Source: Bifidobacterium polysaccharolyticum
Lineage (GTDB): Bacteria > Actinomycetota > Actinomycetes > Actinomycetales > Bifidobacteriaceae
Length of the DNA stretch: 64,000 bases
Direction: 5' to 3'
NCBI RefSeq assembly: GCF_016101585.1
Contig: NZ_JACFQG010000003.1
Location: 187,826-251,825, forward strand
The translations under genes were made by a program, and so were the position numbers. Below the pieces are notes generated by a model, which searched no databases, was not told where the DNA came from, and saw nothing but the letters and a program-made list of their open reading frames with translations. Positions 1 to 64,000 of this stretch are shown piece after piece (the stretch's first letter is position 1; the number at the start of each line of letters is the position of its first letter).

Positions 1-1157
1 TATTGAGGCAGCACCTCCTGGATCAGGAATCGGTAATAGGTTTCATTGCTGATAAAGCCGTTATTGGTTGTCAGGGCTCTGCCGGCCATACGCTGCCGTA
101 CATTAAGGAAATGCAAAGAACACCAGGGGTATTTTGCGAATATCCCTGCAAGGATCTTTTTATTCTCCTTTGATATATCCTGCTCCAGGACAGTGATGCG
201 GTATCGACGAGTCGCTGATGAATTGCGTAGTATGGACGTCAATGTCGTGGCCAGCATGGGCACATAGGCATTATCGGCCGCCAGCACCACGGGTACAGCC
301 TTGTCCGTTGCGTTTGCTGGTTGAGCAGTTTCCTGAGCATCGGGATAGCGGAAGTGCACGCATCCCAGTTGCTTGATTTTCCAATTCCCGCTGGTGCGTT
401 GATGATGGCAAAGGAAGATGTTCAGCAGCCTTTCAGCCAGGTGTCCCGGCGTTCTCAGGCGTTCAATGTCGGCCGTAGATGCATCCCATAAGGCCGTGAA
501 CTTCTGCAGGAGCGGAAACAGCCACTGGCAATATTGGCGGAAGATTGCTTTCTTCATTATGAACATGTTGCAGAAAGAACCCTTGTCGCCGTGCAATACG
601 GAGTCTGCATCCTCCCTGTAGTCAGGGTAATTCTTGCAAAGGATCTCATACATGAGGCGGAGGTCGCCGACTCGCAGGTGATCGTTGCCTGCATAATGCT
701 GGATCAGCGAATGATACCCCCCCATGGCTTCAACATTGTTGACGGGAGAGGTAATGACATCCCAGCCGATCACCTGGCGCCTGATGGATTCATCATCCAG
801 GCCGTACCGCCGTGCAGCGGACTCGTCGATGAAGTCGTCCATGATTTCGCCGTAGTCGTTGGCCTGGTGGGGTACGCCGCTGAAATCGAAGTAGCGACGG
901 TAATGGCAGAATCCGTAGTAATCGGCATCGACGTTTTTCCAAGCCCAATATTGCGCAGTGAGCTCGCAATACATGGCGTTGAGCGAAGAGATCGAGTCCC
1001 CGCTGTCGTCGTGAAGCATGTGCGGGAGCTTTTCCGGTGCCTGCGCTGTTCCGACTTGCAAGAGACTGATCGCATCGCATTGCGGGGCTGCAACGCGTGT
1101 ACGGGTGGCTACATAGATTTTTATACGCTGCCCGTTTTGCCTGTCCTCGTTATTCAT
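1..1157 (-). CDS. DUF4422-GT8 two-domain glycosyltransferase, 3' end cut by window edge
   Basis: The reverse strand is open from an ATG at 1157 to the left edge (385 codons, no stop seen), so the C-terminus is missing. The start region reads MNNEDRQNGQ. Residues about 10-250 resemble DUF4422, a domain found in surface-polysaccharide glycosyltransferases, with the segments WAWKNVDADYYGFCHYRRYF and MFIMKK. From about residue 280 a second domain begins (VVLAADNAYVPMLATTLTSI), typical of the nucleotide-sugar-binding start of family GT8 transferases, and continues into FISNETYYRFLI. It probably adds a hexose to a cell-surface glycan. It is divergent from the polysaccharide exporter at 1312. AT content is higher than in the housekeeping genes further right, common in polysaccharide loci. 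The domain assignments come from recognised motifs; donor and acceptor cannot be told. Confidence 0.8.
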   Translation of the reverse strand, partial: MNNEDRQNGQRIKIYVATRTRVAAPQCDAISLLQVGTAQAPEKLPHMLHDDSGDSISSLNAMYCELTAQYWAWKNVDADYYGFCHYRRYFDFSGVPHQANDYGEIMDDFIDESAARRYGLDDESIRRQVIGWDVITSPVNNVEAMGGYHSLIQHYAGNDHLRVGDLRLMYEILCKNYPDYREDADSVLHGDKGSFCNMFIMKKAIFRQYCQWLFPLLQKFTALWDASTADIERLRTPGHLAERLLNIFLCHHQRTSGNWKIKQLGCVHFRYPDAQETAQPANATDKAVPVVLAADNAYVPMLATTLTSILRNSSATRRYRITVLEQDISKENKKILAGIFAKYPWCSLHFLNVRQRMAGRALTTNNGFISNETYYRFLIQEVLPQ

Positions 1158-1311
1158 GCCGAATAAGACTCCTCGCTCGGTGGTTGGTACTTATGTTACT
1201 TCCCAATTGTGGGCTTCCTGTTTATATAAGGTAAAACCGCTGCCTGGTAAGAGGTTTCCTGCGAAAATGAGCCTTTGCGCTATTGGACGAGTTCAGTAGA
1301 ATAGGAGTTTT

Positions 1312-2139
1312 GTGAAAGCTTCTTTAAAGCGACTACAGCAAAGGTATCGCTACTCGTTTATCGTTTTCAAAGAGTTGGTGAAGACAGATTTTCAACTTCG
1401 GTACCAAGGGTCCTTCCTGGGTGTACTGTGGTCGGTTCTCAAGCCACTGATGCTGTTCTGCGTCATGTATGTGGTCTTTGTGAGATTCCTTCACTTCACG
1501 GACGGAACGCCCACATTCCCCATTGTTCTGCTTTGCGGCACCTGCCTGTGGAGTTTCTTCTCGGAAGCCACCAGCATGGGGCTGCAGTCGATTGTCAACC
1601 GTGGAGACCTGCTGCGTAAGGTTCATTTTCCTACATACATCATCGTAGCGTCAGTCACGATGGGTTCCATGATCAGCCTGGCCATCAATCTGGGCGTGGT
1701 CATCGTTTTCGGGCTGTTCACTACGGCTCATTTCACATGGAGGATTCTCCTGGTCCCCCTCAATGTTTTTCAGCTCTATATCCTTGCCCTGGGCATTGCC
1801 ATGATCCTATCCACGATGTTCGTTTATTATCGTGACATCGCCCATATTTGGGAAGTGGTTCTTCAGGCTATGTTTTATGCTGTTCCCATTATTTACCCAT
1901 TGTCCATGGTGCAAAAGAACTATCCTTTGATTGCAAAATTCATGCTGTTGGATCCCGCAGCCCAGGTCATCATGGACGTGCGTCATAATCTCATTTCTCC
2001 TGAGAACGTGCCCACTGTTTGGACCCTGTACGGCAATAAGCTGTTCGCTTTCATTCCTTTGCTATTGACAGTTCTTATTTTCATGTTCGGCCTGTATGTC
2101 TTCCGGTCGCATAGCAGAAAATTCGCGGAGGTTCTGTAA
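1312..2139 (+). CDS. ABC-2 type polysaccharide export permease (Wzm/TagG-like)
   Basis: Integral membrane subunit (275 aa) of an ABC exporter that moves a lipid-linked polysaccharide or teichoic-acid-like polymer across the plasma membrane. The N-terminus has the family amphipathic segment with DFQLRYQGSFLGVLWSVLKP (about residues 24-43), followed by about six hydrophobic segments; the protein ends in a short basic tail (FRSHSRKFAEVL). The start is GTG at 1312, with AGGAG at 1303-1307 upstream. The stop overlaps the next ATG by one base (TAATG), so translation is coupled to the ATPase at 2139. Length and topology fit the ABC-2 polysaccharide export family. The exported polymer is unknown, but the adjacent dTDP-glucose dehydratase and glycosyltransferase point to a surface glycan. 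Confidence 0.88.
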   Translation: MKASLKRLQQRYRYSFIVFKELVKTDFQLRYQGSFLGVLWSVLKPLMLFCVMYVVFVRFLHFTDGTPTFPIVLLCGTCLWSFFSEATSMGLQSIVNRGDLLRKVHFPTYIIVASVTMGSMISLAINLGVVIVFGLFTTAHFTWRILLVPLNVFQLYILALGIAMILSTMFVYYRDIAHIWEVVLQAMFYAVPIIYPLSMVQKNYPLIAKFMLLDPAAQVIMDVRHNLISPENVPTVWTLYGNKLFAFIPLLLTVLIFMFGLYVFRSHSRKFAEVL

Positions 2140-3404
2140 TGCAAGATGTTGATCAGTTTGATGATCGGCCAGTCGTGCTCTCTGTTGACCATGTAGCCAA
2201 GTCCTTCAGGTTGCCGACTGAGCAGGCCACTGGCCTAAAGCAGGCTTTCATCAACTGGACCAAGGGAATCAAAGGGTACAGAGAGCAGGTTGTTCTTAAA
2301 GACATCAACTTTCAAGTGCACCAGGGTGATTTCTTCGGCATCGTGGGAAGAAATGGCTCGGGCAAGTCCACACTGCTGAAAATCATCTCGGGAATCTACG
2401 TGCCGGAACACGGCAGTGTGGATATTCAAGGCAAGTTGGTGCCGTTCATCGAGCTTGGCGTGGGCTTCAATCCTGAATTGACCGGCCGGGAGAACGTTTT
2501 TTTGAACGGCGCGCTTCTCGGCTTCTCTCATGACCAGGTAGCAGCCATGTACGACGAAATCGTCGATTTTGCCGAGCTGGGCGAATTCATGGATCAGAAG
2601 CTGAAAAACTACTCCAGCGGCATGCAGGTCAGACTGGCCTTTTCCGTGGCCATCAAGGCGCAAGGCGATATTCTGGTGCTTGATGAGGTTTTGGCAGTTG
2701 GTGATGAGGCCTTCCAACGTAAATGCGACAATTTCTTCACTGAAATCAAGAAAGATCCGACCAAAACGGTCATTCTTGTTACGCATAGCATGGATTCCGT
2801 CAAGAAATACTGCAACAAAGCCATCCTGATCCGTGACGGCGAGATCGTGGTTTCTGGCGATAAGAATGATGTTGCCAGCCAGTACACCTTGGAGAATCTC
2901 CAGGCTGGGCAGAAAAAAACGGAAAAGAAGGCGGAAAAGGAAAAGCAGACCCATGAGCCGGGACTGAGCGATCAGGTGCCTATCTTTAGGGTCTTGCCAG
3001 TGTCGCCTCAGCTGCGTACCTGTGACGACACCTTCGAGTTCGATGTGGAGTATGACTATCGGGGAGACAGCGACTTCTACATACCCATGTCGGTCATGGA
3101 TACCGGTCGGGGAGGGGTGCCTTTCGATTGCGGAGCCCACTTCCATGTCAATGCCCCAGGGCATCATCTGGTTCATTTTTCCATGCCGCTCAAGCTCTTC
3201 AATGATGGGAACTTCCGCATCATCGCCTCTATGCGGATCATCCCTGACGTCACCAACCTTTCCAATTACGAGCAGCTCGCTTTCACCAGCGATGAGAACG
3301 CCTGCGATTTTGTGGTGCGCAATCATGGCACTACCAATTTTGCAGGCCTGATCAACGACAGAAGTATGGAGATCGTCCGTACCGGCATGGAGGACATGGA
3401 TTGA
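2139..3404 (+). CDS. Polysaccharide ABC exporter ATP-binding protein with C-terminal Wzt-like domain
   Basis: ATPase partner (421 aa) of the permease at 1312. Walker A is GRNGSGKST at residues 70-78, the signature is YSSGMQ, and the Walker B region is followed by VLDEVLAVGDEAF. The first about 250 residues are the nucleotide-binding domain. A charged linker (KKTEKKAEKEKQ) leads to a C-terminal beta-rich domain of about 140 residues resembling the Wzt carbohydrate-binding domain, which in O-antigen exporters recognises the glycan to be exported. This suggests selective export of a defined polymer rather than a generic TagH function. The gene overlaps its upstream partner by one base and its downstream neighbour by four, so the three genes form one translationally coupled operon. 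Confidence 0.9.
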   Translation: MQDVDQFDDRPVVLSVDHVAKSFRLPTEQATGLKQAFINWTKGIKGYREQVVLKDINFQVHQGDFFGIVGRNGSGKSTLLKIISGIYVPEHGSVDIQGKLVPFIELGVGFNPELTGRENVFLNGALLGFSHDQVAAMYDEIVDFAELGEFMDQKLKNYSSGMQVRLAFSVAIKAQGDILVLDEVLAVGDEAFQRKCDNFFTEIKKDPTKTVILVTHSMDSVKKYCNKAILIRDGEIVVSGDKNDVASQYTLENLQAGQKKTEKKAEKEKQTHEPGLSDQVPIFRVLPVSPQLRTCDDTFEFDVEYDYRGDSDFYIPMSVMDTGRGGVPFDCGAHFHVNAPGHHLVHFSMPLKLFNDGNFRIIASMRIIPDVTNLSNYEQLAFTSDENACDFVVRNHGTTNFAGLINDRSMEIVRTGMEDMD

Positions 3405-4423
3405 CGGATAAGGATGAAGTTGCCAGCCTTCTTGTCACCGGCGGTGCAGGTTTTATAGGCTCCAACTTTGTTCGATATCTTGCCCGAGTGAATCCGCAAG
3501 CGAAGGTCGTTGTTCTGGATAAGATGACCTACGCCGCCAATCCGCATAATCTGGATGGTTTGTCGCGCAAGCCCATAGTGATCAGGGGTGATATCTGCGA
3601 TTCATCTTTGGTTGAGCAAATCGTCAAGCAGCATCATATTAATGGAATCGTCCATTTTGCAGCAGAATCGCACAATGACAATTCTATTAGGGATGCTGCT
3701 CCCTTTATTCATACCAACATTTATGGGACCTACGTTCTTTTGGAGGCCGCAAGACGCCATGACCTGCGCTTTCATCATGTATCTACGGATGAGGTCTTTG
3801 GCGATACATCCGCTGGGGATGTGACGAAATTTGATGAGAGCAGTCCCTATCGTCCATCGAGTCCGTATTCGGCGACGAAGGCGGCCTCTGATCATCTGGT
3901 CAGGGCCTGGTGGAGGACTTACGGCACCAGAGTGACCATAACGAACAGCTCAAATAACTATGGTCCGTTCCAGCACGTGGAAAAGTTCATTCCCCGGCAA
4001 ATAACCAATATTCTGACGGGTCACAGGCCCAAGCTGTATGGCCAGGGCGAGGATGTTCGGGACTGGCTCAGCGTAGAGGATGATTGCAGAGCCATCTGGG
4101 ATGTTTACCGTCGGGGTCGTTTGGGGCAGACCTATCTGGTTGGAGCAGATAATCGCCTCAGCAATCTCGCTGTGGTGCGGATGATTCTGACAATGATGAA
4201 CCGGCCTCTTGACGAAGTGGAGTTTGTAAGGGATAGGCCGGGAGCCGACAGAAGATACGCTATTGATGCCTCAAAAATACGGCGCGAGTTGGGGTGGAAG
4301 CCTCTTCAGGACGATTTCGCCAAGAGCCTTGAGGCCACTATTGAATGGTACAAGAGGCACGAATCGTGGTGGATACCTGCAAAGCAAACGACGGAATTGC
4401 GGTATCGGCAAGAAGGCCACTGA
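3401..4423 (+). CDS. rfbB: dTDP-glucose 4,6-dehydratase
   Basis: Short-chain dehydrogenase/reductase-type enzyme (340 aa) that converts dTDP-glucose to dTDP-4-keto-6-deoxyglucose, the step leading to dTDP-rhamnose and other deoxysugars. The Rossmann motif GGAGFIGS is at residues 14-21, the TDE catalytic triplet at 129-131, and the YxxxK pair at Tyr156/Lys160. The C-terminal part has the expected VRDWLSVEDDCRAI and ELGWKP segments. The start is TTG at 3401, nested in the stop of the exporter ATPase (TTGA), so it is translated as part of the 1312-4423 operon. It probably supplies an activated deoxysugar for the polymer exported by its neighbours. RmlA, RmlC and RmlD are not in this window. Confidence 0.9.
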   Translation: MTDKDEVASLLVTGGAGFIGSNFVRYLARVNPQAKVVVLDKMTYAANPHNLDGLSRKPIVIRGDICDSSLVEQIVKQHHINGIVHFAAESHNDNSIRDAAPFIHTNIYGTYVLLEAARRHDLRFHHVSTDEVFGDTSAGDVTKFDESSPYRPSSPYSATKAASDHLVRAWWRTYGTRVTITNSSNNYGPFQHVEKFIPRQITNILTGHRPKLYGQGEDVRDWLSVEDDCRAIWDVYRRGRLGQTYLVGADNRLSNLAVVRMILTMMNRPLDEVEFVRDRPGADRRYAIDASKIRRELGWKPLQDDFAKSLEATIEWYKRHESWWIPAKQTTELRYRQEGH

Positions 4424-4469
4424 AATCTCTGATTCAAGGAACTGAACCCGTTGATGCCAGCCTGCCAGG

Positions 4470-4497
4470 TTGTCTGGCACGATAGATAATATATAGC
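4470..4497 (+). promoter_or_regulatory. Possible promoter of the rpsF-ssb-rpsR-rplI operon
   Basis: TTGTCT (4470-4475), a 16-base gap and TATAGC (4492-4497) lie in an AT-rich patch about 95 bases before rpsF, after the end of the polysaccharide operon. The spacing is one base short of ideal and other TA-rich hexamers are close by, so the exact boxes are uncertain. Confidence 0.3.
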
Positions 4498-4548
4498 TTA
4501 TCTGTCTATGTATAAGTTGCATAGCGGGTTGATGTGCTACACCCTCCT

Positions 4549-4567
4549 GTCACGGAAGGCCCGTGAC
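4549..4567 (+). promoter_or_regulatory. Hairpin in the rpsF leader
   Basis: GTCACGG (4549-4555) pairs with CCGTGAC (4561-4567) around the loop AAGGC, 11 bases before the ribosome binding site of rpsF. Many bacteria carry an S6:S18 autoregulatory leader at this place. The hairpin is seen directly; that it binds S6:S18 is only a suggestion from position. Confidence 0.4.
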
Positions 4568-4591
4568 CTGTAAGTCCAAAGGAGGTGGGTG

Positions 4592-4888
4592 ATGTCTGCG
4601 CATAAGTATGAATTGATGTTCATTGCCGATCCGGCCATGGATGAGCGCTCGCTGAAGAAGCTGACTGACCAGTATCTCGAGGTGGTCACCAAGGAAGGCG
4701 GCTCTGTCGACAATATCGATGTCTGGGGCCGTCGCAAGCTAGCCTACGAGATCGACAAGCACAAGGAAGGCAACTACGTGGTGGTCGAGTACACCTGCGA
4801 GCCCTCTGCCAGCGCTGAGCTTGATCGTGTGCTGAACCTGAACGAGTCCGTCATCCGTACCAAGATTCTTCGCAAGGACGACAAGTAA
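4592..4888 (+). CDS. rpsF: 30S ribosomal protein S6
   Basis: Small ribosomal subunit protein S6 (98 aa), which binds 16S rRNA together with S18. The sequence begins MSAHKYELMFIADP, contains WGRRKLAYEIDKHKEGNYVV, the usual S6 core, and ends KILRKDDK. I place the start at the ATG at 4592 because GGAGG at 4581-4585 is then six bases upstream; the in-frame GTG at 4589 would be too close. It is first in the operon rpsF-ssb-rpsR-rplI. Confidence 0.97.
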   Translation: MSAHKYELMFIADPAMDERSLKKLTDQYLEVVTKEGGSVDNIDVWGRRKLAYEIDKHKEGNYVVVEYTCEPSASAELDRVLNLNESVIRTKILRKDDK

Positions 4889-4987
4889 GCAAACAGCCAA
4901 GGACGTCGAAGCGTCGAAGGTTCAAGGGTGCGGGATTCGCCCCAATAGGCTCATTCCCAAATCCTCATTCCGAGGAAAGGTCGTGAC

Positions 4988-5605
4988 ATGGCGGGAGATA
5001 CATACATCACCGTGGTGGGCAATCTCACTGCGGATCCGGAGGTGCGTACGACCTCCAACGGAGGCACGGTGGCCAATCTGACCATCGCGTCCACGCCCAG
5101 ACAGTTCAATAGGAACTCAGGGCAGTGGGAGGACGGCGACTCGCTCTTCATGCGTTGCTCGGCCTGGGATTCCACCTACAGTCCCATGGCCTCCAACATT
5201 CAGGCCAGCCTGACCAAGGGCATGAGGGTTATCGCCCAGGGTCGTCTGGTGCAGCGCTCCTATCAGGATCGTGAGGGCAATAACCGCACGGTCGTGGAGC
5301 TGCGTCTGGACGAGATTGGACCCGCTTTGACACGGAACACCGCCCAGGTCACCAGGAACGCCAACACTGGTGGCGGTGGATCCCGCGGTGGTTTCGCCGG
5401 CTCCAACAACGGCGGCTACCAGGGCGGGGCTTCCTACCAGGGCGGTGCCAGCGCGGCATCGGCCCCCATGGGTCGTCAGCAGCCAGCGCAGAGCCAGCAG
5501 CCCCCTGTTCAGGATCCCTGGTCATCGACCGGGTCCGGCGATTCCTTCGGATCCTTCGGTTCCACCGGCGAGTTCGGTGGTTCCGGGGACGAACCCGAAT
5601 TCTGA
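4988..5605 (+). CDS. ssb: Single-stranded DNA-binding protein
   Basis: Binds and protects single-stranded DNA in replication, recombination and repair (205 aa). Residues 1 to about 110 form the OB fold (TYITVVGNLTADPEVRTTSN, DSLFMRCSAWDS, GMRVIAQGRLVQRSY). A flexible Gly/Gln/Ser-rich linker of about 85 residues follows and ends in the acidic tail GDEPEF, a variant of the usual DDxPF partner-docking tip. GAGGAAAGG lies just upstream of the ATG. It sits between rpsF and rpsR as in most bacteria. Confidence 0.97.
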   Translation: MAGDTYITVVGNLTADPEVRTTSNGGTVANLTIASTPRQFNRNSGQWEDGDSLFMRCSAWDSTYSPMASNIQASLTKGMRVIAQGRLVQRSYQDREGNNRTVVELRLDEIGPALTRNTAQVTRNANTGGGGSRGGFAGSNNGGYQGGASYQGGASAASAPMGRQQPAQSQQPPVQDPWSSTGSGDSFGSFGSTGEFGGSGDEPEF

Positions 5606-5641
5606 AGTTTCATAGCGTCATCATTCATTTAAGGAGTACCA

Positions 5642-5890
5642 ATGTCACGTAAAAGGCCGCAACCGCCGGTCAAGCCCTTCAAGAAGAAGCCAAATCCCCT
5701 GAGGGCCGCCAAGATTCATACCATCGATTACAAGGACGTGGCTCTGCTGCGCAAGTTCATCTCTGACCGCGGCAAGATTCGTTCCCGCCGCATCACCGGC
5801 GTCACCGTCCAGGAGCAGCGCGAGATCTCCAAGGCCATCAAGAACGCCCGCGAGATGGCCCTGCTGCCCTACGCCACCAACGGTCGCTGA
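5642..5890 (+). CDS. rpsR: 30S ribosomal protein S18
   Basis: Small-subunit protein S18 (82 aa), the binding partner of S6. The conserved core [19 protein letters not shown] followed by RRITG is present, with a basic proline-rich N-terminus. AAGGAG lies seven bases before the ATG. It is the third gene of the rpsF operon. No CxxC zinc motif is present, so it is the zinc-free form. Confidence 0.97.
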
Positions 5891-5904
5891 AGGAGGTCAG
5901 GATT

Positions 5905-6354
5905 ATGGCAAAGGAAACCAAGGTTATTCTGACCGATACTGTGACCGATCTGGGTCACAAGGGCGACGTTGTCGCAGTCAAGCCCGGTTATGCGCGCAAC
6001 TTCCTGATCCCCCAGGGGCTGGCTTTCGCCTGGTCCAAGGGCGCTGCTGCGCAGATCGAGTCCCTGCAGCGGGCCCGTCGCGCCAAGTCCATGGCCACCC
6101 GTGAGGATGCTGTTGCCGCCAAGACCGCCATCGATGGGCAGACCGTCGAGATCGCAGCTAAGGTGTCCGATTCGGGCAAGCTCTTCGGCGGCATCTCCAA
6201 CGATGCCATCGCCCAGGCTCTTCGCTCACTGGCTGATGTCGATCCCCGCACCATCTCTGTGGAGACCATCAAGACCACTGGTGAGTTCCCGGCAACCGTG
6301 GCCCTGCACCCCGAGATCTCGGCTGCTTTCAGGGTCAAGGTCGTCGCTGAGTAG
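5905..6354 (+). CDS. rplI: 50S ribosomal protein L9
   Basis: Large-subunit protein L9 (149 aa). The N-terminal rRNA-binding domain shows [20 protein letters not shown] followed by [14 protein letters not shown] long connecting helix and a C-terminal domain ([16 protein letters not shown]) follow. GGAGG is upstream of the ATG. It is the last gene of the operon and is followed by a strong hairpin at 6416-6457. Confidence 0.97.
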
Positions 6355-6415
6355 CAATCCGACCCCGATTTATATCCCACCAACGATCCTTTGAAATAGG
6401 GATCTGGGCTTAAGC

Positions 6416-6457
6416 AGGAGGCCTTCCCGCAGCAGATTATGCGCGGGAAGGCCTCCT
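6416..6457. terminator. Bidirectional terminator between rplI and the MIF-like gene
   Basis: A perfect 15-bp inverted repeat (AGGAGGCCTTCCCGC at 6416-6430 with its complement at 6443-6457) encloses a 12-base loop. It lies between two convergent genes, so it probably ends transcription from both sides. Confidence 0.85.
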
Positions 6458-6482
6458 TATGCGTTACTGGGGATTGCTCAAC

Positions 6483-6830
6483 TTAGAAATTGCCGCCGTT
6501 CCAACCCCAGTCAGTAGTAGCCGTGTAGCGGATGTAGGTGCGGTCCTTGGGGATGGACAGCTCCGATTCCAATGTATCCATGATGGTCTTGGTCAGGCTT
6601 TCCCAGGCGGACTTGGGCACGTCGCTGCCGAAGACGTTGACTTCCACATATGCGGCGGGCTTGCTGTCGTCACCGGCGAAGTAGATGGGCATGTCCGACT
6701 CGAATGGGCACATGAGCCAGCCCTCGGACTTGCCGGGGACGGCGGTGATGGCCTTGCCATAGGCGGTCTTGATCCGCTCGCGCTGTTCGGCGGTGATGGG
6801 TGTGCTTACATGAGTATGGATGACAGGCAT
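6483..6830 (-). CDS. MIF-family tautomerase (phenylpyruvate tautomerase-like)
   Basis: A 115-aa protein of the macrophage migration inhibitory factor family, within the tautomerase superfamily. After removal of Met1 the N-terminus is Pro (MPVIHTHVS), the catalytic base of this superfamily. The C-terminus DWGWNGGNF matches the MIF-type ending, and the length fits a single MIF domain rather than the roughly 60-residue 4-oxalocrotonate tautomerases. The natural substrate is unknown; members enolise phenylpyruvate or hydroxyphenylpyruvate in vitro. It is monocistronic, with 108 bases to the GtrA gene upstream and a strong terminator downstream. Confidence 0.85.
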   Translation of the reverse strand: MPVIHTHVSTPITAEQRERIKTAYGKAITAVPGKSEGWLMCPFESDMPIYFAGDDSKPAAYVEVNVFGSDVPKSAWESLTKTIMDTLESELSIPKDRTYIRYTATTDWGWNGGNF

Positions 6831-6938
6831 GGCGCTTCCTTTCCGGTCCGTCTGGCATGACCACTCAGGATGATTCGGTCCGCCTGGCGGATGGCTGACT
6901 ATTCCTGTCCCATAGTAGCCTCGCCTGGACTGGTTGGC

Positions 6939-7505
6939 TCAGTGCCAGCCGAAGGGCTGGTGACGCAAGGACCAGGCCCCCAGACGGTGGGCCACCGAAC
7001 GCGGGTTGACCGGCTTGCCGGGTGCAGGCGCGTCCAGCAGCCACTTGCGGATCAGGAAGTTCCAGATGGCCACCACGACGGTGGCAGTGATCTTGGCTAT
7101 GTTGGCATGGAGCAGGTAGCGGGCGTGCATGGTGGTGATGGCATCCGGCGGCAGCATGGCAGTGCCCATCCATAGGATCACCTCATTGATCCCCAGGCCT
7201 ATGACTGAGGAGACCAGGAAGACCGTCATCTCCATCCACCGGGCCATGTCATCCCGGTGTTTGAAAACGTAGCGCATGCTGGCCAGGTAGTTGAAGACCA
7301 GGGAGATCAGGAAGGAGATGGCCCCGGCCAGGACATTGTTCAGGTGCGGCCCCATGATCAGCAGGTTCATGATGCCGATGTCGATCAGGAAGGCGATGAT
7401 GCCCACGATGCCGAACTTGAGCAGCTGTCCGATTAATCTACGCACGGTAGCCCATTCAATCATTCCTCCTGTGCTGACGGAGTGCCGGGAACCGCTTGTG
7501 TGCAA
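6939..7505 (-). CDS. GtrA-family membrane protein
   Basis: A small membrane protein (188 aa) with about four hydrophobic helices, beginning QLLKFGIVGIIAFLIDIGIM and containing FNYLASMRYVF, typical of GtrA. Family members are thought to help move lipid-linked sugars across the membrane. The start is uncertain: TTG at 7505 has only a weak ribosome site, while the in-frame ATG at 7463 sits directly against GGAGG, which is too close for normal initiation. It lies 17 bases downstream of the MFS gene and is probably co-transcribed with it. Confidence 0.75.
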   Translation of the reverse strand: MHTSGSRHSVSTGGMIEWATVRRLIGQLLKFGIVGIIAFLIDIGIMNLLIMGPHLNNVLAGAISFLISLVFNYLASMRYVFKHRDDMARWMEMTVFLVSSVIGLGINEVILWMGTAMLPPDAITTMHARYLLHANIAKITATVVVAIWNFLIRKWLLDAPAPGKPVNPRSVAHRLGAWSLRHQPFGWH

Positions 7506-7522
7506 AAGCCTTACGTTATGCC

Positions 7523-8980
7523 CTAGGCGGGTAGCTCGGTCAGAATGGGCTCCTCAGTGCTGTTGCGAATCTGACGGAAGCCTACAAAGGCGATGGCCAG
7601 CGAGGCCAGAGCCAGGGTAGTGACCACCCCGAACCCGCCCTGGGATCCGTAACGGTCGATGAACTGCCCGGCCACAGCCGAACCGGCCGAAGATCCGATC
7701 GAATTCATGGCGCTCAGCCAGGCCATGCCTTCGGTGAAGCGGATGGGCGGCACCAGGTGGAGCATGAGCTGGTTGCCATTGATCCAGGTGGGTGCCTGGC
7801 AGACACCGATGATCAGGTAGATGACCATGATGGTCCACAGATTCCTGGCGAACATGAAGGTCCCGATGCCCAGGTTGACCACCAGCAGGCAGAAGTAGAA
7901 ACGCTTCCAGAGGGGGATGGTCCAGTTCTTGGCCCCGTAGAGCAGAGCGCCGACCAGGGAGCTGAAGGAGAAGCAGGCGAAGACGAACCCGGTCATCTGT
8001 TTCATCCCCTGCTCGGTGGCGAAGGCGATGATGGAGATGGATGCAGCGCTCTGGAAGGCTCCCAGACCGAACCAGGTGGCACAGATGGCGATCATGCCGG
8101 CGCTCCAGAAGGCGCCGCTGTGGCCGTTCCCTCCCTCCTGGGCACGCAGACGGGCCACCTGCTGAGCCTGCCGCTCCCGGTACTCCTTGCGGGTGATGCC
8201 CTGGGCGCGCGCCATGTCTGTCTGCGAAGGGGGCTCGGTTTCTCGACAGGAGAGGAACATCAAGGCCCCGACCAGCACGCAGATCCCGGTGAAGGAGAAA
8301 GCCAACACGCCTGAAATGACCGCCAATATGGAAGCCAATGGGTTGCCGATCACCCACATGGCCTCGTCGAAGACCCCAGATAGGGACAGGGCCTGGTTGG
8401 TGGCACGGTGGTCGCCGTGTAGCAGGTGCGTCCACCGGCTACGGCTCATGGCTCCCCAGGGCGGAATGGCAGCCATGAAGGGGGTGACCAAATAGAGCAC
8501 CCAGGTGGGAGCGTGGGCGGTGATGGCTGTGATCAGGACCGTGGCGGCCACAACCCAGACCAGAACCGTGGGGATGGAGACCTGTCGCTGGCCGAACTTG
8601 TCAACCAACTTGCCCAGCATGGGGCTGACCAGGGCCAGGGCCACGGCCTGGATGGCGGTCAGGGCTCCGGCTAGGGAATAACTGCCGTAGTAGTGCTGCA
8701 CCGAGATGGTGATGGTCATGCCCACCATGGGGAAGGGCATGGAGGCAATGACCGACCCTACTGCGAACCGCGCCGTATGAGGCAGTCGCAGAAGCGCTGA
8801 GTATCCTCCGAAGACTCTGTGACCGGCTTCGACCAGAGCCGCCTTCAGTTGCCGTGGCATGGGTTGTTCGTCTCGCTTTCCCTGGGTGTTTTCATGGTCC
8901 CGAAGCATGTTTTCCACAAGACCTTCTAGACGCACGAAAGGAGGTGGGGGTGCTGGGGGGACTGCTACAGTGGTAACCAT
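7523..8980 (-). CDS. MFS transporter
   Basis: Major facilitator superfamily permease (up to 485 aa) with about 12 hydrophobic segments. The loop after helix 2 reads GKLVDKFGQRQ, a form of the MFS motif A. A charged cytoplasmic loop of about 50 residues (KEYRERQAQQVARLRAQEGG) separates the two halves. Substrate unknown; this architecture is common among sugar and drug efflux carriers in bifidobacteria. The N-terminus is proline-rich and unlikely to be membrane-inserted, and the ATG at 8860 (MPRQLKAAL) is an alternative start. It is followed at 17 bases by gtrA on the same strand. Confidence 0.8.
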   Translation of the reverse strand: MVTTVAVPPAPPPPFVRLEGLVENMLRDHENTQGKRDEQPMPRQLKAALVEAGHRVFGGYSALLRLPHTARFAVGSVIASMPFPMVGMTITISVQHYYGSYSLAGALTAIQAVALALVSPMLGKLVDKFGQRQVSIPTVLVWVVAATVLITAITAHAPTWVLYLVTPFMAAIPPWGAMSRSRWTHLLHGDHRATNQALSLSGVFDEAMWVIGNPLASILAVISGVLAFSFTGICVLVGALMFLSCRETEPPSQTDMARAQGITRKEYRERQAQQVARLRAQEGGNGHSGAFWSAGMIAICATWFGLGAFQSAASISIIAFATEQGMKQMTGFVFACFSFSSLVGALLYGAKNWTIPLWKRFYFCLLVVNLGIGTFMFARNLWTIMVIYLIIGVCQAPTWINGNQLMLHLVPPIRFTEGMAWLSAMNSIGSSAGSAVAGQFIDRYGSQGGFGVVTTLALASLAIAFVGFRQIRNSTEEPILTELPA

Positions 8981-9073
8981 ATTGGTGCCTGATCGGTGCC
9001 ATTCGGATAGTGATAATTCTACCCCCCGCCATGGTCACTCAAGGGGCCCGTCGGGGAGCTTGGGAGGTGGGTC

Positions 9074-9730
9074 GTGCCTGCGACGACCATTCATTTCGTC
9101 CGTCATGGCCAGGTTGATAATCCCGATCATATTCTTTATGAGCGATTGCCGGGATTCCATCTGTCTGACAGGGGCAGGGCCATGGTCAAGGCAACGGCCC
9201 GTTTCATGGCAGAAGCTCCCGGTCTGCGCGATCTGGAGGCCGTCTATTCTTCTCCGCTAGACAGGACCAGGGAGACCACGGCCATCCTGCTTGAGCAGAT
9301 CAACCCTGCTCGTGTCCAACACGGCTTGAAACCGTTGGAGCCCATTTATGACCGTCGCCTGATCGAGGCTGGCAATGAATTCCGCGGCAAGCGCGTCGGC
9401 CACGGGCAGGGGGCTCTCTGGCGGCCTTCCAACCTGCGGCTGATCCTGGACTTGCGCCGTCCTAGCTGGGGGGAGTCATATCGGCAGATCGCTCGACGAG
9501 TGGGGGATTTCGTTCGTCAGGTGGTTCGCAGCCATCCTGACGCACAGGTTCTGGCTGTTTCGCATGAGTCGCCCATCTGGTCGTATCGTCATCTCTTGGA
9601 GACCGGCCACCCCGAGCACAATATGCTCCTCAGAGCCACTGCCCTGGCCTCGGTGACCTCCATCACCCTGGACTGCGAAACCGGCAAAGTGCTGGGAATC
9701 GCCTATGCGGACCCGGCGGCAGGCGTGTAA
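9074..9730 (+). CDS. Histidine phosphatase family protein
   Basis: Cytoplasmic phosphatase of the phosphoglycerate mutase/histidine phosphatase superfamily (218 aa). The phospho-acceptor signature FVRHG is near residue 8, a second arginine motif occurs in SSPLDRTRETT, and the second catalytic histidine is likely in VSHESPIW. It is about the usual length for a single domain. Substrate unknown; broad sugar-phosphate or nucleotide phosphatase activity is typical. GTG at 9074 is chosen as start because GGGAGGTGGG lies just upstream. It is divergent from the MFS gene at 8980. Confidence 0.85.
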   Translation: MPATTIHFVRHGQVDNPDHILYERLPGFHLSDRGRAMVKATARFMAEAPGLRDLEAVYSSPLDRTRETTAILLEQINPARVQHGLKPLEPIYDRRLIEAGNEFRGKRVGHGQGALWRPSNLRLILDLRRPSWGESYRQIARRVGDFVRQVVRSHPDAQVLAVSHESPIWSYRHLLETGHPEHNMLLRATALASVTSITLDCETGKVLGIAYADPAAGV

Positions 9731-9805
9731 AGACCGCTTGTGCGGCTTAGGATAGCTGGGGATACTGTCGTGGATGACTGTCCGAGAACCCGATGAAGGA
9801 GCGTG

Positions 9806-10672
9806 ATGATCATGGTGGATGTACAGGCAAGCGCGGAGGCGATAGCCGGACGGCCAGCCGTGGCCCAGGCGGCTGAGCAGGGGGCCAGGCTGGTAGACCT
9901 TTGGCCCTTGACGAATGCCGAGCACCTGGCCAACGATGCCAAGTATGCGGAGGACCTGCAGGTACGTATCAGCATGGTGCTGGCGCAGCTGATGACGGGC
10001 GAGGATGTGACCATTCCCGACGCAGAATACGTCTATGAGGGCGCTGAGGACATTCCTGGCCGTCCCCAGGAGCTGGTAGATGCCCTCATGGCTGCCAACG
10101 ATGCCATCGAGGCGGCTGCACAGGCGAAGGACGACCAGTCCAAGATGCTTGCGGATTTGGCCGAAACCTTGGGCGGCGGCTGGGACCAGGCCCGGCTGCA
10201 GGAGGTGGCTGCTGGCGTGGCCAAGGCCGAGCAGTCCGTGGATGATCAGAATGAATCTGCCGAATCCCCTCAGGGCAAGGAGACAGTGGCCCAGGACCTG
10301 GCTACGAGCCTGGAGATCTGCCGTGATCTGCTTCAGCGTGCAGGCGCTGACCCTGACCATGCTGCGACTGCCGCGCCAATTCTGGTCTATGTCAATGAAC
10401 TCAACGAGCGGCTGGGCATCCCCCGGGCATTCCTGTCTGACGAGGATGTCGTCCGTGCCTTGAGATTACTGGATGATCCTGAGGCTTTCGCCGACCTGCT
10501 GGCCCCTCTAGTGGGCGCTGAGTGGGACCACCATCGTCAGGAGGTGCTCTGGGACCCCGAGGAGGCCAAGCGCAAGGCCAAGGAGGACGACGAGCGTAAG
10601 AGCCGCGAGGCCCTGCAAGCCAAGTTTGCCCATGTGCCAGAGGACCCCAACAAGCCTCCCGTGGAGCTTTAA
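9806..10672 (+). CDS. Conserved hypothetical acidic protein
   Basis: Soluble acidic protein of 288 aa without a recognised domain, signal peptide or membrane segment. It is rich in Ala, Glu and Asp and probably mostly helical; the last about 40 residues are strongly charged (EEAKRKAKEDDERKSREALQ), suggesting a coiled coil or flexible tail. I take the ATG at 9806 as start, with AAGGAG at 9796-9801 four bases upstream; a GTG three bases earlier is also in frame. It lies 75 bases after the phosphatase gene and may be co-transcribed with it. A hairpin follows the stop. Function unknown. Confidence 0.7.
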   Translation: MIMVDVQASAEAIAGRPAVAQAAEQGARLVDLWPLTNAEHLANDAKYAEDLQVRISMVLAQLMTGEDVTIPDAEYVYEGAEDIPGRPQELVDALMAANDAIEAAAQAKDDQSKMLADLAETLGGGWDQARLQEVAAGVAKAEQSVDDQNESAESPQGKETVAQDLATSLEICRDLLQRAGADPDHAATAAPILVYVNELNERLGIPRAFLSDEDVVRALRLLDDPEAFADLLAPLVGAEWDHHRQEVLWDPEEAKRKAKEDDERKSREALQAKFAHVPEDPNKPPVEL

Positions 10673-10678
10673 GACTTT

Positions 10679-10716
10679 CTGCCCTTCGCCTCGGCATCGG
10701 TCAAGGCGAAGGGCAG
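10679..10716. terminator. Bidirectional terminator
   Basis: A 12-bp inverted repeat (CTGCCCTTCGCC at 10679-10690, complement at 10705-10716) with a 14-base loop lies between the convergent ends of the hypothetical gene and the DUF805 gene. Confidence 0.8.
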
Positions 10717-10723
10717 GGTGAAC

Positions 10724-11761
10724 TCAGCGGTCGAAACGGGCTCCTCGTGGATCACTGGGGCGGGCCAACAGGACGATCCCGGCGACGGCTCCGGCGATCA
10801 TGATCAAGACGCCCAAGCCAAGCAGGGAGAGCGAGGATCCTGGATTTCCGTCGATGATAGCCGCGAGGGCGAAGACAAGAGGGATGCAGCCCACCAGTTC
10901 GCCTACGAAAGGCAGGAGTATCCAGAAGCCGGACATGTTGGTGTCATGAAGTCGCCGTATGCTCACGGCCAGATTGGGTATGAAAAGTCCAAGGGCGACC
11001 AGGAAGGACAGGATCCGTCCCACAAAGATGGATCCTGAGGTGATGATCGAGACCGCAAAGTCGATGAGGAAAATCATTAGAAAAGCCCACCAGAATTCCC
11101 CACGGGAGGCCCTCCCGGAGAAGACGGAATATTTGACGAAGAAACGCTTGCAGGCGTTTACGAAGTCAATGCCGTACCAGGGTGCGTTCAGTGGCGGCTC
11201 ACCGTTGAATCCGGCATCCGCATAGGGGTAGGCCGGATACTGTGGGACCTGGGGTCCGGGCTGGTACCCTGCCTGATATCCCGATTGGTAGCCTGCCTGC
11301 GACCAACCTTCAGGCGATTGATAAGAGTTGTCCGATGCATAGCCAGACGGCGGGGTCGTACCATTGGGCTGGCCAGTGGCCTGGCCGGGATTCGAATTTT
11401 GACCGTAGGGCGTCTGCTGCTGTCCGTAGTACTGCTGTTCATTGGACTGTTGACCATAGGGCTGTTGCTGGTTGTAGCCTGGCTGTTGACCCTGCGGCTG
11501 TTGACCGTATGGCTGCCCTTGGTATGACTGTTCCCGCTGGTAATCGACAGCAGGTTTTTGGGCTTCGTTGATCGGATGGTAGACGTCGCTCTGATCCGAA
11601 GCTGCCGGCGCATAGCCGGATTGCCCTGGTTGAGGCTGATTCAGGTGGGCTGCGGGTCCTGAGCCGGTTCCGTCTGCGTGATCATTCTGGGACCAGCCGT
11701 TGGCCGGACCCTGGTCATTGGGGGTCTGGTTCCCGTTGTTCGTATCATCTGGATGGCTCAT
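10724..11761 (-). CDS. DUF805 membrane protein with Gln/Pro/Tyr-rich N-terminus
   Basis: A 345-aa protein. The N-terminal about 190 residues are low complexity, with many QQP, YGQQ and GYQ repeats, and are probably disordered and cytoplasmic. The C-terminal part is a DUF805 domain: it opens with FFVKYSVFSGRASRGEFWW and has about four hydrophobic helices, with SIRRLHDTNMSGFW between them. DUF805 proteins are uncharacterised membrane proteins. I choose the ATG at 11761 (MSHPDDTNN) because GAGGG lies about nine bases upstream; an earlier ATG at 11779 is in frame. It is monocistronic. Confidence 0.78.
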   Translation of the reverse strand: MSHPDDTNNGNQTPNDQGPANGWSQNDHADGTGSGPAAHLNQPQPGQSGYAPAASDQSDVYHPINEAQKPAVDYQREQSYQGQPYGQQPQGQQPGYNQQQPYGQQSNEQQYYGQQQTPYGQNSNPGQATGQPNGTTPPSGYASDNSYQSPEGWSQAGYQSGYQAGYQPGPQVPQYPAYPYADAGFNGEPPLNAPWYGIDFVNACKRFFVKYSVFSGRASRGEFWWAFLMIFLIDFAVSIITSGSIFVGRILSFLVALGLFIPNLAVSIRRLHDTNMSGFWILLPFVGELVGCIPLVFALAAIIDGNPGSSLSLLGLGVLIMIAGAVAGIVLLARPSDPRGARFDR

Positions 11762-11940
11762 GGATATCGTCCCTCTCATCTTCTCTTGATAATCCTGAAT
11801 CTGACTTTTTCGTACATCCCTATTATGGCAGGCCGGTTCTTCTGGCTGCTAGTCCTGGCTAATGCAGTGGATAGAGGACTTGTCACGCTTACTTGGGCCA
11901 GTCTGTCAGATTCGGTAGGTGATTGCTGCTGCGGGACTCT

Positions 11941-12729
11941 TCACTCGTCGTCCGGATTGACCATGTGATCATCGCCGGCATCGCCAAGCAGTAGCCGCTC
12001 GGTCAGGGTGATCAGGCCCAGCAGGAGGGCGGTCAGCAGGATGATGACCAGGGTGGCCGAGAAGATCAGCGGGGTTCTAAAGGAGTTGAAGGCCGACTGC
12101 AGCCATATACCCAGGCCGTTCCTGGCGCCCAGATACTCCGAGGTGGCCGCGGTGGCGAATACATAGGCGGCGCTGATGCGCAGGCCGCCGAAGATCTGCC
12201 CCGCAGCCACCCTCAGCTTGACGTGCCATAGGGTCCAAGTCCGGGTTGCACCGCAGTTCAGCGCTACATCCTGGTAGAAGCGCGGCACGGACTTGAGCCC
12301 CCGGTAGGTCTGGACCACGATGGGGAAGATGGCGAAGACGGCTACGATGACCACCTTGCCCAGAGGCTCGAATCCGAACCAGATCACGAACAAGGGTGCG
12401 ATGGTGATCAGCGGAATCATCTGAGCGCCGGCGATCAGGGGGTAGAGGGCATCATGCAGGGTGCGCCAGCTGTAGAGGGCCAGGCCGATCACTATTCCCA
12501 GGACCGATGCCAGGAGGAAGCCCAGAAGGCCCTCAAGAGCGGTGATGGTGGTGGCGGGCAGCAGGTCCTCCCGGGACTGCACTGTGGCAGCCAGGATTCG
12601 GCTGGGCGCCGGCAGAACCTGTTCGCTGACTCCGCCCAAGCGGGCAGCCAGTTCCCAGATGATGAGGAGTGCCAGCAGGGTGATGGTCGGAGGCAGCGCC
12701 CGGGTTCTGCTCTGCTTCCGCGACTTCAT
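11941..12729 (-). CDS. ABC transporter permease (SsuC/ThiX type)
   Basis: Binding-protein-dependent ABC permease (262 aa) with about six membrane helices. The EAA-loop region reads YQDVALNCGATRTWTLWHVKL, which contacts an ATPase. Together with the THI5/NMT1-type binding protein at 12726-13838 it probably imports a thiamine precursor (hydroxymethylpyrimidine) or a related small molecule. Its ATG overlaps the stop of the binding-protein gene by four bases (ATGA). No ATP-binding subunit lies on either side: the next gene downstream is DUF805 and the next upstream is a divergent LacI gene. Confidence 0.85.
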   Translation of the reverse strand: MKSRKQSRTRALPPTITLLALLIIWELAARLGGVSEQVLPAPSRILAATVQSREDLLPATTITALEGLLGFLLASVLGIVIGLALYSWRTLHDALYPLIAGAQMIPLITIAPLFVIWFGFEPLGKVVIVAVFAIFPIVVQTYRGLKSVPRFYQDVALNCGATRTWTLWHVKLRVAAGQIFGGLRISAAYVFATAATSEYLGARNGLGIWLQSAFNSFRTPLIFSATLVIILLTALLLGLITLTERLLLGDAGDDHMVNPDDE

Positions 12730-13838
12730 TTACCGGCTGCTTCCCGAACGTACCGATCGGTCCACAGATCCGTGGCCTGAGGGGCCTTGTTGGGGTCGCC
12801 CTTCTTGGCATCCCGGTAGGTGCCCGCCTTGAATTGGAAGTCCAGATAGTCCTGGGCATCCTTGACGTTGATCAGTCCGGTGATGCTTCTTTGATCCGGG
12901 CTGTCAACCCAGTAGCCCTCCTTGACGATGCTCTCCATGGAGCGCTTGGCCAGGGTCGGGTCGATGGCCGATCCCTTGGTCTCCTTGACCAGGATGTCCG
13001 CCGCCTGGTCGGGATGGCTCAGGGCGTAGTTGTATCCCTTCAGGCAGGCCTTGACGAATGCTGTCAAAGCGCGACGGTGGCCGGCCTGCTGCAACCAGGA
13101 ATTCTTGACCACGAAGCCCAGCTGATCGGGGTTGCCGGGCACTCCCCAGTCGGCCTGGGTGAAGCAGTGCAGGGCTGGGCCCTTGAGCTCGCTCTCCACA
13201 CCCTCCCAGTTGGCGTAGAAGCCGGCGAAGTCGCCCTTGCCGCTGGTCAAGGTGGCGAAGGTGTTGGTGCCGCTGGTCACACGTTTGAAATCGCCCTTGC
13301 CGCCTGCATAGCGGATCATCTGCTTGACCACGGCCGTCTGTTCGGCCGATCCGAAGCTGACGAAGGTCTTGCCGTCGAAATCCTTGGGAGTCTTAATGTC
13401 GGTGCGCGAGGCCAGCGAGCACCAACGTGCCACGGAATGCTGACCTATGTTGAAGACCTGCCGCAGGTCGGATCCCTGGGAGTTGAAGGTGGCCAGGTTG
13501 CTCAGCTTGGAGAAGCCTACGTCGGCGACCCCGTTCTGGACGGAGGTCTCGGCTCCCGCCTGGGCCGTCGGCAGGATCGTCAGCTTCAGGCCGGCCTTGT
13601 CGAAGTAGCCCAGATGCCGGGCCACGTAGATGCCCACATGATTGGTGTTGGGCGTCCAATCCAGCATGAAGGAGAGCTTGGAGCCATCATCGGCCTTGTC
13701 ATCTGCCCCCTTGGCCCCACAGGCCGCGCTCGTAGCTGCCATGCAGATCGCCGCTGCCAGGGCGAGCGCCCGTACGATCAGTCTATGGCCGGGAGTTCTC
13801 CTGAAGTCACTATTCTCCGGCATGCTCATCACTGTCAC
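12726..13838 (-). CDS. NMT1/THI5-type substrate-binding lipoprotein
   Basis: Extracellular solute-binding lipoprotein (up to 370 aa). A basic N-terminus and hydrophobic stretch end in the lipobox TSAAC (Cys40), so the mature protein is lipid-anchored outside the membrane. The hallmark LDWTPNTNH followed by GIYVA places it in the NMT1/THI5 family, whose members bind thiamine pyrimidine precursors, riboflavin or related compounds. VGFSKLSNLATFNSQG and a C-terminal WVDSP follow. It is translationally coupled to the permease downstream. Of the start codons, GTG 13838 and ATGs at 13829 and 13823 are all in frame. No TPP riboswitch motif was seen upstream. Confidence 0.85.
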   Translation of the reverse strand: MTVMSMPENSDFRRTPGHRLIVRALALAAAICMAATSAACGAKGADDKADDGSKLSFMLDWTPNTNHVGIYVARHLGYFDKAGLKLTILPTAQAGAETSVQNGVADVGFSKLSNLATFNSQGSDLRQVFNIGQHSVARWCSLASRTDIKTPKDFDGKTFVSFGSAEQTAVVKQMIRYAGGKGDFKRVTSGTNTFATLTSGKGDFAGFYANWEGVESELKGPALHCFTQADWGVPGNPDQLGFVVKNSWLQQAGHRRALTAFVKACLKGYNYALSHPDQAADILVKETKGSAIDPTLAKRSMESIVKEGYWVDSPDQRSITGLINVKDAQDYLDFQFKAGTYRDAKKGDPNKAPQATDLWTDRYVREAAGK

Positions 13839-14143
13839 CTTGCCTCTCCGGCACCTCTGGTGCCCATCCGCATCGGGGCTGCTACGGGAAGGTGAGGAGC
13901 CCGCGCGACGATCCGGTACGGTCTTGACCGATGGAATTCTGCGATGTGTGCCACGGCTGCTGCCACCAGCCGCGCGAACAAGACCACTCTAGTCCAACCC
14001 AGCCGGTCCTGCCTCGCCGTGGTGAAAGGTTGCATCATTTGCCCTTATACTGGAAACTCACGAGAGGTCTGTGCGGGCCGACCGCTGTCGGTCTCGTCCG
14101 GAGCAAGACATCCGATTTCGGTAGGGTTCGACGGAGGGTTCCC
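13839..14143. other. Intergenic region between divergent binding-protein and LacI genes
   Basis: About 305 bases with no convincing gene. A TATACT hexamer at 14046-14051 could be the -10 box for the LacI gene. A short GACCG/CGGTC inverted repeat lies near 14085. I looked for the conserved TPP-riboswitch blocks upstream of the THI5-type gene and did not find them. Confidence 0.5.
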
Positions 14144-15148
14144 ATGTCGGTGACCATCAGTGATGTGGCCAAGCAGGCGGGCATGTCCGTATCCACGGTC
14201 TCCCAGGCGCTCAATGACAAGGGGCGCATCTCCCCACCCACCAAGGACAGGGTCCGCAGGGCGGCCATGGAGCTGGGCTACATCCCCGACAGTCGAGCCC
14301 GTTCCATGCGATCCTCGCGCTCGCATGCCGTAGGTCTGCTGGTCCCCGATATTCGCAACCCTTATTTCTCCGAGTTGGTCTACGCCGTCCAGGACCAGCT
14401 CTACTCGGCAGGCTACGCGCCCCTGATTGGCGTGTCCTCCTGCCAAACCAGCAGGGAGGAGGACTATTACCGCATCCTTCTGTCTCGGCATATGGACGGT
14501 GTTCTGGTCGTGCCTGACGGGCCGACGTCGCCTATGCTGCGCACCATGCTGGCAAGGGAATTCCCTGTGGTCTTCGTGGATCGCCCCGACCGGGCCCTGC
14601 CCGGTGTCCCTCTGGTAGATTCTGACCCGGTGCCCGGCTTGGAGGCAGCCTTGGACGCTCTGGCAGCCAGGGGATGCAGGCGAGTGGCCTTTGTCCCGGG
14701 CCCAGAGAGCCGCTCCTATACCTTCCGCGAGCGTGAGCAGGCTTTTCTGGACGGCGTGGATGCCCGTCAGGGGCTGACAGGATTGGTGGTCCGCCAAGGG
14801 TTCGAGGATCGCCCCCGGGCGGCCGCGACCATGCGCCACCTGCTCGGTCAAGGGGTGGACGCCGTTATCTTCGGCTACTCGGCCGATGCCATCAAGGCCG
14901 TCGCCATGGAGTGGGACAGCGACCAGCGCTCGCGTGTGCCTTTGGTCTCCTTCGATGACCTGGAGGTCTTTCAGCTGATCAGTCCCCAGGTTTCGGTCAT
15001 CTCCCAACAGGTGGATCGCATGGGTCGGCAGGGCGTTGACATGCTCCTGTCCATGATCGAGCCGGGGCGGCAGGCTCCGGAGGGCATGAGCGTGGATCGC
15101 CGGCTGCGCACCCAAACCCTTTTCGTACCAAGGGGTTTGCTGGCTTAG
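14144..15148 (+). CDS. LacI-family transcriptional regulator
   Basis: A 334-aa repressor-type regulator. The N-terminal helix-turn-helix is classic LacI (ISDVAKQAGMSVSTVSQALN), followed by the hinge helix region RARSMRSSRSHAVGLL and a periplasmic-binding-like effector domain. The ATG at 14144 is chosen because GGAGGG at 14133-14138 is five bases upstream and the DNA-binding domain begins directly after it; the reading frame extends further upstream but without homology. The gene lies 98 bases before the metallo-hydrolase. Effector unknown; LacI proteins in bifidobacteria mostly sense sugars or sugar phosphates. Confidence 0.9.
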   Translation: MSVTISDVAKQAGMSVSTVSQALNDKGRISPPTKDRVRRAAMELGYIPDSRARSMRSSRSHAVGLLVPDIRNPYFSELVYAVQDQLYSAGYAPLIGVSSCQTSREEDYYRILLSRHMDGVLVVPDGPTSPMLRTMLAREFPVVFVDRPDRALPGVPLVDSDPVPGLEAALDALAARGCRRVAFVPGPESRSYTFREREQAFLDGVDARQGLTGLVVRQGFEDRPRAAATMRHLLGQGVDAVIFGYSADAIKAVAMEWDSDQRSRVPLVSFDDLEVFQLISPQVSVISQQVDRMGRQGVDMLLSMIEPGRQAPEGMSVDRRLRTQTLFVPRGLLA

Positions 15149-15246
15149 TAATCCATTGCGTCCATACGTTCTCTTCTCGTCGTTATCGTATGACGTACCG
15201 GCCAGGCATGAATATTGACATCCATCACAAAGGAGTATGAGCAATT

Positions 15247-16113
15247 ATGAAATTTGAACATCTAGGGACAGCCGCAGCTGAAAGAATCCCCGGAATTTTC
15301 TGCATGTGTGATCTGTGCAAGCAGGCCAGACGCATCGGAGGCAGGGAAATTCGTACTCAGTCCCAGGCTTTGGTCGACGATGCACTCCTGCTTGATTTTC
15401 CTGGTGATACCTATTGCCATTTTATTAATAATAAGAACTTTGATCTACCGGCAATCACTCAGCTCTTCATCACTCACTGGCATTCTGATCATTTTTACGG
15501 TGAGGATCTGGCTTATCGCATGGATTCGTACGCCGATGACAATCCAACCCATATGGATGTCTATGGCTCTGAAACTGTCCAAGGCTTTTACGAGCGGGCT
15601 TTCTTCCTGGAGGAGCATTACGATTATGACAAGTTAACGTATCATGCTCTTCATCCTGGTGACAGTGTCACAGTGACGGCTGGGAATGGCAGGACCTACA
15701 CGGTATATGCTTTTGAGGCAAAGCATGGCCATCATTTCGGTGATTGTCTCTTCTATGGACTGACAGACGGTCAAGTCGGGCTGCTGTATGCGCATGATAC
15801 GGCCTGCTTCTATGAATCGACCTGGAAGGATCTAGCCAAAGCTGGGCTAAAATACGACTACGTTTCTTTGGATTGCACCCAAGGGTTGACTGATCTCAGT
15901 TCCGACGTCCACATGAACTTTTCTGACAACCTGCGAGTCAGGGACCGCATGGTGAAGATGGGGCTGGCCGATTCGCACACTATGTTCGTGTGCAACCATT
16001 TCTCTCATCGTGGCAATGCCAGTTATGAACGTATGCAGGAAGCAGCCGTCAGGGAGGGATTTGTCAGCTCTTACGACGGAATGGTGACGAACATCCAGCC
16101 CCCAGCAGTCTAA
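15247..16113 (+). CDS. MBL-fold metallo-hydrolase, PhnP-like
   Basis: Metallo-beta-lactamase-fold hydrolase (288 aa). The N-terminal CMCDLC cluster followed by the metal-binding HWHSDH, then HGHHFGD, HDTACF and CNHFSHRG, resembles PhnP, the phosphodiesterase that opens 5-phosphoribosyl 1,2-cyclic phosphate. The extra cysteine cluster is characteristic of PhnP-type proteins, which bind a structural zinc. No other phosphonate genes are nearby, so a role in sugar-phosphate metabolism controlled by the adjacent LacI regulator is possible but unproven. AAAGGAG lies upstream of the ATG. Codon use is more AT-rich than in the neighbours, which could mean transfer. Confidence 0.8.
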   Translation: MKFEHLGTAAAERIPGIFCMCDLCKQARRIGGREIRTQSQALVDDALLLDFPGDTYCHFINNKNFDLPAITQLFITHWHSDHFYGEDLAYRMDSYADDNPTHMDVYGSETVQGFYERAFFLEEHYDYDKLTYHALHPGDSVTVTAGNGRTYTVYAFEAKHGHHFGDCLFYGLTDGQVGLLYAHDTACFYESTWKDLAKAGLKYDYVSLDCTQGLTDLSSDVHMNFSDNLRVRDRMVKMGLADSHTMFVCNHFSHRGNASYERMQEAAVREGFVSSYDGMVTNIQPPAV

Positions 16114-16127
16114 GCGTTGCGTTTTGC

Positions 16128-16160
16128 AGGCGGCTATGACCATTTTGGCCAGGGCCGCCT
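16128..16160 (+). terminator. Probable terminator after the metallo-hydrolase gene
   Basis: AGGCGGC (16128-16134) can pair with GCCGCCT (16154-16160) around a 19-base loop, followed by TTCTGTGT. It is modest in strength but well placed. Confidence 0.5.
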
Positions 16161-16327
16161 TTCTGTGTCTTCGCATATGAAAGCTGGAGTGGAGGTGACG
16201 TATGCGTTGTCGCGAGGTCTAGACAAAAGGAGTACGTGGTACCGGAGTGTCGGGTAGTTGTGTCGTCCCTGTAACTGACCTCTACTGGTCTTTCGGCCAT
16301 TTGCCGCCCTTGTCCAGACCCCGCTCT

Positions 16328-16345
16328 TTGTGACTCAGTTCACAA
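16328..16345. promoter_or_regulatory. Rex- or CRP-like palindromic operator upstream of nrdD
   Basis: TTGTGA-CTCAGT-TCACAA is a perfect 6+6 inverted repeat with a six-base centre. It fits the redox repressor Rex consensus (TTGTGA-N6-TCACAA) and equally the CRP/GlxR core (TGTGA-N6-TCACA), so the protein that binds cannot be named from sequence alone. It lies about 180 bases before nrdD and just upstream of the two NrdR boxes. Confidence 0.6.
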
Positions 16346-16355
16346 AACACGGGAA

Positions 16356-16402
16356 TAACTAGATGTAGGAAACGAATCATCCTCAGGCACTACATATGGT
16401 GG
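16356..16402. promoter_or_regulatory. Tandem NrdR boxes upstream of nrdD
   Basis: Two 16-base sites start 31 bases apart. The downstream one (16387-16402, GCACTACATATGGTGG) matches about 12 of 16 positions of the NrdR consensus acaCwAtATaTwgtgt; the upstream one (16356-16371, TAACTAGATGTAGGAA) matches about 9. Pairs of boxes spaced by about three helical turns before ribonucleotide reductase genes are the typical NrdR arrangement. NrdR represses them when ATP/dATP status signals enough deoxynucleotides. Confidence 0.7.
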
Positions 16403-16456
16403 TCACGACGTGATAGAGTGAGTCCTGTCAGCAAAAATGACATCCATGTGATTCGC

Positions 16457-16482
16457 CGTTCCCAATACGGAATTTGGGAACG
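16457..16482 (+). promoter_or_regulatory. Hairpin in the nrdD leader
   Basis: CGTTCCCAA (16457-16465) pairs perfectly with TTGGGAACG (16474-16482) around an eight-base loop, about 40 bases before the nrdD start codon. It could be an mRNA-stabilising or attenuating structure. No riboswitch class was recognised. Confidence 0.5.
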
Positions 16483-16522
16483 CCAAAGCAACTGCACATG
16501 AACAACCGTATGAGGAGTGACG

Positions 16523-18934
16523 ATGGATACTGAGGTCATGACCGATAGCGTGAAGGAGCGTGGCATTTCGGATCGCGATGCTGTCGATGGCATTCTGGTC
16601 GAGAAGCGCGACGGCCGGATCGTCGATTTTGATCCCGTCAACATCATGAACGCCATCGAAGCCGCCTTCAAGGACGTCAAGCACGAGGTCAGCCCTGAGG
16701 ATCGCCAGCAGATCCGGGGTATGGCCCTGACCGTCCAGTCCGAGATCACCGACCGCTACACCAACCCGGTCAAGATCGAAGACATCCAGACCCTGGTCGA
16801 GCACGCCCTGGTCAATGCCCACCTTTACGAAATCGCGCGCTCCTATACCTCTTACCGACTCGACCGTGACATTCAGCGCGCCAAGGCCACCGATGTCAAC
16901 GAGGCCGTTCACCGCCTGACCAGCAAGGATGAGACTCTGGTGCGCGAGAACGCCAATAAGGATGCCAACGTCTACGCCACTCAGCGTGATCTGCTGGCCG
17001 GCGCGGTCTCCAAGGCCTCGGCCTTCGCCATGCTGCCCAAGGATGTCTCCAATGCCCATATGAAGGGCGACATCCACTTCCATGACGCGGACTACTCGCC
17101 CTTTACGGCCGAGACCAACTGCTCCCTGCCTGACTTCGGCGACATGCTGGCCCACGGTTTCGAGCTTGGCAACGCCATGATGGACTCGCCCAAGTCCATC
17201 GGCACGGCCGCTACGCAGATTACCCAGATCATCAAGGACATCGCCGGCTCCCAGTACGGCGGCCAGACCGTCAACCGCTGCGACGAGATGCTGGACAAGT
17301 ACGCGCGTCTGGACTACAAGAAGAACTATTCCATGGCTGAGGCCGTCCTGCCGGACGAGGAGCCCATCGACGTGGCCAAGGATGTCGTCCGAGGCCTCAA
17401 GGCCAGGGAGGCCGATTGGCTCCACCTTGACGATCGTGCCCCTATCGGCGAGGATGCCCCCTTCGATCTGGATGCTCCGCAGATTGTTCGGCTGCGTCAG
17501 GTCTATGCCAAGATCCTGACCCGCAAGAACATTTACGATGCCATGCAGACCATGGAGTACCAGATCAACTCCAACCGTGTCTCCAACGGGCAGACCCCAT
17601 TCGTCACCGTGGGCTTCGGCCTGGGCACCTCCTGGTTCGCCCGGGAGATCCAGCGGGCCATCTTCCTGATTCGTATCCGCGGACTGGGCAAGGATCGCCA
17701 CACCGCCATCTTCCCCAAGCTGGTCTTCACCATCAAGCATGGTCTGAATGCAGACGAGGGCGATCCCAACTACGACATGAAGCAGCTGGCCCTGGAGTGC
17801 TCGACCAAGCGGATGTACCCTGACGTGGTCTTCTATGAGAACCTGGTCAAGATCACCGGTTCCTTCAAGGCCCCCATGGGTTGCCGCTCCTTCCTGCAGG
17901 CCTGGACCAACCCCGAGACGGGCGAGGATGAGGAAGACGGACGCATGAACCTGGGTGTCGTCACCGTCAACATTCCCCGCATCGCTCTGGAGTCCCGCGG
18001 CGATAAGGATCGCTTCTGGAAGATCTTCGACCAGCGCATGGAGGTGGCCCACCATGCCCTGCAGTTCCGCATCATGCGCTGCAAGCAGGCAACACCCATC
18101 AACGCCCCCACCCTCTACCAGTACGGCGCCTTCGGCAGGCTGAAGCCGACCGACAGCGTGGACACGCTCTTCCGCAACAGCCGCGCCACCGTTTCACTGG
18201 GTTACATCGGCCTCTATGAGGCCACCAGTGTCTTCTACGGCAAGGATTGGATGAAGGACCACAGCTGGGATCCGGAAGGCAAGGAGTTCGCCTTGAGCAT
18301 CGTGCGCCGGATGAACCAGCTCTGCAAGCAGTGGGAGAAGGCTGAGGGATACCACTATTCGGTCTACTCCACTCCGGCCGAGTCACTGACTGACCGCTTT
18401 GCCCGGATGGACAAGGAGAAGTTCGGTGTAGTCGACGGCGTGACAGACCACGACTTCTACACCAACAGCTTCCACTACCCGGTCTGGCTGCGGCCCACGC
18501 CCATGGAGAAGCTCAGCTACGAGCGGGACTTCCCCTACCTGGCCTCGGGCGGGTTTATCAACTACTGCGAGTTCCCCTCCATGCAGCAGAACCCCAAGGC
18601 CCTTGAGGCGGTCTGGGACTACGCCTACGACATCGGCATCGGTTACCTGGGCACCAACACACCCATCGACCACTGCTTCGTCTGCGGCTACGAGGGCGAC
18701 TTCGAGCCTACCGAGGATGGCTTCAAGTGCCCCGAATGCGGCAACGACGACCCTGACAAGTGCAACGTGACCAAGCGCACCTGCGGTTACCTGGGCAACC
18801 CCGTCCAGCGGCCCATGGTCCATGGCAGGCACGAGGAGATTGCCCACCGCGTCAAACATATGGAGGGCGAGACTGGCCACGTGGTCCTCAAAGACGGATC
18901 CACCAAGGAGTGGTTCGACGACAAGGCCGAATAA
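16523..18934 (+). CDS. nrdD: Anaerobic ribonucleoside-triphosphate reductase (class III)
   Basis: Oxygen-sensitive glycyl-radical enzyme (803 aa) that reduces ribonucleoside triphosphates to deoxynucleotides. The N-terminus carries an ATP-cone regulatory domain (KRDGRIVDFDPVNIMNAIE). The C-terminal zinc site uses CFVC and CPEC, and the glycyl radical residue is the Gly of RTCGYLG at about residue 755. The start is ATG at 16523 with GAGGAG at 16512-16517. Its activase nrdG lies 69 bases downstream. The 409-base upstream region holds NrdR boxes and a redox/CRP-type palindrome, so control by nucleotide pool and redox or energy state is likely. The radical is lost in oxygen, so this enzyme would serve only anoxic growth. 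Confidence 0.97.
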   Translation: MDTEVMTDSVKERGISDRDAVDGILVEKRDGRIVDFDPVNIMNAIEAAFKDVKHEVSPEDRQQIRGMALTVQSEITDRYTNPVKIEDIQTLVEHALVNAHLYEIARSYTSYRLDRDIQRAKATDVNEAVHRLTSKDETLVRENANKDANVYATQRDLLAGAVSKASAFAMLPKDVSNAHMKGDIHFHDADYSPFTAETNCSLPDFGDMLAHGFELGNAMMDSPKSIGTAATQITQIIKDIAGSQYGGQTVNRCDEMLDKYARLDYKKNYSMAEAVLPDEEPIDVAKDVVRGLKAREADWLHLDDRAPIGEDAPFDLDAPQIVRLRQVYAKILTRKNIYDAMQTMEYQINSNRVSNGQTPFVTVGFGLGTSWFAREIQRAIFLIRIRGLGKDRHTAIFPKLVFTIKHGLNADEGDPNYDMKQLALECSTKRMYPDVVFYENLVKITGSFKAPMGCRSFLQAWTNPETGEDEEDGRMNLGVVTVNIPRIALESRGDKDRFWKIFDQRMEVAHHALQFRIMRCKQATPINAPTLYQYGAFGRLKPTDSVDTLFRNSRATVSLGYIGLYEATSVFYGKDWMKDHSWDPEGKEFALSIVRRMNQLCKQWEKAEGYHYSVYSTPAESLTDRFARMDKEKFGVVDGVTDHDFYTNSFHYPVWLRPTPMEKLSYERDFPYLASGGFINYCEFPSMQQNPKALEAVWDYAYDIGIGYLGTNTPIDHCFVCGYEGDFEPTEDGFKCPECGNDDPDKCNVTKRTCGYLGNPVQRPMVHGRHEEIAHRVKHMEGETGHVVLKDGSTKEWFDDKAE

Positions 18935-18954
18935 GCTCTGAAAAGACGCAGTAG

Positions 18955-18985
18955 ATGGCGGGCCGGGTAGTTTGCGGCCCGCCAT
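18955..18985 (+). terminator. Intra-operon hairpin between nrdD and nrdG
   Basis: An 11-bp GC-rich stem (18955-18965 with 18975-18985) with a nine-base loop lies just after nrdD and before the nrdG ribosome binding site. There is no run of T behind it, so it may be a weak attenuator or an mRNA-stabilising 3' structure that sets the nrdD:nrdG ratio. Confidence 0.55.
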
Positions 18986-19003
18986 TGTCATGAGGAGGAC
19001 CAG

Positions 19004-19726
19004 ATGACGGACGAACAGGGAGCCATGAGAAAGACAGGCAGCCACCGTGACTTCGCTGCTGATGAGCAGGGGCGCGGTCCGGGGGTTCCCTCTGCGCTGA
19101 CCAACAATCCCAAGGCCGGCCAGTGGGACGGTCGCCGGCTCAGTCGGGGAATCGTGGCGGACTACAAGCGCCTGGTCATGACCGACGGCGAGGGGATCCG
19201 TTGCTCCCTCTACGTCAGCGGCTGCCCCTTCCGCTGCCAGGGATGCTACAACGCCTCCATCTGGGACTTCGGCGCCGGGCACCCCTATACCCGGCAGCTT
19301 GAGGACCGCATCATCAAGGACCTGTCCCTGTCCTATGTGCAGGGCATTACCTATCTGGGCGGGGAGCCCTTGCTCAACACGCCCATGCTACTCAGCCTTT
19401 CAGAGCGCATCCGGCGTGAGTTCGGCCACGAGAAGGATATCTGGTGCTGGACCGGCTACACCTGGGAGGAGCTGAACCGGCCGGGAGAGACCCCGGACAA
19501 GGCCCAGCTGATCTCCTACCTTGATGTGCTGGTGGACGGACGCTACTTGGAGAATCGGAAGAACAGCCTGCTGCAGTTCCGAGGCTCGGACAACCAGCGG
19601 ATTATCGACGTGCCACGGTCCTTGGAGCAGGGCCAGGTCGTCATCTGGCCCAAGCTGCATGACCAGACCAGGTTCATTCCGGAGACCTACAGCAAGGACC
19701 GGCAGCAGGAGCAGCAGCGAGGCTGA
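19004..19726 (+). CDS. nrdG: Anaerobic ribonucleotide reductase activating protein
   Basis: Radical SAM enzyme (240 aa) that installs the glycyl radical on NrdD. The iron-sulfur motif [10 protein letters not shown] (CxxxCxxC) lies near residue 76, followed by the radical SAM segments YLGGEPLLN and [10 protein letters not shown]. The N-terminal about 45 residues are a polar extension not needed by the family; GAGGAGG precedes the ATG at 19004. It is co-transcribed with nrdD. Confidence 0.95.
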
Positions 19727-19773
19727 TACCGGCTCCTGCCCTGAATTGGTCTACGTCGCCTTGCCGGGGCACA

Positions 19774-21309
19774 ATGGGTGTCATGACTGATGAGCATGAT
19801 CACGACGCCAAACCCGACCTGCCTAAGGATCTGAGGGTTCGCTTCTGCCCCTCGCCGACCGGCACCCCGCATGTAGGCATGGTTCGAACCGCACTCTTCA
19901 ATTGGGCCCAGGCCAGGCACTCGCATGGCACCTTCGTCTTCCGCATCGAAGACACCGATGCCCAGCGTGACAGCGAGGAGAGCTACCAGCAGATCCTGGA
20001 GGCCCTCAAGTGGCTGGGGCTGGACTGGGATGAGGGTGTTGAAGTCGGCGGCCCGGACGGCCCCTACCGGCAGTCCGAGCGCGGCGATATTTACCGCGAT
20101 GTGGCCCGGCAACTGCTGGATGCCGGCTACGCCTACGAGTCCTACTCCACCGCCGATGAGATCAAGGAGCGCAACCTGGCCGCTGGCCGTCCGGCCGCTT
20201 TCGGCTATGACGGCTACGACCGCGACCTGAGCGACCAACAGCGCCAGGCCTTCCGCGACGAAGGTCGGCAGCCCGCCCTGCGCATCCGCATGCCCGACGA
20301 GGACATCGCCTTCGACGACCTGATTCGCGGGCATATCGAGTTCAAGGCCGGGTCCGTGCCTGATTATGTGATCGTGCGCCCCAACGGCGATCCCCTCTAT
20401 ACTCTGACAAACCCGGTGGATGATGCCCTGATGCGCATCAATGTGGTTCTGCGCGGCGAGGATCTGCTCAGCTCCACCCCCCGGCAGATCGTCCTCTATC
20501 GGTACCTGATGAAGCTGGGCATAGCCCGGGCCATGCCCCTGTTCGGACACCTGCCCTACGTCATGGGCCAGGGCAAGAAGAAGCTGTCCAAGCGCGACCC
20601 CGAATCCAACCTCTTCCTGCACCGGGAGCACGGCTTCATTCCCGAAGGGCTGCTCAACTATCTGGCCCTGCTGGGCTGGTCCATCGGCCCCGACCGCGAT
20701 GTCTTCTCCATGGATGAGATGATTGAGCACTTCGACATCCGCGACGTCAAGGCCAATCCGGCCCACTTTGACATCGACAAGGCCGTAGCCATCAACGCCG
20801 AGCACATCCGCATGCTGGAACCGCAGGACTTCCTGAACCGGTCACTGCCCTACCTCAAGCGTGACGGACTGGTGAGTGCCGAGCACTGGCAGGACCTGAG
20901 TGATCGGGAACAACGGATTCTGACCGCTGCCGCCCCCTTGGTCCAGCCTCGTGTCCGCCTTTTGGGGGAGGTGTCCGGCATGGTGGGCAGCCTGCTCAGC
21001 CAGGAGGAGTACCTGGAGCCCGAGCCGGATGCCCGCAAACAGCTCAAGGACTCTGCTGGTCAGGTACTCGACCTGGCTATCGCCGCCCTACAGGATGTGT
21101 CAGACCAGGACTGGAAGACCAATCACCTGCACGACCTGCTCACTCAGGCACTCGTGGATGAGGGCGGCTATAAGCCCCGTCTGGCCTTCGGCCCGGTTAG
21201 GGTGGCGGTCTCGGGAAGGCGGGTCTCGCCGCCCCTGTTCGAGTCTCTGGAAATCCTGGGCAAAAACACAACACTCCGAAGGATGACCAACTTGCGCCAA
21301 AACCTCTGA
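19774..21309 (+). CDS. gltX: Glutamate--tRNA ligase
   Basis: Class I aminoacyl-tRNA synthetase (511 aa) that charges tRNA-Glu, and in organisms without GlnRS also tRNA-Gln for later amidation. The HIGH-like motif appears as [11 protein letters not shown] near residues 30-40 and the KMSKS motif as [10 protein letters not shown] near residue 270. The C-terminal anticodon-binding region is complete. Neither ATG at 19774 nor that at 19783 has a clear ribosome site. tRNA-Glu(CUC) and tRNA-Gln(CUG) genes follow immediately, the substrates of this pathway. Confidence 0.96.
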
Positions 21310-21377
21310 GCGGGTATATTTCTTTTTTGTTGTGCTACTGACCTGCTGAACCGGGTTCGTACGCGGCGAAAAGTGAA

Positions 21378-21450
21378 GCCCCCGTCGTCTAGCGGTCTAG
21401 GACTACGCCCTCTCACGGCGCCAACACCGGTCCAAATCCGGTCGGGGGTA
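21378..21450 (+). tRNA. tRNA-Glu (anticodon CUC)
   Basis: A 73-base cloverleaf. The acceptor arm GCCCCCG pairs with CGGGGGT, the anticodon loop in CCCTCTCACGG carries CTC, and the T arm contains GGTCCAAATCC. The discriminator is A and CCA is not encoded. Confidence 0.95.
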
Positions 21451-21491
21451 CGACATGTGGCAACCGTCCAAGCGATTGTCGCACAGCCAAT

Positions 21492-21563
21492 TGGGGTATG
21501 GTGTAATTGGCAACACAGGTGATTCTGGTTCATCCATTCTTGGTTCGAGTCCAGGTACCCCAG
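21492..21563 (+). tRNA. tRNA-Gln (anticodon CUG)
   Basis: A 72-base cloverleaf. The acceptor arm TGGGGTA pairs with TACCCCA, the anticodon loop TTCTGGT carries CTG, and the T loop is TTCGAGT. The discriminator is G and CCA is not encoded. It lies 41 bases after tRNA-Glu and is probably on the same transcript. Confidence 0.95.
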
Positions 21564-21586
21564 CGATAGAGACATAGAGTCCCAAG

Positions 21587-21615
21587 GAGCGGAACACCGA
21601 CACGGTGTTCCGCTC
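21587..21615 (+). terminator. Terminator after the tRNA pair
   Basis: GAGCGGAACACCG (21587-21599) pairs with its complement (21603-21615) around ACA, giving a 13-bp stem followed by TTCATTATTT: a canonical rho-independent terminator. Confidence 0.88.
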
Positions 21616-21692
21616 TTCATTATTTACGCATTACCATGGATTCCAGGAATGCTTCTGGTTTGCAAAGCGGCGGCCGGCGGTATCCACGAGAG

Positions 21693-21711
21693 TTGCTCAC
21701 GGTGTGAGCAA
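21693..21711. promoter_or_regulatory. Palindrome upstream of ndh
   Basis: TTGCTCAC-GGT-GTGAGCAA is a perfect 8+8 inverted repeat with a three-base centre, about 170 bases before the ndh start and in otherwise empty sequence. It looks like an operator for a dimeric regulator. A terminator is less likely because no T run follows. The binding protein is unknown. Confidence 0.4.
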
Positions 21712-21879
21712 GCAAACAAAAAGAGGAGGCTCGGCAGACTGCTATGTCAGAGTTTCCGATGATGGAATCTGATACTTTGAGCATAGAAGCTTGAGTGATG
21801 AACCCAATCATCGGCTGATCGGGCAACATCACCCGGTATATGAATCATCGTACGATTTTTTCGGTAGAGGTGTGTGATT

Positions 21880-23055
21880 ATGACGACAATCATGGTGTTG
21901 GGAGCTGGTTATGCGGGTCTTCGCGTGGTCAAGAAGCTGGATCATGCAAAAACTGATGCCCATATAGTCCTGGTCAATCAGAACGAGTACCACTACGAGT
22001 CCACCCAGCTGCACCAGGTTGCGGCTGGAACCAAGGAGCCGGCGGATGTGGTCTTCGACCTGCGCAAGTCCCTGCCTGATTCGGTGGAGCTGATCGTCGA
22101 CAAGGTGGTCGGCATCGATCAGGACAACCGCCGGGTCAGCCTGGAGCATCACGATCCCCTGTCCTATGATTACCTCGTCAACGCCCTGGGTTTCGAGTCC
22201 GAGACCTTCGGCATCAAGGGTGCCGATGAATACGGATGGCCGCTCGTTGACGTGGACACCGCTCTGGCGGCCCGCAAGAAGCTGGAACAGACGCTGGCCC
22301 GATACCAGACCAGCCATGATCCGCTGGATCTGAGCATTGTGGTCTGCGGTGCAGGTTTCACCAGCATCGAGTACCTGGGCGAGCTGGTTTACCGGTTGCC
22401 TCAGCTCTCAAAGCGTCTGGGCTTCCCCATGGATCAGGTCAAGGTAGACTGCATAGAGGCCTCGCCCAAGATCCTGCCCATGTTCAGCCAGGACCTGGTC
22501 GACTGGGCTGTGGATTTCCTGCGCAAGCGCGGAGTCAACTTCCATACCTCGACTCCCATCACCGAGGTCAGGCAGGATGCCGTGATCTCCAATGACCAGG
22601 AGTTCAAGGCCCATACGATCATTTGGACAACGGGTGTGCGTGGCAGCCACGTTATTGCCGATTCCGGGTATAATCAGAAGCGTAACCGTGTAGTGGTCAG
22701 GGATGACCTATCGGTCGAACAGCATCCAGAGGAATTCCTGGTGGGTGATGTCAGTGCCGTTCCCGACCCCCAATCGGGTCGGCTCTACCCAACCACTGCA
22801 CAGATTTCGATGGCCCAGGCTGATACCGCGGCCGCGAATGTCCTTGCCAGAATGCGGGGGCAGGAGCCTCAGCGGTTCACTTTCCGAAGCCTAGGGACCG
22901 TGTGCTCTCTCGGCCCCCACGACGGGGTTGCCGAAATCGACCGAATGGGAACGCTGAAGCTCAAGGGCAAGGTGGTCTCGGTACTGAAGTGGATCGTCAA
23001 CGAGCGGTCGGTCCTGGAGCTGGCCGATGTGCGTACCATGTTGGAGAGCAACTGA
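21880..23055 (+). CDS. ndh: Type II NADH dehydrogenase (NDH-2)
   Basis: Single-subunit, non-proton-pumping NADH:quinone oxidoreductase (391 aa), peripheral to the inner face of the membrane. The N-terminal FAD motif is VLGAGYAGL, the NAD motif is VVCGAGFTSIEY, and the second FAD contact is EEFLVGDVSA. The C-terminal region (LKLKGKVVSVLKWIVNERSV) probably binds the membrane. ATG at 21880 fits GAGGTG upstream; GTG at 21874 is also in frame. It stands at the head of a respiratory block that includes all four cyd genes, so it probably feeds electrons from NADH to the quinol oxidised by cytochrome bd. Confidence 0.9.
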   Translation: MTTIMVLGAGYAGLRVVKKLDHAKTDAHIVLVNQNEYHYESTQLHQVAAGTKEPADVVFDLRKSLPDSVELIVDKVVGIDQDNRRVSLEHHDPLSYDYLVNALGFESETFGIKGADEYGWPLVDVDTALAARKKLEQTLARYQTSHDPLDLSIVVCGAGFTSIEYLGELVYRLPQLSKRLGFPMDQVKVDCIEASPKILPMFSQDLVDWAVDFLRKRGVNFHTSTPITEVRQDAVISNDQEFKAHTIIWTTGVRGSHVIADSGYNQKRNRVVVRDDLSVEQHPEEFLVGDVSAVPDPQSGRLYPTTAQISMAQADTAAANVLARMRGQEPQRFTFRSLGTVCSLGPHDGVAEIDRMGTLKLKGKVVSVLKWIVNERSVLELADVRTMLESN

Positions 23056-23101
23056 ACCAGCGTCTCGATGGACGCAAGGGGCTAGACGACGAGGAAGAAG
23101 A

Positions 23102-23146
23102 GGACGAACATGATTCAGGTCATGAGAATGCAGCGCATGTTCGTCC
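23102..23146. repeat. Inverted repeat in the ndh-cydB intergenic region
   Basis: GGACGAACATG (23102-23112) and CATGTTCGTCC (23136-23146) form an 11-bp perfect inverted repeat with a 23-base spacer, about 190 bases upstream of cydB. It may be a large RNA hairpin or a widely spaced operator. Confidence 0.55.
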
Positions 23147-23262
23147 CTATTCGACCTCGGATTGGATCGTTCTGGGAGACGACGTCCATCGGCTCTGTGT
23201 TCATCGACATCATTGACTACCTCCTGCTCCTCCTCGTTCCGGCGGAAACTGTGGCCGACCTT

Positions 23263-23287
23263 GGCCTCCGCCAGGATTGCGGAGGCC
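23263..23287 (+). promoter_or_regulatory. Hairpin in the cydB leader
   Basis: GGCCTCCGC (23263-23271) pairs with GCGGAGGCC (23279-23287) around a seven-base loop, 50 bases before cydB. It is followed by CCCGTG and not by T residues, so it is more likely a leader structure than a complete terminator. Confidence 0.45.
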
Positions 23288-23336
23288 CCCGTGCCAGTGC
23301 GCGGATCGGCAGGAGCGAGAGGAGAGTGGCATTAGC

Positions 23337-24389
23337 ATGAGTTTTCTACAAGGTTTGTGGTTCTTTGTCATCGGCCTGCTTTTTGCGGGATTCCTTCTGC
23401 TTGAAGGGTTCGACTTCGGCGTTGGCATGGCTACCAGGTTCGTGGCCCGCGACGGTGATGAGCGCGCCACATTCATGAGGGCCATTGGTCCCCACTGGGA
23501 TGGCAACGAGGTCTGGCTGATCACTGCCGGCGGCGCTATGTTCGCCGCTTTCCCGCTCTGGTACGCCTCCCTCTTCTCGGGGTATTACATCCTGCTCTTC
23601 CTGGTGCTGGTCTCTCTGATTCTGCGTGGCGTTTCATTCGAGTTCGCCTCTCACGCACTGACCAGCCGTGAGCGTGGTGTCTGGCAGTGGGCCAACTTCA
23701 TCGGCTCGCTCTTCGCGCCATTCTTCCTGGGCATGATGCTGACCAGCCTGATCCAGGGCATCCCCATGGATAAGAACGGCGATGCCTGGCCCGGGTTCTT
23801 CGATGTGTTCAACTGGCTGTCCGTGGTCGGCGGCATTGCTGTTGTCTTCTTCAGCTTCGTTCATGGCCTGCACTTCCTGAGCCTGAAGCTGGGTGTCATG
23901 GATTCCCGCCGGATGCTCAACGTGAGCGAGAAGGCCTACTGGATCGCCTATCCGGCCCTGGTCGTCTTCGTGCTCCTGGCCATCTTCAACACCGACTTCT
24001 ACAAGGCACGCCCCCTGTCCACCTGGCTGATTACCGTAATCATCCTGGCATCCGTCATTGGAGGCCACGTCGCCGTCTTCAAGAAGCACGGCGGCTACGC
24101 CTTCACTTGCTCGGGCATCACCCTGATGGCCATCATCGCCTTTATCTTCAACGGGCTCTTCCCGCGTGTGATGATCTCTGATGATCCGGCCTACAACCTG
24201 CTGATCCAGGATGCCTCGGCTTCACCGCTGACCATGAAGATCATGACCGTGGTGCTTTGCATCTTCCTGCCCATCATGCTGGCCTACTTCATCTGGAGCT
24301 ACTTCATCCAGCGCAAGCGGCTGGACACCGATGGCGCCCACCTGAACTCGCCTGTGGCCCCTTCGGCCACCGTGGCTGAGACCGTCTGA
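23337..24389 (+). CDS. cydB: Cytochrome bd ubiquinol/menaquinol oxidase subunit II
   Basis: Membrane subunit II of cytochrome bd oxidase (350 aa), which with CydA reduces oxygen to water using quinol. The N-terminus LLFAGFLLLEGFDFGVGM is the CydB signature; the conserved RAIGPHWDGNEVWLI segment follows, and about eight membrane helices can be counted. I choose the ATG at 23337, directly before this signature; the frame is open upstream without homology. It is separated from cydA by cydD and cydC, unlike the usual cydAB order. cydD follows after 61 bases. Confidence 0.93.
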   Translation: MSFLQGLWFFVIGLLFAGFLLLEGFDFGVGMATRFVARDGDERATFMRAIGPHWDGNEVWLITAGGAMFAAFPLWYASLFSGYYILLFLVLVSLILRGVSFEFASHALTSRERGVWQWANFIGSLFAPFFLGMMLTSLIQGIPMDKNGDAWPGFFDVFNWLSVVGGIAVVFFSFVHGLHFLSLKLGVMDSRRMLNVSEKAYWIAYPALVVFVLLAIFNTDFYKARPLSTWLITVIILASVIGGHVAVFKKHGGYAFTCSGITLMAIIAFIFNGLFPRVMISDDPAYNLLIQDASASPLTMKIMTVVLCIFLPIMLAYFIWSYFIQRKRLDTDGAHLNSPVAPSATVAETV

Positions 24390-24450
24390 AAGTTAAAGGA
24401 GGCAGGGGGGCAGTGCTGGCAGGACCGGAGCGCATCCGGAGGATAATGCA

Positions 24451-26421
24451 TTGATTGACAAAAATCTCTTCCGTTTCGACGGAGTCCGGTCCACCTTGGG
24501 CCTGCTGGCTGCCCTGTCCCTGGTCCAGGGAATAGGTGTGGTGGCCCAGGCCTATGGGTTGACCCTGGCTCTGGTGCGTATTTGGCACCTTCAAAACCTG
24601 AATGTACTGGTGGTACCAGTGCTGATTTTTCTGGCCGCCTACACCTGTCGACAGCTCTGCGATGTGGCCAAGGATCGTATCGCCACCGACTGTGCCGATG
24701 CCATCGTGGCTGAGCTGCGGCCCCATATTCAGGACAAGGTCTTTTCACTGGGACCATCAGCTCTGGCTCGGCGTGGCACGGGCTCGGCTGTCACCATGCT
24801 GGTGGACGGTCTTGATCAGGTGCGCACCTACGTGCTGACGGTCCTGCCGAAGATGATGGATCTCATCTTCATTCCCCTGATCGTCCTGGTGGTGGTCTGG
24901 ACCCAGGATGCAGGTTCCGGCCTCATCCTGCTGCTCATGCTGCCCCTGCTTATCTTCTTCATGGTCATCCTGGGCCTGGCAGCCAGGGATCGCTCCAGTC
25001 GGCAATACGCTCAGTTCCGTAAGCTCAACACCAGGTTCATGGATACGGTCCTGGGCCTGCCAACCCTGAAGATGCTGGGCATTGACAAGGAGTACGAGGA
25101 CGAGATCTATTCGGTCTCGGACCGCTTCCGCAAGAGGACCATGAGCGTTATCAGGGTTGCGATGACCTCCACCTTTGCTCTGGACTTCTTTGCCACCTTG
25201 GCTATCGCCATCATGGCCGTCTTCTTGGGCAACAACCTGATCAATGCCAAGGTGGAACTGTTCCCGGCACTCCTTGCCCTGATTCTGGCCCCTGAGTACT
25301 TCATGCCCATTCGCCAGTTCGGAGACGACTTCCACGCCACGCTGAACGGTAAGAACGCCTTGGACGACATCGCGGATATGCTGGACCAGCCAGAGCCCAA
25401 GCGCTTGGAGGAACTGGACTGGTCCGGGTGGAAGAAAGACAGCCACTTGCGCCTGGAAGGAATCGACTTCGCCTATCCTGGTCCCAAGCCGGTAGAGAGC
25501 AATGCCTCAGCCGGGGCGCAGATGGATGCCATGGCGAAGTCCGAGAGTCAAAAGACCAGCAAGAAGAGCAGCAAGTCCAAGGCATCCAAGGTTCACGACA
25601 GTGATGGGAGGCCGTCCTCGGTAAAGTCCGGTTCCACGGCATCGCAGGGAACCGGAGCCGAAGCTGTTGCAGATTCGCAGATCAATGGATCCGCCGGGAG
25701 TTCGGAGGAGCAGCCTCTGGCTTTGAGCGGTTTGAACTTCAACCTGCACGGTTTTTCCAAGGTGGCAGTTGTCGGTCGTTCGGGAGCCGGCAAGTCTACG
25801 CTGATGAATCTGCTGGCGGGTTTTGACCAGCCCAAGGCAGGCACCATCGACCTGGATGGTCATCAGCTGGAGCACTGCAACGTGGCTGCATGGCAGCGGC
25901 ACATCAGCTACATTCCCCAGAACCCCTTCATCTTCCACGGCACTGTGGCCGACAACATCCGCTTTTACAACCAAGAGGCGGACGATGCCGCCGTGGCCCG
26001 TGCAGCCCATCGGGCTGGACTGACCGCCTGGCTCAAAACATTGCCAGACGGTCTGGGCACCCAAATCGGAGAGGGCAACCGTGGCATCAGCGGCGGTCAG
26101 GCCCAGCGAATCGCCTTGGCCAGGGGCATCCTGGATCCCTCACGCGAGATTCTGTTCTTTGACGAGCCCACAGCCCACCTGGACATTGAGACGGAATACG
26201 ACCTGAAGCAGACTTTGCTGCCCATTATGGACGGGCATCTGGTCGTCCTGGCCACCCACCGGTTGCACTGGCTGGCCAACATGGATTGGGTGATCATGTT
26301 GGAGCGTGGGCGAATTGTGGCCCAGGGCGATCCGCATGAGCTGATCGGTCAGGGCGGACCCTTGGATGCGCTGATCGATGAGATGGGAGGGAACCAGATT
26401 GCCGACTACCAGCAGGACTGA
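24451..26421 (+). CDS. cydD: Thiol reductant ABC exporter subunit CydD, with linker insertion
   Basis: Half-transporter (656 aa) of the heterodimeric CydDC ABC exporter required for assembly of cytochrome bd, reported to export cysteine/glutathione and to bind haem. The N-terminal part has about six helices. The nucleotide-binding domain has Walker A GRSGAGKST, signature ISGGQAQR and Walker B LFFDEPTAHLD. Between the aromatic A-loop (FAYPGPKP) and Walker A lies a low-complexity Ser/Lys/Ala insertion of about 75 residues, which ordinary CydD proteins lack. The start is TTG at 24451: GGAGG is eight bases upstream, and a nearby ATG at 24446 runs into a stop. cydC begins 19 bases after the stop. 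Confidence 0.9.
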   Translation: MIDKNLFRFDGVRSTLGLLAALSLVQGIGVVAQAYGLTLALVRIWHLQNLNVLVVPVLIFLAAYTCRQLCDVAKDRIATDCADAIVAELRPHIQDKVFSLGPSALARRGTGSAVTMLVDGLDQVRTYVLTVLPKMMDLIFIPLIVLVVVWTQDAGSGLILLLMLPLLIFFMVILGLAARDRSSRQYAQFRKLNTRFMDTVLGLPTLKMLGIDKEYEDEIYSVSDRFRKRTMSVIRVAMTSTFALDFFATLAIAIMAVFLGNNLINAKVELFPALLALILAPEYFMPIRQFGDDFHATLNGKNALDDIADMLDQPEPKRLEELDWSGWKKDSHLRLEGIDFAYPGPKPVESNASAGAQMDAMAKSESQKTSKKSSKSKASKVHDSDGRPSSVKSGSTASQGTGAEAVADSQINGSAGSSEEQPLALSGLNFNLHGFSKVAVVGRSGAGKSTLMNLLAGFDQPKAGTIDLDGHQLEHCNVAAWQRHISYIPQNPFIFHGTVADNIRFYNQEADDAAVARAAHRAGLTAWLKTLPDGLGTQIGEGNRGISGGQAQRIALARGILDPSREILFFDEPTAHLDIETEYDLKQTLLPIMDGHLVVLATHRLHWLANMDWVIMLERGRIVAQGDPHELIGQGGPLDALIDEMGGNQIADYQQD

Positions 26422-26440
26422 AACCGCCGGAAGAGACGGC

Positions 26441-28300
26441 ATGGGATCGGCGAAGGCCTCCCGCCGCGGCCGCGGCCTGTCGGGCTATATGCATATCTGG
26501 CACCGTGACCATTGGTTCTGGCCCTATCTGCGTCAGAACAAGGGGCTGCTTGCCCTGATCTTCTTCCTGGGAACCATCACCTTCGTGTGCGCGGCTGGAC
26601 TCATGTTCACCTCGGGCTTCCTGATCAGCAGGTCGGCCCGCCATCCCTTCAATATCTTCGCCGTATACGTGCCGGTGGTTCTGACCAGGGCTTTCGGTAT
26701 TGGACGGCCCACATTCAAGTATCTGGAACGCATCAAGAGCCATGACTGGGTGCTCCGAGTGGTTTCCAAGTTGCGGGTTCAGCTCTACCGCACCCTTTCG
26801 CAGGACGCGGCCTTCCTGAACGAGCATGAGCGCACGGGCACGGTCCTGGGCATGCTTTCGGACGACCTGGACCATCTGGAGAACTTCTACCTGCGCACCA
26901 TTTTCCCCACGGTCGTGGCTTATATGATGTGGGTGGTGGTCACCATCGCCGTAGGCGTCTTCTCCTGGGTGACCTCGCTTCTGCTTTTTCTGCTTTTTGC
27001 CCTGATCCTGATTCTGGTCCCGCTGGTCTCGCTGGCTTATTCAGACGGGCGTTACGACATGGAGAAGGCGCGGCGGCAGGATCAGTACACTGCAGTGACC
27101 GAGAGCTATATGGGCCTGGGGGATTGGGTGATCACCCACCGTCGGCGGCGCTTCGTGGATACGGCGTCCGGCGACTTCAATGACATCGCCGCCGGCCGCA
27201 GAGAACAGAAGCGGTTCGAACGCTGGCGCAACTGTGGCATCCAGATGATTTTCGCCCTCATGGTGGTGGCTTTGATTGTTGGAGCGGATCTGCGTATGAC
27301 CAGCTCCACCTCCATTGCAGACTTCGCGGCAGCCGTGGTCCTGGCGGTTTTCCCCCTGGTCGACTGCTTCATCGTGGTCTCCCAGGCTGTGGCTGAGGTT
27401 CCTCTCTACACAGACTCACTGGATCACCTGAATGATCTGACCGAGCGGGTCGAGTCCCGGCGGATTGAGCCAAGTGCCCAGACCAGGTTGGAGGGGCCGA
27501 TCAAGTCCATTGTCTTCGACCATGTCAGCTTCTCCTACGGCCCTGATGACCCCCTGTTGCTGGACGACTTCAGCCTGAGGATTGAAGGTGGGCAGCGGGT
27601 GGCCCTGCTCGGTCCCAGCGGCGAAGGCAAGACGACTGTCCTTCAGCTGCTCTTAGGCGACCTGCGCCCCACCAGCGGCCGCATCCTGATCAATGGCATA
27701 CCGGTCGATGCCTTGCAGGATCAGCGTCCTGAGCTTTTCGGCTACCTGAACCAACAGGCATTCCTCTTCAACACCACCATTGCCTCCAATGTGCGTCTGG
27801 GTGCACCTCAGGCCGATGACGATCAGGTTCGCCAAGCCTTGAAGGCTGTACAGCTGGATCAGGTCGTGGCTGACATGCCCCAAGGAATAGACACGCCGGT
27901 TGATGAGGCCGGCGGCCGACTCTCAGGCGGGCAGCGCCAGCGTCTGGCCCTGGCCAGGATCGTGCTCAAGCGCACCCCGATCATCCTTTTGGACGAGCCC
28001 ACCATCGGTCTGGATCCCATAACCGAGCGGCGGCTCATGGCCATGATCTTCAAGGTCAGCCAGGATCGCACACTTCTTTGGGTGACCCACCACCTTCAGG
28101 GGCTGGAGGAGGCCGACCAGGTCATCTTTATGCAGGACGGGCACATCGCCATGCAGGGACGTCCGGTCGATCTGTATCGGGAGAACGCCCGTTTCCGTGA
28201 ACTTTATCGCATGGATGTCTCGGACGTGGACAAGGGTGCCGGTCAAGGGATATACTCAAAGAAGCAGTCAGATTCAGATGGACGGAACCCTGTTGAATGA
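26441..28300 (+). CDS. cydC: Thiol reductant ABC exporter subunit CydC
   Basis: Second half of the CydDC exporter (619 aa). The membrane domain shows the CydC pattern LTRAFGIGRPTFKYLERIKSHD. The nucleotide-binding domain has Walker A GPSGEGKTT, signature LSGGQRQR and Walker B ILLDEPTIGLD. The start is set at the ATG at 26441; the frame is open back to 26378, overlapping cydD, but those residues look unrelated to the family. It is part of the cydB-cydD-cydC operon. The downstream cydA is separated by a 261-base gap. Confidence 0.9.
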   Translation: MGSAKASRRGRGLSGYMHIWHRDHWFWPYLRQNKGLLALIFFLGTITFVCAAGLMFTSGFLISRSARHPFNIFAVYVPVVLTRAFGIGRPTFKYLERIKSHDWVLRVVSKLRVQLYRTLSQDAAFLNEHERTGTVLGMLSDDLDHLENFYLRTIFPTVVAYMMWVVVTIAVGVFSWVTSLLLFLLFALILILVPLVSLAYSDGRYDMEKARRQDQYTAVTESYMGLGDWVITHRRRRFVDTASGDFNDIAAGRREQKRFERWRNCGIQMIFALMVVALIVGADLRMTSSTSIADFAAAVVLAVFPLVDCFIVVSQAVAEVPLYTDSLDHLNDLTERVESRRIEPSAQTRLEGPIKSIVFDHVSFSYGPDDPLLLDDFSLRIEGGQRVALLGPSGEGKTTVLQLLLGDLRPTSGRILINGIPVDALQDQRPELFGYLNQQAFLFNTTIASNVRLGAPQADDDQVRQALKAVQLDQVVADMPQGIDTPVDEAGGRLSGGQRQRLALARIVLKRTPIILLDEPTIGLDPITERRLMAMIFKVSQDRTLLWVTHHLQGLEEADQVIFMQDGHIAMQGRPVDLYRENARFRELYRMDVSDVDKGAGQGIYSKKQSDSDGRNPVE

Positions 28301-28561
28301 CCATCAGGCTGTTTCCCGAGCAATGAATTTTGCACGGTTGTCGGGTCGCCGATCTTGTCGGATGGCTTCCCGGCCGGTCACCGTGCGCCGTCAGTTCATG
28401 GACTGGGCGGTATGGAAACCGGAGCCCGCGGAAGCGACCAGGTCGCGAAGTCGGGGAGAGCTGAAAGGTTCTTGTAGGCACAAGCCCGGTCATATCTGAA
28501 TCTGTCCGGATTCGACCCGTGTACCCGCGCCCGACGAACCCTGCAGAGATTGGGAGGAACG

Positions 28562-30055
28562 ATGTTCACTGTATTGGGATTGTCAAGATTCCAGTTCGCC
28601 ATGACGACGATATTCCACTTCTTCTATGTCCCTATGACCATCGGTCTGGCCCTGGCGGTCGCCATCATGGAGACTATCTATGTGGTGACCAAGAAGGATG
28701 TCTACAAGAAGATGACCATGTTCTGGTCCAAGATCTTCCTGCTCTCCTTTGCGGTCGGTGTGGTCACCGGTATCATCCAGGAGTTCCAGTTCGGCATGAA
28801 CTGGTCCAATTACTCCAGGTTCATGGGTGACATCTTCGGAGCGCCCCTGGCAATCGAGGCCCTGGTGGCATTCTTCCTGGAATCAACTTTCATCGGTGTG
28901 TGGATGTTCACCTGGAACCGTTTCAAGCCGGCCGTGCATGCGGTCTTCATCTGGCTGACCTTCCTGGGTTCCTCCATGTCGGCCATCTGGATTCTGGCTG
29001 CCAATAGCTTCATGCAGCATCCGGTTGGATTTGAGATCAACCAGGCCACCGGCCATGTTCGGTTGCGCAATTTTGGTGACGTCGTATCCAATCCCCAGCT
29101 GTGGATTGAGTTCCCCCACGTCTTCTTCGCCGCTGTCTGCACAGGGGCCTTCGTGGTCATGGGCTGCAGCGCTTTCAGCCTGCTGAGGATGCACATGGGG
29201 AACAAGGACCAGGCCGTGGCCGCTGTCGAAGCTGACTCCGAGAAGCAGGCCAAGGTCAACCTGTTCACCAAGTCCATTCGTCTGGCCGCTCTGATTGGGC
29301 TTATTGGCTCAATCTGCGTGATCACCTACGGCGATCTGCAGGGCAAGTTCATCGTGACCGATCAGCCTATGAAACTGGCCGCCACCGAGGCCATCTACGA
29401 GGACACGGGTGATCCCGCCCCTTGGAATGCCGTGGCTCTGATCAATGAAAAGGACCATAAGATCGAGGGATCCGTCGAGATTCCCGGAGCCATGTCACAG
29501 CTGGCTTACGGCAAGAAGACGGGCGCCGTCAAGGGCATGAACACTGTCAACAAAGAGCTGCACGAGAAGTACGACGCCAAGTTTGGCAAGGACATGAACT
29601 ACTATGTGCCTGTCACCACCCTATTCTGGGTCTTCCGCCTGATGGTCGGAATCGGGTTTGCCTTTGCCTTGATATCAGCATTGGTGCTCTGGTTCACACG
29701 TAAGAAGAAGAACACCCTGTTCACTTCGCGTTGGAAGCTCTGGATTATGGGCATCTTCACCTTCGCCCCCTTCGCTGCGACGACCAGTGGCTGGCTGGTG
29801 ACTGAGCTCGGACGTTATCCATGGCTGGTTTACGGTTATCAGACCATCGCCGATGGAGTTTCGCCCACCAGCACGGTGCCGAACCTGCTCTTCACCTGCA
29901 TTGTCTACTTCCTGCTCTTCCTGGTTCTGGGCGGAGTCATGGTCTTCTACACCAGGAGGACCCTACACCAGGGACCCTTCTACAAGCCGGATGACGGCAA
30001 TGGGCCGCAGCCTGCCAAGGTGCATGGCGCACCGGCTCGGGTAGCCCTGGCCTGA
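28562..30055 (+). CDS. cydA: Cytochrome bd ubiquinol/menaquinol oxidase subunit I
   Basis: Catalytic membrane subunit I (497 aa) carrying the three haems and the quinol site. The N-terminus LSRFQFAMTTIFHFFYVPMT contains the haem-ligand His (E. coli His19 equivalent), the second ligand lies in EFPHVFFAAV, and the conserved GRYPWLVYGYQTIADGVS segment is present. The quinol-binding Q-loop is short, as in Gram-positive bd oxidases. GGGAGG precedes the ATG at 28562; an in-frame TTG at 28550 is less likely. The 261 bases upstream show no gene. A clear terminator follows. Its position after cydDC, apart from cydB, is unusual. Confidence 0.95.
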   Translation: MFTVLGLSRFQFAMTTIFHFFYVPMTIGLALAVAIMETIYVVTKKDVYKKMTMFWSKIFLLSFAVGVVTGIIQEFQFGMNWSNYSRFMGDIFGAPLAIEALVAFFLESTFIGVWMFTWNRFKPAVHAVFIWLTFLGSSMSAIWILAANSFMQHPVGFEINQATGHVRLRNFGDVVSNPQLWIEFPHVFFAAVCTGAFVVMGCSAFSLLRMHMGNKDQAVAAVEADSEKQAKVNLFTKSIRLAALIGLIGSICVITYGDLQGKFIVTDQPMKLAATEAIYEDTGDPAPWNAVALINEKDHKIEGSVEIPGAMSQLAYGKKTGAVKGMNTVNKELHEKYDAKFGKDMNYYVPVTTLFWVFRLMVGIGFAFALISALVLWFTRKKKNTLFTSRWKLWIMGIFTFAPFAATTSGWLVTELGRYPWLVYGYQTIADGVSPTSTVPNLLFTCIVYFLLFLVLGGVMVFYTRRTLHQGPFYKPDDGNGPQPAKVHGAPARVALA

Positions 30056-30092
30056 TGCTCGACTGAACTTAAACACTTCCTTCCCCTTCGGT

Positions 30093-30134
30093 AAATCCCC
30101 CGCTTCGGACTGCATGGTTCGGAACGGGGGATTT
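30093..30134. terminator. Terminator between cydA and the prenyl synthase
   Basis: AAATCCCCCG (30093-30102) pairs with CGGGGGATTT (30125-30134) over 10 bp with a 22-base loop. It lies between convergent genes and probably acts in both directions. Confidence 0.8.
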
Positions 30135-30272
30135 GCTGTCCTAAGGGTTTTCCATCAGCGGCGGACAGTGGTGAAATTCGGAAAAGAGAGCAATGCCGAG
30201 CATGAAGCGACGGATGTAATGCAGGTTCGGCATATGCCTGATACAGGACTGGCCTCACTCGTTCAGGTTCGG

Positions 30273-31232
30273 TCAGACTTGGGCGGTCAGTTTAACTGTG
30301 ATTCGCTGCAACAGGTCGCGCACGCCTTTGTCGATGTGGGAATCCTCCAGGCTGTCTGAAGCCCGTTTTAAATAGTCCTTGGCGGTTTGCCGGCTGCTCT
30401 CCATCAGCTGTGGGTGGGCTCTGAGATAGTCGACCACACGGTCGGGATCGTCCTGCTGGACCAAGGCTCTGAAGTTTTCGTCCTCCTTGAACCCCAGCAG
30501 AACCGGCAGAGTGTAAATCCCGTCGCGAATATCCTCCAGCTTGGGCTTGCCGGTGTCGCGATCCAGATCGAAGTCGTTGATGTCATCGATGATCTGGAAG
30601 GCCATGCCTAGATTGCCGCCGAAGTCTCTGGCGGTCTGCTCCAAAGCGGGGTCAGTCGGCTGGTCATCAAGGCGAATCCCAGTCAGGCAGGCAAGGCGGA
30701 AGAGGGCTGCGGTCTTGCCGGAGATGGCTCGGTCGTAGTCGTTAATGGTTGTATGGATGTGGTGGCGGTCTGACTCTTGGTAGAGTTCGCCGCCTACGAT
30801 CTCGCAGACCGTGCCGGCCTGCTCGCGGATAAAGGTTGTGTCAGGGGCGATGGAGGCCATGATCTCCATATAGCGTGAAAGGATCAGATCTCCTAGATAG
30901 ATTGCGGCCTTGTTGCCCCGGATGGTGTGGATCGTGGGCTTGTTGCGGCGGATGGGGGCATTGTCCAGAACGTCATCGTGGACCAAGGTAGCCAGATGAA
31001 GCATCTCGATGGCGGCAGCGCCGGTGATGACGGTGTCGTCCAGACACCCTCCGGTTCGTGCTCCGGCACGGGCAAAGAGGATCACCATGGCAGCACGGAT
31101 CATCTTGCCATGGTTGTCCAGCAGTCGACGGTAATCCTCTTGATAGGGAGCCACATGGGTACGCTCCTGGTGCAGACGGTCGACAACCCGTTCAAGATCC
31201 TTGCGCAACAGGAGCTCTTGTCCTTCTGCCAT
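30273..31232 (-). CDS. Polyprenyl diphosphate synthase
   Basis: Class I trans-prenyl transferase (319 aa) that chains isopentenyl diphosphate units into a long polyprenyl diphosphate. The first aspartate-rich motif is in LVHDDVLDNAPIRR and the second is QIIDDINDFDLD. Products of this family become quinone side chains or other isoprenoids; chain length cannot be read from sequence with confidence. It is convergent with cydA, next to the respiratory block, which suggests a role in making the quinone used by NDH-2 and cytochrome bd. GGGAG lies about nine bases before the ATG. It could instead be a general short-chain prenyl synthase. Confidence 0.88.
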   Translation of the reverse strand: MAEGQELLLRKDLERVVDRLHQERTHVAPYQEDYRRLLDNHGKMIRAAMVILFARAGARTGGCLDDTVITGAAAIEMLHLATLVHDDVLDNAPIRRNKPTIHTIRGNKAAIYLGDLILSRYMEIMASIAPDTTFIREQAGTVCEIVGGELYQESDRHHIHTTINDYDRAISGKTAALFRLACLTGIRLDDQPTDPALEQTARDFGGNLGMAFQIIDDINDFDLDRDTGKPKLEDIRDGIYTLPVLLGFKEDENFRALVQQDDPDRVVDYLRAHPQLMESSRQTAKDYLKRASDSLEDSHIDKGVRDLLQRITVKLTAQV

Positions 31233-31460
31233 GGAGGTACGCTCCCTCTATCTCGTTAAGAACCGCAACGTATCCAATATAGCAAGACCGGGGCCACGTC
31301 TGAAGATTGTCGGCCTGGTCCTGGCTGTCGCCGTAATCACTGTGGTCAAGCTAACATTAGGCCGTCGCCGTGCTGTGAGGACGCTGTGGTCGGAATCCCA
31401 TTCGTAATAGGGCTGCACAGAACGACCTGGGAGCGAAACCGGGTGAAGTAGGCTAGATGT

Positions 31461-32915
31461 ATGAGTCAGCATTACCACGCGGATCAGGTCTCCCCACAAG
31501 GCGGCGAGGGAGAGCATGATCGACCGCTGTCCGTTTCGGCCCGGCTGGGGCGACTTCAGTTCCATTACTCGGGCAAGTTCAGACTTCTGCAGCTGGCCGA
31601 CGTCCAGGAGGGCCCCAAGGTCTCTCCGGACACAATCAGGCTCATAGCCGCGGCATGTGATGCGGCAAAGCCTGATCTGGTGGTCTTCTCGGGCAACCAG
31701 GTGGCCGGTTACGACACGGCCTACGAGCGCACCTTCCGCAAGAGGCGTTGGAGCACCCCCCTGGACGGCATCTACTCTGCTGGTCTGAGCATGGGCGGCG
31801 CCCTGGGGCTCGGAGGAGCCTCCCTGAAGCGCTCATCCAAGACCCAGGATGGCCAAGCTCCTGCGGACCGTCGTGAACCAGACCGTAGGGATGCCGAGCG
31901 TGTACGTCGGCAGAACATCAAGCACACCGAGGATCTGGTCCGCAGAACCGTTGGCCTGATCACCGGCCCACTGGTTGAACGCGGGATTCCCTTTGTCGTC
32001 ACCTATGGCAACCACGACTTCCAGTGCGGCCTGGACACCGATCAGATGGATGCCATCTATCGGGAGGTGCCCGGCTGCCTGAACCCGGAGGCTACGGTCG
32101 CCCATCCTGATCGGGTTCATGCGCTGATCGGATCGGCCCTGCCCTCCCAGACCGCATTCGTCTGTGCTCCGGGCACTTTCGCCCTGCCTGTGGCGGATTG
32201 CGACGGTCACGGGGTGGTCATGGGTCTGGTTCTGTTGGACTCTGGCGACTATGCCCGTGCAGGCGGCTATGGCCCGCCGTCGGCCCAGGCCCTGGACTTC
32301 CTGGCGGCCGTTCCTGATCTTCTGGGCAACCGATCCATGGTCTTCCAACACATGCCCATTCCCCAGTTCTATGATCTGCTCAAGCCGGTGCCGGCCACCA
32401 CGGCCTATGCGGTCCAGGGCTACCGAAGCTTCGACTCCCGTTGCTACATCCTGGACGAGTCGCGCACCTGCCCGGGCTCCTACCTGGGCGAGGGCGTCTC
32501 CTGTCCGGACGAGGACAGCGGCGAGTATGACCTGCTGACCCGGAAACGGGGCTATTTTGCTCTCTTCGCCGGGCATGACCACCGCAATGGTTTCGTCGGA
32601 CGCAGCGGGGATCTGACTCTGGGGGCCACGCCCACATGCGGATTCGGTTCCTATGGTCCGGTGCCTAGCAAGCGGGCGGCCCGGCTCTTCGAGTTCGACA
32701 TCCGTCATCCTCACCGTCCTCGCACCCAGCTTCTGGAGTTCGGGCAATTGGTGGGGCGGCCCGGATCCCACAAGGTCTACACCTTCGCCATGAGCCATGT
32801 GCCTACCTCTACTGGGGACGCGGTCAACCTCTTGCGTCGGCCTGGGTTTTTGGCGGGCGGCTTGACGGCTCTGGCAGGGCTGATAGCCTCCTGGGGATCC
32901 TCCCGGCGGCGATAA
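31461..32915 (+). CDS. Metallophosphoesterase family protein with C-terminal hydrophobic tail
   Basis: Calcineurin-like phosphoesterase (484 aa). Recognisable metal-site blocks are LLQLADVQEGP, VVFSGNQVAGYD, VTYGNHDFQ and AGHDHRNGF. In the first block the usual DxH is DVQ, and in the second the usual GD is GN, as in some purple-acid-phosphatase-like relatives. An insertion rich in charged residues lies around 115-155. The C-terminus has a hydrophobic stretch (FLAGGLTALAGLIASW) followed by basic residues, resembling a membrane anchor, but no N-terminal signal peptide is seen. Substrate unknown. It is divergent from the prenyl synthase. Confidence 0.78.
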   Translation: MSQHYHADQVSPQGGEGEHDRPLSVSARLGRLQFHYSGKFRLLQLADVQEGPKVSPDTIRLIAAACDAAKPDLVVFSGNQVAGYDTAYERTFRKRRWSTPLDGIYSAGLSMGGALGLGGASLKRSSKTQDGQAPADRREPDRRDAERVRRQNIKHTEDLVRRTVGLITGPLVERGIPFVVTYGNHDFQCGLDTDQMDAIYREVPGCLNPEATVAHPDRVHALIGSALPSQTAFVCAPGTFALPVADCDGHGVVMGLVLLDSGDYARAGGYGPPSAQALDFLAAVPDLLGNRSMVFQHMPIPQFYDLLKPVPATTAYAVQGYRSFDSRCYILDESRTCPGSYLGEGVSCPDEDSGEYDLLTRKRGYFALFAGHDHRNGFVGRSGDLTLGATPTCGFGSYGPVPSKRAARLFEFDIRHPHRPRTQLLEFGQLVGRPGSHKVYTFAMSHVPTSTGDAVNLLRRPGFLAGGLTALAGLIASWGSSRRR

Positions 32916-32931
32916 GAATCGGGATTACTGC

Positions 32932-33735
32932 TCAGACCCTGCGACGGGCAGGGGATGAGGCTCGCAACAGGGCTTCGGTCAGATATTTGCCGGCGGCCAT
33001 GACCAGGGGGGCGTAGCGCCTTCCAGGCGTGGTGGACATGCGGTTGACCGGTCCAGAAATGGATATGGCGGCCATGACCTGCCCCGATCCGTTGCGGATG
33101 GGGGCGGAGATGGAACAGACGCCCTCCTCGCGCTCGTTGATGGACTCGGCCCAGCCGCGCTTGCGGACCGTGGCCAGGGTCGCTGCGTTGAACTTGGCGT
33201 GTCGCAGGCCTTGGTGGAGGCGCTCAGGTTCCTCCCAGGCCAGCAGAATCTGTGCAGCCGACCCGGCCTCCATGGACAGCAGGGCGCCTACAGGGATGGA
33301 GTCACGTAGGCCGGAGGCGCGTTCCACCGCAGCGATGCAGACCCGGACCTCGCCCTGGCGGCGGAAAATCTGGGCCGACTCGCCCGAACGGTTGAGCAGT
33401 GTATGCAGGATGGGCCCCGAGGCGGTCAGCAGTCGATCCTCGCCGGCGGCAGCAGCCAGTTCGGCGAAACGGGAGCCCAGGACGAAGCGGCCATGCGCGT
33501 CCCGCAGAACGAAGCGGTGGCGCTCCAAGGCGATGGCCAGTCGGTGGGCCGTGGGTCGAGCCAACCCGGTGGCGTTGACCAGCTGGCCCAGGGTCATGGG
33601 TCCGGTCTCCAAGGTGTCCAGAATTCGCACCGTCTTGTCCAGAACGCCGACGCCCGAATGAATCTCCTCCTGATGCATGTTCTGATCGTTTACGGAGGGG
33701 TATCTGTCGTCGTCGTTCATAGAAGGTGTGTCCAT
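32932..33735 (-). CDS. IclR-family transcriptional regulator of leuCD (LtbR-like)
   Basis: A 267-aa regulator with an N-terminal winged helix (VRILDTLETGPMTLGQLVNA) and a C-terminal IclR effector domain (SGLRDSIPVGALLSMEAGSA; GSGQVMAAISISGP). It is divergent from leuC, the arrangement of LtbR in corynebacteria, an IclR protein that represses leuCD; a similar role here is inferred from position. A good promoter (TTGCAT, 17 bases, CATAAT on the reverse strand) ends only six bases before the ATG at 33735, so the mRNA is probably leaderless. This supports that start despite the lack of a ribosome site. Confidence 0.88.
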   Translation of the reverse strand: MDTPSMNDDDRYPSVNDQNMHQEEIHSGVGVLDKTVRILDTLETGPMTLGQLVNATGLARPTAHRLAIALERHRFVLRDAHGRFVLGSRFAELAAAAGEDRLLTASGPILHTLLNRSGESAQIFRRQGEVRVCIAAVERASGLRDSIPVGALLSMEAGSAAQILLAWEEPERLHQGLRHAKFNAATLATVRKRGWAESINEREEGVCSISAPIRNGSGQVMAAISISGPVNRMSTTPGRRYAPLVMAAGKYLTEALLRASSPARRRV

Positions 33736-33741
33736 GGTTGA

Positions 33742-33770
33742 ATTATGCCATCTCAGTATATGAAATGCAA
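33742..33770 (-). promoter_or_regulatory. Promoter of the IclR gene, probably giving a leaderless mRNA
   Basis: On the reverse strand TTGCAT (33770-33765), a 17-base spacer and CATAAT (33747-33742) make a near-consensus sigma70-type promoter. Only six bases separate the -10 box from the ATG, so transcription should start at or next to the start codon. Confidence 0.65.
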
Positions 33771-33779
33771 AAGTTCATA
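33759..33779. promoter_or_regulatory. Candidate IclR/LtbR operator
   Basis: TATGAA-N9-TTCATA is a perfect 6+6 inverted repeat that overlaps the -35 box of the regulator gene and lies about 95 bases before leuC. Placement suits autoregulation and control of leuCD. Binding is not shown. Confidence 0.5.
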
Positions 33780-33871
33780 ACGGTTGGGCAGTTCCATACT
33801 CGGTGGTAAGAGGCCGGCGGGGTGCCGATGAGGTTGGCGCCCCGGCCGGTCGTAGGTTTTCAGGAGGCGAT

Positions 33872-35275
33872 ATGGGACGCACAATGGCGGAAAAGGTCTG
33901 GGCCGATCATTTGGTCAGAAAGGGCCAGGGGGGCGAGCCCGATCTGATCTACATCGATCTGCAGCTTATGCACGAGGTAACCAGTCCGCAGGCCTTCGAG
34001 GGGCTACGATTGGCAGGCCGGAAGATCCGTCACCTGGACCAGGTCATCGCCACTGAGGACCACAACACCCCCACCATCGACATCGATCGGCCCATCGCCG
34101 ACAAGGTTTCGGCCCTGCAGATCTCCACCCTGGAACGCAATTGCCGCGAGTTCGGCGTCCGTCTGCATCCATTGGGGGATGCGGACCAGGGCATCGTCCA
34201 TGCTTTTGCACCCGTCCTGGGACTGACCCAGCCCGGCATGACCATCGTCTGCGGCGATTCGCATACCTCGACCCACGGGGCCTTCGGGGCCCTGGCTTTC
34301 GGCATCGGCACCTCCGAGGTGGAGCATGTTCTGGCCACCCAGACCCTGAGTCTGAAGCCTTTCAAGACCATGGCCATCACCGTCCGCGGCCAGCTCAAGC
34401 CCGGCGTGGGCGCCAAGGACGTCATTTTGGCCGTCATCGCCAAGATCGGCACTGGCGGCGGCCAGGGGCACGTTCTGGAGTACCGGGGCGATGCCATTCG
34501 ACGCATGTCCATGGATGCGCGCATGACCATTTGCAACATGTCCATCGAGGCCGGGGCGAGGGCTGGGATGATCGCGCCGGACGAGACCACCTTCGCTTAC
34601 CTGGAGGGCCGTCCGCACGCTCCTAAGGGGGCCATGTGGGATCAGGCCTTGGAATACTGGCGGACCCTTCCCACCGATCCGGATGCGGTCTTCGACAAGG
34701 AGGTCATCCTGGATGCCGACCAGCTGACCCCCTACGTGACCTGGGGCACCAACCCCGGACAGGGCCTGCCCATAGCTGCTGATGTGCCCGTTCCCGACAA
34801 GATCGCCGACCCCGCCAAGCGCCAGGCGGCCCAGGAAGCCATCGATTACATGGGTCTGAAGCCTGGGATGCCCATCCGGGACATCGCCGTGGACACCGTC
34901 TTCATCGGTTCCTGCACCAATGGGCGCATCGAGGATCTGCGCGCAGCAGCGGCCATCATGAAGGGACACCACAAGGCCAAGAATCTGCATCGCGTCCTGG
35001 TGGTGCCGGCCTCTTCGCGAGTTCGTATTCAGGCCGAGAAGGAAGGGCTGGATCGCATCTTCGAGGACTTCGGAGCCGAATGGCGCAACGCAGGCTGCTC
35101 CATGTGCCTGGGAATGAATCCCGACCAGCTGGTGCCGGGGGAGCGTTCCATTTCCACATCCAACCGCAACTTCCAGGGTCGTCAGGGCAAGGGTGGCAGG
35201 ACGCATCTGGCCTCGCCCGAGGTGGCCGCTGCCACCGCCATCAGAGGAACCATCTGCTCGCCGGCCGATCTGTAA
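33872..35275 (+). CDS. leuC: 3-isopropylmalate dehydratase large subunit
   Basis: Large subunit (467 aa) of the [4Fe-4S] isopropylmalate isomerase in leucine biosynthesis. The aconitase-family cysteines appear in [10 protein letters not shown] and GCSMCLGM; the [21 protein letters not shown] block is also present. The ATG at 33872 is chosen because AGGAGG lies at 33862-33867 and MAEKVWADH follows; the frame is open upstream without homology. leuD follows 46 bases later. It is divergent from the IclR gene, the probable regulator. Confidence 0.96.
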
Positions 35276-35321
35276 GCCCATCAATCATTCGTAATTGCCA
35301 TCCAGCAGGCAGGAGGTCATC

Positions 35322-36008
35322 ATGGAGCCACTTTCCGTTGTTACTGGGGTCGGGGTGCCCTTGCGCCGCTCCAACGTCGACACCGATCAGATCATCCCCG
35401 CCGTATTCCTGAAGCGAGTGAAGAAGACGGGCTTCGAGGATGCGCTCTTCTATGCATGGCGAAGGGATCCGAATTTCGTGCTCAACAGGCCTGAATATTC
35501 AGGTGCTCGCATCCTGGTGGCCGGGCCGGACTTCGGCATCGGATCCTCGCGTGAGCATGCGGTCTGGGCTCTGCGGGACTATGGATTCCGCGTGGTCATT
35601 TCCCCACGCTTCGCGGACATCTTCTATGGGAACACCGCCAAGAACGGGGTTCTGGCCGCCATCATGCCCCAGGAATCAGTGGAGTTGCTCTGGAAGCTCC
35701 TGGAGGAGGATCCTGGCACCGAGATGACTGTGGACCTGGGCGCTCGTACGGTCACTTGCGCGGATGTGACTCTGCCATTCCAAGTGGACGACTACGTGCG
35801 ATGGCGGCTCATGAACGGCTACGATGACATCGATCTGACCCTGCAGCACGAGGATGACATCCGTGCCTATGAGCGCATGAGGGCTGAGCGCTTCCCCTTC
35901 AAGCCGCGTACCCTGCCGGCACAGCATATGCCCGAAGAGCCGGTCACTTCAGCCAGAGAGGGCCAAATCGATTGGCCTGGGCCCCTGGCTGATCGCGGCA
36001 TCATCTGA
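35322..36008 (+). CDS. leuD: 3-isopropylmalate dehydratase small subunit
   Basis: Small swivelling subunit (228 aa) of isopropylmalate isomerase. Motifs [20 protein letters not shown] and [17 protein letters not shown] are diagnostic. AGGAGG at 35311-35316 supports the ATG at 35322. It forms an operon with leuC. Confidence 0.96.
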
Positions 36009-36041
36009 CCGACGGGCCGTGCGCCCTGATATGAAAGTCCT

Positions 36042-36117
36042 CCGCCCCTTTTTCGCTTACCATGGAAAGTGACAGTCATTGATCGACTGTGGCCGGTTAG
36101 TAAACGAAGAGGGGCGG
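36042..36117 (+). promoter_or_regulatory. Long-range inverted repeat in the leader of the first CPBP gene
   Basis: CCGCCCCT (36042-36049) can pair with AGGGGCGG (36110-36117), and TTCG with CGAA just inside. The right arm includes the likely ribosome binding site of the gene at 36123, so folding could hide it. Confidence 0.35.
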
Positions 36118-36122
36118 TTATC

Positions 36123-37082
36123 ATGAGGCACAGCAGCGGCGATGTGCACGACTGGGGCGTTAGACGGGCAGTGAATGCCCTAAGTGCTTTTGCCTTCATC
36201 TACGTGGCCATCGAGACCCTGGTAGGCCTTTTGGGAGGCAAGGTTGTTCTGCCTGCTCTCTTCCCGCATGCTTCCAAAACGCAACTCAACGGTCCTTTGT
36301 CGGACTGGACAGTGGTTATCTCTGTAGTGTTGGCCCTGCTGTTTGCCTTGATCAGTCAATGGCCGGTCATTGTAGGCCATGAACGGCATGGCCAGGACCA
36401 GGTGCGTTGGGTTACCGCCCGCCGATTCAGCCTGTTGGCGCTGATCATCGCCCTGGCCTGCTTCTTCCTCAGTCAACTGGTGGCCAGTGCGGCCGACTCT
36501 GGACTGGGCGCTATTCTGTCGGGTACTGGGCTGCATCCGCCGACCGCACCTGATGACGGCGGCATGGAAACGCCGATCATGCTCTTCTATGCCATTCTTT
36601 TGGGGCCTTTTGCCGAGGAGCTGGTCTTTCGCGGGGTCATCATGAACGGCTTGCGCCGCTTTGGTCGTGTCTTCGCCATTATTACCTCTTCTTTGCTTTT
36701 CGGTTTCATGCATGGCTCCTTGGTCCAGGGTCTGTTCGGTTTCATTTCCGGCCTGGTTCTGGGCTATCTGGCCATGGAGTACGGGCTGGTCTGGTCCCTG
36801 CTGGTGCACATGCTCAACAATGCCTTCTCTTCAGGTCTGCTGGCCAAGTACATGCCCCTGGCACCCGAGGTGGTTCGCATCGGCCTGGGCCTGCTCATGA
36901 TCCTGGTGCTGCTGATCGGTGTCGTCGGGCTGCTGTTCAAGATTAGGACTCTCCGTGATTACTGCCGCAGCAATCGCGCTCCCAAGGGAATCTATGCTTC
37001 CTGGAGGGCGCCTTGGTTCCTGCTCTTCTGCCTGGCGTGCCTGCTGATGGCCCTGAGCGAATTCGTACCAGGGCTGGCTTGA
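36123..37082 (+). CDS. CPBP-family intramembrane metalloprotease (paralogue 1)
   Basis: Polytopic membrane protein (319 aa) of the CPBP/Abi family, related to eukaryotic CAAX prenyl protease 2. All three active-site motifs are intact: EExxxR (Glu165, Glu166, Arg170 in AEELVFRG), the His of FGFMHG (His197), and HxxxN (His229, Asn233 in HMLNN). Such proteases act in bacteriocin maturation or immunity and in membrane-protein processing; the substrate here is unknown. ATG at 36123 follows GAGGGGCGG; the frame is open to 36069. It is first of three tandem paralogues sharing a similar C-terminus (RAPKGIYASWRAPWF). Confidence 0.85.
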   Translation: MRHSSGDVHDWGVRRAVNALSAFAFIYVAIETLVGLLGGKVVLPALFPHASKTQLNGPLSDWTVVISVVLALLFALISQWPVIVGHERHGQDQVRWVTARRFSLLALIIALACFFLSQLVASAADSGLGAILSGTGLHPPTAPDDGGMETPIMLFYAILLGPFAEELVFRGVIMNGLRRFGRVFAIITSSLLFGFMHGSLVQGLFGFISGLVLGYLAMEYGLVWSLLVHMLNNAFSSGLLAKYMPLAPEVVRIGLGLLMILVLLIGVVGLLFKIRTLRDYCRSNRAPKGIYASWRAPWFLLFCLACLLMALSEFVPGLA

Positions 37083-37225
37083 CCGGACGGCCTATGGCAC
37101 CGGCTCATTGTTGGGATTCTGTCGAGGAAGGGCGGGGTCGGGCTAGACTCGGTTATGTAGTGTCATGATATGAACGCGGGGAAGGTTCGTGTCGCTGGAC
37201 GCCCTTGAGGGTCGTACGGTAGTGC

Positions 37226-39571
37226 ATGAAGGGGAAGGATCATCGACGGATGAGGGATGATGAGGATCACGACAGCGGCGGCGAGTCTGCCGATGTCCAA
37301 GATGAGCAGGGGCGCTGGAAGGCCTCGCGTTCCTCTCTTGCCCTCGTGACCGCAACCCATACCGCCGGCAAGGACTACGCCCGCCACTGGGACTACCAGG
37401 AGGGGTCCATCGATCTGCCGCCGCTCAGCCTGCCGGGCCAGGCCGTGGATGATGGCCTGGCCTACCCGGGACGGATTGCCCATAGAAAGATTGTGCTTCC
37501 GGGCGCTGAAGGGGCTGGCCATCGTGGGCACACGGGGACTATGCCTGTCGGTGAACGACCCTCGGTGCTTCCTGGATCCGATGATTTTTTGACATCGGTC
37601 ACTATGGCCAGTCAACCGGCTGTTCCAGCATTTCCTCCGACGGACCTGTCTGCCGACGAGCACGGAGAGAAGGGGGCCGGCGAGGGGTCTGTACCCCGGC
37701 GCGTGGTTATTCGCCGTGATCTGGAGGCCCCCAAAGCTACGAAGGCCTCGAAGCAGCAGGATCATTCTGCAGCCAAAGTTGTCTGGTCCTGGACCAAGCC
37801 GGAGGTCAGCGATGCTCCGGTTTTCTCCTGGAATATGGGCAAAGGCCGCAAGCCGGCAGCAAAAACCCATGCAGGCAAGCCCAAAGCCCCTACCGCCAAG
37901 GCTTCGTCTCTTGCCACATCTGTTCCTGCCTCGCCAACCAAGGCTACAGGTTCTGCCGTTTCAACAGCATCTGCCCCCGGTTCTTCGTCCGCCGAACCGG
38001 CTGAGTCCAAGCCGACGGCTACGGCTGGGGCGTCTCCGGTTGCCGTTTCGGCGGATTCGCTGTCTGTCAAGCAGAATACAGAGGCTTCCGCACCTGCCAA
38101 AGTGTATGTTCAGCAGTCTCCGACCCCAGTGGTGTTCACTGATCGGCCGGTCGTCGTTCGCCGCTCAAATGCCGACTGGGACTCGCTTATCGCTGGTTCA
38201 TCAGCTTCAGGTCAGAACGTCGCAGCTACACAATCCGTTGCCAGTGGCGCCAAACATCAGAGGCGCCAGGTCTGTTCGACCCCACGGGTAGTTGATCAGC
38301 TGGCCGAGGTCGGCGGCATCAGTACAGGCGGCCGGACTGTTTCGTCATCACCGAGGACTCCGGCCGCTCAGGCGGATCATGCCGTTCAGCCTGTGCAGGC
38401 CGTCCAGACAGTAGGTGAAGTTCAATCCGTCGGTGCCCAACCCGCTCCGTCTGATTCCGCCAAGGCAGCGAATACATCGGCTCCAGCCGCGCAGCACGTT
38501 GGCGTCTCAAGCAAGCTGGACGAGGGCACGCCGAATGCTTCGGCAGCAGCCAAGGCCCAGGTTCAAGCCAAGACGAAACCACAGACGGCCACCAAATCGG
38601 CACCCTCTGGCAAGCCCGTCTCCTACAGGGCCAGTTCGGGGGTTCTCCACGCCGTCAACGGCCAGGCCGCCTTCGCCTTTGTCTACCTTGCCATATCCGT
38701 GCTGATGCTCATGGTCGGTTCGGGGATGATCCTGCCGGTCATCATGGAGCGGGTCAAGGATCCGAGAGCCATTGTCTTCATGTCCGATGGGAATACTCTC
38801 CTGTCGGTCCTGCTGGCGCTGGCCTATGCCTGTATTTCAGAGTGGAGCGTTATTCGAGGTAAGGAGCAGCGAGGACAGGACGCTGTCCATTGGCGAACAG
38901 ATAGAAGAATGACGCTGGCGGCTCTGCTGGCCCTTGTAGCGGTGCTTCTGCTGGGCCAAGGAATGGTCCATGGACTGAACAAGTTCTTCAACCACATCTG
39001 TCTGCTTCTGCACATCCCCTCCCTGGCCTCGCGCAGTCTGCTGGTCACCGGCACTTCCTCGCCGATGATGGCCGTGTATGCCCTCTTGGCGGTTCCTCTG
39101 GCTGAGGAGCTGGTTTTCCGTGGCATCATCCTCAACGGGCTGCGCCGGTTCGGGAGAGTCTTTGCCATCCTGACCGCATCCCTGCTCTGCGCACTGTTGC
39201 AGTGTGACCCGGTCTCTGGGCTCTGGATCTTCCTGCTGGGGCTGGCACTGGGGTATTGCTCCCTGGAGTATGGCCTTGTCTGGGCCATTGGAGCCCGTGT
39301 GGTCGGCAATCTGCTCTTCAGCGGCCTGCCCAACCGTTACCTGATGAGCGCTCCACGAACTGCTCGTATGTCGATTTTGGCAGTGGCATTGGTCTTGGTT
39401 CTGGCTGGACTGGTCATGTTCTTCCTGCACCGCGCCAGTCTGTTTGACTACCGGCGGCGCTATCGAGCCCCTAAGGGAACCTACGCTTCCTGGAGGCAGC
39501 CCTGGTTCCTGCTCTATTTGCTGCTCTGCCTGCTGCTTACAGTCTTCAAGTTCGTGCCCGGTCTGCTCTAG
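37226..39571 (+). CDS. CPBP-family protein with long disordered N-terminus, probably inactive (paralogue 2)
   Basis: A 781-aa protein in two parts. Residues 1 to about 475 are low complexity (Ala/Ser/Pro/Thr/Lys-rich), with no signal peptide or membrane segment, so this part should be cytoplasmic and disordered. The rest is a CPBP membrane domain closely similar to paralogue 1. EExxxR is kept (Glu627, Glu628, Arg632), but the motif-2 His is Gln659 and the motif-3 His is Arg691, at exactly the offsets (+32, +64) where paralogues 1 and 3 have His; Asn695 remains. It is therefore probably a pseudoprotease. The start could also be the ATG at 37250. Confidence 0.82.
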   Translation: MKGKDHRRMRDDEDHDSGGESADVQDEQGRWKASRSSLALVTATHTAGKDYARHWDYQEGSIDLPPLSLPGQAVDDGLAYPGRIAHRKIVLPGAEGAGHRGHTGTMPVGERPSVLPGSDDFLTSVTMASQPAVPAFPPTDLSADEHGEKGAGEGSVPRRVVIRRDLEAPKATKASKQQDHSAAKVVWSWTKPEVSDAPVFSWNMGKGRKPAAKTHAGKPKAPTAKASSLATSVPASPTKATGSAVSTASAPGSSSAEPAESKPTATAGASPVAVSADSLSVKQNTEASAPAKVYVQQSPTPVVFTDRPVVVRRSNADWDSLIAGSSASGQNVAATQSVASGAKHQRRQVCSTPRVVDQLAEVGGISTGGRTVSSSPRTPAAQADHAVQPVQAVQTVGEVQSVGAQPAPSDSAKAANTSAPAAQHVGVSSKLDEGTPNASAAAKAQVQAKTKPQTATKSAPSGKPVSYRASSGVLHAVNGQAAFAFVYLAISVLMLMVGSGMILPVIMERVKDPRAIVFMSDGNTLLSVLLALAYACISEWSVIRGKEQRGQDAVHWRTDRRMTLAALLALVAVLLLGQGMVHGLNKFFNHICLLLHIPSLASRSLLVTGTSSPMMAVYALLAVPLAEELVFRGIILNGLRRFGRVFAILTASLLCALLQCDPVSGLWIFLLGLALGYCSLEYGLVWAIGARVVGNLLFSGLPNRYLMSAPRTARMSILAVALVLVLAGLVMFFLHRASLFDYRRRYRAPKGTYASWRQPWFLLYLLLCLLLTVFKFVPGLL

Positions 39572-39656
39572 AGCATGACGTATTGGGGCTGCCAGTGGTG
39601 GCGTAGACTTGGACCAGCTGGAGGTCAGTGCCGGATGGCCAAACCTGCAGAGGATC

Positions 39657-40727
39657 ATGAAAGGGCATGGTGACATGGGGCAGACAGCGACGGCAGCCGA
39701 CGCGTCAGCGACTGGGCAGACTCAAAAGCCCAGACGAGGCATGGCGGATCGCGCATGGATGAGTGCGGCCAGGGGGATGCTTAACCGTCAGGCCGCCCTG
39801 CTGCTGGTCTATCTGCTTATCATCAACAGCGTCGGTTTTCTGTTCGGTGTTCTGGCTCAGATGGAGTGGAATGCCGTGTTTGATCCGGTGCCTGCCCACT
39901 CGGGATTTATGTATGTGATCGTCCATGCTGACAAGGAGTATGGAGGCATCATCAACCTGATCGCCGCCTGCACAGGTCTCTGCTTCCTGGTCTTCACGCG
40001 GCGGCGGCAGATCTGCGATTCAGGCCCTATGGGCATATTCCACACTGATCTGCACCCCATGACCTGGCAGGTTTTGCTGGGATGCTTTGCACTGACGCTG
40101 ACCGGGCAGACCCTGGCGGACTGGTATCAGTCAGGCATGGACTGGACCACGGCGCGGTTGGGAGTGCAGCAGTCCTGGACCACGACTGAGCAGATCCAGC
40201 AGGCCTCGGGTACTATCCCCATGTTCATCTACGTCAGCCTGCTGGCCCCCGTCATCGAGGAGCTGGTCTTCAGAGGGGCTATCCTGCACGCGCTGAAGCC
40301 CTACGGCCACGTCTTCGCCATCGTCACCTCCGCTGTTATGTTCGGCTTCTTCCACGGCGATCTGGATCAAGGATTCTTTGCTTTCATTATGGGTCTGCTC
40401 TTGGGCTATCTTGCCTGCGAATACTCCATCTTCTGGTCCATAGCCCTGCACGTGTTCAACAACCTGGTCGTCAGCGACGGGCTGGAACTCCTGCTCGGGT
40501 TTATGAGCGACAATATGTCTTCTTACGTCAACGTGCTCATGATGTTGGCAGGCATGCTGGCAGCCGTGCTGGTCCTTTACTTGGGCCGCCATAGGATCGT
40601 CGCTTTTCTGCGGGAAAACCGCACGTATACGAACGTCTATGGTGCCTGGGCCTGCCCGTTCTTCATCATGCTGCTGCTGATCATGGGCTTCACGATGCTG
40701 ACCCCCTTCGTTTCGACCGGTGCTTGA
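39657..40727 (+). CDS. CPBP-family intramembrane metalloprotease (paralogue 3)
   Basis: A 356-aa CPBP membrane protein with an intact active site: Glu201, Glu202 and Arg206 (IEELVFRG), His233 (FGFFHG), His265 and Asn269 (HVFNN). A polar N-terminal segment of about 40 residues precedes the first helix. The C-terminal VYGAWACPFF corresponds to the end of paralogues 1 and 2, so the three arose by duplication. The start is uncertain among TTG 39609, ATG 39657 and ATG 39675. No bacteriocin-like peptide gene was found nearby. murA follows after 140 bases. Confidence 0.82.
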   Translation: MKGHGDMGQTATAADASATGQTQKPRRGMADRAWMSAARGMLNRQAALLLVYLLIINSVGFLFGVLAQMEWNAVFDPVPAHSGFMYVIVHADKEYGGIINLIAACTGLCFLVFTRRRQICDSGPMGIFHTDLHPMTWQVLLGCFALTLTGQTLADWYQSGMDWTTARLGVQQSWTTTEQIQQASGTIPMFIYVSLLAPVIEELVFRGAILHALKPYGHVFAIVTSAVMFGFFHGDLDQGFFAFIMGLLLGYLACEYSIFWSIALHVFNNLVVSDGLELLLGFMSDNMSSYVNVLMMLAGMLAAVLVLYLGRHRIVAFLRENRTYTNVYGAWACPFFIMLLLIMGFTMLTPFVSTGA

Positions 40728-40867
40728 CCAGTATCTGACTGGGTGGACGCTCTATGCCGGAGGCGACAATTCACGGTGTCCCCACACCCCCTGTGGCAGA
40801 CTTGCAAATAGGGGCCGATGATGCGCCAAAGCCCGGCTCTGAGCGGATACGAGAAAGAAGCCGATGT

Positions 40868-42199
40868 ATGGCCAAGATGAATACACAGAATGATGTGCTG
40901 CATGTGGTGGGCGGCAGGCCCCTGCATGGCACCATACAGGTCCGCGGGGCCAAGAACTTCGTCAGCAAGGCCATGGTGGCTGCCCTGCTGGCTCCCGATG
41001 TCTCGGTGCTCAAGAACGTGCCTGAAATCCGTGATGTCCAGGTGGTCTCGGATCTGCTGAGACTGCACGGCGTCAAGGTGGATGTCAGTCCGCAGGAGGG
41101 CGTGGTCACCATTGATGCCCGCCATGTAGAGCTGGCTGATGTGGCCGATGTGGACACCCTGTCGGGCTCCTCCCGCATTCCCATTCTCTTCTCTGGGCCG
41201 CTTCTGCATCGGATGGGAGAGGCTTTCATCCCCGTTCTGGGCGGCTGCCGCATCGGTAGCAGGCCTATCGACTTCCATCTGGAGACCCTGCGCAAGCTGG
41301 GGGCCAATGTCGACAAGGAGCATGAAGCCGGTATCCACATCACGGCGCCCGACGGCCTGCACGGAGCCAAGATTCACCTGCCCTACCCCTCGGTAGGCGC
41401 CACGGAGCAGACCCTGCTGGCGGCTGTCCTGGCCGAGGGGCGTACCGAGCTGTCAGGGGCGGCTACTGAGCCCGAGATCATGGATCTGGTGGCGGTCCTG
41501 CAGAAGATGGGCGCCCAGATCTCAGTGGACGTGGACCGTACCATCCGCATTGAGGGGGTGCCCTCTCTGAAAGGCTTCACCCATACCTCACTGCCGGACC
41601 GGATCGAGGCCGCCTCCTGGGCTTCTGCCGCCCTGGCTACCCATGGCGACATCATGGTCAAGGGCGCCCACCAGCCCGACATGATGACCTATCTGAACGT
41701 CTTCCGCAAGATCGGTGGCCAGTTCGATGTGCGCGATGACGGCATCCGCTTCTGGCATCCGGGCGGCGACCTGCGGCCCGTGGCCATCGAGACCGACGTG
41801 CACCCCGGGTTCATGACCGATTGGCAGCAGCCTCTGGTAGTCGCTCTGACCCAGGCCAAGGGTCTTTCCATCGTTCACGAGACCGTCTACGAGAACCGCT
41901 TCGGCTTCACCAAGCCGCTGATTCAGATGGGCGCCACCATCCAGCTCTACAAGGAGTGCCTGGGATCCCTGCCCTGCCGCTTCCAGCAGCGCAACTTCAA
42001 CCACTCGGCGGTTATCTTCGGACCCACCCCGCTGACTGGCCAGGACATCGATGTACCCGATTTGCGTGGCGGTTTCAGCCACCTGATTGCGGCACTGACA
42101 GCCTCCGGCCCCTCCACCGTCCACGGCATCTCCTTGATCGACCGCGGTTACGAGGACTTCCGCGACAAGCTACTGGCCTTGGACGCGCAGATCGACTGA
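40868..42199 (+). CDS. murA: UDP-N-acetylglucosamine 1-carboxyvinyltransferase
   Basis: First committed enzyme of peptidoglycan precursor synthesis (443 aa), transferring enolpyruvate from PEP to UDP-GlcNAc. The Lys-Asn pair of the active site is in RGAKN (Lys29, Asn30). The catalytic Cys is kept (Cys127 in GGCRIGSRPID), so it should be fosfomycin-sensitive in principle. I choose ATG at 40868; the frame is open back to 40754 but the extra residues look unrelated. It begins a run of cell-envelope genes (murA, plsC, gpsA, ddl). Confidence 0.92.
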   Translation: MAKMNTQNDVLHVVGGRPLHGTIQVRGAKNFVSKAMVAALLAPDVSVLKNVPEIRDVQVVSDLLRLHGVKVDVSPQEGVVTIDARHVELADVADVDTLSGSSRIPILFSGPLLHRMGEAFIPVLGGCRIGSRPIDFHLETLRKLGANVDKEHEAGIHITAPDGLHGAKIHLPYPSVGATEQTLLAAVLAEGRTELSGAATEPEIMDLVAVLQKMGAQISVDVDRTIRIEGVPSLKGFTHTSLPDRIEAASWASAALATHGDIMVKGAHQPDMMTYLNVFRKIGGQFDVRDDGIRFWHPGGDLRPVAIETDVHPGFMTDWQQPLVVALTQAKGLSIVHETVYENRFGFTKPLIQMGATIQLYKECLGSLPCRFQQRNFNHSAVIFGPTPLTGQDIDVPDLRGGFSHLIAALTASGPSTVHGISLIDRGYEDFRDKLLALDAQID

Positions 42200-42213
42200 T
42201 CCGGCAGGCATAG

Positions 42214-43107
42214 ATGGCTTCCAAAGGCAAACCCTCTCCCCGGTCTGCGGTACCAGCCCTGCCCGACCGGCAGGTGGCCCTGCTGGCCCAGCGGCACAGG
42301 TTGGTGGATCCGACCCGCTACTATCCCACTGGTCACCGCGCACCGGCCCTGGACGAGATAGACGGTCAGCACCCCGTGGGGACTACCCGTCTATTGCGGG
42401 GGGTCTCCCAGGTGGTGCGTGACTCCTGCCGAGTCTATGCCTGGGGGTTGGAGCGGGTGCCGCAGACCGGGCCTTTTATTACCGCAGCCACCCATGTGAC
42501 CCAGTTCGACGTTTTCATTCCCATGATGGCTCTCTTCCACCAGGGTCGTCGTCCCCGCTATATGGCCAAGGCCGAGATGGCCCACTGGCCCCTTATCGGC
42601 AGCTGGTTTCGCATGGTGGGCATGCAGCCGGTAGAACGCAAGTCCGGCAAGGCCAGGTCGATTGAGGAGGAGTCAATCAGTATCATCACCTCGGGCAGGC
42701 CCCTGACCATCTGGCCGGAGGGGACCGTGACCCGTGACCCTCTGAAGTGGCCCATGTCGCTCAAACCCGGGGTCGGATTCATCGCCTTGGAAGCCTCACG
42801 GCAGTTGGGTCGCATGGTTCCTCTCTATCCCAGCATCACCTGGGGGGCGGCTTCGATCAACCACAAGTGGCCTTGGCCTCGCAAGAACGTGGTCATGTGC
42901 TATGACCGGCTCCTTGACTATTCCGACCTTCTGGAAGACATGGATCAGTGGGGCGCAGAACCCCCCAAGCAGTCCGTGCATGCCCTCTGTGTCCGCCTGC
43001 GCAACCGGATGGAAGAGGTCATGGCCGAGATTCGTGGCGAAGAGCCCCCGGCGGCTGGATATTTCGATTATGTGACCATGACCCGTCGGCCCAGAAGCGA
43101 GCAATAA
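42214..43107 (+). CDS. plsC: 1-acyl-sn-glycerol-3-phosphate acyltransferase-like protein
   Basis: Lysophospholipid acyltransferase family protein (297 aa), converting lysophosphatidate to phosphatidate in phospholipid synthesis. The catalytic Hx4D motif is His94-Asp99 in ATHVTQFD, and the substrate-binding block is WPEGTVTRD. There is a polar N-terminal extension of about 60 residues. It starts 14 bases after murA and was probably co-transcribed with it. The next gene, gpsA, acts in the same lipid pathway. Acyl preference is unknown. Confidence 0.87.
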   Translation: MASKGKPSPRSAVPALPDRQVALLAQRHRLVDPTRYYPTGHRAPALDEIDGQHPVGTTRLLRGVSQVVRDSCRVYAWGLERVPQTGPFITAATHVTQFDVFIPMMALFHQGRRPRYMAKAEMAHWPLIGSWFRMVGMQPVERKSGKARSIEEESISIITSGRPLTIWPEGTVTRDPLKWPMSLKPGVGFIALEASRQLGRMVPLYPSITWGAASINHKWPWPRKNVVMCYDRLLDYSDLLEDMDQWGAEPPKQSVHALCVRLRNRMEEVMAEIRGEEPPAAGYFDYVTMTRRPRSEQ

Positions 43108-43223
43108 GGCCGGAACCCACCTCCAATTCCTCCTGCCTGGCGGTGGTGTCATAGGATGGTAGAGACAAGAATGAGGCTGCTGGTCGGCGTTCCCGTGCGC
43201 ACGGCATTATGCAAAGGAGAATG

Positions 43224-44222
43224 ATGACGAAGATCGCGGTATTGGGAGCAGGCGCATGGGGAACAGCTTTTGCCCAGGTACTGGCTGATGCTGGCAACCA
43301 GGTGGTCATGTGGGACATCGATCCGGAAGTCGTGGACGAAATCAACAGCAAGCATTCGAATGCTCGCCGCCTGCCGACAGTGGAGAGGTTGCCCGACGCC
43401 ATCATCGCTGAGGGTGACCGGGCCAAGGCCGTCTCGGGGGCTGAAATCGTGGTCGTGGCCATAGCCGCTCAGCACGCCTGTGAGGCCTTGACGGAATTCA
43501 AGAGTCTATTGGATCATGATGCCATTGCAGTCTCCCTGATGAAGGGGATTGAACGGGGCACCGACAGGCGGATGGATCAGGTGGTCTGCCAGACGCTGGA
43601 TCTGGACCCAGTCAGGTTTGCGGCCGTCTCCGGTCCCAACCTGAGCAAGGAGGTGGCCGCCCGCGAGCCAAGCGCCACCGTGGTCGCCAGCGCTGATGCC
43701 GATACTGCCATGAGAGTAGCCCGTGCCTGTACGACCGACTACTTCAAGGCCTTCGTTTCGGACGATGTGATCGGCCTGGAAATGTGCGGGTCGCTGAAGA
43801 ACGTTACTGCGCTGGCCGTCGGGATGTCACGGGGGGCTGGATTCGGGGAGAACACGGCTGCCATGATCCAGGCCAGGGGTCTGGCTGAGCTCACTGCCTT
43901 GGGGGAGGCCTGCGGGGCCAAGTCCAAGACCTTCGCCGGTCTTGCTGGGGTCGGCGACCTGGTGGCCACCTGTGGGTCGTCTCTGAGCAGGAACTACACT
44001 TTTGGCTTTAATTTGGGACAGGGCAAAAGCATCGAGGAAGCTACTCGCGTCAGCAAGGGTGTCGCCGAAGGCGTACCCACCACCGATGCTGTCGTCGCCT
44101 TGGGCGAGCGCTACCAGGTGGCGACCCCGCTGGCTACGGCCATGAGCCATGTGCTGGATCAGGGTCTGAGCTGCCGGGGCATGATCGACGAGCTGTTCGG
44201 CGGGCAAATCACTGCAGAGTGA
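43224..44222 (+). CDS. gpsA: Glycerol-3-phosphate dehydrogenase [NAD(P)+]
   Basis: Cytoplasmic dehydrogenase (332 aa) that makes sn-glycerol 3-phosphate from dihydroxyacetone phosphate for phospholipid synthesis. The N-terminal nucleotide-binding motif is VLGAGAWGTAFA, and the active-site Lys lies in CGSLKNVTALAVG. The ATG at 43224 is preferred because AAAGGAG (43213-43219) is four bases upstream; ATGs at 43221 and 43209 are also in frame. Confidence 0.95.
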   Translation: MTKIAVLGAGAWGTAFAQVLADAGNQVVMWDIDPEVVDEINSKHSNARRLPTVERLPDAIIAEGDRAKAVSGAEIVVVAIAAQHACEALTEFKSLLDHDAIAVSLMKGIERGTDRRMDQVVCQTLDLDPVRFAAVSGPNLSKEVAAREPSATVVASADADTAMRVARACTTDYFKAFVSDDVIGLEMCGSLKNVTALAVGMSRGAGFGENTAAMIQARGLAELTALGEACGAKSKTFAGLAGVGDLVATCGSSLSRNYTFGFNLGQGKSIEEATRVSKGVAEGVPTTDAVVALGERYQVATPLATAMSHVLDQGLSCRGMIDELFGGQITAE

Positions 44223-44511
44223 GTCTGGTGGCCGTCAGAAAATTCTGAAGGCTATAGGGGCGTGAGGGCTGCGAAGCCGGTGCTCTCAACCTTGTGTTCG
44301 ATGATCAACGGTTTTCCAGATCAAGCGCGTGTCTGACTCATCTGGTTCCTGCTTCGGTTCCATCATGCCTGTTCGTGCCAAGCTTGTGGATGAGCGACCC
44401 TGACCAGGCCTTGCTGCTCGCCAAGGGGATATTCTGCTGTCTTGAGTGATGTATTTGCTCGGGCAGGCGCCTGAGGTTGGAATTCATGTCCGAGATGAGG
44501 AAAGCCGAGGG

Positions 44512-45663
44512 ATGATGGTCAGGAAACGTGTTGTAGTGCTTTATGGCGGGCGTGCCGACGAACATTCCATATCCTGCGTGTCGGCGGCTGGCGTGCTCAA
44601 CGCCATCGATATCGATCGATACGAGCCCATCCCTATTGGCATCACCAAGGACGGTCGTTGGATCATCGGCGGTCAGGATCCCAGGCAGTGGGGTCTGGGC
44701 GATGCCAGTCTGCCAACCGTGCAGATAACCGAAGGCAGCCGTCCGGTCATCCTCGACATGGCTCGCGGCAGGGATGGGTTTCTGATTGGTGACCATGCCG
44801 ATCTGGTTTCTGGAGCAGAGCCTTCCAGGACCGTTGGTTCCCTGGAGCCTTTGGGGCATGTTGACGTGGTCTTTCCGGTGCTCCACGGCCCATACGGTGA
44901 GGACGGCACCCTGCAGGGCCTGCTTGAAATGATGGGCCTGCCCTACGTCGGATGCGGGGTCTTCGCCTCTGCTGCATGCATGGACAAGCACTACACCAAG
45001 ATTCTGCTCAGCCAAGCCGACATACCTGTGGCGCCTGGCATCACCATTGACTCCCGTGAACAGCGGTCCGGGGCCAACCTGTTGGCTGCTGTGCAGAAGG
45101 CGGAGCTGCATTATCCTCTCTTCGTCAAGCCCTCCCGTGCAGGATCCAGCTTCGGCGTGGTCAAGGTGGAAGAGCCTCAAGCCGAAGCCCTGGCTGCCGC
45201 AGTCGCCGAGGCTGCCAAGCACGACTGGCGGGTCCTGATAGAGGAGGGCATTGAGGGGCGGGAGATCGAGTGCGCCGTGCTCGCCTCCAGCAAGGACAGA
45301 CAGCCCCGTACAGCCTGGCCTGGCGAGGTGGTGCTGGACAAGGCTGATCAGGACGAGGCCTTCTACGACTTCGACAGCAAGTATGTGGACTCCTCCGCCT
45401 CCCACGTGGAGGTTCCCGCGGATCTGCCAGAGGAGACTCTTCAGAAGGTTCGCGACCTGGCTGCCAAGGCCTTCAGAACCGTGGACGGCGCCGGTCTGAG
45501 CCGTGTCGACTGCTTTGTGACGTCCGAAGGCAAGGTCATCGTCAACGAGATCAACACCATGCCTGGTTTCACGCCCATCTCCATGTATGCCAAGGCCTGG
45601 GAGGCCACGGGGATTACCTACACCGATCTGATCACCGATCTGATTGAGGGCGTATCGGCCTGA
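44512..45663 (+). CDS. ddl: D-alanine--D-alanine ligase
   Basis: ATP-grasp ligase (383 aa) that joins two D-alanines for the peptidoglycan stem peptide. The N-terminus VVVLYGGRADEHSIS, the mid region PVLHGPYGEDGTLQG, the ATP-binding FVKPSRAGSSFGVVK and the C-terminal NEINTMPGFT are diagnostic. The start is ATG at 44512 or 44515, behind GAGG; the frame is open to 44446. About 290 bases of apparently empty sequence separate it from gpsA. Confidence 0.95.
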   Translation: MMVRKRVVVLYGGRADEHSISCVSAAGVLNAIDIDRYEPIPIGITKDGRWIIGGQDPRQWGLGDASLPTVQITEGSRPVILDMARGRDGFLIGDHADLVSGAEPSRTVGSLEPLGHVDVVFPVLHGPYGEDGTLQGLLEMMGLPYVGCGVFASAACMDKHYTKILLSQADIPVAPGITIDSREQRSGANLLAAVQKAELHYPLFVKPSRAGSSFGVVKVEEPQAEALAAAVAEAAKHDWRVLIEEGIEGREIECAVLASSKDRQPRTAWPGEVVLDKADQDEAFYDFDSKYVDSSASHVEVPADLPEETLQKVRDLAAKAFRTVDGAGLSRVDCFVTSEGKVIVNEINTMPGFTPISMYAKAWEATGITYTDLITDLIEGVSA

Positions 45664-45732
45664 CTTTAGCAGTGAGTGCTTCCTATAATGGGAACGTCCG
45701 CTCTTGTACTCGCTGGTAAGGCAAGGTTCCCC

Positions 45733-48261
45733 ATGGATGCTGGTCCCGTTAAGCTGCTGAGTCTGATTGCCGATAAGAGCAAGCGTTTTATCGTCCCTGT
45801 ATATCAGCGCCCCTATTCCTGGGATGAAAAACAATGCGAGCAGCTTTGGAGCGATGTGCTTCACGTTGAGCGTTTACGCAAAAGCACCCATTTCATGGGT
45901 TCAGTGGTATGGATTCAAGAGGGTACCATGTGCGCCGATGGGGTGACACCAGCCCTCATTATCGACGGCCAGCAGAGAATCACAACTGTCAATCTCCTCC
46001 TAGCAGCTCTTGCTGAATATGCAGACAGCCACCCAAACCAGGCCAAAGGATTGCAGTTTTCCTGCGACGAACTCATAAATGAATTTCTGGTCAATGCTTT
46101 TCGTGAAGGCGAAAGACATTATCGTTTATGCCTCTCGCAGGGTGATCGTGACACATACGAGTCCGTCATTCACCATTTGGAGGATTCTAAAGCTCCGATT
46201 ACAAGTGAGTCTCATAGACTAATCAATAACTTCCAGTGGTTCAGCGATCAATTGAAGGAGATGAAGGATCCGAACAGTGTGTGGGCTGGGCTCAGGCGCT
46301 TGGAGGTAGTGTCGATCTCCTTGACACAAGATCAGGATGATCCACAGGCCATCTTCGAGTCCATGAACTCAACCGGCAAGGACCTGTCGACTGCAGATCT
46401 GGTTCGTAATTATGTGCTCATGCGGCAGCCCCTGGAGATGCAGGGACGGTTGTATGAAGATCATTGGAGAAGAATTGAAATAGCGCTTGGCGTGGATGTC
46501 TATGATGACGTTTTTGATGATTTTCTCTATGACTGGCTTGCCATCATCAACGCCCCCAGGCCTGTGCATACACGAGATGTATACCGGTTCTTTAAAGACT
46601 ACGTGACCGACAATGGTTACGATAACCATGGTCAAATAGCCGGATTTCTAGATCAGATGAGCAGGTTTGCCGGGTATTATTCACGCATCACTTCGAGCTC
46701 GGGGGATGATCCAGAAATAGATCGATTGTTTGGTCGTATTCATGCTCTGAATATGTCCGTCGTCAACCCCCTGCTCATGACCCTTTTGGATGATTACCAG
46801 GAGGGGGATGATCTCTTCAGCCGGAGTGATTTTGTATCCATGCTGAAGCTGTTGGAGAGTTATCTCTTCCGCCGTATTGTCTGCCGGATGTCCAACAACG
46901 GGCTGAACAGTTTTTCACTTTCGGTCATAGCACGTCTCAGACAGATAAAGGAAGATGGATCACCCGGCTATCGGCAGACTTTTGAAGCAGCCTTGCTGGG
47001 CGGTGATGAAACGAGTCATCGGATGCCGGATGACAATGAATTTCGTCAGGCCCTTCTTTCGCGCGACTTCTATCCCTTTTCGCGTTGTTATTACATGTTG
47101 ACAACACTGGAAAATGCTTATCATCCTAAGAATCCAATCAACTTTTCTTCAGGGAAACTCACCATTGAGCATATTCTGCCCCAGAATGCGCTCGCTCATG
47201 AGCAGTGGCGGCAGATGTTGGGTGCTGATTGCGAAAGGGTTTTTGCGGAGCATGTCAACAAGCTGGGTAATTTGACTCTGACCGCTTATAACTCGGAACT
47301 CTCGGATGGGTTGTTCAAGCAGAAGAGGGATCGAATTGTCGGTGGATATCAGGATGAATACCTGTCTATTTCGCGTGAGTTGCGTGATGCGGAGACTTGG
47401 AATGCCGAGTCCATCGAAGCCAGGACGTGTCGGCTAGCCGATGAGGCTCTGCAAGTCTGGTCTATGCCGAAGATCGATCGTGCGACCATCGACAAGTATC
47501 AATCTGATAAGCAGGCGAAGATTCCGGCAAAGATGGTTTCCTTGCACATGTTGGGTGTCAGTGGCCTGCTGAAGCCTGGCGATCAACTGGAAAGCCTTTC
47601 CCGCAAGTATGAGGCCAGCGCTCTGATTACTGAAGAGATGATGATTAGGGTCTCGGACGGGCGTGAATTTGAGAGTCCCTCGTCGGCGGCTTCGCATGTT
47701 CTCAAATTGGCTGGGGCGAGCAGCAGCTCAATCAATGGCTGGACGTTCTGGGGGCATGGGGGCATCAGCCTTGACGATTTTCGTTCTCGTTACCGGGTTT
47801 CGCAAGGTGATATGGAGTCTCTGGACCGCTCGAAGTTGAGGGCCATGTTCTGGGATGGGTTCGTTGACTTCTGCAAAACCAGGAATGACTTCATGGCCGC
47901 TTTCGGTTCGGCCTTTACCAGAGCCGACCATACGAGGTACCTGTTGAGTTTTGGCTCGCCCGTGTCTGGCTGCAATCTGGCAGGTCTCATCGGCATCAGG
48001 GACGGATACGCCACTGTTGAATTCCTCTTTCATGATCCTGTGCAATACATGGACTTCCTTAAGCACAAGTCTCAGGTCGAGAGCGACCTGTCAGACCAGG
48101 AGGGTGATGTGGACTGGGATGATAAGGATGCAGACAAGAAGTCACGCCACCTGACTCTGACTAGGCGTACTGATTACAAACAAGACCAATGGGATGATAT
48201 CTATCGCTGGCTGGCCGACGCTTTGCTCAAGATGAAAAGCGTCAGCAAATACGTCCGCTAG
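45733..48261 (+). CDS. GmrSD-like DUF262-DUF1524 protein with RAMA/DUF4357- and DUF4268-like C-terminal domains
   Basis: A single 842-aa protein. DUF262 occupies the N-terminus (VYQRPYSWDE at 24-32; IDGQQRITT at 77-85, the ParB-like nucleotide-binding motif). A DUF1524 HNH-type nuclease region holds TIEHILPQN (about 477-485) and NKLGNLTLT (about 508-516). From about 620 to 676 a segment ending SPSSAASHVLKLAGASSSSI then NGWTFW resembles RAMA/DUF4357, and the last about 140 residues resemble DUF4268. GmrSD enzymes are type IV restriction systems that cut modified phage DNA with NTP hydrolysis. Base use is clearly more AT-rich than in ddl and mscS, suggesting transfer. ATG 45733 follows AAGGCAAGG; GTG 45676 and ATG 45688 are alternatives. 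Confidence 0.82.
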   Translation: MDAGPVKLLSLIADKSKRFIVPVYQRPYSWDEKQCEQLWSDVLHVERLRKSTHFMGSVVWIQEGTMCADGVTPALIIDGQQRITTVNLLLAALAEYADSHPNQAKGLQFSCDELINEFLVNAFREGERHYRLCLSQGDRDTYESVIHHLEDSKAPITSESHRLINNFQWFSDQLKEMKDPNSVWAGLRRLEVVSISLTQDQDDPQAIFESMNSTGKDLSTADLVRNYVLMRQPLEMQGRLYEDHWRRIEIALGVDVYDDVFDDFLYDWLAIINAPRPVHTRDVYRFFKDYVTDNGYDNHGQIAGFLDQMSRFAGYYSRITSSSGDDPEIDRLFGRIHALNMSVVNPLLMTLLDDYQEGDDLFSRSDFVSMLKLLESYLFRRIVCRMSNNGLNSFSLSVIARLRQIKEDGSPGYRQTFEAALLGGDETSHRMPDDNEFRQALLSRDFYPFSRCYYMLTTLENAYHPKNPINFSSGKLTIEHILPQNALAHEQWRQMLGADCERVFAEHVNKLGNLTLTAYNSELSDGLFKQKRDRIVGGYQDEYLSISRELRDAETWNAESIEARTCRLADEALQVWSMPKIDRATIDKYQSDKQAKIPAKMVSLHMLGVSGLLKPGDQLESLSRKYEASALITEEMMIRVSDGREFESPSSAASHVLKLAGASSSSINGWTFWGHGGISLDDFRSRYRVSQGDMESLDRSKLRAMFWDGFVDFCKTRNDFMAAFGSAFTRADHTRYLLSFGSPVSGCNLAGLIGIRDGYATVEFLFHDPVQYMDFLKHKSQVESDLSDQEGDVDWDDKDADKKSRHLTLTRRTDYKQDQWDDIYRWLADALLKMKSVSKYVR

Positions 48262-48287
48262 TGATTTGGGGCCCAAACCTAAAGCAA

Positions 48288-49202
48288 TCAGTTGGCTTGG
48301 TCTACATCGTTCTCTGATTGGAGCTCGGCCTCTTGGACCAGATAGTCCTGGCCGGCAAGAGCGCGGGTGGCGGCATCCTGCATATCGGCGGCGATGACGC
48401 CCTGCTTGGCGAACATGACCACTTGGCCCTTGATGCCATAAGGGGTGAAGCCCTGGAGCTGGACAATGGGCGGGTTGGATGGCATGGCCATGCCCTTGGT
48501 TGCCTGGGCCACCACCTGTGCAATGGAGTGGGAGGACTTGGCTATATCGGCATCTCCTCGCAGGGTGAAGGGAACTGTGGTGGCGGCTTCGCCGGCCTCG
48601 GTGATCTTCTCGAGCGCCGTGGTGTTGAGGATGGAGTTGGGGATCAGCAGCTGGTTGCCAGTTCTGTCGATGACGATGGTATGACGCCAGGTCACATCGC
48701 GGACGGTTCCGGTGGTGCCCTGGATGGTGATGATATCGCCGGGCTGGACCACCTTGCTGACCATCAGTCCAAAGCCGCCGACGATATTGGCGATCGTATC
48801 CTTCAATCCGAAGGAGAGGGCCAGGCCGCTGACGCCCAGGGCGGCGACCACTGTGGATGGGTTGATACCGAAGACGGGTTGCAGGACTGTGGCAGCAGCG
48901 AAGATCCAGATCAGGGCGCGGACAATGTTGACGAAGATGGAGGCACTGGGCAGGTTGGTCCGTTCCAGAGCGCGTCGCATGGCCGCCGCCACAATCTTGG
49001 AAATCAATGCAGCGCAGACAGCCACGACGATCAGAAGGATGATCTTTCCGAAATTCTGTCGAAACCAGTAAATGACGGCATCGCTGAAGCTGGAGATGGC
49101 CTGTTCGGACCTTCCCATGGGATCCTTATTCGGATTCATACCTGTGATGCTTGTGCTGGCTGGAGCTGATATTTCATTGGCAAAATTGGCGGTCAGATTC
49201 AT
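48288..49202 (-). CDS. mscS: MscS-family mechanosensitive ion channel
   Basis: Small-conductance mechanosensitive channel (304 aa) that opens under membrane tension to release solutes during osmotic downshock. About three helices at the N-terminus lead to the pore region VVAALGVSGLALSFGLKD and the beta domain (VVQPGDIITIQGTTGTVRDV). The ATG at 49202 overlaps the stop of the GNAT gene (ATGA), which favours this start and indicates co-translation. Confidence 0.9.
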   Translation of the reverse strand: MNLTANFANEISAPASTSITGMNPNKDPMGRSEQAISSFSDAVIYWFRQNFGKIILLIVVAVCAALISKIVAAAMRRALERTNLPSASIFVNIVRALIWIFAAATVLQPVFGINPSTVVAALGVSGLALSFGLKDTIANIVGGFGLMVSKVVQPGDIITIQGTTGTVRDVTWRHTIVIDRTGNQLLIPNSILNTTALEKITEAGEAATTVPFTLRGDADIAKSSHSIAQVVAQATKGMAMPSNPPIVQLQGFTPYGIKGQVVMFAKQGVIAADMQDAATRALAGQDYLVQEAELQSENDVDQAN

Positions 49203-49651
49203 GAGGCCTGGTCCTCTGGCTCGTTTCCGGTGCTGCCCGTCAGGGGCTTGTCCATCCACATGTGCGGGCATCCCTCGTCTTGATCGTGTATGCCCATGTC
49301 CCCATAGCCTAAAGACTCATAGAAGCCCGCCACCCGTTCCTGGGCGTGAAGCGTGAGCCGGTCGGCCCCGCGGCTCCGAGCGGTCTCCTCAGCCTTGCCT
49401 ACCAAGTTCGAGCCCAGGTGCTGACCGCGGTAGGGCTTAAGAACGGCCAAACGGCCAAGGGTCCATGTATTGCCACGGTCGGGAAAGATTCGGCATACGC
49501 CGGCGGGATCATCCCCATCGTAGGCCACGATGTGAAGACTGACGTCATCGGTCTGGTCGAACTCGTTGTGAAAGCCCTGCTCCTCGACGAATACGGCCTT
49601 ACGGATGGCCTTGGCATCCTCGGGAATAGCCTCGCTCACCTCATACCGCAT
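49199..49651 (-). CDS. GNAT-family N-acetyltransferase
   Basis: A 150-aa acetyl-CoA-dependent acyltransferase of the ElaA/YjcF-like GNAT group. The opening YEVSEAIPEDAKAIRKAVFVEEQGF, in two parts, and the acetyl-CoA-binding LKPYRGQHLGSNLV are typical. Substrate unknown. It overlaps mscS by four bases and precedes it in an operon. Confidence 0.85.
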   Translation of the reverse strand: MRYEVSEAIPEDAKAIRKAVFVEEQGFHNEFDQTDDVSLHIVAYDGDDPAGVCRIFPDRGNTWTLGRLAVLKPYRGQHLGSNLVGKAEETARSRGADRLTLHAQERVAGFYESLGYGDMGIHDQDEGCPHMWMDKPLTGSTGNEPEDQAS

Positions 49652-49846
49652 GCTTCCTCCTCGCCACGGCCCTCCGCTGTCTCTAATCTACCAAGCCTGA
49701 CCCTTGGCGTGAACGGATGTCCGCAACAGGATGACGAATGGTACGTATGGCTGCAGGCTGTCTGACCCAGACGATTACATGGACAGGGACTCTGTAAGCA
49801 GTGTGAGCTTGCAGAAGTGACAGTGAAGTGACACAGGAACGATGGG

Positions 49847-50524
49847 ATGGCCATGGACAAGGACTCAAAACTGACAAGTGCGACTGGCGGAGCTGGTAAA
49901 GGGAATTGGCGCTCGCAGAAGGAGCGGATGCTTGCTGGCGAGCTCTATGACGCATCGGATCCCGACCTGAGCCAGCTGCGAGTCAAGGCCCACGAACTTT
50001 GCCGTCTTTTCAACGCGTCTTCCGAGCAGGAGCGGGAGCTGCGCAGTCGGCTTCTGGACGATCTGGTGCCCGAACATGGTCAGGACGTGGACTTTATGGG
50101 GCCTATCTACTTCGACTATGGGCGCTTCACCAAGCTTGGCTCGCGCATCTTTGCCAATTTCAACTTCACTGTTCTGGATACTTGCCCTGTGCAGATTGGC
50201 GACGATGTGATGATCGGCCCCAACGTCACCCTGGCAACCCCCCTGCATCCCCTGCGGTGGCAGGAGCGGAATCTGAGACGCCATGAGGATGGCACCCTCT
50301 ACGACTACGAGTTGGGCGCCCCGATCACCATCGGCTCCAACTGCTGGCTGGCATCAAATGTGACTGTGGCCGGGGGAGTGACCATCGGCGATGGGGCGGT
50401 CATCGGGGCCGGATCCGTGGTCACCCATGACATCGCACCTGACTCCCTGGCCGTAGGCGTGCCCTGCCGAATAATTCGGGCCATCACCGAGGCTGATCGG
50501 ATGCAGCTGCCAGTGGAGGGCTGA
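49847..50524 (+). CDS. Maltose/galactoside O-acetyltransferase family protein
   Basis: Left-handed beta-helix acetyltransferase (225 aa) of the maltose O-acetyltransferase type. The N-terminal Mac domain (ERMLAGELYDASDPDLSQLR) is followed by hexapeptide repeats (VTIGDGAVIGAGSVVTHDI) and the ending VAVGVPCRI-like segment LAVGVPCRII. It acetylates sugars, perhaps to detoxify non-metabolised ones. The last 41 bases overlap, on opposite strands, the end of the ABC ATPase gene at 50484. Confidence 0.9.
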   Translation: MAMDKDSKLTSATGGAGKGNWRSQKERMLAGELYDASDPDLSQLRVKAHELCRLFNASSEQERELRSRLLDDLVPEHGQDVDFMGPIYFDYGRFTKLGSRIFANFNFTVLDTCPVQIGDDVMIGPNVTLATPLHPLRWQERNLRRHEDGTLYDYELGAPITIGSNCWLASNVTVAGGVTIGDGAVIGAGSVVTHDIAPDSLAVGVPCRIIRAITEADRMQLPVEG

Positions 50525-51296
50525 AGGCTTCCTGGTCTGGAACAGCATCCATGCTGGCCAGCTGCTGGGCTATGGTCTGCGGGTTTCCGCCCGGGCATGC
50601 CGCCTGAATGCGCCCGTCTTGGAGAAAAACGACGCGGTGGGCCCGGGCGGCGACGTTGGGGTCGTGGGTCACCATGAGGATGGTCTGGCCGCTGCGGACG
50701 GCCAGGTCGAAGAGGTCCATGACCTCCCGCGAGCTATGGGTGTCCAGGGCGCCGGTGGGCTCGTCGGCCATGATGATCTCCGGGCTGGCGGCAAGGGACC
50801 TGGCGATGGCCACGCGCTGCTGCTGGCCACCGCTCATGTCGGCCGGATAGGTGTTGGCGTACCCTTCCAACCCGACGTTCGACAGGGCAGACAGTGCTGC
50901 TTGGGTGGAGATTTTTCTGCCACCGAAGAGGCTGGACAACATGGTGTTCTGCAGGCAGGTGAAGGCGTTGACCAGGTTGTAGTCCTGGAAGACGAAGCCG
51001 ATATGGTCGCGCCGAAGCCTGGTCAACTCCCTCTCTTTCATGCGCGTCAGGTCCTCCCCGGCGATGGCCACCCTGCCCTGCCTGACTTGGAGCAGTCCTG
51101 CGGCGCAATAGAGGAGGGTCGATTTGCCGGCGCCTGAAGGGCCCATGATGGCCGTCCAAGTCCCCGCCGGACATTCCAGGCTGATTTCGTCCAACACTCT
51201 TGTGCCTTGCTTCTGCCGGGTTCCGTAGTCGTAGCAGACCTTGTCCAGAATGAGCGGAATCTGTGCGTATGGATCCTTAGCCGTCCGATGCTGCAT
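50484..51296 (-). CDS. MacB/LolD-type ABC transporter ATP-binding protein without adjacent permease
   Basis: ATPase (270 aa) of the MacB/LolD/BceA group. Walker A is GPSGAGKST, the Q loop FQDYNLV, the signature MSGGQQQR, and Walker B MADEPTGALDTH, which is characteristic of this group. Partner FtsX-like permeases are normally encoded directly downstream, but here the next gene downstream is a convergent sugar acetyltransferase that overlaps the 3' end. AAAGGAAGG precedes the ATG. The promoter region holds a phased repeat array (51364-51403). The group exports peptides or antibiotics; the partner must be elsewhere or lost. Confidence 0.85.
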   Translation of the reverse strand: MQHRTAKDPYAQIPLILDKVCYDYGTRQKQGTRVLDEISLECPAGTWTAIMGPSGAGKSTLLYCAAGLLQVRQGRVAIAGEDLTRMKERELTRLRRDHIGFVFQDYNLVNAFTCLQNTMLSSLFGGRKISTQAALSALSNVGLEGYANTYPADMSGGQQQRVAIARSLAASPEIIMADEPTGALDTHSSREVMDLFDLAVRSGQTILMVTHDPNVAARAHRVVFLQDGRIQAACPGGNPQTIAQQLASMDAVPDQEAFSPPLAAASDQPR

Positions 51297-51691
51297 CGTT
51301 GCCTTCCTTTCGGTTGTCGCCTGCCTGGTTTCTTCTTCTATGAGACCATGGCGAGAGCTCCTGTCAGGGTGTTTTCAGGGTCGAATCGGGGACGGTTCAG
51401 GGTGGAATCCACAGGATTCGCATTTGCTTCTGAAGGGTATGTATCGTGAACGTAGAGGGGTCCCATTTCTTGCCGGAAGGGGGATTGATGGGCGGGTCGT
51501 CATCAGGATGACAGGACTTCAGTGATCACTTATTTCCTTGGAATTGCAAGGATGCAACCGTCAGTTGACAGCAAATATCGGTGTCTTTGCCGGGTGCAAC
51601 CCAAAGCTGGTGGCGGTCGGAGCCCTGCACGTTTCATCATGGCCTCGTTGCTGGTTGAATCGGCATTCTGCTGATCGGGAGAAAGAACAAT
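51297..51691. other. Intergenic region between divergent ABC ATPase and XRE genes
   Basis: About 395 bases without a convincing gene. Besides the phased repeats it holds a perfect 10-bp palindrome AGTGATCACT (51521-51530) and CCTTG-N6-CAAGG just after it, possible operators for the XRE regulator. Confidence 0.5.
51364..51403. repeat. Four direct repeats phased at 11 bp upstream of the ABC ATPase gene
   Basis: TCAGGGT occurs at 51364, 51375 and 51397, and the degenerate TCGGGGA at 51386, so four seven-base repeats start exactly 11 bases apart. The last two intact copies sit in a 14-base repeat (TTCAGGGTnGAATC) 22 bases apart. Helically phased direct repeats of this kind are typical binding sites of OmpR-family response regulators. 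It lies 68-107 bases upstream of the ATPase start. Confidence 0.65.
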
Positions 51692-52717
51692 ATGAGTTTC
51701 AGAACCAACGTGCAGTATCTGCGTTCGCAGCGCAATATGACTCAGGAGCAGCTGGCCATGCTGGTGGGGGTGTCCCGTCAGGCGGTGTCCAAGTGGGAGT
51801 CGGAAAAGGCATATCCTGAGATGGACAAGCTCCTGGCCATCTGCGACCTCTTCGGCTGCACCCTTGATGATCTGGTCCTGGGCGATGTTCGGCATCCGGG
51901 TTCAGGGCAACGTGCGTCCAAGCCTGACCATCAGGACGCCGCCCAGGCGACTTCGACAACCCATGTGACTGCGCCTGCCCAGTCTGCCATGGAAGACGTA
52001 ACCGGCTACGCATCCTTCAGCAATGCCTACAGTCTTCGGATGGCTTTTGGCATCGCCCTTATCATGCTGGGACTGGCTTTCGGTGGTCTCTTTGCCGGAG
52101 TCAGCCAGCCGACCGACGCACAGAATGGTCTGGCCTTTCTTGCTCTGATGATCGGCATCGTCCTGGGACTGGCCTGTCTGATACCGGCAGTTTCCGCCAG
52201 GAGGGATTTCCGCCGCAGACATCCTTATGTGGCGGATTTCTATACCGATGAGGAGCGCTCGCGAGTATACCGGCAGACTACTTGGGAGTTGGTCTGCGGT
52301 TTGGCTGTCGTGCTCTTGGATGTGGGGATCAACTCTGCTGGGTTCCTGGTTTGGGGCTGGTCCCATCAGGTCAGAGGGTTTGTCTTCTTCCTTCTTCTGG
52401 CTCTGGGGATCTTCCTATTAGTCCATGCGGGAACGAGCCACAGAATGATGAACCTCCGAGCCTACAACAGGCAGATTGATTCCGTCGATGACGGTCGGTG
52501 GGACACCTATCGTTACGAACACCGGATAAGCAATGCCATCAGCGGAGTCATTATGGGCCTTTGCACGCTGGTGGCCCTGACCATGCTCTTCTCCGGCAAT
52601 TACGACAACCTTTTCGGTTGGCGCATCCCATTCTGGGCCATCTGGATCATCGGCGGGGTATTTTGCGGAGTGCTTCAGTCTCTGATCGGCGTCTTCCGCA
52701 AGCCTCCTCGTGCCTGA
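51692..52717 (+). CDS. XRE-family regulator with C-terminal membrane domain
   Basis: A 341-aa protein with an N-terminal helix-turn-helix (YLRSQRNMTQEQLAMLVGVS, then RQAVSKWE) of the XRE type, a variable linker of about 40 residues, and about five hydrophobic helices. Membrane-bound XRE regulators of this build are common in Gram-positive bacteria and often adjoin ABC transporters. It is divergent from the orphan ABC ATPase and may sense envelope stress, but this is inference. GGAGA precedes the ATG. Confidence 0.83.
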   Translation: MSFRTNVQYLRSQRNMTQEQLAMLVGVSRQAVSKWESEKAYPEMDKLLAICDLFGCTLDDLVLGDVRHPGSGQRASKPDHQDAAQATSTTHVTAPAQSAMEDVTGYASFSNAYSLRMAFGIALIMLGLAFGGLFAGVSQPTDAQNGLAFLALMIGIVLGLACLIPAVSARRDFRRRHPYVADFYTDEERSRVYRQTTWELVCGLAVVLLDVGINSAGFLVWGWSHQVRGFVFFLLLALGIFLLVHAGTSHRMMNLRAYNRQIDSVDDGRWDTYRYEHRISNAISGVIMGLCTLVALTMLFSGNYDNLFGWRIPFWAIWIIGGVFCGVLQSLIGVFRKPPRA

Positions 52718-52727
52718 AACTGTTAAT

Positions 52728-52756
52728 TTGCCTTATTTGGCGGAATGTAGTAATCT
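52728..52756 (+). promoter_or_regulatory. Promoter of rpmB
   Basis: TTGCCT (52728-52733), a 17-base spacer and TAATCT (52751-52756) form a good sigma70-type promoter, leaving a leader of about 80 bases before rpmB. Confidence 0.65.
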
Positions 52757-52841
52757 AACAAAGTTGTGTGTTCAACCGTAGCCTTGTGTTGCGGCCTGGA
52801 GCACCTGGGACGACTTGGAAAACAACGTAAAGGAAGTCATC

Positions 52842-53036
52842 ATGGCAGCTCGTTGCGCGGTGTGCGGCAAGGGCCCGCAGACCGGTTACAGTGTTTCTCA
52901 TTCGCATATCCGGAACAAGCGCATCTTCCGCCCCAACCTGCAGTCGGTGCACACCACCGTTGATGGTCAGAACGTGCGTCTGCGCGTCTGCGTCAAATGC
53001 CTCAAGGCCGGCAAGGTGCAGCGCGTCGCCGCCTGA
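52842..53036 (+). CDS. rpmB: 50S ribosomal protein L28
   Basis: Ribosomal protein L28 (64 aa). It opens [20 protein letters not shown] and carries two CxxC pairs (CAVC, CVKC), so it is the zinc-binding form. AAGGA lies before the ATG at 52842; the frame is open to 52815 without homology. It has its own promoter and terminator. Confidence 0.97.
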
Positions 53037-53060
53037 GTGCGGTTCGTCGGTCGTATTGGG

Positions 53061-53086
53061 ACCCCCGGGGGCAAAGCTCCGGGGGT
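53061..53086 (+). terminator. Terminator after rpmB
   Basis: ACCCCCGG (53061-53068) pairs with CCGGGGGT (53079-53086), extended by two further pairs, with a six-base loop, followed by TCTTGTC. Confidence 0.8.
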
Positions 53087-53136
53087 TCTTGTCATCCTAA
53101 GGGATGATGGTCGGCGCTTGCGGGAGGTGATCGGGT

Positions 53137-55614
53137 ATGTCGGCAGTGGCTCATGTTGGGCTGCACAGCACCGTGGCCTCGCTGGTGGCCAACAGGCGTC
53201 GGGTGAGCGCTCTCAAGGCTCTCGGCGTGGTCACGGTCGGGGATGCGCTGACCTATTATCCTTTCCGCATCACCGATCCCATGCAGGTCACCACTATTGC
53301 CGGCATTCGGCTGGGTGAGCCCTGTGCCTTCGCCGCCCGGGTTGATCAGGTGCGTCTGGTGCCGCTGAGCGGTCACCGGGGCTTTCGGCTGGACGTGATG
53401 GTGGACGATGCGGCCTTCGTCAGCAGCCAAGGTGGCACTCCGCTGGCGGTCAGGCTGGTCTTCTTCTCTCATAAGAAGCCTTATATGGACTGGATGGTCC
53501 GTCGGCTGCAGGTAGGGGCGGATTTGGTCGTGGCCGGTGAGCCCGGCATCTACATGGACCAGCTCCAGTTCACCCACCCTGAGACCCTGGTTGTTGCTAA
53601 TGCCGATCAGGAGGTTTCTGCGGACGCATCTCGGCCTGATGTGGCCAGCCTTGACGAGGCACTGGAGCGTGTGCGTCGACCGCGGCCGGTTTACCATGCC
53701 AGCTCTCGCATCTCCTCGGACCATATTCACGATGTTATTCTGGGGTTTCTGCGTCTGCTGGCGCAGGCTGATAATTCACCTGGCTCAACTCCCGCAGCCA
53801 GTGCTGCCGAAGAGGGGCAGCCCAGTGCCGATGTCCGTATCGATCCAGAAGCGCTGGGCTGTGCCATACCTGATGTGCTACCCGAGCAGGTCCGTGCCGA
53901 CCAAGGGCTGTTGCATCGTGCCCGTGCCCTCTTGGGCATGCATGCGCCCGACAGTCCTGGCGACTTTGCTGCGGCGCGGAAGACCCTGCGCTATGAGGAG
54001 GCCTTTGTCTCGCAGACAGCTCTTCTGCAGACCCGTCGCCAGACCCAGCAGCAGCCCACTTATTCATGCATGGATTCGGGCGCTGACCGTCCAGACACCC
54101 TGCCTGCCCGTTTCATCGACTCCCTGCCATTCCAGCTGACCGACGGCCAGCGTCAGGTCATCAATGACATCGGCGTCGACATGGCTAAAGATCAGCCCAT
54201 GCAGCGGCTTCTGCAGGGCGAGGTCGGCTCCGGCAAGACCGTGGTGGCCTTGGCAGCCATGCTCCAGGCGGTCCAGGCTGGCCATCAGGCTGTCTTGGTG
54301 GCTCCGACCCAGGTGCTGGCCGAGCAGCACTATGCTTCCATCGGTGGCATGCTCAAGGCTATGGGCACCGATGTGACCGCAACTGCCGTAGAGGGGCGTC
54401 ACAAGCCTGTGGACAATGTCACCATGATTCGCATGACAGATCAGTTGGTCCTGCCTTTGGTGCTGTTGACCGGGGGTATGAGACTGGCCCAGCGCCGCTC
54501 CGCCTTGGCTGTTTCGGCCTCGGGCCGTCCCTGCATTGTCATCGCCACCCATGCGGCCTTCTCCAAGACCTTTCAGGCTCCCAATCTGGCCCTGACCGTC
54601 ATCGACGAGCAGCATCGTTTCGGGGTTGAGCAACGCGAGGAGCTGCGCCGCAAATCCGAGCGCGTTCCCCATCTGTTGATCATGACTGCCACGCCCATCC
54701 CGCGTACAGCCGCCATGACCTGGTTCGGAGATCTTGACATCTCCACCCTGACCGAGCTGCCCAGCAACCGCAAACCGGTCCGCACACACGTCATTGCTGA
54801 GTCCGACGGAGCGACCATGGGCGCCATGTTCTTGCACTTACGTCGTCGGATCGAAGCTGGGGAAAGGGCCTACGTGATCTGTGCCCGTATTGACGATGAA
54901 GACGATCCTTCGGCCGCTTCAGACCGCTCCGGCCAATCCGGTGGGTCTGACTCCCAGCCTGAACTGCTGCTTGAGGAGGGCCAAGGTGATGGCCAGCGTC
55001 CGCCACTGCATTCGGTGGCTGAAATGAGTCAACGACTGGCCGCCCTGCCGCAGTTCCAGGGCATCGCCATGGCCACGCTGACCGGGCGAGACGACGATGC
55101 CACCAAGAACGCCGTCATGGCGGACTTTGCCTCGGGTCACACGCCCTTGCTGGTGGCCACCACTGTAGTGGAGGTGGGGGTGGATGTGCCCCAAGCCTCC
55201 TGCATTGTCATCTTCGATGCCGATCGGTTTGGGCTCTCCCAGCTTCATCAGCTGCGCGGCAGGGTGGGACGTGGCGGCACTGACTCTTGGGCCTTCATGA
55301 TCTCGCGCGCCCCAGCGGATTCACCAGCTGCCGAGCGGCTTGAGGTCATTCGCGACACCACTGACGGGGCCAAAATCGCCGAGGAGGACATACGCATCAG
55401 GGGAGCCGGCGATGTGCTGGGAGATGCCCAGTCCGGCGGTCATTCTTCTCTGAAGCTTCTGCGGGTGGTCACTGATGCGCCCATGATCGCCCGCGCCCGC
55501 GCCCAGGCAGGCCAACTCCTGGAGTCCGACCCCACCCTGGCCGAGCAGCCCGAGCTGGCTGGCGCCGTTCTGGACTTCATGAGGGGCAACGAGGGTTTCC
55601 TGGTCTCCAGCTGA
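53137..55614 (+). CDS. recG: ATP-dependent DNA helicase RecG
   Basis: Branch-migrating helicase (825 aa) that remodels stalled forks and recombination intermediates. The N-terminal wedge domain begins near VGDALTYYPFRITDP. Helicase motifs include Walker A GEVGSGKT, the DExH box DEQHRFG, TATPIPRT, and the C-terminal LRGRVGRGG. At 825 aa it is longer than the usual about 690 aa: low-complexity insertions occur near residues 150-260 and in a Ser/Gln/Glu-rich stretch near 590-625. GGGAGGTGA is nine bases before the ATG. rsmD follows after 16 bases. Confidence 0.95.
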   Translation: MSAVAHVGLHSTVASLVANRRRVSALKALGVVTVGDALTYYPFRITDPMQVTTIAGIRLGEPCAFAARVDQVRLVPLSGHRGFRLDVMVDDAAFVSSQGGTPLAVRLVFFSHKKPYMDWMVRRLQVGADLVVAGEPGIYMDQLQFTHPETLVVANADQEVSADASRPDVASLDEALERVRRPRPVYHASSRISSDHIHDVILGFLRLLAQADNSPGSTPAASAAEEGQPSADVRIDPEALGCAIPDVLPEQVRADQGLLHRARALLGMHAPDSPGDFAAARKTLRYEEAFVSQTALLQTRRQTQQQPTYSCMDSGADRPDTLPARFIDSLPFQLTDGQRQVINDIGVDMAKDQPMQRLLQGEVGSGKTVVALAAMLQAVQAGHQAVLVAPTQVLAEQHYASIGGMLKAMGTDVTATAVEGRHKPVDNVTMIRMTDQLVLPLVLLTGGMRLAQRRSALAVSASGRPCIVIATHAAFSKTFQAPNLALTVIDEQHRFGVEQREELRRKSERVPHLLIMTATPIPRTAAMTWFGDLDISTLTELPSNRKPVRTHVIAESDGATMGAMFLHLRRRIEAGERAYVICARIDDEDDPSAASDRSGQSGGSDSQPELLLEEGQGDGQRPPLHSVAEMSQRLAALPQFQGIAMATLTGRDDDATKNAVMADFASGHTPLLVATTVVEVGVDVPQASCIVIFDADRFGLSQLHQLRGRVGRGGTDSWAFMISRAPADSPAAERLEVIRDTTDGAKIAEEDIRIRGAGDVLGDAQSGGHSSLKLLRVVTDAPMIARARAQAGQLLESDPTLAEQPELAGAVLDFMRGNEGFLVSS

Positions 55615-55630
55615 AAGGACAACGGACCAT

Positions 55631-56230
55631 ATGCACATCATCGCCGGCCGATTCAAGGGATTCCCCATTCCCGCAGCCCTCAGGGGCACCCGGCCCACTA
55701 CCGAGCGGACCAAGGAGGCCATTTTCTCCCATCTGGAGTCCGAAGACCTGCTGTCCGGTGCTCGGGTCCTGGACCTGTTCGCCGGCACAGGGGCCTTGGG
55801 ATTCGAAGCCCTATCCCGTGGTGCCCAGAGCTTGGTGGCTGTGGAGTCTTCTGGCCGTGTCGCTGGGCTGCTGTCACGTTCAGCTGCAGGGCTGCGCCAT
55901 CACCCGGCTTGGGATTCAGCCATGGACATTCGCGTCAGCAGAAACCGTGCCGAGCGCTTTGTCCGTCCCCTCTCCTCAGGTCATGAGGATGCTGGTCTGT
56001 CCGAAGCTTGCTTCGACCTGGTCTTCATGGACCCGCCTTATGATTTGTCGACGGATGACTGCCAGAGCATTATGACCGGTCTGACTGCCCGAAAAATGGT
56101 GGATGATGGAGGCATGATCGTTCTGGAGCGATCGACACGCACCCCGGCGCCCACGGCTCCTGAAGGATGGGCCATTGATCAGGCTCGCAGCTATGGGGAG
56201 ACAGCAGTCTACTATCTGACGGCCCGCTGA
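55631..56230 (+). CDS. rsmD: 16S rRNA (guanine(966)-N(2))-methyltransferase
   Basis: SAM-dependent RNA methyltransferase (199 aa). The N-terminus IIAGRFKGFPIP and RPTTERTKEAIFSHL, the SAM site LDLFAGTGALGFEAL and the catalytic FMDPPYD are diagnostic. It probably methylates G966 of 16S rRNA during 30S assembly. It is in an operon with recG and convergent with trmD, 25 bases apart, with no clear terminator seen between them. Confidence 0.93.
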   Translation: MHIIAGRFKGFPIPAALRGTRPTTERTKEAIFSHLESEDLLSGARVLDLFAGTGALGFEALSRGAQSLVAVESSGRVAGLLSRSAAGLRHHPAWDSAMDIRVSRNRAERFVRPLSSGHEDAGLSEACFDLVFMDPPYDLSTDDCQSIMTGLTARKMVDDGGMIVLERSTRTPAPTAPEGWAIDQARSYGETAVYYLTAR

Positions 56231-56255
56231 TCAGCCCTGCAAATTTGACGGGCAA

Positions 56256-57206
56256 TCAATTTGACGGCTGGTCCAGAGGTCTCGGATGGGTTTCCCCTGT
56301 GCCCCAACCCAGGTCTTCCAAGAGACGGCGGTCGTGCTTATCGAGAGTGGAGCAGTCCAATCGGGCGATCAGGTCGGGACGGATTCGACTGGTTCTCCTG
56401 ATGGCCTCGTCGCGCCGGAATCTGTCCACCTTTCCGTGGTCGCCGCTGGTCAGTATCTCGGGCACAGCCATGCCACGCCAGGTGGTGGGGCGTGTGTACT
56501 GGCGATACTCCAGCAGTGGCTCATCCCCGGTATAGGACTCTTGCACGATGGATTCAGGATTGCCCATGAAGCCAGGCAGGAGCCTGGTGATGGCCTCCAG
56601 CATGACCGAGACGGCCACCTCGCCCCCATTAAGCACGTAGTCGCCAATGGAGTACTCACGAACGTCGATTCCCTGATTCCGGTAGTAGTCGGGGATGCGT
56701 GCGTCATACCCTTCGTAACGGCCGCAGCCGAATATCAGCCTCTCCGTCCGAGACAGCTCGGTCGCATCGGCCTGGGTAAACAGAGGAGCGGATGGGTTGG
56801 GGAAGATCAGGACTGGTCCGGCGAGATCAGCCTCATGGCTGTCTGCAGATAGATCTGCCTCGGATGCTATGCCGTGGCTTTTGTCGCCGGAACTCTTCAT
56901 TGCCTCTTTTTCTTCTTCGGTATCGGCAGTGTCGGTTGTGTGATCCATGGTGGGTAGTTGCAGAGCCGACCCGTCTGGCATGTCCAGCAGATCGTCCAGG
57001 CACTGGCCCCAGACTTCAGGTTTCATGACCATGCCAGCTCCACCGCCCACCGGCGTATCGTCCACGGAGTGGTGCACGTCATGGGTCCAGTTGCGCAGGT
57101 TGTGGGCGCGTATGGTCACAAGGCCTTTCTCCTGCGCTTTGCCTAGCAGGCTGAGTCCAGTTACGTCAAAATACTCGGGGAAGACGGAGACGATATCGAT
57201 TTGCAT
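56256..57206 (-). CDS. trmD: tRNA (guanine(37)-N(1))-methyltransferase, with acidic insertion
   Basis: SPOUT-class methyltransferase (316 aa) that makes m1G37 in tRNAs to prevent frameshifting. The start MQIDIVSVFPEYF, the SAM-binding knot region FGCGRYEGYDARI and SIGDYVLNGGE are diagnostic. Between LLDMPDGSALQLP and GPVLIFPNPS is an acidic, Ser/Glu/Asp-rich insertion of about 55 residues, so the protein is longer than the usual about 250. ATG 57206 is the family start; a TTG at 57224 is also in frame. Its 5' region is repeated, imperfectly, at 59557, beyond a 2.3-kb cassette. Confidence 0.93.
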   Translation of the reverse strand: MQIDIVSVFPEYFDVTGLSLLGKAQEKGLVTIRAHNLRNWTHDVHHSVDDTPVGGGAGMVMKPEVWGQCLDDLLDMPDGSALQLPTMDHTTDTADTEEEKEAMKSSGDKSHGIASEADLSADSHEADLAGPVLIFPNPSAPLFTQADATELSRTERLIFGCGRYEGYDARIPDYYRNQGIDVREYSIGDYVLNGGEVAVSVMLEAITRLLPGFMGNPESIVQESYTGDEPLLEYRQYTRPTTWRGMAVPEILTSGDHGKVDRFRRDEAIRRTSRIRPDLIARLDCSTLDKHDRRLLEDLGWGTGETHPRPLDQPSN

Positions 57207-57258
57207 GTCACCAACTCTACTCAAGCTTGTTTGGGTTGGAATCGAGCGCGGAGTGGCA
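57205..57258. repeat. Direct repeat, copy 1 (trmD leader)
   Basis: About 54 bases starting ATGTCACCAACTCTAC are repeated in the same orientation at 59557-59610, with roughly three quarters of positions identical, including the 16-base start and GAGCGCGGA. This copy covers the trmD start codon region and leader. The pair brackets the cassette at 57.3-59.3 kb. Confidence 0.7.
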
Positions 57259-57288
57259 CATTTTAAGTTCGCCTAAAGGTTCACCACG

Positions 57289-57468
57289 ATGGCGAAATTC
57301 GTTTCCAACGAGTCTGTCAGATTGATGGCTGCTGTGCAGCAACTGTTCGGAGATGGTCAGCTCAGTGGGCTATATCGTCTCCTGGTATTTGTCGTCATGA
57401 AGATTCATGACAACATTGACGGTGAAAAGACAAAGCAAATCTGCATCTATTCTGACTTGATAGATTAA
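57289..57468 (+). CDS. Small hypothetical protein, 59 aa
   Basis: An ATG-started frame of 59 codons plus stop, divergent from trmD. AAAGG lies about ten bases upstream. The product begins MAKFVSNESVRLMAAVQQ and has a hydrophobic middle (LYRLLVFVVMKI) and an acidic end (YSDLID). No family recognised. It is the first frame of the cassette that continues with the 207-aa and XRE-ImmA genes. It may be a real small protein or a remnant; base composition is ordinary. Confidence 0.4.
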   Translation: MAKFVSNESVRLMAAVQQLFGDGQLSGLYRLLVFVVMKIHDNIDGEKTKQICIYSDLID

Positions 57469-57475
57469 TTTTGCG

Positions 57476-57502
57476 ATAGTAAACTCAAACTCAAATAGTA
57501 AA
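57476..57502. promoter_or_regulatory. ATAGTAAA direct repeats in the cassette promoter region
   Basis: ATAGTAAA occurs at 57476-57483 and 57495-57502, 19 bases apart, in a markedly AT-rich 85-base stretch before the 207-aa gene. It may contain the cassette promoter and an operator for its own XRE regulator. Confidence 0.4.
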
Positions 57503-57554
57503 ATAAAACAATGCTCCAAATATCAAACATGAACGCGCGTTTTAAGGAGACTCC

Positions 57555-58178
57555 TTGGAAAAACTTGAGCTCATTCGTCAGAACCTCACGCCAATCAATG
57601 ATGCCCTTCCAACATTGTTGCCGCAGGCCAGGCTTCGCTCACTGTCGGCCATGAACACGCTTGGCACTCCTCGAATTAAGTATCCGAAGCTCTATGCAGA
57701 CAACTTCAATGCGACGCTCCGCGCAGAAATCGCAGATGAGCCAATCGACGGCTGGCAACTTACGAAGTCCACCTCTTGTCTTCATCTGCGCAATATCGGT
57801 TCAGGCCTCAGGCTTCGATTCCTCAAGAAGTTCAAATTCGAGGGAAGTGTTCCTCCAGCTGGTCCTAACTTGCGACGTAGGGAGGCATGGGTGCAACCAG
57901 CTATGCTCGACCAGGAGCTTTCAGGCAAGAAGCCGCTGAGCGACTCAGAAATTGTCTTGGTTTGGACCGAAGCAAACGGCATTTTCCATTGTTCTGCCTA
58001 CCAGCCTACTGGAACCGGCCGGTTTCCTAAGGGCGCTCCCTGCATTGCCCTCATGGTTCTTCAGATGGGTGAAGGTTTCAACGGTATGGCGTTCAACGGT
58101 GATGATGAGGGGAATGAGCTGTTGGTCCCTCGCTCAAATACAATTGTCCAAGAAGAAAGGGAAGAGACAATCCGATGA
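57555..58178 (+). CDS. Hypothetical protein paired with an XRE-ImmA/IrrE metallopeptidase
   Basis: A soluble 207-aa protein of no recognised family, starting MEKLELIRQN, with a central basic stretch (RLRFLKKFKF) and later EIVLVWTEANGIFHCSAYQP. The start is TTG at 57555; AAGGAG at 57544-57549 gives five-base spacing, and the site is part of the palindrome AAGGAG-A-CTCCTT. Its stop overlaps the ATG of the metallopeptidase gene by four bases, so the two are translated together. Overlapping pairs of this kind often form toxin-antitoxin-like or regulatory units; this protein would then be the toxin or effector. That is inference from arrangement only. Confidence 0.7.
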   Translation: MEKLELIRQNLTPINDALPTLLPQARLRSLSAMNTLGTPRIKYPKLYADNFNATLRAEIADEPIDGWQLTKSTSCLHLRNIGSGLRLRFLKKFKFEGSVPPAGPNLRRREAWVQPAMLDQELSGKKPLSDSEIVLVWTEANGIFHCSAYQPTGTGRFPKGAPCIALMVLQMGEGFNGMAFNGDDEGNELLVPRSNTIVQEEREETIR

Positions 58179-59284
58179 ATGAGTTCAATCCCACGCGCAT
58201 TGAGCTTGCACGGAAGTATCGGGGTTGGACCAAAAAAGAGCTTGCCGAGCGTTCTGGCATGACCCCGACCTACATCGGCATGCTGGTTGGCAATCCGACC
58301 ACTCATCTTACGGAATCGAGCGTCGAAAAGATAGCCTACGCAACCAGCCTTCCTCTGTCTTTCTTCATGCTGCGCGATCCAGGTCTTGACTGGAATCGCC
58401 TCGCTTTTCGTCGCAAGAAAACAATCACCAGGAATCTCAGCAATCGCATCTGCGCGGAGTTTGAGATGTTGGCGGACACGGTCTCCAGGGTCAGTTCGAT
58501 GTCAAATGTGCCAGATAAGACGGCATCCTGGCTAGATGAGATTGCACCGACCTTGGACCCTCAGGCACAGGGAGTTCGCCGCATTGCGGCAAACGCGCGC
58601 GCGATACTGGGGCTGCCTTCCAAGGGAGCAGTGCGTAACATGATACGAAGCGTGGAACGCAAGGGAGTGATCATTGCACCGCTAACGACGAAGGTAGCTG
58701 ATTCGGTCAGTGATGGAGTTACTTACCCAGACAAGGCCCTTATAGGCTATTTTCCCGAAAACAAGCCTGGTGACCGGCTCAGATTCACTATTGCTCATGA
58801 GCTAGGGCATCTGGTTCTGCACCGGTACCGCCGTCCCAAGGATGTGTCCTTGATGGAGAGGGAGGCTAACGAGTTTGCTGGCGAATTCCTTTTTCCTGAG
58901 TCCGACGCGCGAGCGATCATCAGCCCGAGCATGATGCTGGAGGACTACCTGTACGTAAAGTCCGGATGGGGAATTTCCATTGGTGCAGCTGTGCGCAGAG
59001 CCTTCGATCTGGGTCTGATCGATGGCGACAAATACAAATCCCTGTACGTTCGCATGGCGCAGCGTCATTGGATAAAGCATGAGCCCGTGGAGGTCAAGGC
59101 GGAGCATCCGGTACGTCTTGCTCAAACGCTCGGCCGTGCGTTCGGCGGACTGGACGACACTGGTCGTTCCACGGTGCCCAGGGATGGGATTGAGGGATTC
59201 CTTGGTGTTCCCTTCGAACTGGCGAACGATTGGTGTGACAACAGGCTGACGGAAAAGGCGGCGAGCTGGACGATCATGAGATAG
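58175..59284 (+). CDS. XRE helix-turn-helix protein fused to an ImmA/IrrE metallopeptidase domain
   Basis: A 369-aa protein. Residues about 5-60 form an XRE-type DNA-binding domain (ARKYRGWTKKELAERSGMTP). The C-terminal half is an ImmA/IrrE (COG2856) zinc peptidase with the intact site HELGH at 208-212 and a downstream REANEFAGEF that supplies a further ligand. Such proteins cleave or inactivate repressors in mobile elements (ImmA) or in the radiation response (IrrE), and some act as antitoxins. It overlaps the 207-aa gene by four bases. The flanking repeats and AT-rich leader point to acquisition as a cassette. Confidence 0.88.
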   Translation: MNEFNPTRIELARKYRGWTKKELAERSGMTPTYIGMLVGNPTTHLTESSVEKIAYATSLPLSFFMLRDPGLDWNRLAFRRKKTITRNLSNRICAEFEMLADTVSRVSSMSNVPDKTASWLDEIAPTLDPQAQGVRRIAANARAILGLPSKGAVRNMIRSVERKGVIIAPLTTKVADSVSDGVTYPDKALIGYFPENKPGDRLRFTIAHELGHLVLHRYRRPKDVSLMEREANEFAGEFLFPESDARAIISPSMMLEDYLYVKSGWGISIGAAVRRAFDLGLIDGDKYKSLYVRMAQRHWIKHEPVEVKAEHPVRLAQTLGRAFGGLDDTGRSTVPRDGIEGFLGVPFELANDWCDNRLTEKAASWTIMR

Positions 59285-59839
59285 GCAAAGCGGCTATAGA
59301 AGCATCTCCATAAAGGCCATATTCGTCAGCAAGATATTCGGAAATGACTTACATGCCGGTAATGTCAAGTCAAAAAAGAAGCTCAGTGGGTTCTTTGTTG
59401 ACAGAACAGGAAAGTATGACCGGAACAGCGAGGGCTAGACTTGTCCAGGATCATCGAAGTCGTGGCAAAGTTAAAAAACCAACGGAGGGGTAGCCTGGCC
59501 TGATCGATGTTGAACGTGAGTTGCAGGAAACACATCAGCGTTAACAGCAAATCTCAATGTCACCAACTCTACCCAAGCCTGTTCAGGTACAGAGTGAGCG
59601 CGGATTGGTACCCCTGCGGGTGCTACACTAGCTGGGTCTTCAAAGGTTATGGAGGTGAACCGGCTCTTCGCAGCATGCGGCTGTCAGTCCGGCGCCACCT
59701 TGGAAGATGTCATCAACGCAGCCAGAGAGCTATAACCGTTGCGCAAACTGCAATGAGAGCGACATCGGATGATGCCATGCCGTACGGATCCGTGGAGATG
59801 GCTATGCGAACAGTCTGATGCGTGAGGAGCGGACGGTCC
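59285..59839. other. 555-base intergenic region with the second trmD-leader repeat
   Basis: No supported gene. The first about 230 bases are AT-rich and hold only short frames, for example 43 codons from an ATG at 59364, which I do not trust. After the repeat at 59557 comes ordinary-GC sequence with a 28-codon frame from 59649 that stops at once. The stretch looks like a junction with decayed sequence. Confidence 0.5.
59557..59610. repeat. Direct repeat, copy 2
   Basis: The second copy of the trmD-leader repeat (see 57205-57258), in the same orientation, with no trmD reading frame attached. The two starts are 2352 bases apart. Here the sequence continues into GTACCCCTGCGGGTG, unlike copy 1. 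Confidence 0.7.
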
Positions 59840-61243
59840 ATGGTCGACCATGTTGATAAAAGAACAAAACTGCTGATTGCCGGCACTGCCGGGCTCGCCT
59901 TCTGCGGGGTCCTTTTGGAGACCTCGCTCAACGTCACTTTTCCGGAGATGACCCAGTACTTCAAAACCGGGCTGGGCACAGTTCAATGGCTGACTACAGG
60001 CTATCTGCTGGTGGTAGCCTTGACGGTTCTAGCCGCCGCCTGGCTGGAGCATTCATTCACGACCCGCGCATTGATCCTCGCCAGCGTGGGAATATTCCTG
60101 GGTAGCGACCTGATGTGCATCCTTGCCCCATGCTTTCCCGTCCTTATGGCGGGACGCCTCCTGCAGGGCATCAGCACTGGTATTGCTCTTCCCTTGGTGT
60201 TCTCTCTGATCATGAAAAAGGTTCCCCTTCACATCCAGGGCCGTTACGTGGGCAGCGCCGGCATGGCGGTGGCACTGGCACCCTCCTTGGGTCCGACCTT
60301 TGGCGGAGCCGTTATCCAAGCCTTATCCTGGCGGGCCATCTTCCTGATCGTGCTGCCCATCGAGCTGGTATTCGGGATTATCGCCTTCATCTCAGTAGAC
60401 AGGGAGACGGCCCATGTCGGTGCTTTCGCCTGGCTCCAGTTCCTTTTTCTGGGTGTCTTTCTGACCGGTCTGACCATGGGACTGAGCACCTTGGATGTGC
60501 ATGGCCCTGTCACTTGGCTGTCCTTGTTCATTGGGGTTCTGGCACTTGTTGCAGGCATCTGGACCCTTACGCACCAGCGCACCAGGCTGATCAACATTGC
60601 GGTCTTCCGGAACCGTACTTTCACCCTTGCCTTGATCCTCTACTTCCTGGTCCAGTTTGTTCAGATCGGCCTGACGTTCATCCTGCCCAACATGGCCCAG
60701 TCCGTACTGGGTGAGACCTCTACCGTGTCTGGCCTCCTTCTGCTGCCGGGGAGCCTGCTCTCTGCGCTCTGCCAGCCCGTCACAGGCGGCTATCTGGATG
60801 GCCATGGCCTGCGTGGTCTGCTCGCGGTGGGAAGCGCCGCTTTCTTCCTCTCGGCCTTTGGCTTCCTGGTCCTCAGCCGGCACTTGTCCGTTCCGCTGAT
60901 GATTCTTCTCTACGCCTGCTACATGGTTGGTCAGGCCTGCGTCTTCAACAACCTGCTTACGGTCGGACTGCAGCATATTCCGGCGAGACTGGTGCCTGAC
61001 GGCAACGCCCTCTTCAATACGCTTCAGCAGTATTCCGGCGCCGCCTCGACCGGCGTCCTGGCAGCCATCATCACTGGCATGCCCAAGGCCAGAGGGATTC
61101 ATGCCGGCGCTCAGGCCTTCCAGTTCGGAGCCGTTTGGGCTTTCGTTTTCGTCTTTCTCATCGTCCTGGTCATCCTTCTGGTGGCCTGGTTCCTAGAACA
61201 TAGCCTGGCCAGTCAGGATAAGGGTGGGGTTCAGGTTGTATGA
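59840..61243 (+). CDS. MFS transporter, DHA2 (EmrB/QacA-like) family
   Basis: Drug:proton antiporter-2 type permease (467 aa) with about 13-14 hydrophobic helices. LETSLNVTFPEMTQYF in helix 1, the motif WLTTGYLLVVA and the motif C-like GPTFGGAVIQALSWRAIFLI are typical of DHA2 drug exporters. It probably exports toxic amphipathic compounds. The start is ATG at 59840, with AGGAG about 11 bases upstream; GTG at 59822 is also in frame. No regulator gene is next to it. Confidence 0.88.
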   Translation: MVDHVDKRTKLLIAGTAGLAFCGVLLETSLNVTFPEMTQYFKTGLGTVQWLTTGYLLVVALTVLAAAWLEHSFTTRALILASVGIFLGSDLMCILAPCFPVLMAGRLLQGISTGIALPLVFSLIMKKVPLHIQGRYVGSAGMAVALAPSLGPTFGGAVIQALSWRAIFLIVLPIELVFGIIAFISVDRETAHVGAFAWLQFLFLGVFLTGLTMGLSTLDVHGPVTWLSLFIGVLALVAGIWTLTHQRTRLINIAVFRNRTFTLALILYFLVQFVQIGLTFILPNMAQSVLGETSTVSGLLLLPGSLLSALCQPVTGGYLDGHGLRGLLAVGSAAFFLSAFGFLVLSRHLSVPLMILLYACYMVGQACVFNNLLTVGLQHIPARLVPDGNALFNTLQQYSGAASTGVLAAIITGMPKARGIHAGAQAFQFGAVWAFVFVFLIVLVILLVAWFLEHSLASQDKGGVQVV

Positions 61244-61272
61244 CCTCTGATTCCTTCTGGAAGGCAGTGGTT

Positions 61273-62289
61273 TTAATTCAGCAATGAGATACCGACCCAG
61301 ACGGCCCAGCCCAGTGCAAGGACCAGGTAGGGCCACCAGTGCATGCGGGTGATGGCCACGAACTCCCGGATGAAGGCGGTCGGCCAGTAGTAGCCCTTGG
61401 TGTGTGAGCCGATTCCATCGGCATTCAGTCCGACCTTGCTGGCGTATTCGCTGGCCCGGAAGACGTGGTAGTCGCTGGTGACCAGGGCCACACGGTAATG
61501 CTCGGGTCCGGTGCCCATCTCGTAGCGGTCATCCAGGATCTGCTTGGAGTAGCGCAGGTTCTCCAGGGTTGTGGTCGACCTGTCCTCCATGATGATGGCC
61601 TCGGCTGGCACCCCGCAGGAGTTGCGCAAATACTGAGCCATGGCCCTGGCCTCGCTGATGACCTCGTCGGGACCCTGCCCTCCGGAGACCACGAAGCGCC
61701 CACGCCGTCCCTGCCGCTTCCAGAGGTCTACAGCCTTGTCCAGTCGTCCCCGGAGCAGCGGCGTAGGTTCTTCGCCGCGCAGGCCGGCTCCGTGGATGAT
61801 GATGTAGTCGTAGTGACGCTTGCGGGGCAGCATCCTGTAAAAGTTGGAATAGAGCAGCAGGGCTAGGAAGGAGAAGAAGAACCAGGTGGCTTCCAGGTCG
61901 ATCAGCCCGGCCAGCTTCTGCAGCCATGAGGGTGCGCCAAAACCAGCCAAGAGGGGTGAAAGAAGCATGTAGGCCACCACGGCCAGTGCAAGTAGGCCGG
62001 GCAGCAGAGTGGTCAGGGAGACCCCCTCGTGTCGGATGACGATGACCGTGTTGGCCAGCAGGAAGCAAATCACCAGCAGGGGAGCGGCGATGAGCAGGAT
62101 GACCAGGGGCAGGATTAGCCAGCGCATGCCGAATTGCAGAAGAAGCGCTCCGCCCAGGGTCAGCAACAGGAGCAGCAACCAGATGGCATTGCGGAACTGC
62201 CGTGGCTCCTTGTGCAGGTCCCAGAGGAAGAGCAGGCCGAAGATGATGGCGGGTGCATAGAGCAGGAGGAGTTGCAGGTGGTTGGACAT
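61273..62289 (-). CDS. DUF218 (YdcF/SanA/ElyC-like) membrane protein
   Basis: A 338-aa protein with about five hydrophobic helices in the first 160 residues, then a DUF218 domain: IIIHGAGLRGEEPTPLLRGR, FVVSGGQGPDE and EDRSTTTLENLRYSKQIL, and VTSDYHVFRA. A last helix follows near the C-terminus. DUF218 proteins of the ElyC/SanA group affect envelope integrity and peptidoglycan synthesis; the biochemical activity is unclear. AAAGGGG precedes the ATG. It is convergent with the MFS gene and divergent from lutA. Confidence 0.87.
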   Translation of the reverse strand: MSNHLQLLLLYAPAIIFGLLFLWDLHKEPRQFRNAIWLLLLLLTLGGALLLQFGMRWLILPLVILLIAAPLLVICFLLANTVIVIRHEGVSLTTLLPGLLALAVVAYMLLSPLLAGFGAPSWLQKLAGLIDLEATWFFFSFLALLLYSNFYRMLPRKRHYDYIIIHGAGLRGEEPTPLLRGRLDKAVDLWKRQGRRGRFVVSGGQGPDEVISEARAMAQYLRNSCGVPAEAIIMEDRSTTTLENLRYSKQILDDRYEMGTGPEHYRVALVTSDYHVFRASEYASKVGLNADGIGSHTKGYYWPTAFIREFVAITRMHWWPYLVLALGWAVWVGISLLN

Positions 62290-62647
62290 GCGCCGATTGC
62301 CCCTTTCACGAGAATGGCCGCGCAGGGTCTGAATCCACTGTAGCGAATCGACCAGTCACCTCCATCCTTGACATGCCAAAGACTCCTAGACCGCCGTGGT
62401 AAGGTATATGTGGTAAATCTCACACGTTCAAAAGCTGAGGGTGGGCGATTTTCGACGGCGCGAATTCCAGGTCGAGACCATGATAATGATGGGTCCTTTT
62501 CAAGGATTGCGCATCGATGACCGCATGAGCGTGGTGGTCGCAAGGCAGCGATGTGTTGGAAGGATTAGGGGTTCAGGTGATGTTGGGTTTCTCCGCAATC
62601 CAGAGATGGTTCGGACCTGGCGTGCAAGGTTGTAGAGAGGTGCGGTA
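62290..62647. other. Intergenic region upstream of lutA
   Basis: About 358 bases without a supported gene. It contains a TTGACA hexamer (62368-62373) without a good -10 partner, two direct GTGGTAA repeats (62396 and 62410), and the palindrome at 62409-62424. Confidence 0.5.
62409..62424. promoter_or_regulatory. CRP/Rex-like palindrome upstream of lutA
   Basis: TGTGG-TAAATC-TCACA matches TGTGA-N6-TCACA with one change, the same class as the perfect site upstream of nrdD. It lies about 225 bases before lutA, so its control of lutA is uncertain. Confidence 0.35.
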
Positions 62648-63466
62648 ATGAAAGTAGTTATATTCTCCACCTGCGTGGTGGACCTCATGTTTCCGAACGT
62701 GGGGAAGGCCATGGTGGAGGTGCTCGAGCGGTTCGGCTGCGACACCTATCTTCCCAAGGAGCAGATCTGCTGCGCCCAGCCCACTTTCAACAGCGGGTAT
62801 GTCAAGGAGAGCATGCAGGTCATGCGCAACGAGGTCGATGCCCTGCTGAGCGTGGATGCCGACTATATCGTGGGTCCGGCAGGTTCCTGCGTGAATATGC
62901 TCAAGGAGCTGCCCTTCCATTTGCGGGCCGACCCGGTCTATGCAGCCAAGGCCCAGACCATGGCCGATAAGACTTATGAGTTCTCGCAGTTCCTCTACCG
63001 GGTGCTGGGTGTGCTGGATGCGGGTGCCGAACTCGATGCTGTGGCCACCTACCATCGCTCCTGCCACATGACCCGGCTGCTGGGGGAACGGACCAGCCCC
63101 TTCGTCCTGCTGGACCATGTCAAGGGCCTGACCATGGTCCCCCTGCCCCACATCGAGAACTGCTGCGGGTTCGGCGGCATGTTCTCCATGAAGGAGCCCG
63201 AGATCTCCAAGCAGATGGTCGATGAGAAGGTAAACGACGTGCTCAGCACCAAGGCCAGCGTCCTCATCTCCTGCGATCCGGGCTGCCTGATGAACATCGG
63301 CGGTCGTTTCAACCGGCGTGGCGAGAAGATCACCATCATGCACCTGGCTGAGGTGCTCAATCACAACGTGGATATGAGTCGCGTCAAGTATGTGGAAGGC
63401 CGCTCTGCTGGTGATGGGGCCGCGGGCTCCGTCAGGGCTGCCGAGGAGGAGGGGGCTCTGGTATGA
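62648..63466 (+). CDS. lutA: Lactate utilization protein A (Fe-S oxidoreductase subunit)
   Basis: A 272-aa cytoplasmic protein with two CCG (cysteine-rich) domains, the electron-transfer subunit of the LutABC L-lactate oxidation complex. Cysteine motifs are QICCAQPTFNSG, SCHMTRLLG, ENCCGFGG and SCDPGC. Its stop overlaps the lutB ATG by four bases. In Bacillus, LutABC oxidises lactate to pyruvate in aerobic growth; here it would suit a strain with the cytochrome bd chain found 33 kb upstream. A weak GAGAGG precedes the ATG. Confidence 0.9.
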   Translation: MKVVIFSTCVVDLMFPNVGKAMVEVLERFGCDTYLPKEQICCAQPTFNSGYVKESMQVMRNEVDALLSVDADYIVGPAGSCVNMLKELPFHLRADPVYAAKAQTMADKTYEFSQFLYRVLGVLDAGAELDAVATYHRSCHMTRLLGERTSPFVLLDHVKGLTMVPLPHIENCCGFGGMFSMKEPEISKQMVDEKVNDVLSTKASVLISCDPGCLMNIGGRFNRRGEKITIMHLAEVLNHNVDMSRVKYVEGRSAGDGAAGSVRAAEEEGALV

Positions 63467-64000
63467 GCAGCATGGTCAATGGCAAGAAGGCCGCGCAATA
63501 TCTGCGGACCAGCAAGGCTCCCTTCCTGACCAGGGTCAAAGAATCCGAGCAGGACAAATTCGCCCAACAGGCCGTGGCCAAGGCCCAGGATGCGCAGTGG
63601 GTCAAGCGGGAGGCCGCCCGTCAGGAACTGGGCAACTGGGAACAGTGGCGCGACCTTGGCGAGCAGATTCGTCAGCATGTCATCCGCTACCTGCCTGACT
63701 ACCTGGAGGAGTTCGCCGACAACGTGGAGAAGCGCGGCGGCCATGTCTTCTTCGCCCAGACCGACGATGAGGCTGCCCAGTACATCAAGCAGATCGCCAT
63801 AGAAAAGAAGGCCAAGCACGTCGTCAAGAGCAAGTCCATGGTGACCAGCGAGATCAACCTGGATCCCACGCTGATGACTGTGCCCGGCCTGGAAGTGCTG
63901 GAAACCGATCTGGCCGAGTTCATCCTGGAGGAGGATGATTGGGACCAGCCCACGCATCTGGTCTTCCCCGCCCTGCACAAGAACCGCGAACAGGTTCGGC
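63463..64000 (+). CDS. lutB: Lactate utilization protein B, 3' end cut by window edge
   Basis: The first 179 codons of LutB, the iron-sulfur subunit of the lactate oxidation complex. The segments EEFADNVEKRGGHVFFAQT and AKHVVKSKSMVTSEI are typical of the LUD domain; the C-terminal 4Fe-4S ferredoxin-like part lies outside the window. It overlaps lutA by ATGA. lutC is expected to follow but is not visible. Confidence 0.9.
   Translation, partial: MSSMVNGKKAAQYLRTSKAPFLTRVKESEQDKFAQQAVAKAQDAQWVKREAARQELGNWEQWRDLGEQIRQHVIRYLPDYLEEFADNVEKRGGHVFFAQTDDEAAQYIKQIAIEKKAKHVVKSKSMVTSEINLDPTLMTVPGLEVLETDLAEFILEEDDWDQPTHLVFPALHKNREQVR

Follow-up and report, generated by a model that had tools for sequence, protein, structure and literature searches.

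A putative CPBP pseudoprotease with a long N-terminal tail, conserved between two motif-intact paralogues in the Bifidobacterium asteroides group

Three CPBP genes fill the leuD–murA interval

The window (the whole stretch of DNA analysed, 64,000 nucleotides) comes from a member of the bee-associated Bifidobacterium asteroides group. It carries the gene order leuC, leuD, P1, P2, P3, murA, plsC, gpsA, in which the interval from leuD to murA is taken up by a tandem triplet of CPBP genes. As proposed by a sequence-only reading of this DNA, all three match PF02517, with scores of 67.4 (P1), 45.7 (P2) and 64.3 bits (P3) against a gathering cut-off of 22.4; the P2 match spans residues 613–696. The features are listed below.

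36123..37082, + strand: P1, CPBP (PF02517) of 319 residues with EExxxR, FxxxH and HxxxN intact (Pfam match, orthologues in 16 genomes)
37226..39571, + strand: P2, putative pseudo-CPBP with a long N-terminal tail, 781 residues as listed and 773 from Met9 at 37250 (Pfam, alignment, purifying selection)
37250..38638, + strand: P2 tail, low-complexity sequence rich in Ala, Ser, Pro, Thr and Gly, predicted cytoplasmic, with no Pfam match
38645..39568, + strand: P2 membrane core, eight predicted transmembrane helices with a predicted Rce1/SpdC-like fold (hydropathy, structure model)
39104..39121, + strand: P2 motif 1, EExxxR (E627, E628, R632), kept in 16/16 orthologues
39188..39202, + strand: P2 degenerate motif 2, C655..Q659 replacing FxxxH, in 16/16 orthologues
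39296..39310, + strand: P2 degenerate motif 4, R691..N695 replacing HxxxN (orthologue alignment)
39609..40727, + strand: P3, CPBP (PF02517) of at most 372 residues that keeps every motif (its orthologue in other Bifidobacterium is the CPBP next to murA)

P3 may start at a later ATG, at 39657 or 39675. The nearest named relative that we found was B. asteroides ESL0199, with identities of 94% over the P2 core and 92% over the whole of P2. A scan for promoters and terminators gave no excess over shuffled sequences. Elsewhere in the window's genome lies a fourth CPBP of about 378 residues (G000:C7:159750-160658), which is conserved across the genus.

P2 has lost two of three catalytic motifs

We scored the family motifs EExxxR, FxxxH and HxxxN, following the layout of PMC3578759, in the 16 genomes that hold the triplet, 13 of them close (the window's included) and three distant. 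P2 lay between P1 and P3 in every one. P1 and P3 retained all three motifs in all 16 genomes, extending what had been read from the window, and EExxxR of P2 was likewise intact throughout, the sole motif of P2 to survive everywhere. Motif 2 of P2 reads CxxxQ in all 16 orthologues where an active CPBP glutamic protease has FxxxH: the first His is replaced by Q659 (codon CAG, 39200–39202), and the Phe is also gone, with C655 in its place. Motif 4 departs from HxxxN as well, reading RxxxD in 12 orthologues, RxxxN in the window's genome only and HxxxS in the three distant genomes. At the second His the window has R691 (codon CGT, 39296–39298).

Gln659 and Arg691 lie at offsets equal to those of the two His residues in P1 and P3, confirming the sites named by the sequence-only reading. 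Its further points need division. The Gln substitution is shared by all 16 orthologues, but Arg by only 13, and the three distant ones still have the second His; a search for orthologues with His residues in place thus found none for the first and three for the second. The Asn said to persist does so in the window's genome (N695, AAT), but 12 other close orthologues encode Asp (GAT) and the three distant ones Ser.

Chance does not account for the pattern, which is seen at this position in all 16 genomes, and the shared loss of motifs bears out the description of the middle copy as a conserved pseudoprotease flanked by two motif-intact paralogues, so far as residues can tell. From these we infer that P2 is without proteolytic activity. 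The presumed catalytic Glu of EExxxR is fully kept, and some residual or altered chemistry may be conceivable. Conversely, P1 and P3 are not callable as active from their motifs alone, since Abx1 of group B Streptococcus functions without needing its own intact motif residues, acting through contact with CovS in the membrane rather than as a protease (PMC3578759).

The membrane core resembles Rce1 and SpdC

A core model was built with AlphaFold2 from 50 related sequences, giving a pLDDT of 82 and a pTM of 0.83 for P2. The best match of this model in VIA-align 2 was Rce1 (4cad; Z 9.7 over 202 residues), followed by SpdC within the SagB complex (6u0o; Z 8.5 over 183 residues), although Z values of 8–10 are modest for a helical bundle; the next rows were unrelated proteins with Z of at most 6.2. 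Plain Foldseek of the P2 core against the PDB returned no match with E under 0.001, and a sequence search of the PDB with the core profile returned no chain at E up to 1, 6u0o included. The model is consistent with an eight-helix CPBP fold of the Rce1/SpdC type.

P2 is under purifying selection

Pairwise Nei–Gojobori dN/dS values were calculated over 12 close genomes. The P2 core gave 0.114, level with the motif-intact paralogues (P1, 0.092; P3, 0.106), and the Rce1 region, at 0.074, was the most constrained part of P2. The comparison genes murA and leuD gave 0.019 and 0.033. Purifying selection on P2, proposed as a check on its status, was therefore found, and because every P2 in the dN/dS set had already lost the site, constraint persisted after that loss. 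The reading frame of P2 is open in 16/16 genomes, with no stops or frameshifts; together with the core dN/dS this rules out neutral decay at the species level.

The N-terminal tail is true coding sequence with conserved blocks

P2 likely starts at Met9 (37250), which is invariant in 14 aligned orthologues and is preceded by an AAGGGGAAGGA stretch; the first eight listed residues are therefore probably untranslated. The tail had been put at 475 residues: it is long, as claimed, but counted from Met9 it measures about 463–467 residues. Across orthologues its length ranges from 380 to 842 residues and its content of Ala, Ser, Pro, Thr and Gly from 45 to 54%.

Substitutions in the tail peak at the third codon position (1,101, 897 and 1,810 at positions 1, 2 and 3). 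Of 440 indels counted between pairs of P2 genes, 422 have lengths divisible by three. This codon-position bias and the in-frame indels speak against a tail that results from an open reading frame drawn too long, and we rejected that reading. Its dN/dS was 0.17 over the first 115 residues and 0.26–0.50 further on, faster than the core. The bulk is fast-evolving low-complexity sequence, within which the short motifs ARHWD, WSWTKP, FSWNM, ADWDSL and CSTPR are conserved. A[RK]HW[DE] occurs close to the N-terminus in 15/16 orthologues (the remaining one has ARYWN), WSW..P in 15/16, with two distant genomes carrying WSWQKP elsewhere in the tail, and FSW[NS]M in 13/13 close genomes.

Hydropathy and a basic TM2–TM3 loop place the P2 N-terminus inside. 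The Ala/Ser/Pro-rich N-terminus of the sequence-only reading is upheld: it is coding, has conserved blocks and is predicted to be cytoplasmic. By its composition the tail is presumably disordered; a full-length AlphaFold2 model from 14 rows had a pLDDT of 34, a value that says nothing on disorder or structure.

A search with the tail in 39 relatives of the same genus and order gave matches in close orthologues only. In its TCN-serine form, WSWxKP has a single occurrence in the window's genome, the one in P2, and the motif therefore gives no pointer to a partner. In two distant P2 orthologues (L049 2786-6208 and L048 2962-6264) the tails reach about 800–840 residues and contain repeats like SSPVLPLxDDPVGVG, which suggests that they grew through internal repeats.

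P2 derives from the line of P1

In an IQ-TREE tree of 58 CPBP cores, used unrooted, P1, P2 and P3 each formed one group, as did each of the two CPBPs of other species. P1 and P2 grouped together with support of 100/100 (P2 clade, 100/99), and P3 clustered with the CPBP that adjoins murA in other Bifidobacterium (96/86). By these groupings P1 and P2 are sister paralogues, P2 having been duplicated from the line of P1, and P3 is the older copy, a long-standing neighbour of murA. The P1 gene of one distant relative (G015; L048 ~1868-2850) shows an apparent C-terminal frameshift, with the last 47 profile positions in another frame, which may reflect either an error of sequencing or genuine damage to the gene.

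Two motif-intact CPBPs lie upstream of murA in five species of the same genus. In six same-genus genomes with murA (G005, G006, G016, G017, G023 and G024; loci L116–L121) we found no CPBP matching P2, and the core profile matched only G016, weakly, on the murA contig but far off. The CPBP genes of the locus thus appear dispensable in some lineages.

In other Bifidobacteriaceae a CPBP with its E, H, H and N residues intact was seen near leuD–murA in many cases, and these motif-intact proteins (L093–L112) often bear N-terminal tails of 100–250 residues rich in Pro, Gln and Tyr. Since motif-intact CPBPs at the same locus have tails, an N-terminal tail is, on sequence grounds, a recurring and so far undescribed design of the leuD–murA locus and no mark of a dead copy. 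We liken these tails to that of P2 in design and claim no homology.

Discussion

We favour, at a probability of roughly 0.6, the reading that P2 is a lineage-specific, non-catalytic CPBP retained for a role as scaffold or adaptor in the membrane. It would go back to a tandem copy of P1 made in the common ancestor of the asteroides/indicum group. In the simplest order of events the Phe and His of motif 2 and the Asn of motif 4 would have been lost first, on the P2 stem, and within the asteroides subgroup the second His would subsequently have given way to Arg. Transmembrane partners would dock in the former substrate groove of the eight-helix core, and the short Trp-containing motifs of the disordered cytoplasmic tail would draw in partners from the cytosol. 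The loss of motif 2 in 16/16 orthologues and, in effect, of motif 4 in 16/16 counts for this reading, with P1 and P3 losing none.

P2 would probably serve the cell envelope, like SpdC in Staphylococcus. Scaffold function, partners and envelope role are all argued by analogy, and the gene neighbourhood is a weak pointer to the last of these; the lack of CPBPs at the locus in several same-genus species counts against it.

Pseudo-CPBPs as such are already known. SpdC (LyrA) of Staphylococcus aureus is without catalytic residues and almost certainly no protease; it scaffolds SagB and is a non-proteolytic scaffold for envelope enzymes and sensor kinases (PMC7387801, PMC10581084). Like P2 it has an eight-transmembrane CPBP fold with catalytic residues lost, and 6u0o is the second structural match of the P2 core. 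In contrast to SpdC, to which it has no detectable sequence relation, P2 retains EExxxR, bears a tail of 380–842 residues and sits between motif-intact paralogues. LnsB of Staphylococcus likewise has a CPBP-like core without catalytic residues and a non-proteolytic role, but it works with LnsA and is required for lipoprotein N-acylation. Abx1 differs in retaining all the motif residues, where P2 has lost motifs 2 and 4, and ComM of Streptococcus pneumoniae differs in sequence and setting and may have a proteolytic role.

P2 could instead be a regulator of its neighbours that binds P1 and/or P3 and governs their folding, location or substrate access, the tail serving as a platform for regulation, in the manner of iRhom, which acts on ADAM17 and clients. 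P2 shares with iRhom an inactive intramembrane-protease core and a long cytoplasmic N-terminal extension, but iRhom belongs to the rhomboid serine protease fold family and the P2 core is a CPBP by Pfam and structure; SpdC/LyrA and LnsB, which have the CPBP fold family in common with P2, are the closer precedent. The resemblance in architecture (review, PMC6451368) is joined by the position of P2 between P1 and P3 in 16/16 genomes and by its derivation from P1. However, duplication alone accounts for the tandem position, known pseudo-CPBPs target unrelated partners (SagB, histidine kinases), and motif-intact CPBPs also bear tails. We consider such a regulator unlikely. Its more specific form, in which P2 would be the inactive subunit of a three-CPBP assembly and would recruit or restrain P1 and P3 through core and tail, is distinctly unlikely; if true, the assembly would be the iRhom principle realised in bacteria with CPBP proteins.

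It is rather doubtful that P2 is still an enzyme whose active site has been remodelled (Glu-Glu-Arg plus Gln/Arg/Asp) for proteolysis or other chemistry. Such a site would fit the invariance of EExxxR and of the replacement Cys and Gln (16/16), the Arg found in 13/13 close orthologues and the tight constraint on the Rce1 region (dN/dS 0.074). However, the His pair and Asn of a CaaX-type protease are absent in the asteroides subgroup, motif 4 varies by subgroup (R..D, R..N, H..S), which would be odd for a working site, and fold-critical residues persist in pseudo-CPBPs too. That P2 is a decaying pseudogene or drifting duplicate, as stepwise loss of active-site residues and a fast-evolving tail of variable length might suggest, has next to no chance of being correct given a core dN/dS matching that of the motif-intact paralogues and 16 genomes with in-frame indels and no stops or frameshifts in P2.

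A literature search, with most subscription journals outside its coverage, found no report of such a tailed pseudo-CPBP, nothing on CAAX proteases of B. asteroides and no description of a non-catalytic CPBP in bifidobacteria. What appears new is a lineage-wide, stepwise-inactivated CPBP with a cytoplasmic tail of several hundred residues, kept between motif-intact paralogues.

P2 as a membrane scaffold or adaptor would be a clean example of how an intramembrane protease of bacteria became a pseudoprotease, in which the losses can be ordered over 16 genomes and the adjoining motif-intact sister copies serve as controls, constraint on P2 having stayed at their level. The design of a tail on a CPBP at the leuD–murA locus seems widespread in Bifidobacteriaceae, and non-catalytic CPBPs (SpdC, LnsB, Abx1, ComM) are an emerging theme of envelope control in Gram-positive bacteria.
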